In this document: positions 1 to 25,172 of the stretch, in pieces
Layout: each line of letters starts with the position of its first letter
Numbering within the stretch: position 1 is the stretch's first letter
From: a virus
IMG/VR virus record: IMGVR_UViG_3300042546_000558
Location: 1-25,172 of that record
Length of the DNA: 25,172 nt
Reading direction: 5' to 3' (one strand)
Position numbers and translations under genes: made by a program
The notes under the pieces: generated by a model
Database searches by the model: none
What the model was told of the DNA's origin: nothing
The model's input: the letters and a program-made list of their open reading frames with translations, nothing else

Positions 1-1056
1 TTTAATTACAAAATAGTTAAATGTAATACTGAGCAAGTAATTATTAATATTAACAATGAGAATAGGGCTATCTTTGGAATCAGTGCTGGGAGCGATATTT
101 CGGGAATTAATTTTGAATCTCAAAGACCACAAATTATTAATATTGATGACTTAGAAGAACTAGATCAGGCTAATAGTATTGAGAGAACTGATAAACTACT
201 GGACTGGTTAGAAACTACTCTATTAAGCCGTTTGCCTTCGCTCGTGGACGGTAAAGTAAGAATGATTGGCACTAATTTAAGTTTAAATTCAATCATTAAT
301 AGAATGCTCACTAAGCAAGTAAATGGCTGGAATGTTTATAAATTTAGTGCATTAGACGAAACAGAAAAAAGTATTTGGGAACAAAGACACCCAGCCAACG
401 CTTTAATTCAGCTTAGAAATGATAACCCTTCTGTCTTTGCCAGAAATTATATGAATAGTCCTATTGATTCAAGCTATTCACTTATTCAGAGGGAAGACTT
501 AAGATATTATGAGCATTTAGATTTAGATAAAATAAAAGAGATATATATTCATGCTGATACTACTCACACAGCCAAGACAACAAGTGATTATTTTTGTTTA
601 ATGGCAATGGGTGAGCATATTGATAATAAAAATTTATATGTAATTGATTTTATACTTGACAAACTAGACCCAGAGCAACAAGCCAAGCAATTAATATTAA
701 TGTATTCAAGATTTGGGAATAAAGTCAAAAAAATAACTTTTGATGAAAAGGCTAATCAAGGCTTTGGGTATTGGTCTAAAGAGCTGGCAAAGAAAGAATA
801 TAATATTAGTTTGCCTTTATCAGAATTAAAATATAATTCAGATAAATTAAATCATTTTGAGCCTCATATTCCGCACTTTAAAGCTAATAGAATTTATTTA
901 CCTGAGAAACATAAAGATTTAAATAATGCTATTCAGCAACTATTAGCTTTTCCTTCTAAAGGTATAAACGACGATTTTGTAGATGGTTTGAGCGGTGTTT
1001 TAGACAATTTTAATAAAAAAAGTAATAATATTAGTGTTTGGGCGGTAAACTATTAA
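1..1056 (+). CDS. terL: Terminase large subunit, 5' end cut off by the window
   Basis: This is the packaging motor: an ATPase that drives DNA into the prohead and a nuclease that cuts it to length. The frame is open from base 1, so the true start and the Walker A motif lie outside; 351 residues are visible. Residues 44-53 of the visible part (PQIINIDDLE) form a Walker B-like motif, and the following IGTNLS stretch fits the ATPase coupling motif. The C-terminal half looks like an RNase H-fold nuclease, with acidic positions D186 (HADTT), D248 (TFDEKA) and D324, D325, D328 (NDDFVD). The portal gene begins 9 bases downstream, as usual for terL-portal pairs. A TTG at 232 is in frame but would remove the Walker B motif, so it is not the start. 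The family assignment is firm; the subfamily is not resolved. Confidence 0.93.
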   Translation, partial: FNYKIVKCNTEQVIININNENRAIFGISAGSDISGINFESQRPQIINIDDLEELDQANSIERTDKLLDWLETTLLSRLPSLVDGKVRMIGTNLSLNSIINRMLTKQVNGWNVYKFSALDETEKSIWEQRHPANALIQLRNDNPSVFARNYMNSPIDSSYSLIQREDLRYYEHLDLDKIKEIYIHADTTHTAKTTSDYFCLMAMGEHIDNKNLYVIDFILDKLDPEQQAKQLILMYSRFGNKVKKITFDEKANQGFGYWSKELAKKEYNISLPLSELKYNSDKLNHFEPHIPHFKANRIYLPEKHKDLNNAIQQLLAFPSKGINDDFVDGLSGVLDNFNKKSNNISVWAVNY

Positions 1057-1065
1057 TTAAAATTT

Positions 1066-2352
1066 ATGAATATATTTAAATCTTTTAAAAACTTTTTCAA
1101 AAAATCACACAATTCAAGTCTAATCAATGATTTGGGGGCTTATGATAATGTTAAAAACTCAATGGCCTTTTTGAAAGAGGGTTATGCGTGGAATGCCATT
1201 GTTTTTTCGTGTGTGTCTAAAATCGCTCAGGCTTGTGCAGAGCTTGAAATTGAGTCAGTAAATGAAAAAAACGAATATGTTGAAAAACCCACAGAATCAA
1301 TTTTACTTTTAAAAAAACCTAATTTATTCCAGTCGCAAAATACGTTTATTGAGAGCGCAATTATTTACCATCAAGTAACTGGATCGGCTTTTGTTGAAGG
1401 TGTAATGAGCGGGAATAAAGTAATTGAGTTAAACGTTATCCCATCGCATGAGGTAACGATTGAGAGCTATAACACAAATAATCCATACTACCCTATCAGT
1501 TATACATGGAATAGTAATGGGAATTTAAAAAAATGGGAATTAGACCCAATTCAAGGCGGTTTCCAGACACAAAATAAAACAAGTAAATTATTACATTTTA
1601 AAATATTTAACCCATTAAATCCAAAAGAATCATTAAGCCCATTAAGTGCGGGTGCTTATGCTGTAGACGCTTTTAACAAAGGCATGGCGTGGAATAATAG
1701 CTTATTAAATAATCATGCCAAACCCTCATCAATTCTCACCACTGACCAAGTTCTAGAACCAAATCAAAGAGAGCAAATAGGCAAATATCTCAAATCTTTA
1801 TCTGGAAGTAAAAACACGGCTAAGACTGCTATTTTTGAAGGTGGTCTGAAATGGCAACAAACAGCCTTAAGCCCGCTTGACATGGACTTTATCAATATAC
1901 TAACTAAATCAACTGAACAGATTGCAATGATTTATAAAATACCTATTGATTTAGTCTTGGGGAATTCGACTTATGCCAATCTCAAAGAATCGAAAGAGAT
2001 GTTTTATATTGATACCATAATCCCGCTTATGAACCGCTTTTTGAAAGAATTATCTTTATTTATTGAGCCTAAATCACCTAATTATATGCGAGTTGATATG
2101 GACGATATAATCGCACTAGAAAACATGAGAGAAAGATTATTTAATCGTAATATTAAAGGCGTTTCTGGATCTATTCTCACTCCTAATGAAGCTAGAGAGT
2201 CTATAGGCTATGACCCAATTGAAGGTATAGCAGACGACTTACTCACGAGCGGGGGAACTAAATTATTAGATGATATAGGTGCTGAAATAGTTAATGAATT
2301 GCAATCATTAAATAATGCCCAAAATAATAATAATAATAATAATAATAAATAA
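1066..2352 (+). CDS. Portal protein, HK97 family
   Basis: The portal is the dodecameric ring at one capsid vertex through which DNA enters and leaves and to which the terminase and neck dock. The 428-residue length is typical of the HK97 family. Recognisable parts are the N-terminal segment AWNAIVFSCVSKIA, the LKKPN and QVTGSAFVE region, the LSPLSAG stretch near the middle, and the later QIAMIYKIPIDLVLG segment followed by a helical stem. The protein ends in eight asparagines encoded by an AAT tract. There is no clear Shine-Dalgarno sequence before the ATG. The stop overlaps the next start as TAATG, so the two genes are probably translationally coupled. Confidence 0.93.
   Translation: MNIFKSFKNFFKKSHNSSLINDLGAYDNVKNSMAFLKEGYAWNAIVFSCVSKIAQACAELEIESVNEKNEYVEKPTESILLLKKPNLFQSQNTFIESAIIYHQVTGSAFVEGVMSGNKVIELNVIPSHEVTIESYNTNNPYYPISYTWNSNGNLKKWELDPIQGGFQTQNKTSKLLHFKIFNPLNPKESLSPLSAGAYAVDAFNKGMAWNNSLLNNHAKPSSILTTDQVLEPNQREQIGKYLKSLSGSKNTAKTAIFEGGLKWQQTALSPLDMDFINILTKSTEQIAMIYKIPIDLVLGNSTYANLKESKEMFYIDTIIPLMNRFLKELSLFIEPKSPNYMRVDMDDIIALENMRERLFNRNIKGVSGSILTPNEARESIGYDPIEGIADDLLTSGGTKLLDDIGAEIVNELQSLNNAQNNNNNNNNK
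2323..2346 (+). repeat. (AAT)8 microsatellite at the 3' end of the portal gene
   Basis: Eight tandem AAT triplets lie in frame just before the AAA-TAA end of the portal gene and encode eight asparagines. Polymerase slippage in whole units would change only the number of asparagines, not the frame. The tract also serves as an unstructured leader for the next gene, whose ATG overlaps the stop codon. Confidence 0.95.
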
Positions 2353-3113
2353 TGCCATTATCAGATAAACAATTTATTGACGAATTTGATAGACTGCTCT
2401 CAAAGGGTGAGTTGAGATATGCCAAAAAAGTTAAAAAAGAAATAATAAGAGCATTAAAAAATTTAGAAAAAACATTAGTAAATAATCCAGAATTGGCCTT
2501 AGATGGCACTTTACAAACAGAACACGCTTTGCAATTAAAATTATTTCAAGATCAATCATCAAAAGAAGTATTAACCGCTTTTATTACCTTGCAAGCCAAT
2601 CAATGGTCTTTTGAGCCGCCCTTTCAAGTTGTTAATAATATTTTGAATAATTATACTAATGCTTATACTTTGGAATTGAGTAATTTAAAAGCTAATACAA
2701 CCTTTGAGGCGGTAAAAAAAAGAATTGTAGACGAAATTACAAATGGAACTGTTACCCCTAAATTTATAAGCCAAAAAATCAAAGAAGTAGTAAATATCAC
2801 GCCCGCCCGCTCTTTGATGATTGCACGCACTGAAATTCATAATGCCTCTACTTATGCCCAGCATGAGATAGCTAAGTTATACTCTGATACTTACTCAATA
2901 CCTTTATATAAAATTTGGCTACCAATCAAGGATAAACGCACAAGACCAGACCATTTAAAAATGTTAGACCATGCGCCCGTTCCTTTAAATGAGTTTTTTA
3001 GTGTTGGGTCTAGTTTAATGCTTAGACCAGGCGATCCAGCTGGTGGAGCTAATCAAACGGTCAATTGCAGGTGCAGTTTATTGTATAAAACTTTTGATGA
3101 GTTAAAAAAATGA
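2352..3113 (+). CDS. Minor head protein, Mu gpF / SPP1 gp7 family
   Basis: The family consists of minor capsid proteins present in few copies, associated with the portal and with head assembly or DNA ejection. The first ~140 of 253 residues are helical and charged. The recognised Mu F-type domain occupies about residues 145-250: RSLMIARTEIHNAS, then a KDKRTRPDHLKM segment, an RPGDP loop and the closing VNCRCS motif with C239 and C241. This order (arginine/threonine helix, R-x-x-H, P-G-D-P, C-R-C) is diagnostic. The start overlaps the portal stop as TAATG and the end overlaps the protease start as ATGA. The upstream bases are almost pure AAT, so there is no Shine-Dalgarno sequence and initiation probably depends on coupling. 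Confidence 0.88.
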   Translation: MPLSDKQFIDEFDRLLSKGELRYAKKVKKEIIRALKNLEKTLVNNPELALDGTLQTEHALQLKLFQDQSSKEVLTAFITLQANQWSFEPPFQVVNNILNNYTNAYTLELSNLKANTTFEAVKKRIVDEITNGTVTPKFISQKIKEVVNITPARSLMIARTEIHNASTYAQHEIAKLYSDTYSIPLYKIWLPIKDKRTRPDHLKMLDHAPVPLNEFFSVGSSLMLRPGDPAGGANQTVNCRCSLLYKTFDELKK

Positions 3114-3799
3114 TAATATATTATAAAACTCTGATTAGGCTTGACAAAAAAATGAAACTGGAATACAAAACTCAAAAAATAGAATTTAAAGAGGATCAAA
3201 TTGAAATAGGCTCTTTTGATGGGTATGCCTCGACTTATGGCAATGTAGATAGTGATGGGGATATTATTGCTAAAGACGCTTTCAGAGAATCAAGTTTGAA
3301 TAATCCTATTGTAAAATTATTATACCAACATGATAAAACTCAAGTGTTGGGAATAGGGCAAATAAAGAGTGATTCCCAAGGTTTGTTTATTGAGGGTAAA
3401 TTAAATTTAGATGTATCAAAAGCAAAAGAAGTTAGAAGTTTAATGAAGCAGGGAGCACTAGACAGCATGAGTATAGGCTTTAGAGTACCAGATTATAATA
3501 ATGATATTGAGCATAAAGATGGGAATAGATTCATCAAAAGGGGGGAAGTCAAAGAGGTTAGTATCGTAACTTTTCCCGCTAATCCACAAGCTTTAATTAA
3601 TAGCGTGAAAAATGAAAAAAATATTGCTAACATGACTATAAGAGATTTTGAGGATTTTCTGAGAGATTCAGGCTTTTCTAAACAAGAAGCTTTAAAAATT
3701 GCCTCAAAAGGCTTTAAAAGCTTACAGCAGAGTGATTCTGCTGAGGTTGATGATACTACTTTGAAATTTTACACAACCCTGAATGAATTAATTAAATAA
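3110..3799 (+). CDS. Prohead maturation protease, HK97 gp4 type (peptidase S78)
   Basis: This serine protease is packaged in the prohead, where it trims the N-terminal scaffold domain of the capsid protein before expansion. The 229 residues contain the family's landmarks: FDGYASTYGNVDSDGDII, then LYQHD with the probable catalytic H74, and DSMSIGF with the probable nucleophile S121. VSIVTFPANPQA closes the protease domain, and the ~60-residue C-terminal tail is charged and may be a scaffold-type extension. The ATG at 3110 overlaps the previous stop as ATGA. A second in-frame ATG at 3152 (M15) would keep the whole domain and cannot be excluded; neither has a good Shine-Dalgarno sequence. The capsid gene follows with a TAATG overlap. 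Confidence 0.93.
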   Translation: MIIYYKTLIRLDKKMKLEYKTQKIEFKEDQIEIGSFDGYASTYGNVDSDGDIIAKDAFRESSLNNPIVKLLYQHDKTQVLGIGQIKSDSQGLFIEGKLNLDVSKAKEVRSLMKQGALDSMSIGFRVPDYNNDIEHKDGNRFIKRGEVKEVSIVTFPANPQALINSVKNEKNIANMTIRDFEDFLRDSGFSKQEALKIASKGFKSLQQSDSAEVDDTTLKFYTTLNELIK

Positions 3800-5004
3800 T
3801 GACTACAGAAATTGAAAAAAAGCTCTCAGACGAGACAGCCAAAATTTTTACTCGATTTGAAGAAATCAAGAAAGAAAATAAAGACTATACTGATGCGCTT
3901 GTAAAGGCTGAATCAGATAAATTGGCTGATGTTATCACTAAAAATTTAGAAAAATTACAAAAAATAGATTTGCTTGAAAAAGCCATTAATAGACAATCGG
4001 ACTTTTTAAAAAACTCTGAAACTAATCAAGATGACTTAGAGACCAAAGCAAAAATTGAAGAATTTTTCAAAAATGGTGGCAAAAAAGAAATTTGTGTTCT
4101 GGAAAGAAAAGATTTAAGAACTGATTCTAATCCAGATGGTGGCTATTTAGTACGCCCTCAATTTTCGACTCAAATTATTACTAAAATATTTGAATCAAGC
4201 CCAGTCCGCCAATATGCCGACGTAGAGACTATAGGCACAAATGAATTGGTATTAGATATTGATGATAATGAAACGGGTTATGAATGGGTCGGAGAGGGCA
4301 GTTTAGGCTCTGATACTACTACCCCACAAATAGGACAATTATCTATTAAAGTCCACAAAATAGCAACTAAACCAAGAATCTCAAACGAAGCTTTGGAAGA
4401 TCCTATCCGCAATTTAGAATCATGGTTGCAAGGTAAAGTCGTTGAAAAATTTGCAAGAGCAGAAGCAACCTCTTTTATATCAGGTAATGGCATTACAAGA
4501 CCAAAGGGAATATTAACTTATTCAGCATGGACTTCAGCAGGGGTTTATGAAAGAGAAAAATTAGAACAAATCGCTTCAGGCTCTAGTGGAGCATTTACAA
4601 TTGATGGTTTAATTAATATTCAAAATAGTTTACTAGAACAATTTCAATCTAATGCGATTTGGATGATGAATAGGTCTTCTTTTGGTTCGATTCTCAAGCT
4701 AAACTCAGCTAATAGTTATCATTTTCTGTCTTTGCAACCATCTAGCCAAAAGCAAGGAATGATTGAATTGTCTTTGCTAGGAAAACCAGTTGTATATGCA
4801 AGTGATATACCAATTCCAGCGGGGAACGCTTTAAGTGCTATTTATGGCGATTTTAGAGCGGGATATAAAATTGTTGATAGAGTTGGCATTAATATTTTGC
4901 GAGACCCTTATTCAGTCGATGGTTTTGTAGTTTACAAGACTTATAAGCGTGTAGGTGGAGCTGTTCAAAATTATCAAGCGTTAAAAATACAGAAATTAGG
5001 TTAA
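3799..5004 (+). CDS. Major capsid protein, HK97 fold
   Basis: This is the main shell subunit. Residues 1 to about 100 are highly charged and predicted coiled coil, matching the HK97 delta (internal scaffold) domain that the upstream protease removes. The mature part probably begins near the TDSNPDGGYLVRP segment at 108-120, which is very characteristic of the family. It is followed by the E-loop/spine region (YEWVGEGS), RISNEALEDP and the SGNGITRPKGIL stretch. The total of 401 residues is normal. The start overlaps the protease stop as TAATG, and no Shine-Dalgarno sequence is visible although this should be one of the most abundant virion proteins. The exact cleavage site cannot be read from sequence alone. 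Confidence 0.96.
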   Translation: MTTEIEKKLSDETAKIFTRFEEIKKENKDYTDALVKAESDKLADVITKNLEKLQKIDLLEKAINRQSDFLKNSETNQDDLETKAKIEEFFKNGGKKEICVLERKDLRTDSNPDGGYLVRPQFSTQIITKIFESSPVRQYADVETIGTNELVLDIDDNETGYEWVGEGSLGSDTTTPQIGQLSIKVHKIATKPRISNEALEDPIRNLESWLQGKVVEKFARAEATSFISGNGITRPKGILTYSAWTSAGVYEREKLEQIASGSSGAFTIDGLINIQNSLLEQFQSNAIWMMNRSSFGSILKLNSANSYHFLSLQPSSQKQGMIELSLLGKPVVYASDIPIPAGNALSAIYGDFRAGYKIVDRVGINILRDPYSVDGFVVYKTYKRVGGAVQNYQALKIQKLG

Positions 5005-5008
5005 GGAG
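5003..5008 (+). promoter_or_regulatory. Strong ribosome binding site overlapping the capsid stop codon
   Basis: AAGGAG lies 5 bases before the ATG at 5014 and overlaps the TAA of the major capsid gene. Many starts upstream lack any such site, so this gene is probably translated at a high, independent rate. Confidence 0.8.
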
Positions 5009-5013
5009 TCAAA

Positions 5014-5466
5014 ATGTCTTATTCAGATTTAAAAAATTCAATTCAATTAGCCACTAGTGGTATATTCACCTTGAGCGGTACAACCCCAGCTAAAGGCAAT
5101 ATTGTAGATCGTACAGGATTTGGCAATGTTACTTATACTTTGATTACTGGAACAGTAACAGACGCTGGAACTGCAGACGGCTTTAGCACAGAGATTCAGC
5201 ATTCTGACACAACCGCAGATACTGATTTTACAGCGGTTGCAAGTAGCGATTTAATCGGCTTAGAATCAGCCTTGAAAGTAACCGCTGACACTGCTGATTC
5301 TATCCCAATTGGTAGTATTGGTTATAAAGGCTTAAAACGCTATGTCAGAGCCGTTACTACTGGTACAACTGGCACTAATGCTGTTATAGCTGGACAATGG
5401 ATTAAATCCGCTCCAGATTTACAAGCTGTTACCCCTGTGATTGCCCCTAATATAGCCGCTACTTAA
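5014..5466 (+). CDS. Putative capsid decoration / head-stabilising protein
   Basis: The 150 residues are rich in Thr, Ala, Gly and Val with no cysteine or membrane segment, which suggests a beta-sandwich. The pattern VTYTLITGTVTDAG ... FTAVASSDL ... IGYKGLKRYVRAV resembles small proteins commonly encoded just after HK97-type capsid genes, many of which sit on the outside of the shell. That family role is inference from position, length and composition; I cannot name a specific Pfam family. It has the best ribosome binding site in the head region, consistent with a product needed in hundreds of copies. A head-completion role is the main alternative. Confidence 0.6.
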   Translation: MSYSDLKNSIQLATSGIFTLSGTTPAKGNIVDRTGFGNVTYTLITGTVTDAGTADGFSTEIQHSDTTADTDFTAVASSDLIGLESALKVTADTADSIPIGSIGYKGLKRYVRAVTTGTTGTNAVIAGQWIKSAPDLQAVTPVIAPNIAAT

Positions 5467-5475
5467 TAACAAATT

Positions 5476-5679
5476 ATGAAAATTAAAATGTTAAAAACCT
5501 CTCTAGGTGCAGATGATGGGATTCATATAAAAGAGTATATTGAAAATGAAATATATGATTTATCTGAATCTCTTTGCGCTTGTTTTTTAAATGCTAACTT
5601 GTGTGAGTTGGTTATTGAAAAAGAAGAAAAGCCACCTTTTGAGACCAAAGAAGAAAAGCAAAAAATAAAAACTAAATGA
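5476..5679 (+). CDS. Small head-module protein of unknown function
   Basis: The 67 residues divide into an N-terminal part (MKIKMLKTSLGADDG, then YIENEIYDLSESLCACFLNANLCELV) and a charged lysine/glutamate tail. The first part follows a pattern often seen in small phage head proteins: a short strand, a lysine/arginine-rich loop, a 'Y-x-x-G/E-x-x-Y-D-L' turn, then a helix ending in a short strand. Three cysteines (C-A-C and a later C) are unusual for such a protein. It sits between the putative decoration protein and the head-tail adaptor, and its stop overlaps the next start as ATGA, which supports its being real. No function is proposed. Confidence 0.6.
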   Translation: MKIKMLKTSLGADDGIHIKEYIENEIYDLSESLCACFLNANLCELVIEKEEKPPFETKEEKQKIKTK

Positions 5680-6239
5680 AGACATTAGCAATAATTACTC
5701 AACCGTCTGTAGAACCGCTGACATTGCAAGAAGCAAAGGACTTTTTAAAAATTTCTGATGCTTCGCAAGATGTTTATTTAACCTCGTTAATAACCGCAGT
5801 TAGACAGGCTATTGAGCATTATTGCTGTTCTTCTTTTATTTCTCAAGTTTTGCGATTAACTATAGATTATTCTGATTTATGTAATGAGTTGGCATTGTGG
5901 CAAGGTCCGGTAAGCTTAATTAGTTCTTTTAAAATTTTTGATTCTGAAAATATTGAAAGTACCATAAGTAATACTATGTATTTTTTACATGATGATTATT
6001 TATATTTAAACCAGAATTTTTCTATTGATATTACCCTCAGAGAAAAAGCAAGTATACAAATAACTTACACTGCGGGCTATGGTGCAACCGCTTTAAGTGT
6101 ACCCAAAGCAATAAAACAGGCTATTTTAGAGCAAATTGGTAGTATCTTTTATTGCAATCAAGAGGGGTCTATGAAAATATTATTAACAGATAAAGCTAAA
6201 GTATTAATTGACTCTTATAGATTGATTAGGTGGGTATAA
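5676..6239 (+). CDS. Head-tail adaptor, HK97 gp6 / phiE125 gp8-like
   Basis: Adaptor proteins of this family form the ring bound directly under the portal after packaging. The N-terminus contains the hallmark EPLTLQEAKDFLKI helix, followed by a second helix with two cysteines (EHYCCSSF). Next comes a beta-rich insert with LWQGPVSLISSFKIFD, the strand pair YLYLNQ...ITLREKASIQITYTAGYG, and the closing helix VPKAIKQAILEQIGSIFYCNQE. The order and the 187-residue length match this group. The start overlaps the upstream stop as ATGA, and its TAA overlaps the next ATG. The next gene is a head-closure protein, giving the expected adaptor-stopper pair. Confidence 0.88.
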   Translation: MKTLAIITQPSVEPLTLQEAKDFLKISDASQDVYLTSLITAVRQAIEHYCCSSFISQVLRLTIDYSDLCNELALWQGPVSLISSFKIFDSENIESTISNTMYFLHDDYLYLNQNFSIDITLREKASIQITYTAGYGATALSVPKAIKQAILEQIGSIFYCNQEGSMKILLTDKAKVLIDSYRLIRWV

Positions 6240-6589
6240 TGGCGTGTTTTTGTTTCCACAAATTAGCAACTAATATAATAATCATTGAACAGCCTTTAAA
6301 TACTGTAAGTGATATTGGCACGCCAATAAAAACATGGTCTACTTTTAGCACAACTAGCGCATTTATTGAGCCAAAACAAGTTAAAGAAATATTTGAAAAT
6401 GGGCAATTGATAACTAAAAATTATTTTAAAATAATAATAAGATATAATAGTTTGATAATGCCAAACATGAGAGTTAATTCCCAAAACAAAAATCATAATA
6501 TAATTGGTATCAGACACCTTTATACTGATTTAAAAACCTTGGGTAAACATTACACCGAATTAACCGCCGTAGAGGGAGAGATAAGCTAA
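6239..6589 (+). CDS. Head closure (stopper) protein, SPP1 gp16-like
   Basis: The protein would seal the portal channel under the adaptor ring and provide the docking face for the tail. I chose the ATG at 6239, which overlaps the upstream stop as TAATG and is preceded by AGGTGG at about 4-6 bases. A GTG 9 bases earlier would add only three residues. The 116-residue product has the small beta-barrel pattern of the head-tail joining family: an early strand, the W-S-T-F...SAFIEPKQ segment, then a Y-F-K-I-I-I-R-Y strand. It continues with MRVNSQNKNHNIIGIRHLYTD and a last strand ending TELTAVEGE. Divergence is high, so the call leans on length and position. Confidence 0.75.
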   Translation: MACFCFHKLATNIIIIEQPLNTVSDIGTPIKTWSTFSTTSAFIEPKQVKEIFENGQLITKNYFKIIIRYNSLIMPNMRVNSQNKNHNIIGIRHLYTDLKTLGKHYTELTAVEGEIS

Positions 6590-8169
6590 TGGCTTTAGAA
6601 ACATTTGATGATTTAGGCATAGCTTTATTGACTGATAAAATCATTGCAGTCAGAGAGGGTAGCCCTGATAATAGCGGTTATTTGACAGCTCAGTCTTTAG
6701 TAACATTAGCACAAACAGAATTAAGCCCCAGTGATCAAATTATTATTAATGATATAACCGATTTACAACCTTATTTAACTGCGGGGGAGTATGTTATACC
6801 AACAAATAAAGGTTTTTGTTTTACTAAGGATATTATTTTAAATTATCCTATTAAACTGCCAATTATAACTAATTATGCCGATCCTTCTACCGCTTTTACT
6901 TCGATTGTGGGCGGTGGTATAGGGGGTAATGGTTATATTAAAATAATTTACACTGGATCGGGGGCATTTATAAGGGGTACTTATTCCCCAGGTTTAGTTC
7001 TCGAAAAATTAAATTTTGTTAGCACAAATCCACTTAATCAATTATTTAATATTGCTAACGGCTCAAATTCAGCCTTGTGGGCACCCACTTTTATCATTTC
7101 AGATTGCTTTATATATAATTATTCAGATTGTGGATTTATCGAAGGTTTTAATTTAAGTGCTGGTAATAAAATTGCATTTATTGGTTGTGGAAAAGGTATT
7201 AATTTTCAAAATTTTGCAAGTTTAGGCATGGGCATTATTAGCTGGGCAAATGGGCAAAATTTAAGCTTAAGTTATGCCATTAAATTAACTGGTTTGATAG
7301 GTCGGTTTAGTATTGCAGACCCCACAACGGGCATTACTCAAACAAACGAGAGCCTTATTTGGATTGACAATAATATAATTGCAGAAAGAATTTTCTTGAT
7401 AGGTCTGTCAATCACAGGTACTGGGCGGCTTTTCCACGCATCGGGCAAAAATCAAGATAGTCCAGAGGTAGTATGCTATTTTTGCCCGCCTTTTCCAGAC
7501 TCTAACCCCGTAGTTTTTGCAACGAGTACTACCGAAACACTCACTACGATAGGCTCGGCTAATGTTTTTACTCATGTCGTTTTGCCCGCAGGCGGTTATA
7601 CAGACCGATTAATAAAGCGATTTAGCAAAATTGAAAATACTAACGGAAGTGGAATATTTGATGTTTTAAAATATGATGGCATTGAATCAGTAGATATTAA
7701 TATAGTATGTCAATTGACAGCTAGAGCAGTTTCTGGATCTCCAACAGCTCGACTTGCTTTAAATTTAAATGGAACTGCTTTAAGTTATACTGGGTTTCCC
7801 ACCATTTTAGCGGCAACTAATACTCCTTTAAGAACCGAGGGTATTTTAACATTGAGAGGGGCTTTAAATGGTACTTATACTCAAACGGGTACTAGTGTTA
7901 CTTTAACTTTTAATAACAAAGATTTAAATGGTAATCCTTTACATATAACAGGGGAAAAACATTATATAAAAATTAATTCTGGAACAGGTTTAAGTGGCAT
8001 ATATACAATAACATCTCACACGACGACAAGTATTACTTATACATCGGGTACAGCTCTCACCACAAGCGGGAATGCTTCGATACATGATATATTAAAGATA
8101 GACATAGAAAATCAAAGTGCGGCAACTAATATAAATACCTCAAATATAAACTTACAATTAATACTATAA
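6589..8169 (+). CDS. Fibre- or spike-like beta-rich protein inserted in the neck module
   Basis: This 526-residue protein has no enzyme motif that I recognise. Residues 1-60 form a possible anchoring head (FDDLGIALLTDK, then SLVTLAQTEL). Residues ~100-290 have short Gly/Asn-punctuated strands (IVGGGIGGNGYIKIIYTG, IISDCFIYNY, KIAFIGCGKGINF) that suggest a parallel beta-helix. Residues ~320-526 look like one or two beta-sandwich modules (FTHVVLPAG, INIVCQLTARAV, GILTLRGALNGTY). This layout is that of a phage fibre or spike subunit. Its place between head-closure and gp10-like neck genes is unusual, because receptor-binding fibres normally follow the tip genes. It could form head fibres, a neck collar or whiskers, or be a misplaced receptor-binding protein. 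The start and stop both overlap their neighbours as TAATG, so it is embedded in the operon and not loosely inserted. Confidence 0.6.
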   Translation: MALETFDDLGIALLTDKIIAVREGSPDNSGYLTAQSLVTLAQTELSPSDQIIINDITDLQPYLTAGEYVIPTNKGFCFTKDIILNYPIKLPIITNYADPSTAFTSIVGGGIGGNGYIKIIYTGSGAFIRGTYSPGLVLEKLNFVSTNPLNQLFNIANGSNSALWAPTFIISDCFIYNYSDCGFIEGFNLSAGNKIAFIGCGKGINFQNFASLGMGIISWANGQNLSLSYAIKLTGLIGRFSIADPTTGITQTNESLIWIDNNIIAERIFLIGLSITGTGRLFHASGKNQDSPEVVCYFCPPFPDSNPVVFATSTTETLTTIGSANVFTHVVLPAGGYTDRLIKRFSKIENTNGSGIFDVLKYDGIESVDINIVCQLTARAVSGSPTARLALNLNGTALSYTGFPTILAATNTPLRTEGILTLRGALNGTYTQTGTSVTLTFNNKDLNGNPLHITGEKHYIKINSGTGLSGIYTITSHTTTSITYTSGTALTTSGNASIHDILKIDIENQSAATNINTSNINLQLIL

Positions 8170-8561
8170 TGGCTAGCAAATACAAAAACTTAGAACAAAA
8201 AATTTACAAAGAAGTAAGAGGCGCATTAAATGGGATTGCGCTATCAATGGCTAATGAATGCCGTGCAAAAATGGCTCAAGTAAGCAATGGGCGTGTTTAT
8301 GGTAAACATACAGCCTCAAAATCAGGCGATTACCCAAATATTGATACTGGTACTTTAAATAATGCTATTTTTAATGATTTGGTCTCTAGTGAATTAATCG
8401 CTAGATTCGGGGTTAGAGGGAATATACCTTATGCCAAAATGTTAGAATATGGAACTAGTAAAATGGAACCAAGACCATTTATAAAGCCAACTTATGACAA
8501 GTATAAAAATAATATAGTTCCCGCCGTTGATAAGGCCATAAAGAGGGCAATAAATGGATAG
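8169..8561 (+). CDS. Neck / tail-completion protein, HK97 gp10 family
   Basis: Proteins of this family sit at the head-tail junction and help complete or join the tail. The 130 residues carry an N-terminal helix rich in Lys and Ala (NGIALSMANECRAKM) and a loop with SKSGDYPNIDTGTL. The family signature IPYAKMLEYGTSKMEPRPFIKPTY follows near residues 85-108, and then a C-terminal helix. The Y-A-x-x-x-E-Y-G-T-S-x-M-x-P-R-P-F motif is diagnostic. The start overlaps the upstream TAA as TAATG, and the end overlaps the next gene by 8 bases. Confidence 0.9.
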   Translation: MASKYKNLEQKIYKEVRGALNGIALSMANECRAKMAQVSNGRVYGKHTASKSGDYPNIDTGTLNNAIFNDLVSSELIARFGVRGNIPYAKMLEYGTSKMEPRPFIKPTYDKYKNNIVPAVDKAIKRAING

Positions 8562-8958
8562 TACAATAGCAAGTTTGAAAGGAGTGAGAAATAAATTAAT
8601 TGCAAATAGTGCATTAATTGCATTAGTTGGTAATAAAATTTATAATAAAGCTCCTCAAGAAACAATTTATCCTTTTGTTAAGATGTCAATAAATACAGAA
8701 TTAAGTCCAGTGATAAATAATAGTTCTCAAGTTTTTACTCACATTTTGAGGTGTCAAGCTTGGTCTCAAATATCGCTAGAAGAGGCAATTAATATTAGGA
8801 GTGCTATTTTTAATGCTTTACATAGGCAATCTTTAACTCTTGACAGCCCTTTTAAATTGATAGATTGCCAAGTTAATACTTTATTGGATGCTTTCTTGGA
8901 AAGCGATGGCAAAACTTATCAGAGTGTTATTGAGTTTAAAATTAGTGTAAATTCTTGA
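8554..8958 (+). CDS. Tail terminator, DUF3168 family (SPP1 gp17 / HK97 tail terminator type)
   Basis: This protein would cap the head-proximal end of the tail tube and stop its growth. The 134 residues follow the DUF3168 layout: a starting helix (LKGVRNKLIANSALIALVG) and KIYNKAPQETIYPFVKMSI as first strand. A central strand (FTHILRCQAWSQ) and a helix (EEAINIRSAIFNALH) follow, ending with a paired strand (YQSVIEFKISV). It comes directly after the gp10-like gene, which is the normal pairing. A usable ribosome binding site, AAGAGGG, lies inside the end of the upstream gene about 6 bases before the ATG. Confidence 0.87.
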   Translation: MDSTIASLKGVRNKLIANSALIALVGNKIYNKAPQETIYPFVKMSINTELSPVINNSSQVFTHILRCQAWSQISLEEAINIRSAIFNALHRQSLTLDSPFKLIDCQVNTLLDAFLESDGKTYQSVIEFKISVNS

Positions 8959-9004
8959 AAAATTTGCTTTAATTGATAATGTACACTTACTTTTAATTAA
9001 TTAA

Positions 9005-9364
9005 ATGGCATTTACTCAAATTACTAGCACGACTATAAGTGCTTATTTTACTACTAAAAACTCGGGCAAAGACGCTCTTGATGGGATTGCATTAGATGAA
9101 ACTAACGGCAATACTATCCCTTATAATTCCAATATGACTTTAGTTATATCTAATGGAGACGCTACAGACTCTAATACTGTTACTTTAACTTCTCAGAGCG
9201 ATAGTAACGGACGCAGTCAAACAAAAACTTATACTATTGCGGCGGGTAAATTTGCAATTATTCCCCCTCTTGATTCATTGTTTGCTAGAGATGGAAAAAT
9301 TGAATTAACTATTGCTGGACTTGGTGATTCTTTAAAATTAATCCCTACAATATTTTTACCTTAG
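9005..9364 (+). CDS. Small beta-rich structural protein, function unknown
   Basis: The 119 residues are Thr-, Asn- and Ser-rich with alternating hydrophobic strands (NMTLVISNGD, NTVTLTSQSD, KIELTIAGLG, LKLIPTIFLP), suggesting a compact beta-sandwich. It resembles small proteins often encoded near phage head or tail-tube genes that are described as decoration or structural proteins, but I cannot assign a family. Its gene is preceded by a 46-base gap (8959-9004), one of the longer noncoding stretches in the window. That gap is AT-rich and contains GATAAT and repeated TAATTAA but no convincing promoter. The next gene's ribosome binding site overlaps its stop codon, so it is probably co-transcribed with the tail tube. 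Confidence 0.55.
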   Translation: MAFTQITSTTISAYFTTKNSGKDALDGIALDETNGNTIPYNSNMTLVISNGDATDSNTVTLTSQSDSNGRSQTKTYTIAAGKFAIIPPLDSLFARDGKIELTIAGLGDSLKLIPTIFLP

Positions 9365-9368
9365 GAGA
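9363..9368 (+). promoter_or_regulatory. Strong ribosome binding site for the tail tube gene
   Basis: AGGAGA overlaps the preceding TAG stop and lies 5 bases before the ATG at 9374. The arrangement mirrors that at 5003-5008, and both serve products expected in many copies. Confidence 0.75.
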
Positions 9369-9373
9369 CATAA

Positions 9374-9799
9374 ATGGCAAGTAGAGACAAGGGCTGGCAG
9401 CCCTACATGGAAATTTCTGGAGATGGTGGAGTCAATAAGTATGAAATATTAGAATTAACTTCTATTTCACGCCCTAACAGCCCTCAAACTCAAGAAATTA
9501 GAACGATTAATAATAGAGGACAACTAGAAACAGAATTAACCTCTATTGATGGCGCTTTTGAAATTGAAGGAAATTATTCAGTTGATAATTATTGCAATAC
9601 CATCATGGAAAGCGCAAATAAACAACTATCTGAATTAATTGTTTATTTTTACCCCGATCGGGATCGTGTTGAGAATTATATAATTTCAAGATGTATTCTG
9701 ACTGATTATTCATTAGATTACGCTCCAGATGATGTTGCTAAATTTAGCGCAACTTTTTCTGTACAGGGTAAACCTCAATTTGTGGGGGATGTAGGATAA
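9374..9799 (+). CDS. Major tail tube protein
   Basis: The 141-residue product matches siphovirus tube subunits in size and position, directly before the tail assembly chaperones. It has an early SRDKGWQPYMEISGDGG segment and a central beta region (YEILELTSISRPNSPQ, then LETELTSIDGAFEIEGNYSV). A helix follows (DNYCNTIMESANK), then the strand LSELIVYFYP and a closing LDYAPDDVAKFSATFSVQGKPQF. The last motif, in which the final strand ends 'F-S-x-T-F-x-V-x-G-x-P', is common among tail tube proteins. Tube rings stack along the tape measure, so high copy number is expected and agrees with its strong ribosome binding site. Confidence 0.8.
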   Translation: MASRDKGWQPYMEISGDGGVNKYEILELTSISRPNSPQTQEIRTINNRGQLETELTSIDGAFEIEGNYSVDNYCNTIMESANKQLSELIVYFYPDRDRVENYIISRCILTDYSLDYAPDDVAKFSATFSVQGKPQFVGDVG

Positions 9800-9800
9800 C

Positions 9801-10184
9801 ATGAGTTTCACCGCCTTAAATTTTAAAGAAAAAGAATTTAAACTCAAATGTAGCCACAAAGCCCTTGCAATGATTCAATCGCACTATGGTGTATATAATG
9901 TTTCTGAAATTTTTAATACTATTTCAGACCTCGTTAATAAAGCCGAAATTGATTATATACTTTTTGCTTTTTTGCAAAGTTTTCACAAAGAGGATTTTGC
10001 GGAAATTGAAAAAGTTAAATCTTTCTTCTTTGATGAGGACTGTGATTTGAAAGAATATTTTGAATCAGTGAAAATATTATTAGAAGGTATACAATCAGAA
10101 TTTTATCGTTCACTTGGTAATGCTGACAATACTAATAGTACTGAGGTAAAAGAAACTAAATCTAAAAAAAAGACTCTACCTTAA
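9801..10184 (+). CDS. Tail assembly chaperone, frame-0 product (lambda gpG-like)
   Basis: Tail chaperones of this type bind the tape measure and keep it soluble while tube subunits polymerise. The 127-residue frame-0 protein starts with a short beta segment (NFKEKEFKLKCSHKALAMI) that resembles the opening strands of many siphovirus chaperones, followed by helices. Near its end, at 10166-10172, lies a perfect A_AAA_AAG slippery heptamer in the correct phase. A -1 slip there gives the extended product described in the entry at 10172. The unshifted protein ends 12 bases after the slip site. It lies between the tube and tape measure genes, the standard position for such a pair. Confidence 0.85.
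   Translation: MSFTALNFKEKEFKLKCSHKALAMIQSHYGVYNVSEIFNTISDLVNKAEIDYILFAFLQSFHKEDFAEIEKVKSFFFDEDCDLKEYFESVKILLEGIQSEFYRSLGNADNTNSTEVKETKSKKKTLP
10166..10172 (+). promoter_or_regulatory. Programmed -1 ribosomal frameshift site A_AAA_AAG
   Basis: The seven bases read A AAA AAG in the phase of the upstream frame, which is the most efficient -1 slippery heptamer known in bacteria. After slipping, reading resumes at 10172 with no stop before 10417. Two possible stimulatory stems lie downstream. GACTCT at 10172-10177 can pair with AGAGTC at 10208-10213. Alternatively CGACTC at 10186-10191 can pair with GAGTCG at 10209-10214. Only one can form at a time. The site, the phase and the neighbours together make this call strong. 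Confidence 0.9.
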
Positions 10185-10417
10185 ACGACTCGATGAAAGA
10201 GGCTTTTAGAGTCGGTTTAAATTATAGCGAATGGCTAGAAATAAGCCCTATCGAGTTATCCTTAGCTTGTGAGGCTTATATTGAAGAAGAAGAAAGAAAA
10301 ATGGATTTTTTAGCTAGAATAATTACTGGAAAGAGTATTTTAAAGAAAAAAGAATCTATCAATCAATCTTCAAGAACTGAAATAATTAGTTTTTTTAAAG
10401 GATTAGCAAATAAATAA
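10172..10417 (+). CDS. Tail assembly chaperone, -1 frame extension (lambda gpT-like), made as a fusion
   Basis: This frame is entered by the -1 slip and adds 81 residues to the first 124 of the upstream protein, giving a 205-residue GT-type fusion. The extension begins D-S-T-L-N-D-S and contains VGLNYSEWLEISPIELSLACEAYIEEEERKMDF. That resembles the T domain of chaperones, with its 'P-x-E-x-x-x-x-x-E-A-Y' helix before the tape measure gene. An in-frame ATG at 10193 has no good Shine-Dalgarno sequence and lies downstream of the slip, so separate initiation is less likely. The fusion should occur at low frequency and recruit tube subunits to the tape measure. The product is inferred; the two frames and the slip site are directly visible. 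Confidence 0.87.
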   Translation, partial: DSTLNDSMKEAFRVGLNYSEWLEISPIELSLACEAYIEEEERKMDFLARIITGKSILKKKESINQSSRTEIISFFKGLANK

Positions 10418-10419
10418 AA

Positions 10420-13400
10420 ATGGCAACACTTGATGAATTAGTAGTATTAATTAAAGCAAATTCCTCTCAATTTGAGAGCGAGTTGAGTAAGGTTAGTGCA
10501 AAACTTGATTCGTTAAGTAAAAAAAATGAAAAGGCTCAAAAAAGCTTACAAGACGCTTTTAAAGACTCTTCTAAGCGTGCAAATTCTTTAGAGACTGGAA
10601 TTAGCACGCTAGGAAGTGTTTTAGGTGGTTTGACTAATCCTGTAACACTTCTGACTGCGGGCATTATAGGCATGGGCAAAGCCTTTTTAGACTTGGGAAC
10701 TAATGCCTTTAATGCGATTAAAGATTTAGAGCAGTCAGAGTTTGCAATGGCTTCATTAATTGCCTCTACTACTCGATTTAAAGATGAATTAGGTAAACCT
10801 GTAAAATTTGAAGAGGGTTTTAAATACTCCTTAGATAAGAGTAAAGGATTAATTGATAAATTCCAAAAAGATGCCGCCCAGTTAAGTTTAATTGAGACCT
10901 CTGATTTAACCGCTGGCTTTCAGGCTGGTGGAGCGTCTTTGGGCGGTTTAGGCATTACAAGTATTGAAGACCAAGCTAAAGCAATTGAAATGCTTGTGGG
11001 TAGCATGAAATTGTTAAAACCCCAAGCCAAAGAGGCGGAAGCCGCTTTTGAAGTTAGAAACATATTGCAAGGTGATTTTGGTAAAACTCAAAGCGATTTA
11101 GCTCGTTTTGCAAAGACAACGGGGCAAAGTACCAAACAACTGGAAGAACAATACAAACAAGCGCAAAAAACAGGCACTGGGCTTCAATTTTTGACTAAAA
11201 TTTATGGCGGTTTATATCAAAGTTTAAAACTTTCTGAAAGCACTTTAGGCAATCAAATAAGTATTTTATCTGACTTCGGAACGAGGGCTTTACAAGCGAT
11301 AGGCGGCAATTTTATCGAGCCTATGAAAAACTTAATTAAAAATGCCTATCAAGGTCTAGCGGGCGGGGACACATTCTCGGCTGAAACTTTAAATACTTTT
11401 AAATTAATTGGAGATGGTTTTAAAAATATAATAATTGCAATAACTCCTTTGGTTGCTCCTTTAATTGAGACAGTTAAGCAAATTATGGCTTTATTGAGTG
11501 GGTTAGCAAGTATATTATCAGCCGCACTAATGCCAGTAGTGCAATTATTAGCTAGTTCGCTCCAAATTATTAATAATGTATTAAGCCCATCAATTGCCTT
11601 AATTGGGGGACTGGGTAATGCTTTAATGGGCTTAAGTTCAGCTTTTAGTGGAGTTATGGGTAATACCGACAATTTTACAAGCTCGACTATGCAAGCCTTG
11701 ACAGGGGCGACTGCTTTTGGAGCTTTTATTGGTGGCCCATGGGGTGCATTAATTGCTTTGGGTGTGCAATCAGTGGCTTTGCTTGTGCAAAATATCCAAA
11801 TGTTACCTCAAACTTTACAAAAAGTCGGTACTGATTTTGCGGCTAACGCTCAATTAATGAAGGATAATATGGTTAAAATGGGAATGACGGCTCAAGAAGC
11901 TGAATCTCATTTTAGAGAAATGAGCGGTGGAATTGAAGACGTTTTAGCCAAATTAAGCACTAAAACGGCTTTATCAGTTGATGAAATGGATAAACTTTGG
12001 TCGTCTGGTGTTTTGGCATGGCATCAAAAGCTTGTAATCGGAACGGGCGCATTATTTAGCAGTTGGCAAAATTTTTGGGGAATAACCTTAAATTTTACAA
12101 TGCAAATGATTAATAAAATTTTGGCTGAAATAGCTCGGCTGGCCTTGAAAGCGGAAAATTCTATTAATGGCATATTTGCAAAAGTAGAAGGTCTTTCTGG
12201 CGGCGTGATCAAACTTGGCAAGGTTGAGTTTGGAACTAATTTATTAAAAGAGTCCAAAGCCCGTGCTAATGAGTATGGTGCTAAGGCTAGTAAGTTTTTT
12301 ACGGATGGTTTTAATAAAACTTTGCAAGCTAAAGCCCCAAGTAAAAAATTATTTGAATTGCCAAATCTAGGCGGTGGAGCGGGAGGAACTGATAAAGCTA
12401 GAAAAGGTAGTAAAGCTAATAAAGATGGTTTAGCAGATGACCGATTAAAAGCCCAGCAGTTAGCAATTGAAGGTAATGCTTTAAAACAACAAGGTTTGAT
12501 CTTGGATGGTATTTTAAACAAAAAAAGAGAATTAGCGGCGATTCAAGCTCAATTAAATGCTTTAACCTTGCAGAGTGCGAAAAATGAAGCAACTGGTGAG
12601 ATTAATAATGCTAAAATGGGCTTAGAACAAGAACAGGCATTAGCTGGGATTGCTCTAAGACAACAAGAATTAGAATTAGCTAAAGCAAAAGGTTTAATTA
12701 GTGATAAAGAATTTACTACCAAACAAAGTCAATTAAACTTAGAAAAAATCGCTTTGGAAGGGCAATTTGCAAATAAGCAAGCCTTCTTAAATTTAAGCAC
12801 TCAGGAACAATCAATTAATGCAAAAAATGCTGAAATACAAGCCCAAATAACTCAATCAGTCAAAGAAGCGGGTTTAGCACAATACGAAAAATTAGCAAAT
12901 CTAGATATAGAAACCCAAAAAGTTTTTAGCCAAATAACCGCTTATCAAGGGCAGGCTGATAAGATTGATGAAATTCAAAAATTAAATAATGAGCTTGTCA
13001 AGTTAGACCAAGAGCGCAAAACGCTTGTAGGAGAGGTTAATTTAACTTTAGGGGATAAGCTTGCAAAGTATCAAACAGAGCTAGGCTTGAATGATATTCA
13101 GCTTGCAAAAATGAAAGAATTGTATAATATTGAATTGCAAAGAAATAATTTAAAAACTCAAACTCAGACCAATTTGGAGAATATAAACACTTTAACTAAA
13201 CAAAATACAAACTCTATGCAAGGCTTAAAAGACCTAGCCAAAGGCTTTGCGGATACTTTGGTAGGGGCATTTGAAAATGGAAAATTTCAGGCTGAAAAGT
13301 TTTTTACTGGTTTGTTAAAAATGTTAGGTGATTTTGCAATTAAGGCAGTGGAAACCTTATTTAGTGGAGCTGGTGGCGGTGGTAAAGGCGGTTTATTTAG

Positions 13401-14214
13401 TTCCTTAACTAGTGGTTTTGGTGGTGGAAATGACCCATTAAAAGGTTTTAGTGCTGGTGATAAAAGTTTTAGGAGCAGAAATGACGCTTTTTCTTATGCC
13501 TCGTCTCAAGGCCTAGGAGCTGAATCTGTGCAAGCAATTACATCTTTAAATGGCAATTTAAAAATATTAGACACCAACTGCGGGATAACTGCTAGAGAAA
13601 TGGCTGGAGTTGGTGGAGCGTCTTTTGATTTGGGCGGTATATTTAAAGGTTTTGGTCAAGGTATCCAGAGCATAGTATCTAATATTAGTGGTTTTATATC
13701 TAATATTTTCCAAAATATTGGCGGAGCAGTTAAAGGGGCGGCTAGTGGAATTGGTAACTTTTTTAGCAGTTTTGTAGGATCTTTGGGTAAAAGTGGGGGC
13801 GGGTTTGCATCGGGGGGCTATGTCTCAGGCGGTGGAACTAGTACCTCCGACAGCATTCCCGCTTTTTTAAGTAATGGTGAATTTGTGATGAATGCCGACA
13901 GTGTTAAAAAATATGGTTCTTTATTACCTTTATTAAATTCTGGTAAGTTTAAAGGCTTTGCTGATGGTGGTATAGTTGGCTCGGTGAGCGGTAAACCAAA
14001 GATGACTAAAATAGTTCCAAGTATGAATAATAATAAACAAGCAAGTAATAATACTATTATTAATATTAAAGCTATGGATTCCCAAGATGTCATACAAGCT
14101 CTTTCCAAGAAAGAAACGAGGCAATATTTAAATAATGATTCAAGCAGAAGTTATCAAAAACAATCAAATAGGGCTTTTAATCGCTCTACTTACGAATTTG
14201 CGAGAGGTACTTAA
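10420..14214 (+). CDS. Tape measure protein
   Basis: At 1264 residues this is the longest gene in the window and sets tail length; at about 0.15 nm per residue the tail would be roughly 190 nm. Residues 1-60 are coiled coil (FESELSKVSAKLDSLSKKN). Residues ~334-463 are strongly hydrophobic with several candidate membrane segments, as in tape measures that enter the inner membrane during DNA ejection. Residues ~675-925 form a long charged coiled coil, and ~980-1190 are Gly/Ser-rich. The end contains FASGGYVSGGG, IPAFLSNGEFVMNADSVKKYG and FADGGIVG, a very common closing block in lambda-type tape measures. I saw no peptidase or lysozyme motif. The gene begins 2 bases after the chaperone extension and ends in a TAATG overlap. 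Confidence 0.95.
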   Translation: MATLDELVVLIKANSSQFESELSKVSAKLDSLSKKNEKAQKSLQDAFKDSSKRANSLETGISTLGSVLGGLTNPVTLLTAGIIGMGKAFLDLGTNAFNAIKDLEQSEFAMASLIASTTRFKDELGKPVKFEEGFKYSLDKSKGLIDKFQKDAAQLSLIETSDLTAGFQAGGASLGGLGITSIEDQAKAIEMLVGSMKLLKPQAKEAEAAFEVRNILQGDFGKTQSDLARFAKTTGQSTKQLEEQYKQAQKTGTGLQFLTKIYGGLYQSLKLSESTLGNQISILSDFGTRALQAIGGNFIEPMKNLIKNAYQGLAGGDTFSAETLNTFKLIGDGFKNIIIAITPLVAPLIETVKQIMALLSGLASILSAALMPVVQLLASSLQIINNVLSPSIALIGGLGNALMGLSSAFSGVMGNTDNFTSSTMQALTGATAFGAFIGGPWGALIALGVQSVALLVQNIQMLPQTLQKVGTDFAANAQLMKDNMVKMGMTAQEAESHFREMSGGIEDVLAKLSTKTALSVDEMDKLWSSGVLAWHQKLVIGTGALFSSWQNFWGITLNFTMQMINKILAEIARLALKAENSINGIFAKVEGLSGGVIKLGKVEFGTNLLKESKARANEYGAKASKFFTDGFNKTLQAKAPSKKLFELPNLGGGAGGTDKARKGSKANKDGLADDRLKAQQLAIEGNALKQQGLILDGILNKKRELAAIQAQLNALTLQSAKNEATGEINNAKMGLEQEQALAGIALRQQELELAKAKGLISDKEFTTKQSQLNLEKIALEGQFANKQAFLNLSTQEQSINAKNAEIQAQITQSVKEAGLAQYEKLANLDIETQKVFSQITAYQGQADKIDEIQKLNNELVKLDQERKTLVGEVNLTLGDKLAKYQTELGLNDIQLAKMKELYNIELQRNNLKTQTQTNLENINTLTKQNTNSMQGLKDLAKGFADTLVGAFENGKFQAEKFFTGLLKMLGDFAIKAVETLFSGAGGGGKGGLFSSLTSGFGGGNDPLKGFSAGDKSFRSRNDAFSYASSQGLGAESVQAITSLNGNLKILDTNCGITAREMAGVGGASFDLGGIFKGFGQGIQSIVSNISGFISNIFQNIGGAVKGAASGIGNFFSSFVGSLGKSGGGFASGGYVSGGGTSTSDSIPAFLSNGEFVMNADSVKKYGSLLPLLNSGKFKGFADGGIVGSVSGKPKMTKIVPSMNNNKQASNNTIINIKAMDSQDVIQALSKKETRQYLNNDSSRSYQKQSNRAFNRSTYEFARGT

Positions 14215-14825
14215 TGACTAGAATTTTTACAGAATTTACTGAGTTAGTTGATAGTATAAGCTTTGAACATCGAACCCTTACAGCTGTTACTAGGTCAATC
14301 AGTGGCATTAGGCAATCTTTGAGTTATGGCGGCGGCTTTTGGTATTTAAAATGCACCTTAAGAAATACCAATTTTGAAACAAGTAAAAAAATAGCTTCTT
14401 TTTTTAACTCACTAGAAGGGCGTACAGAGATTTTTAAGCTTTACTTGCCAAGCCATTTTCAGAGCATGGTTTATAGCGATAGTATAATAATTGACGGCGC
14501 AAATCAAATAGGAAAAAATATTAACGTGAAGGGAATAACCGCACTCAATCAGGTTATTCTGAAACAAGGGGATTTTGTAAAATTTGATAATAGTAATAAA
14601 ATATACCAAGCAAGAGAAGATTTAGTTAGTAATGGTATTGGGAAGGGTGTTTTAAAGCTCCATATGCCTTTAGTTGGTAATTTGCCTAATGATAATAGTC
14701 ATGTTTTAATACACCCTTATTTGCTTGACTGGTATGTCGCTTTAGGCTCTGATACTTTGAGCTGGGATTTAGATTATTTTTCTAGATCAGCTTTTGAAAT
14801 TGAACTAGAAGAGGTGTGGAATTAA
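14214..14825 (+). CDS. Distal tail-like tip protein
   Basis: The 203-residue protein directly follows the tape measure, where siphoviruses encode the distal tail ring or first hub component. It contains IFTEFTELVDSISFEHRT, a tryptophan-bearing strand (GFWYLKCTLRN), a helix (FETSKKIASFFNSLEGRTEIFKLYLPS) and a C-terminal beta barrel ending LEEVWN. The 'x-L-E-G-R-x-x-x-F-x-L-x-x-P' segment occurs in several minor tail proteins of Gram-negative siphoviruses. I rely mostly on position and this pattern. Its own ribosome binding site AGAGGT (14203-14208) lies 5 bases before the ATG inside the tape measure gene, and its stop overlaps the next start as TAATG. Confidence 0.65.
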   Translation: MTRIFTEFTELVDSISFEHRTLTAVTRSISGIRQSLSYGGGFWYLKCTLRNTNFETSKKIASFFNSLEGRTEIFKLYLPSHFQSMVYSDSIIIDGANQIGKNINVKGITALNQVILKQGDFVKFDNSNKIYQAREDLVSNGIGKGVLKLHMPLVGNLPNDNSHVLIHPYLLDWYVALGSDTLSWDLDYFSRSAFEIELEEVWN

Positions 14826-15397
14826 TGCGTAGACTTTTAGAACCAGCTCTGCAAGCTTATTTAGCAGACCCCCGAAGGAAAATAAAAACCGCTTTTACTA
14901 TTGAGGCTTTATTTCCAGATGGTTGGGTTTATCTCACTACGTGCGCACGTTGGCTAGAATGGAATAATATTGTTTACGTACCAACCGCAACTTTGGCTAT
15001 TGAAGGGGTTAGCCAAAGTTTAACACTTGCCAACGATGAAAATAATATATCTTTGAGTGGAATACCTTTAACTTACAAAAGTTTGGTTTTAACTCAAAAA
15101 TATACAGGCAATCCATGCATTATAAGACAAGGTTTTTTTGATTTTGAGACAGATCAATTAATTGGTAATTTACTCCAAATACATAAAGGCAATATAAATA
15201 ATATGACATTTACAGACGATCCAGTCGCTGGAACTAGCACGATTGTTTTGCCTATAAGTTCTATTTTTGCAAGATTTAATGATAAAAACAGTATGAAAAC
15301 AAATCCATCAAGTCATAAAAAACTATTTGCAAATGATACTATATTTGATCAAGTTCCAAGTTTGACGGACAAGGTTGTAGAATTTGGTAAACTATAA
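14825..15397 (+). CDS. Tail hub-like protein, DUF2163-related
   Basis: I chose the ATG at 14825, which overlaps the upstream stop as TAATG and is preceded by AAGAGGTG at about 8 bases; a GTG at 14816 would add three residues. The 190-residue product shows the hub pattern found before NlpC/P60 genes in gene transfer agents and related phages. It begins with a helix, then IEALFPDGWVYLTTCARWLEWNNIVYVPT, then LAIEGVSQSLTLANDENNISLSGIP. It ends NPSSHKKLFANDTIFDQVPSLTDKVVEFGK, close to the 'H-x-x-x-F-x-x-D-x-F-F-x-x-V-P-x-L' ending common in this group. It is shorter than a typical DUF2163 protein, so the match may be to a sister family. Confidence 0.65.
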   Translation: MRRLLEPALQAYLADPRRKIKTAFTIEALFPDGWVYLTTCARWLEWNNIVYVPTATLAIEGVSQSLTLANDENNISLSGIPLTYKSLVLTQKYTGNPCIIRQGFFDFETDQLIGNLLQIHKGNINNMTFTDDPVAGTSTIVLPISSIFARFNDKNSMKTNPSSHKKLFANDTIFDQVPSLTDKVVEFGKL

Positions 15398-15399
15398 TT

Positions 15400-15780
15400 A
15401 TGCAAAATTTTATAAATGACTGGCAACACAAAAAATTTGAATGGGGTATTGCAGATTGCTATACTTTTACACGAACTTATATTGATTTTAAATTTTCTGA
15501 AAATAATTTACCCATACTTGAGTATAACAATTTAAAAACAGCCGTTTTATTAAATAAAAAATACTCATGGATTGACGAAATAAAAAAGAATTTTAAGTTT
15601 GAAATAATTAATAAAAATTTTGAAGATGGTGATTTATTGATAGTTGATGATGATTTTCAATGCGCTCATTTATACTATAATAATCATATATACTCTTTTG
15701 ATCCAGAATTGAACTTTGTATCAATCAATGTCGGTGTTGTAAAGCCGCAAGCCATGATTAGATTGAAAGGATTATTATAG
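15400..15780 (+). CDS. Tail-tip cell-wall peptidase, NlpC/P60-like (DUF6950-type)
   Basis: Small peptidases at this position cut peptidoglycan crosslinks so that the tail tip can cross the wall. The 126-residue protein opens with W-x-x-x-x-F-E-W-G-I-A-D-C, the conserved 'W-G-x-x-D-C' start of the NlpC/P60-like fold, with C20 as probable nucleophile. FEDGDLLIVDDD precedes QCAHLYY, where H90 is the probable catalytic histidine. Several family glycines around the histidine are absent, so activity might be weak or lost. It lies between the hub-like and gpJ-like genes, as in lambda (gpK) and gene transfer agents. No ribosome binding site is obvious. Confidence 0.72.
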   Translation: MQNFINDWQHKKFEWGIADCYTFTRTYIDFKFSENNLPILEYNNLKTAVLLNKKYSWIDEIKKNFKFEIINKNFEDGDLLIVDDDFQCAHLYYNNHIYSFDPELNFVSINVGVVKPQAMIRLKGLL

Positions 15781-15781
15781 T

Positions 15782-18700
15782 ATGCCTATGTTAATAGTTC
15801 CTTTGGTGCAGGCTTTGGTAGTTGCCCTTATTACAACAGCTATTACGATGGCAGTGGGCATGATTACAAAATCGCTAACAAAAAAGAAAAAAACTCCAGC
15901 CAGAAAAGCGGGTAATAAAGCCCAAGAGAATAAACAAAATATCACGGAAACAACAACCGATTTACCTATTATTTATGGACGGTCTCGGATTGGGTGTAGT
16001 CAAGTATTTATTTCGCAAAAATTTGCTTATGCTGGTACTACCACCCGATGGGAACAAGGACAAGAAATTGAATTTGACACAAGGGGCGAATATTTATATA
16101 TAATAGCGGCTATCTGTATCGGGGAAATTGATGATATAGAACAAACTTATATCGACGGTATACCTATCACAAATAAAAAATTTAGCAATGGATATAGAAA
16201 TAATTTAACCTTTAGTTGGTCTTTTGCAGAGCCTAACCCAATCACTTTAACTACTGTTGATGTTCAGGCGGCCTTAAGAAGTTATCGAAGTAACTACTAT
16301 TTATTAAATCAAGGATATGTTTATGATTCCACGCAAAATGTTTTAAAAAAAGCAATAAGTTATCAACCAAAAAGATATAGATTATCCCTTATCGTTGCTG
16401 GCAAAAAAAATCAAATTATATCTTTTGTTGGTGGTACTCAATCAATCAATTTGCAAAATGCAGGATATGGTAGTAAGCAATATATATTAGAATATTTAAA
16501 AGATAACGGTGCCATTGTTATTGTCGGCCAAGGAACAGTTAATTTAACCCAAGATAATGCCGATTTTACTCAACCAGTAAATAATAATTTGACAATTACT
16601 CAAAATAGTTATTTAGCATCAAAGTATTTGCAAATTGAAGAAAAAAAAGGAACTTTAACTCAAACAGCTAATAATTATTGGTTGGCTCAAGGTGTTCCCT
16701 ATTATACAGATAATGCACGGGGTAAAAATGTCGCTTTATGTTACTTTAGAGGATTATTAAGAACCGCTGGCCCTGATATTGATAAAGCCCCCTTGCAAGG
16801 CATACCTGTTTTAACTTTTGATATTAGAGGCAAAAAAGTATTAGACCCTCGTACAAATTTTAAAGTTTATAGTAATAATCCTATATTGTGCTTGCTTGAT
16901 TATATGCTTGACAGCTTGTATTATGGCTGTAAAATCGAATTGGAAGATGTAGATTTAGATAGTTTTATTGAAGAAGCTAATCATTGCGATGAGTTAATAA
17001 CCGCTCAAGATGGTATTACTCAAATAAAAAGATATGTAATTAACGGCGTAATTGATACGACTAATGAAACTATTGATAATATAATTGATATTTTAGAAGT
17101 ATGTAATGGAACTTTATTTAATGATTTTGGGAAGTGGAAAGTCTATATTGAAAAGCCCGAGACCTCTGATTGGGTCTTTAATTTAGACAATATGATTGGT
17201 TCGGTATCAATTACAACTGGAGAATTTAGAAGTAAAATAAATACTATTCATACTACTTTTATTAATGAAAAAACAAACTGGGAAGGTGATGTTATAACTA
17301 TCACAAATGATATATTTGTACAACAAGATTTAAATAAAGTCTTTGATACAGAGCTACAATTGCCGTTTACCAATGATTATGATCATGCTTATTATTTAAC
17401 TTTGTTTAAACTAAAAAGTGCAAGATTAGATAAACAAATTACATTTACCACTTTTTGGGACTCCGTGGAATTACTACCAGGCTCAGTAGTATCTATTGAT
17501 AGAGCTGATTTAGGCTTTAATAATAAACTTTTTCGAATAAAAGAAATTGAGCCAGATAATGAAAACGGGCTTTTAAAGATAGTAGCGAGTGAATACGATG
17601 ATGATGTTTATAATAACCTTAATATTGACCCAGAGGCCAACAATATAATATCTGGATTAGCTAGTGCTTTTGATGTGGAACCGCCAAGCAATGTACAGGT
17701 TAAACAAACTTTTGAATTCGATGTAAATAATAATTATTATACTCAAACTCGTTTTGAATGGACTCCAAGCCCGTCAATTAATATCAGAAATTATACTTTA
17801 GAATATAGAACATTTGGATGGGGCGATTGGGTCAAGCTAGGCACGGCTCAAAATACAACCGTGATATTTAATAATATACCAACTGGATTATATGATTTTA
17901 GGATTAAAGCAACTAATGATATAGGAGCCGATTCTGAATATTATGAAGAAATTATTGAAATTTTTGCACCCACTGCCCGCCCTCAAGATGTAACTAATTT
18001 TAATATAGGCTCGTCAAGTAATGAGTTTGTTTTAAGATGGAATTTAGTACCAGAGGTCGCAAATAATGGATTTTATATTATCAGACATACTCGCAATTTA
18101 ATAAGTCCGACGTGGAATGATGTTTTGACTTTTGAAATTATAGTACCAGGTTATCAAACTTCGATTACAACCAGCCAAATAGATGGTACTTACATGATTA
18201 AAGCGGTTAATTCGGCGGGTTTAATGAGTGTAAATAATGCTAATTTGACCCTTGATAGCCCTTATGATTCTGAGTATGTTTTAATCCAAAGTATTTCAGA
18301 AAATCCTTCTTTTTCTGGCGAAATTTTAAATTATCCTATTAGCTTAACCAATATTTTACAATGGAAAGGTGAAGACCTTCTCTGGAAGGGGCAAAACTTG
18401 CAATGGACTGAAGATATTGGCATTCAGTCAATGTCTATAAATAATGGCATTTTAAGTTTGAGTAATACTTTAACTTGGGATAGCTTAGATCAAGATATAA
18501 CTTGGGATCAATTTGATCCATCCTTAACTTGGGACAGCTGGAATAATTCCAACGTTTTGATCGGAGTTTATAATTTTGCAAATGGACTCGATTTAGGCGG
18601 TGTTTATAAAATTGTTTTGGAAAAAAATATAATTGCCACAAGTTTTGATTCCACGGGCACAACTTGGGATCAGCTTGACTCTAGTTTGACTTGGGCGCAA

Positions 18701-19186
18701 TTTGACCAAAACCAAAGCTGGGATCAATACGATGGCAATATTGCAGACGCTCCTAGACTTTATTTATATGTTCGTTATACCCGAGACAATCCTAGTAATA
18801 GCCCATCGTGGACAGAATGGCAATTATTAACTAAAAATGAATTTGTTTGCCACGCTTGTCAATTTAAATTAGAAGTTATCAGCCCAATTAAAACAACTAA
18901 TATTTTAATTTCTGGATTAAGTATAAAAGTTTGGATGCGGTCGAGAGTAGATCAGGTCAAGGTTTTATATGATACCGAAAATCAAAATATTTTATTTAAT
19001 AAACCTTTTTATCAATTGCCCGCTACAACTTCGATTACAATTAATAATCCAGATAATGGTGATTATACTAGCTTTAACCTGCTAACTGAAAGCGGTTTTA
19101 ATGCTAATATTTATGATAGTAATAATCAGATAGTATCAAGAATGATAACTAGTACAACTTACGGCGTAGGAGAGCGCATTATATGA
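15782..19186 (+). CDS. Tail tip / central fibre protein, lambda gpJ-like
   Basis: The 1134-residue protein would form the trimeric tip that contacts the cell. Residues 4-30 are hydrophobic and could span a membrane; they are followed by KKKK and then LPIIYGRSRIG, a usual early motif in gpJ-like proteins. The conserved tip core lies near residues 426-613 (TIDNIIDILEVCNGTL, then the SVSITTGEFRSKINTIHTTF region). Two fibronectin type III-like domains follow at about 632-725 and 732-826. Residues ~858-985 carry three blocks of short tryptophan repeats, listed separately. The stretch after the repeats has no recognisable domain. The gene ends with an ATGA overlap onto the fibre gene. Host-specific variation is most likely in the C-terminal third. 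Confidence 0.88.
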   Translation: MPMLIVPLVQALVVALITTAITMAVGMITKSLTKKKKTPARKAGNKAQENKQNITETTTDLPIIYGRSRIGCSQVFISQKFAYAGTTTRWEQGQEIEFDTRGEYLYIIAAICIGEIDDIEQTYIDGIPITNKKFSNGYRNNLTFSWSFAEPNPITLTTVDVQAALRSYRSNYYLLNQGYVYDSTQNVLKKAISYQPKRYRLSLIVAGKKNQIISFVGGTQSINLQNAGYGSKQYILEYLKDNGAIVIVGQGTVNLTQDNADFTQPVNNNLTITQNSYLASKYLQIEEKKGTLTQTANNYWLAQGVPYYTDNARGKNVALCYFRGLLRTAGPDIDKAPLQGIPVLTFDIRGKKVLDPRTNFKVYSNNPILCLLDYMLDSLYYGCKIELEDVDLDSFIEEANHCDELITAQDGITQIKRYVINGVIDTTNETIDNIIDILEVCNGTLFNDFGKWKVYIEKPETSDWVFNLDNMIGSVSITTGEFRSKINTIHTTFINEKTNWEGDVITITNDIFVQQDLNKVFDTELQLPFTNDYDHAYYLTLFKLKSARLDKQITFTTFWDSVELLPGSVVSIDRADLGFNNKLFRIKEIEPDNENGLLKIVASEYDDDVYNNLNIDPEANNIISGLASAFDVEPPSNVQVKQTFEFDVNNNYYTQTRFEWTPSPSINIRNYTLEYRTFGWGDWVKLGTAQNTTVIFNNIPTGLYDFRIKATNDIGADSEYYEEIIEIFAPTARPQDVTNFNIGSSSNEFVLRWNLVPEVANNGFYIIRHTRNLISPTWNDVLTFEIIVPGYQTSITTSQIDGTYMIKAVNSAGLMSVNNANLTLDSPYDSEYVLIQSISENPSFSGEILNYPISLTNILQWKGEDLLWKGQNLQWTEDIGIQSMSINNGILSLSNTLTWDSLDQDITWDQFDPSLTWDSWNNSNVLIGVYNFANGLDLGGVYKIVLEKNIIATSFDSTGTTWDQLDSSLTWAQFDQNQSWDQYDGNIADAPRLYLYVRYTRDNPSNSPSWTEWQLLTKNEFVCHACQFKLEVISPIKTTNILISGLSIKVWMRSRVDQVKVLYDTENQNILFNKPFYQLPATTSITINNPDNGDYTSFNLLTESGFNANIYDSNNQIVSRMITSTTYGVGERII
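18356..18418 (+). repeat. Three 21-base repeats encoding L-x-W-x-x-x-x units in the tip protein
   Basis: Three consecutive in-frame units encode LQWKGED, LLWKGQN and LQWTEDI. The tryptophan spacing of seven residues is exact. The units have diverged at DNA level. Confidence 0.85.
18473..18553 (+). repeat. First block of three 27-base repeats (T-W-D-x-x-D) in the tip protein
   Basis: Units start at 18473, 18500 and 18527 with ACTTGGGA and encode TWDSLDQDI, TWDQFDPSL and TWDSWNNSN. They are in frame and exactly 27 bases apart. Confidence 0.9.
18662..18742 (+). repeat. Second block of three 27-base repeats (T-W-D-x-x-D) in the tip protein
   Basis: Units start at 18662, 18689 and 18716 and encode TWDQLDSSL, TWAQFDQNQ and SWDQYDGNI. 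They match the block at 18473-18553 and are separated from it by about 108 bases of a different beta-rich segment (NVLIGVYNFANGLDLGGVY). Confidence 0.9.
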
Positions 19187-20370
19187 GTCAAGTCGATTAT
19201 ACTATTAACAGTAATGAGCCTATTGTAAATGTTCGTACTGATATTATGGCATTTGCTCAAGCCATTTTAACGCAAAATAGTGGGAATACAGCTCCTGTAG
19301 TCAAATATGAGGGTATGTTTTGGGCGGATACTACTACCAATTTATTAAAGCAGTGGCATGACCCTAATTGGTTAATTATTTCTGAGTTGAATAAAGTTGG
19401 TAATTTATCAGTAAATGCTGGCAATCCTAATGGCGCAATTACTGGCTTGTATGAAGGACAACCTCTTTATGATACCTTAAATAATATTCCTTGGTATTAT
19501 TCTGGAAGTGGTACATCTTGGTTTACTTCAAATGGTACAGCTTCTCTTGCAGTAACTAAAACAGCTAATTATACAGCTACTACAGCGGACAGTATAATAT
19601 TATGTGATGCCACTTCTGGAAATATCACAATTACACTATACACAGCGGTGGGAAATGCTGGGCGTAAATTAACAATTATAAAAACAGATTCTTCGACTAA
19701 TACTGTAACTATTGATGGAAATTCTACAGAAACAATAAATGGAGCATTAACTCAAGTATTATTTACTCAGCACAGCACTTTAACTTTAGTGTCTAATGGC
19801 ACTAACTGGCAAATTGAAAATGGACAATTAAACCGAGTTTTACTTAATGAAACAGTAGTTAGCTCAGCCGTAGCAAGTGTAAATTTTACTAGTTTGATTA
19901 CATCAACATTTAAAAAATACACAATAGAGTTAATCAATATAATCTCTGTTACAAACGATGTCAATTTGCTATTAAGGACAAGTTCTAATAATGGCTCTAG
20001 TTGGGACGCAGGTACTGGATATAGTACTCAAGGCTTACTCGTTGCTTCTACTACTGGTACTAATTCAGTTAATTTATGCAACCCCGCTTACAGTGCAATA
20101 CTGCTAACACTAGACGCTGCTACAGGCAGACTTGCTAACAGTGCGACACGAGGAGGCTTAAATAGTACAATTGATTTGTATAACCCTTCTTCCACAACAG
20201 CTATAAAACATTTTAAATATTTAACAGCCTATTCCCCTTCTGGAACTACCTCTTACACTATCTATGGTGGTGGAACAAGACAAACGACTTCCGCAGTTAA
20301 TGCTGTGCAAATCATTTGTTCTAGCGGAAATATTGCATCTGGTACTCTCAAACTTTATGGAGAAAATTAA
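19183..20370 (+). CDS. Modular receptor-binding tail fibre protein
   Basis: The 395 residues divide into three modules seen in many phage fibres. Residues 1-70 contain VRTDIMAFAQAILTQNSGNTAP and MFWADTTTNLLKQW, a common fibre attachment segment. Residues ~123-212 contain VTKTANYTATTADSIILCDAT, RKLTIIKTDSSTNTVTIDG and LVSNGTNWQI, a widespread fibre shaft or beta module. Residues ~225-395 look like a jelly-roll head ending AVNAVQIICSSGNIASGTLKLYGEN, a pattern I associate with receptor-binding modules in aquatic phages. The ATG overlaps the tip gene's stop as ATGA and is served by AGGAGA at 19168-19173. The gene for a probable assembly protein follows 5 bases downstream. The receptor is unknown. 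Confidence 0.82.
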   Translation: MSQVDYTINSNEPIVNVRTDIMAFAQAILTQNSGNTAPVVKYEGMFWADTTTNLLKQWHDPNWLIISELNKVGNLSVNAGNPNGAITGLYEGQPLYDTLNNIPWYYSGSGTSWFTSNGTASLAVTKTANYTATTADSIILCDATSGNITITLYTAVGNAGRKLTIIKTDSSTNTVTIDGNSTETINGALTQVLFTQHSTLTLVSNGTNWQIENGQLNRVLLNETVVSSAVASVNFTSLITSTFKKYTIELINIISVTNDVNLLLRTSSNNGSSWDAGTGYSTQGLLVASTTGTNSVNLCNPAYSAILLTLDAATGRLANSATRGGLNSTIDLYNPSSTTAIKHFKYLTAYSPSGTTSYTIYGGGTRQTTSAVNAVQIICSSGNIASGTLKLYGEN

Positions 20371-20375
20371 ATAAA

Positions 20376-20738
20376 ATGAAAAAATTAGTAAATGGTGTTT
20401 TAGTTGATATGACAGAGGCTGAGATAGCCTTAAGACAAGCTGAAGAACAAGAAGAAGCAAGCAAAGACAAAAGGCCGCTTGCAATGGGAACAGATTTAAT
20501 AAAATTTATTAATCTAACTACAGAAACATCTTTAAACGACGATCAAGCCTTTATGATAGTATCTAAATTAAAAGATTTTATGATTTATTGCGAACAGGGG
20601 CGTTGCAATCCTTTTACACGCTCAACTTTTAACAATACTTTAAAAACTTTAGATACTGTTTTTAAAAACGAGCAAAAAGAATTAATAGTTGGTTTAGTTA
20701 ATCAATGGGCTAATAGTGTACATTTTAAGCCTGAATAA
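20376..20738 (+). CDS. Probable tail fibre accessory or assembly protein
   Basis: The 120 residues begin MKKLVNGVLVDMTEAEIALRQAEEQ, a signature found at the start of small proteins encoded next to phage tail fibres. The remainder is helical and charged, with two cysteines, and I do not recognise a domain in it. The position, 5 bases after the fibre gene and just before the cell-wall peptidase, supports a fibre-related role such as chaperone or minor tip subunit. No Shine-Dalgarno sequence is visible. A function in lysis timing cannot be excluded, but the protein has no membrane segment, so it is not a holin. Confidence 0.5.
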   Translation: MKKLVNGVLVDMTEAEIALRQAEEQEEASKDKRPLAMGTDLIKFINLTTETSLNDDQAFMIVSKLKDFMIYCEQGRCNPFTRSTFNNTLKTLDTVFKNEQKELIVGLVNQWANSVHFKPE

Positions 20739-20743
20739 AAATT

Positions 20744-21172
20744 ATGAATACTTGGCCATCAAAATATTTTACTGAAAAAGAATTTTTGCGTTCAAATACT
20801 TTACCAAATAATACTTGGGATAAGCCAGAACATAGATTAAATGCCCTTTTTTTTATATCAAAACTTGATATTATCAGAATAGAATTAAATTACGCTATAA
20901 GCATTACAAGCGGTTATAGATGCGAAAAGCTGAATGGAATGGTTGGCGGTGCAAAAAATTCAGACCATAAAATAGGATTTGCCGCTGATTTAATACCAGT
21001 TTATAGTAATGTCAGTATCAGAGAGTTTTATAAACAAATTTTAGAAGCAATGATAAAACATGAAATTGAATGGAATCAATTAATATATGAGCGCAATAAA
21101 GGCACTGAATGGGTGCATTTAGGTATTAGGCAAATTGGCAATAAAAAAGAAGTATTTAATATAATAAAATAA
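20744..21172 (+). CDS. Peptidoglycan peptidase, M15 family (probable endolysin)
   Basis: M15 enzymes are zinc peptidases that cut D-Ala-containing peptide links in peptidoglycan. The 142-residue protein shows the full signature: ITSGYRCEKLNGMVGGAKNS, then SDHKIGFAADL with ligands H75 and D82, and WVHLG with ligand H125. R59, in SGYRC, fits the conserved substrate-binding position. The length equals that of the small phage M15_3 group. It has no signal peptide, so it would need a holin for release if it is the endolysin. It lies at the end of the structural block, so a virion-borne role is also possible. A 65-base AT-rich gap follows. Confidence 0.9.
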   Translation: MNTWPSKYFTEKEFLRSNTLPNNTWDKPEHRLNALFFISKLDIIRIELNYAISITSGYRCEKLNGMVGGAKNSDHKIGFAADLIPVYSNVSIREFYKQILEAMIKHEIEWNQLIYERNKGTEWVHLGIRQIGNKKEVFNIIK

Positions 21173-21237
21173 AAATAAACTATTATAAAAAAAAATATTG
21201 TGCAATAATAAATTAATTGTTTATTATAAATAAATAG
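21173..21237 (+). promoter_or_regulatory. AT-rich intergenic gap with an 8-base inverted repeat; possible promoter or operator
   Basis: This is the longest noncoding stretch in the window. ATAATAAA at 21205-21212 and TTTATTAT at 21220-21227 form a perfect inverted repeat around a 7-base loop. TATTATAAA occurs twice, at 21181-21189 and 21222-21230. A weak promoter can be drawn: TTGTGC at 21198-21203 as -35 and TATTAT at 21222-21227 as -10, with an 18-base spacer. The following ATG at 21238 has no Shine-Dalgarno sequence. An A/T-only hairpin is a poor intrinsic terminator, so operator or promoter use is the better guess. The repeat is real; the function is not established. Confidence 0.35.
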
Positions 21238-21624
21238 ATGGAAACAAAAGAATTTCATCCGTTAATTTTGCTGGAAACACTAGATAAATACTATGTTTGT
21301 GGCAATGGCAAAAAAATGAAAATGGGCTTGTATCAATGCTTTTGCGGGAAACAAGTAGAAAGGCCAATTTTTAGAATCAAGAGCACAAAACAGCGCAGTT
21401 GTGGCTGTTTAATTGGCTCTAAATCAGCAAAAAAACCCAAGCAAAATGTAGGTGATTTTAAAAAAGAAGTACCTTATACCCCTCGCACGTTAATTTTAAT
21501 ATTTTTACAAAATCCATTAGTACAAAATATTAAAAATTTACAAAAGTTGAAAAATTTATACTATCAAATCTTTGAAGATATAATAACAGATACTTTACTG
21601 GAGGAACTAAAAAAACGAATATGA
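21238..21624 (+). CDS. Zinc-ribbon protein carrying a duplicated K-E-V-x-Y-T-P-R-T domain
   Basis: The 128-residue protein has two parts. Residues ~15-60 form a zinc-ribbon-like unit with C34-x-C36 and C55-x-C57 (YQCFCG ... QRSCGCL). That pattern is common at the N-terminus of phage AP2/HNH-type DNA-binding proteins, but no nuclease domain follows. Residues 72-128 (KKEVPYTPRTLILIFLQNP...) match residues 12-66 of the small protein at 23413-23631, with about 29 identities in 55 ungapped positions by hand alignment. I do not recognise this second domain in any named family. It is the first gene after the AT-rich gap, and its stop overlaps the thyX start as ATGA. A DNA- or RNA-binding regulatory role is possible but unproven. 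Confidence 0.65.
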   Translation: METKEFHPLILLETLDKYYVCGNGKKMKMGLYQCFCGKQVERPIFRIKSTKQRSCGCLIGSKSAKKPKQNVGDFKKEVPYTPRTLILIFLQNPLVQNIKNLQKLKNLYYQIFEDIITDTLLEELKKRI

Positions 21625-22346
21625 ATAAAATATACTATCCATTAAATGATAATATTGGCTCAGTGCAATTGGTAGACAGTGTCGGAGATGATGCTGGAAT
21701 AGTTAATGCCGCCCGTGTGAGCTTTGGCAAAAGAATAGACAGTATTGCAGACAAAGACCGAAAACTTATAAAATACTTACTGGAGCATGACCACGGTACA
21801 CCGTTTGAGCATAATAGCTTAACCTTTTTAGTTAAATGCCCTATCTTTGTAGCCCGTCAATGGTTTAGGCATAGAATAGCCAGTTTTAACGAAATTTCGG
21901 GGCGTTATGTCGAAGTGAAAGAAGAATTTTATATTCCGCAAAATTTCAGAAAACAAAGCGAAAATAATAGACAAGCAAGTGTTGATGAGTATGTGGAAAA
22001 CATCGAAAGATATGATCCGAATAGCCCTAAAGCAAATCAATCTAATCAATATGGTTGTTTTATGCACTCGCCAAAAGCTTTAGTCAGAGAGCATTACGAG
22101 GCAAGTTTTACTTTATATCAAGAATTATTAGAAGCTGGTGTTTGCCGTGAACAAGCCCGTGCAGTGTTACCATTAGCTACGTATACTGAATATTATTTTA
22201 CTTGCAATTTAAGAGCTTTATTGCATTTTATCAAGCTTAGAGACCACGACGGGGCGCAATGGGAAATACAGCAGTATGCTAAAAGTATAAAAGAAATAGT
22301 TAAAGAAATATTCCCAGAAACTTTTAAAATAATAGAAAATGGCTAA
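21621..22346 (+). CDS. thyX: FAD-dependent thymidylate synthase
   Basis: ThyX methylates dUMP to dTMP using methylenetetrahydrofolate, with FAD and NADPH as redox partners. The signature R-H-R-x7-S is present at residues 83-93 (RHRIASFNEIS). The C-terminal block EQARAVLPLATYTEYYFTCN and LRALLHFIKLRDHDGAQWEIQQYA is typical of the family, and the 241-residue length is normal. HGTPFEH near residue 60 fits the N-terminal active-site region. The start overlaps the upstream stop as ATGA; GGAGGA lies about 15 bases upstream, too far to be an ideal ribosome binding site. In an AT-rich phage this enzyme would boost dTTP supply during replication. It is the most securely identified gene in the accessory cluster. 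Confidence 0.96.
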   Translation: MNKIYYPLNDNIGSVQLVDSVGDDAGIVNAARVSFGKRIDSIADKDRKLIKYLLEHDHGTPFEHNSLTFLVKCPIFVARQWFRHRIASFNEISGRYVEVKEEFYIPQNFRKQSENNRQASVDEYVENIERYDPNSPKANQSNQYGCFMHSPKALVREHYEASFTLYQELLEAGVCREQARAVLPLATYTEYYFTCNLRALLHFIKLRDHDGAQWEIQQYAKSIKEIVKEIFPETFKIIENG

Positions 22347-22707
22347 ATCAATTAAAACCCGCAATAATGGAACAATGACCGAGGCGGCCTTTTGGGGCTG
22401 GATTCGCAGTGGATTAAGAAATAGATCAATCTATTGGAAACCAATTAACGAATGTTTAAATTTAGCTAAGAGAAAAAGCCAAAGTACTAGCAATAAAAGA
22501 TTAAAATTTGAATATCAGTGTAATAGTTGTAAAAATTGGTTTGCCCGCAAAGAGGTAGAAGTAGACCATATAGTGCCATGTGGTAGTTTAAATAAAGAGA
22601 CGGTAGCAGTTTTTATTGAGCGTTTATTTTGCGAGGTAAACCACTTGCAAGTACTTTGTAAAAATTGCCACCATTCTAAAACCCATAATAAGCAAAACCA
22701 TGATTAA
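22339..22707 (+). CDS. HNH endonuclease
   Basis: The 122 residues contain a metal-binding pair C61-x2-C64 (YQCNSCKNWF) and VDHIVP with D76-H77. A second pair follows, C107-x2-C110, within LQVLCKNCHHSKTH. This is the classical HNH fold with two zinc-binding CXXC elements. The N-terminus (TRNNGTMTEAAFWGWIRSGLRNRSIYWKP) is a conserved feature of a large group of stand-alone phage HNH proteins, some of which assist terminase cutting. It overlaps thyX by 8 bases and the hydrolase gene by 8 bases, which argues against its being a recent homing insertion. No Shine-Dalgarno sequence is evident. Confidence 0.9.
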   Translation: MAKSIKTRNNGTMTEAAFWGWIRSGLRNRSIYWKPINECLNLAKRKSQSTSNKRLKFEYQCNSCKNWFARKEVEVDHIVPCGSLNKETVAVFIERLFCEVNHLQVLCKNCHHSKTHNKQNHD

Positions 22708-23428
22708 TACAGCGTTTACGGATACTTTTTTAAACAGCAAAACGGCAAACAAACAAAAACAAAAAATATTATTATTAATTGGCGGTATTACTCGCAACCT
22801 TTATGCTTTTGATGATTTAATAATCAAAAATAATATTAATCAAGTTGGCTACCAGCGTTATTACACCGACGACACGGGCTTAATGGCTTTTGGCGAGTCA
22901 AATACTAAATATTTGTATATAAAAGAAATAAATTGTGAAAAATATTTTGATTCCAAACTATTAGCTATATTTTCCAAGCCTTTTTTATTAGGCTTGCCTT
23001 TTAGGCTTTGGGACAAATTGGGCGATTATTTTAAGGCAATTTTAAACGAAAAAAAAATGCTTGAAATATCAAATTGTATACAGAATGAAATTGAAGCGGC
23101 GCAAAATACTTACGGGCTTGAAGTTGATATTATTGCGCATAGCATGGGTACTTTGTTAGCTTTGGGGGCGCAAGCTAAAGTAAGTGATGTTTATTTATTT
23201 GGATCACCGCTAACATCAAAATACAATGTAATAAAACACACAGCCAGCAATCATCTAGCCAAGCATTACAAGCTATCAAGCAAAAATATTTATTATGGCT
23301 GGAGTCGTTATGATGTTGTTTGTAGTAGCGCAAGTAATTTTAAGAGTATTGAGTATCATTGCAGTCATGCATTACATGAGTATTTAGCCGAAGCACTCAA
23401 AAAAGGAGCGTTATGTCTAAAAAATTAA
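22700..23428 (+). CDS. Alpha/beta hydrolase, lipase- or esterase-like
   Basis: The 242-residue protein has an alpha/beta-hydrolase layout. A first strand with the LLLIGGITRN loop could form the oxyanion hole. A nucleophile elbow follows, VDIIAHSMGTLLAL with S148, and then VYLFGSPL. D205 lies in GWSRYDVVCSS, and H223 or H226 in YHCSHALHEYL. The elbow reads A-H-S-M-G where most family members have G-H-S-M-G. There is no signal peptide or membrane segment, so the enzyme should act in the cytoplasm or be released by lysis. The substrate is unknown: a lipid, an ester on a surface polymer and a small metabolite are all possible. Lipase-like genes are uncommon in phages of Gram-negative hosts. It is flanked by an HNH gene and by the short protein sharing the duplicated domain. 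Confidence 0.75.
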   Translation: MINTAFTDTFLNSKTANKQKQKILLLIGGITRNLYAFDDLIIKNNINQVGYQRYYTDDTGLMAFGESNTKYLYIKEINCEKYFDSKLLAIFSKPFLLGLPFRLWDKLGDYFKAILNEKKMLEISNCIQNEIEAAQNTYGLEVDIIAHSMGTLLALGAQAKVSDVYLFGSPLTSKYNVIKHTASNHLAKHYKLSSKNIYYGWSRYDVVCSSASNFKSIEYHCSHALHEYLAEALKKGALCLKN

Positions 23429-23631
23429 AACAAGAAAAAGCAATTGGCACTTATAAAAAAGAAGTGGCTTATACTCCGAGAACATTAATTCATTTATTTT
23501 TTAAAAACCCTGAAGTGCAAAATATTAAAGACATGACAACTTTAAATAGTTTGTACTTTAGCCAATACGGCGATTATATTACCGAGAGTCTAGAAAAGGA
23601 AATCAAGAGGAAAAGATATGTTCGATACTAG
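23413..23631 (+). CDS. Small protein consisting of the duplicated K-E-V-x-Y-T-P-R-T domain
   Basis: The 72-residue product is almost entirely the domain found in the C-terminal half of the zinc-ribbon protein at 21238. Shared positions include KKEV-x-YTPRTLI, F, NP-x-VQNIK, a later L-x-x-LY, and D-x-IT. The codons differ widely (CCTCGCACG against CCGAGAACA for P-R-T), so the copies are old or were acquired separately. A strong ribosome binding site, AAGGAG at 23403-23408, lies 4 bases before the ATG inside the hydrolase gene, which it overlaps by 16 bases. The C-terminus is very basic (KRKRYVRY). Function unknown; a nucleic-acid-binding role would fit the basic tail and the paired zinc ribbon. 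Confidence 0.7.
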   Translation: MSKKLKQEKAIGTYKKEVAYTPRTLIHLFFKNPEVQNIKDMTTLNSLYFSQYGDYITESLEKEIKRKRYVRY

Positions 23632-23968
23632 AAATGAAGTACCAGTGCTTTATCAAACCTTGGCTAGTTGGTTTGATGACAAGCCGCCAGACTTTATAAA
23701 GACCAAAACTATTAGAGCCTTGGAAAGACACGACAAGGCCGAAGGAACTAGAACAAACAAAAGCATAGATTGGTTTAATAGTTTATCAGACGAGCACAAA
23801 GCCGAAGTGCGAGAATTTGCTTTAGTGCAAAATCGTTATTTATTGCAAGCTGAACGCAAAAAATTAGCCGTTAAGTTTGGCTTGCCAGAGGGATTATTAG
23901 CACAACGTTTAGAATATTTACGGCCTGTTTTAAAGGCTGAGAGACAAAAGGGGCTAAACAATGCTTAA
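23618..23968 (+). CDS. Hypothetical helical protein
   Basis: The 116 residues include FDTRNEVPVLYQTLASWFDD at the start and a long helical C-terminal half (EVREFALVQNRYLLQAERKKLAVKFGLPEGLLAQRLEYLRPVL). The segment KKLAVKFGLPEGLLAQRL could be read as a helix-turn-helix (helix, F-G-L turn, helix), but this is weak. AAGAGG lies 7 bases before the ATG, supporting translation. The gene overlaps its upstream neighbour by 14 bases and its downstream neighbour by 8. I do not recognise a family. It could be a small DNA-binding protein of the accessory operon. Confidence 0.55.
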   Translation: MFDTRNEVPVLYQTLASWFDDKPPDFIKTKTIRALERHDKAEGTRTNKSIDWFNSLSDEHKAEVREFALVQNRYLLQAERKKLAVKFGLPEGLLAQRLEYLRPVLKAERQKGLNNA

Positions 23969-24512
23969 ATATAAAACAAAGAAAGCACTAGACGAGGCCA
24001 ATAGACAAAAAGGTGAACTTGGCCGCAAACAAGCTGGAATTAAATATATTATTGATAGTTATACTAATTTATTTATCAATAATATTCCGCCGTCCGAGTT
24101 GATTGATAGTTTGAAGTCGCTGAGTAAGACTTTTGCAGAATTGCGTAATTTATTAATTCGGTTTAAAAAAGAAGAAAAGTATTTAGCTTTAGACTTGCCT
24201 AATTTGCTTGTCCGTGATTTGGTATTGCTTTTTATCACTCCAGAAAAAGAATTAGCGCATTTTGACTACAATGAAAAATATAAAAATCATAGTTATACGA
24301 AGGAAATAATGGATTCAATAACCGAATTTCAAAATGGAAAGCCATTAAAAGGTTACGGAATAATACTTGATTTGGAAGATGAAATTAATTTGATGTCGCT
24401 CTTTGAAGCCGAAGGATTGGTCAAAAGAGCCGACAATGCAATAATGATTTGTAAATGGTTGGTTGATTGTTTACAGCTCAAAATAATAAAACTGGAAGGA
24501 GTACAAATATGA
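23961..24512 (+). CDS. Hypothetical charged helical protein
   Basis: The 183 residues are mostly helical and lysine/glutamate-rich, without a signal peptide, zinc motif or nucleotide-binding loop. A possible coiled coil covers roughly residues 40-75 (ELIDSLKSLSKTFAELRNLLIRFKKEE). A beta-hairpin-like GYGIILDLEDE occurs near residue 130, and a final helix carries two cysteines. AGGGG lies about 8 bases before the ATG, and the stop overlaps the next start as ATGA. No family is recognised. Its tight coupling with the MazG-like gene suggests a joint function, but the sequence does not show which. Confidence 0.55.
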   Translation: MLKYKTKKALDEANRQKGELGRKQAGIKYIIDSYTNLFINNIPPSELIDSLKSLSKTFAELRNLLIRFKKEEKYLALDLPNLLVRDLVLLFITPEKELAHFDYNEKYKNHSYTKEIMDSITEFQNGKPLKGYGIILDLEDEINLMSLFEAEGLVKRADNAIMICKWLVDCLQLKIIKLEGVQI

Positions 24513-24706
24513 AAGATCCAATTACACAGCGTTTGCATGCCAAAATGGAGCGGCAAAAAGAAAAAGGCTTATCCAAGTATGGTCAGTTACTTTCAGAAGC
24601 GAATTTAAGCGAGGAAGAACTGATTGAGCACGCTATTGAGGAAACTATTGATAAGTTGTTTTACTTAGAGGCACTGCTGGCTAAAAAGACTAATTTTATA
24701 AAATAA
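24509..24706 (+). CDS. Small all-helical protein, MazG-like
   Basis: I chose the ATG at 24509, which overlaps the previous stop as ATGA and is preceded by AAGGAG at 24496-24501. A TTG at 24467 is far less likely. The 65-residue product reads E-K-G-L-S-K-Y-G near residues 18-25 and H-A-I-E-E-T-I-D-K-L-F-Y-L-E at 41-54. The 'K-Y-G ... H-A-x-E-E-x-x-D-x-x-x-Y-L' pattern is typical of small phage proteins annotated as MazG-like nucleotide pyrophosphohydrolases, with E44, E45 and D48 as possible metal ligands. The protein is shorter than true MazG domains, so it would need to form oligomers or may not be catalytic. Proximity to thyX suggests nucleotide-pool control. Confidence 0.6.
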   Translation: MKDPITQRLHAKMERQKEKGLSKYGQLLSEANLSEEELIEHAIEETIDKLFYLEALLAKKTNFIK

Positions 24707-24743
24707 AAGTGTGGCAAAATCGGTCAATTGGTAACATAAAAGG

Positions 24744-24762
24744 AAGGAGACAACATGAAATG
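24744..24762 (+). promoter_or_regulatory. Ribosome binding site with a two-codon minigene before the exported-protein start
   Basis: AAGGAG at 24744-24749 lies 5 bases before an ATG at 24755 that is followed by AAA and TGA. The TGA (24761-24763) overlaps the ATG at 24760 of the exported protein. Ribosomes may load on the minigene and reinitiate, or use the second ATG directly at a 10-base spacing. Confidence 0.45.
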
Positions 24763-25131
24763 ATTAAATTAGTATTATGTTTATTGGTAGTTTTACCATC
24801 ACTGGCCGAGGTTAGAGTTTTTGAACTTGACGAAAATACTAACGCACCAGTTAATATCGGCGGCGATCATTATGCCCAAAAATGCGATTCGCAAAGAACC
24901 AAAAGAAGAGCGCACCAATTGGGCTTTATGAGCGATCAAAAAAGGCTAGATATTAATATGCAAACCGCTTGCTATGATGTTTGCAAGGATTTAGCTAGCG
25001 GAGAGAGTACAGTATCTTGCATCCGTGAGTGCAATGACCAACAGAGGGAACAACGCAAAGAAGGCTGGGAAAGAGGCAATTCGCTGATTAATGGCTTAAG
25101 TCCTTTGTTTTTATTGCTAAAGGCCTTATAA
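24760..25131 (+). CDS. Exported protein with a twin CX3C motif
   Basis: I chose the ATG at 24760 and not an in-frame GTG at 24709, because it gives a compact signal peptide: M-I-K, a hydrophobic run (LVLCLLVVLP) and a signal peptidase I site after SLA at residue 16. The mature part is about 107 residues, charged and helical. It has five cysteines, four of them spaced C71-x3-C75-x11-C87-x3-C91, which predicts a helical hairpin held by two disulfides in the oxidising periplasm. The C-terminus (NGLSPLFLLLKAL) is short and hydrophobic. No lipobox is present. The family is unknown. Possible roles are a periplasmic lysis helper, an anti-superinfection factor or a virion-associated periplasmic protein. 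An untested reading frame begins 2 bases downstream. Confidence 0.65.
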   Translation: MIKLVLCLLVVLPSLAEVRVFELDENTNAPVNIGGDHYAQKCDSQRTKRRAHQLGFMSDQKRLDINMQTACYDVCKDLASGESTVSCIRECNDQQREQRKEGWERGNSLINGLSPLFLLLKAL

Positions 25132-25132
25132 A

Positions 25133-25172
25133 ATGACTCCAGAAGAACTATTTTTTACAAAAGTCCTTCCGC
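25133..25172 (+). CDS. Start of a further gene, cut by the window end
   Basis: An ATG at 25133, 2 bases after the previous stop, opens a frame with 13 complete codons to the window end: M-T-P-E-E-L-F-F-T-K-V-L-P. The opening loosely resembles the N-terminus of phage glucosaminidase- or muramidase-type lysins, which often start 'M-T-P-x-E-F', but this is far too little sequence for a call. No Shine-Dalgarno sequence is visible. Its tight spacing supports membership of the same operon. Confidence 0.4.
   Translation, partial: MTPEELFFTKVLP

Follow-up and report, generated by a model that had tools for sequence, protein, structure and literature searches.

Fibres mounted on the neck or the head of phages are seldom recognised in sequence data, and little is known of what they do in adsorption. 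The fibritin of phage T4 (wac), encoded beside a neck gene, is a coiled-coil rod. The neck passage structure (NPS) of lactococcal phages (936 group, TP901-1) is an accessory component whose gene lies upstream of that for the major tail protein and which immunogold places on the neck (PMC4759559), and some NPS groups end in beta-helix or carbohydrate-esterase-like domains (PMC6669499). In Vibrio phage XM1, gp40 forms a collar spike on the neck, and its tailspike-like end has been proposed as a host sensor (PMC10457771), and the neck fibre of A-1(L) has a carbohydrate module that did not bind its host (PMC10966104).

In this context, we analysed a window (i.e., the whole stretch of DNA, 25,172 bases, taken from an IMG/VR virus record) from a freshwater long-tailed phage. 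Gene identities were assigned by Pfam and PHROGs for some genes, and by sequence and position for the others. The order is TerL, portal, MuF-like, protease, HK97 major capsid protein, a 150-aa gene, a 67-aa gene, gp6-like adaptor, Hc1, the fibre gene, Neck1, tail terminator, a 119-aa tail gene, tail tube, a 1264-aa tape-measure candidate, tail-tip genes, the gpJ-like gene, and a 395-aa gene. No sheath gene was seen in this module, which is thus of the siphovirus type. The features considered were:

5676..6239, + strand: head-tail adaptor, gp6-like (PF05135, E=1.2e-8; phrog_442, E=1.5e-22)
6230..6589, + strand: head closure Hc1, TAATG overlap with the fibre gene (PF05521, E=2.5e-12; phrog_25, E=2.4e-7)
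6589..8169, + strand: fibre gene P0001, 526 aa (ORF call; family profile E=4.3e-8)
6589..6732, + strand: probable virion anchor, residues 1-48 (unmatched; pLDDT about 40-60)
6733..7497, + strand: putative beta-solenoid-like body, residues 49-303 (family alignment; regular strands at 104-185, pLDDT mostly 70-95)
7498..8166, + strand: predicted C1q/TNF-like knob, residues 304-526 (VIA Z 14.1 to EDA-A1)
7843..8088 (limits approximate), + strand: insertion inside the knob domain, about residues 419-500, ~80 aa (alignment A8; absent from 48 relatives)
8169..8561, + strand: Neck1, HK97 gp10-like, TAATG overlap with the fibre gene (phrog_5, E=5.9e-13)
8554..8958, + strand: tail terminator, gp17-like (PF11367, E=2e-9)
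15782..19186, + strand: gpJ-like central tail fibre protein (phrog_31, E=7e-78)
19183..20370, + strand: tail-tip fibre candidate, second fibre, directly after gpJ (phrog_14820, unknown function, E=1.4e-18)

An earlier note on this DNA had described a 526-residue reading frame lying between head-closure and gp10-like neck genes and coupled to both by TAATG overlaps. Both observations were confirmed, with Hc1 upstream and Neck1 downstream by Pfam/PHROGs, and TAATG present at each end in the junction sequences GCTAATGGC and TATAATGGC. A chimeric contig is unlikely, since a second IMG/VR contig (both possibly from one lake) is identical to the window over 16,166 bases spanning both fibre junctions. 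Codon usage gave no sign of a foreign origin of the fibre gene, its GC3 and codon bias being the same as those of its neighbours. The tail-tip fibre also proposed at 19183-20370 does follow the gpJ-like gene, but it matches only phrog_14820, so that position and composition are what mark it as a fibre. Elsewhere in the window, the 150-aa gene after the capsid gene (5014-5466) is a decoration-protein candidate with no Pfam match, its profile matching 116 related loci, and the translation of 21621-22346, read by eye, resembles a flavin-dependent thymidylate synthase (ThyX).

Direct searches of P0001 against Pfam, PHROGs and the PDB, and by tblastn, gave no match; its apparent orphan status was set aside when a profile search reached its family. 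Once a stretch of about 80 aa in the C-terminal half was removed from P0001, tblastn gave a weak match, at E=4, with a Vibrio phage 'tumor necrosis factor-like domain protein'. This protein is related over its full length to proteins of other Zobellviridae, and in its C-terminal part to proteins of KVP40-like phages. A first family profile, limited to Vibrio phages, was too narrow (E=1 for P0001 without the insert, level with shuffles). The Zobellviridae/KVP40-like alignment pulled in 15, and later 80, viral loci. With the intermediate profile P0001 reached E=4e-4, and was the sole non-family sequence under E=10 among the ORFs searched. The final profile, built from 102 viral proteins with every window-derived protein left out, matched P0001 at full length (E=4.3e-8) and without the insert (E=1.5e-9), the best of 3000 shuffles reaching 0.78. 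In a MAFFT alignment with 48 relatives, P0001 was aligned from about residue 49 to its end, and the extra stretch stood out as a clean insertion whose removal raised the profile score; a search with this insert (window 7843-8088) gave no significant family match.

The family is large, with 200 tblastn-confirmed matches in one scan of viral contigs. No Pfam model scored above cut-off for seven of its members, the family profile found no match among solved structures, and searches of a library of openly licensed papers gave no description of the family. A search of 385 alphaproteobacterial genomes returned 0 matches, though it was run without a positive control and is therefore uninformative. 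The class of structure is already known from lactococcal neck passage structures and T4 fibritin; the family itself is common to podo-, sipho- and myovirus-type modules, and neither it nor this range of virion types appears to have been described. No N-terminal anchor common to P0001 and the P22-like group of relatives was recognised, as the N-terminal profile of that group had no match in P0001, nor was there a significant match for an N-terminal module shared with the fibres of L058, L008 and L027. As a separate observation, VpV262 ORFM (L178:5001-5984) has only its N-terminal ~84 residues in common with the Vibrio phage relative (42% identity), a pattern that fits an exchange of the body behind a conserved anchor.

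From the P0001 sequence alone, AlphaFold2 gave a useless model (pLDDT 32), while with the 48 relatives the mean pLDDT was 66.6 and pTM 0.50. In the latter model residues 50-190 and the C-terminal core are mostly at pLDDT 70-95, residues 190-285 fall below 50 and are unreliable, and the N-terminus holds one short helix only (10-17), with no long helix in the model. In VIA-align, residues about 304-526 matched EDA-A1 (Z 14.1, rmsd 2.2, 128 aligned) and BclA (Z 13.1), as well as phage chains from cyanophage A4 (9k09, Z 13.0), the A-1(L) short tail fibre (8ke9, 12.3), the phi812 central spike (9eul, 12.2) and the TM4 GP23 receptor-binding domain (9n6a, 11.2). The best BFVD match was a 441-residue viral protein (561 aligned columns, E=4.9e-15). 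A structure with no fibre or spike fold was thus not what prediction and Foldseek returned, and the predicted C1q/TNF-like beta-sandwich at the C-terminus is well supported. The beta-sandwich part of the fold proposed earlier stands with these VIA scores (Z up to 14), but its beta-helix part is our inference from the strand pattern and spacing, the family alignment and full-length Foldseek matches, in a shaft region of which half has pLDDT <50. The Foldseek/VIA rows cover the C-terminal domain only, so the lack of beta-helix rows among them carries no information.

That P0001 is a virion fibre is strongly suggested by its knob and body, by N-termini that differ between the phage groups, and by the structural genes around it. 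It would consist of a beta-solenoid-like shaft with a short anchor at the N-terminus and a C1q/TNF-like knob at the other end, and is probably a trimer, since domains of this fold usually are. As the window phage has the module of a long tail and also a candidate fibre at the tail tip, we read the connector-coupled gene first as a neck fibre, and next as a capsid fibre. On balance, we lean towards a virion-attached, trimeric fibre or spike mounted on the neck formed by Hc1 and Neck1, providing an adsorption contact beyond that of the tail-tip fibre. Start/stop coupling would have the fibre produced together with the connector proteins; it would most likely attach to the Hc1/Neck1 neck and project sideways near the head-tail junction, where it may add a reversible contact to a surface ligand, probably a glycan. 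The near-constant position of family genes next to capsid or connector genes suggests that the phage may grip its host at the neck or head as well as at the tail tip.

Several observations argue for this reading: the gene is flanked by Hc1 and Neck1 and overlaps each through TAATG, it belongs to the family by profile, 83 of 88 relatives adjoin capsid, adaptor or closure genes, other fibre-like proteins and PF23148 occupy the same slot in three related-module loci, a separate fibre candidate already follows gpJ, the C1q/TNF-like fold of the knob recurs in phage receptor-binding chains (VIA), and the lactococcal NPS is an experimentally tested analogue at the neck (PMC4759559, PMC6669499). Against it, the KVP40-like and Zobellviridae relatives lie by the capsid gene, which equally fits a head fibre, the relative in siphovirus L263 follows gpJ, and the carbohydrate module of the A-1(L) neck fibre failed to bind that phage's host (PMC10966104).

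When compared with described systems, P0001 is nearest to NVP1077O_18 of Vibrio phage 1.077.O (Zobellviridae, podovirus) and KVP40.0366 (Straboviridae, myovirus), head-module genes that belong to its family by profile; they differ in lying close to the capsid gene and not between Hc1 and Neck1, in lacking the ~80-aa insert, and in sharing about 20% identity with P0001. Like the lactococcal NPS, the window fibre is encoded by an accessory gene between the connector genes and the major tail protein gene. The NPS, however, has a BppU-like N-terminal ring domain (~130 aa) followed by a coiled coil, and P0001 has no room for these before residue 50, nor had it a match among the NPS PHROGs. T4 fibritin shares the location of a fibre gene beside a neck gene, but its coiled-coil rod contrasts with a P0001 model that has no long helix. 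Lacking both the ring domain and the coiled coil, P0001 falls outside both NPS and fibritin. XM1 gp40 is a neck-mounted spike, as proposed for P0001, yet it has an Ig-like anchor and a coiled coil, and its gene number is far from those of the neck genes (gp1, gp4, gp5).

The genomic placement of the relatives bears on the alternatives. In counts drawn mostly from one similarity-ranked scan dominated by podovirus-type modules, and thus not independent samples, 83 of 88 non-redundant relatives were near the major capsid gene or the adaptor/closure genes, in podovirus-type and KVP40-like modules. Adaptor or closure genes adjoin 57 of the 88 (32 exactly between Ad3 and Hc3, 3 after Ad3 at a contig end, 4 preceding Hc3, and 18 following Hc3 within two genes). 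Another 26 were near the major capsid gene, meaning within three genes on the same strand, with five KVP40-like cases placed by their annotation. Of the remaining five, two adjoin tail-appendage genes, L193 adjoins a head/packaging-class gene, L263 follows gpJ, and L196 is ambiguous. In 31/86 relatives the gene overlaps the one before it (-1 or -4); starts are coupled in L185 and L190 as in the window, and in L276 and L277, long-tailed types from a window-led scan, the relative has a one-base overlap with its upstream neighbour and lies in the interval before the capsid gene.

The proposal in the earlier note of a head fibre or a neck collar/whisker that may bind a different surface ligand is partly supported, by the fibre/spike architecture with a trimer-type knob and by the 83/88 head- or connector-encoded relatives. 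A fibre or decoration on the capsid surface, on capsomers or vertices and off the neck, is a rather unlikely alternative. It draws on the KVP40-like and Zobellviridae relatives, which follow the capsid gene at a distance of one or two genes, on the 26/88 classed near that gene, and on flagellotropic phage 7-7-1, which has long capsid fibres whose gene is not known (PMC12796354); against this, the window gene is four genes away from the capsid gene and coupled to Hc1 and Neck1, and most relatives (57/88) are beside adaptor or closure genes. That P0001 is a tail-tip fibre out of place through rearrangement seems improbable. In its favour, L263:5863-7113, in a siphovirus directly after gpJ, is the one clear tail-tip placement, and L196/L197 lie outside a recognised head module. 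Against it, with 83/88 relatives head- or connector-encoded, homologues are not consistently among tail-tip genes and the window fibre is not simply a moved tail-tip gene; it sits between Hc1 and Neck1, and the tip slot after gpJ is already occupied by another gene. Finally, a protein that mainly stabilises the head-tail joint or aids assembly in the manner of T4 fibritin, and does not chiefly bind the host, is very improbable. In its favour, the wac gene adjoins neck gene 13 and the XM1 gp40 collar spikes reinforce the joint between head and tail (PMC10457771); against it, the slot is empty in most module relatives, where the fibre is therefore dispensable, and the knob is similar to receptor-binding ends already described in phages.

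Podovirus tail fibres are attached to the connector, as said of the P22 gene 4 / T7 tubeA protein (PMC10386132), so that adjacency to connector genes there cannot separate neck from tail, and a connector-adjacent relative may simply be a tail spike. We would only tentatively suggest one family specialised for the head-tail connector, in which the podovirus tail spike and the neck fibre of long-tailed phages would be the same device on a homologous ring, exchanged between virion types through a change of the N-terminal anchor. Whether the same fibre body is found on a podovirus connector, a siphovirus neck and a myovirus head is a testable question. Moreover, the steady gene position provides an annotation rule, by which a large, beta-rich, C1q-ended gene found among the connector genes can be listed as a candidate fibre of the neck or head.

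Returning to the neck-fibre reading, the slot itself was surveyed in about 160 loci with related capsid genes, connector genes being labelled by iterative HMMs. The gap between Hc1 and Neck1 was <150 bases in 47 of the 56 related loci with both genes recognised, and at least 600 bases in six, the window among them; the window fibre gene is thus an uncommon insertion, outside the core, and the Hc1-Neck1 slot is empty in most related loci. Other phages also keep fibre genes there, as indicated by cassettes in L088:14290-17934, L070:13648-16056 and L032:12716-16611, each with a ~135-aa protein, large repeat/beta-rich proteins and, directly before Neck1, an 89-aa protein matching PF23148 'Podophage GP4 fiber-tail adaptor protein gp77' (E=4.9e-27 to 6.3e-29). 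The window shares with these cassettes the slot and a fibre-like protein, but its fibre is of another family and no Gp77-like gene was found in it, with an iterative profile that reached five loci (ORFs of at least 60 aa). The PF23148-type adaptor is also present in L068 and L072. As a marker of the neck slot Gp77 is not strict, being found among tail-tip genes in a mycobacteriophage.

Two apparent parallels were discarded. Gene 40 of Azospirillum phage Cd, of like size and slot, is a tail-tube protein by PF18906, and a 537-aa ORF between Hc1 and the terminator in L102 is arginine-rich and was judged a wrong-frame ORF. Other insertions were seen in related modules. In L008:10341-13298 (MW202897) the capsid gene is separated from the adaptor gene by those for a 275-aa fibre-like protein and a 708-aa GDSL/SASA esterase-type protein, and in L027 a nearby module slot holds a 450-aa collagen-like protein; the 708-aa and 450-aa proteins are candidate surface proteins. 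Furthermore, a 255-256-aa protein of unknown function recurs between the adaptor and Hc1/Neck1 (L054, L057, L060, L061, L066, L080). In L090, L093, L094, L100 and L107, which are Rickettsiales/Alphaproteobacteria prophage-like loci, the interval from capsid to adaptor gene repeatedly holds a similar protein of ~230-290 aa that has hydrophobic stretches.
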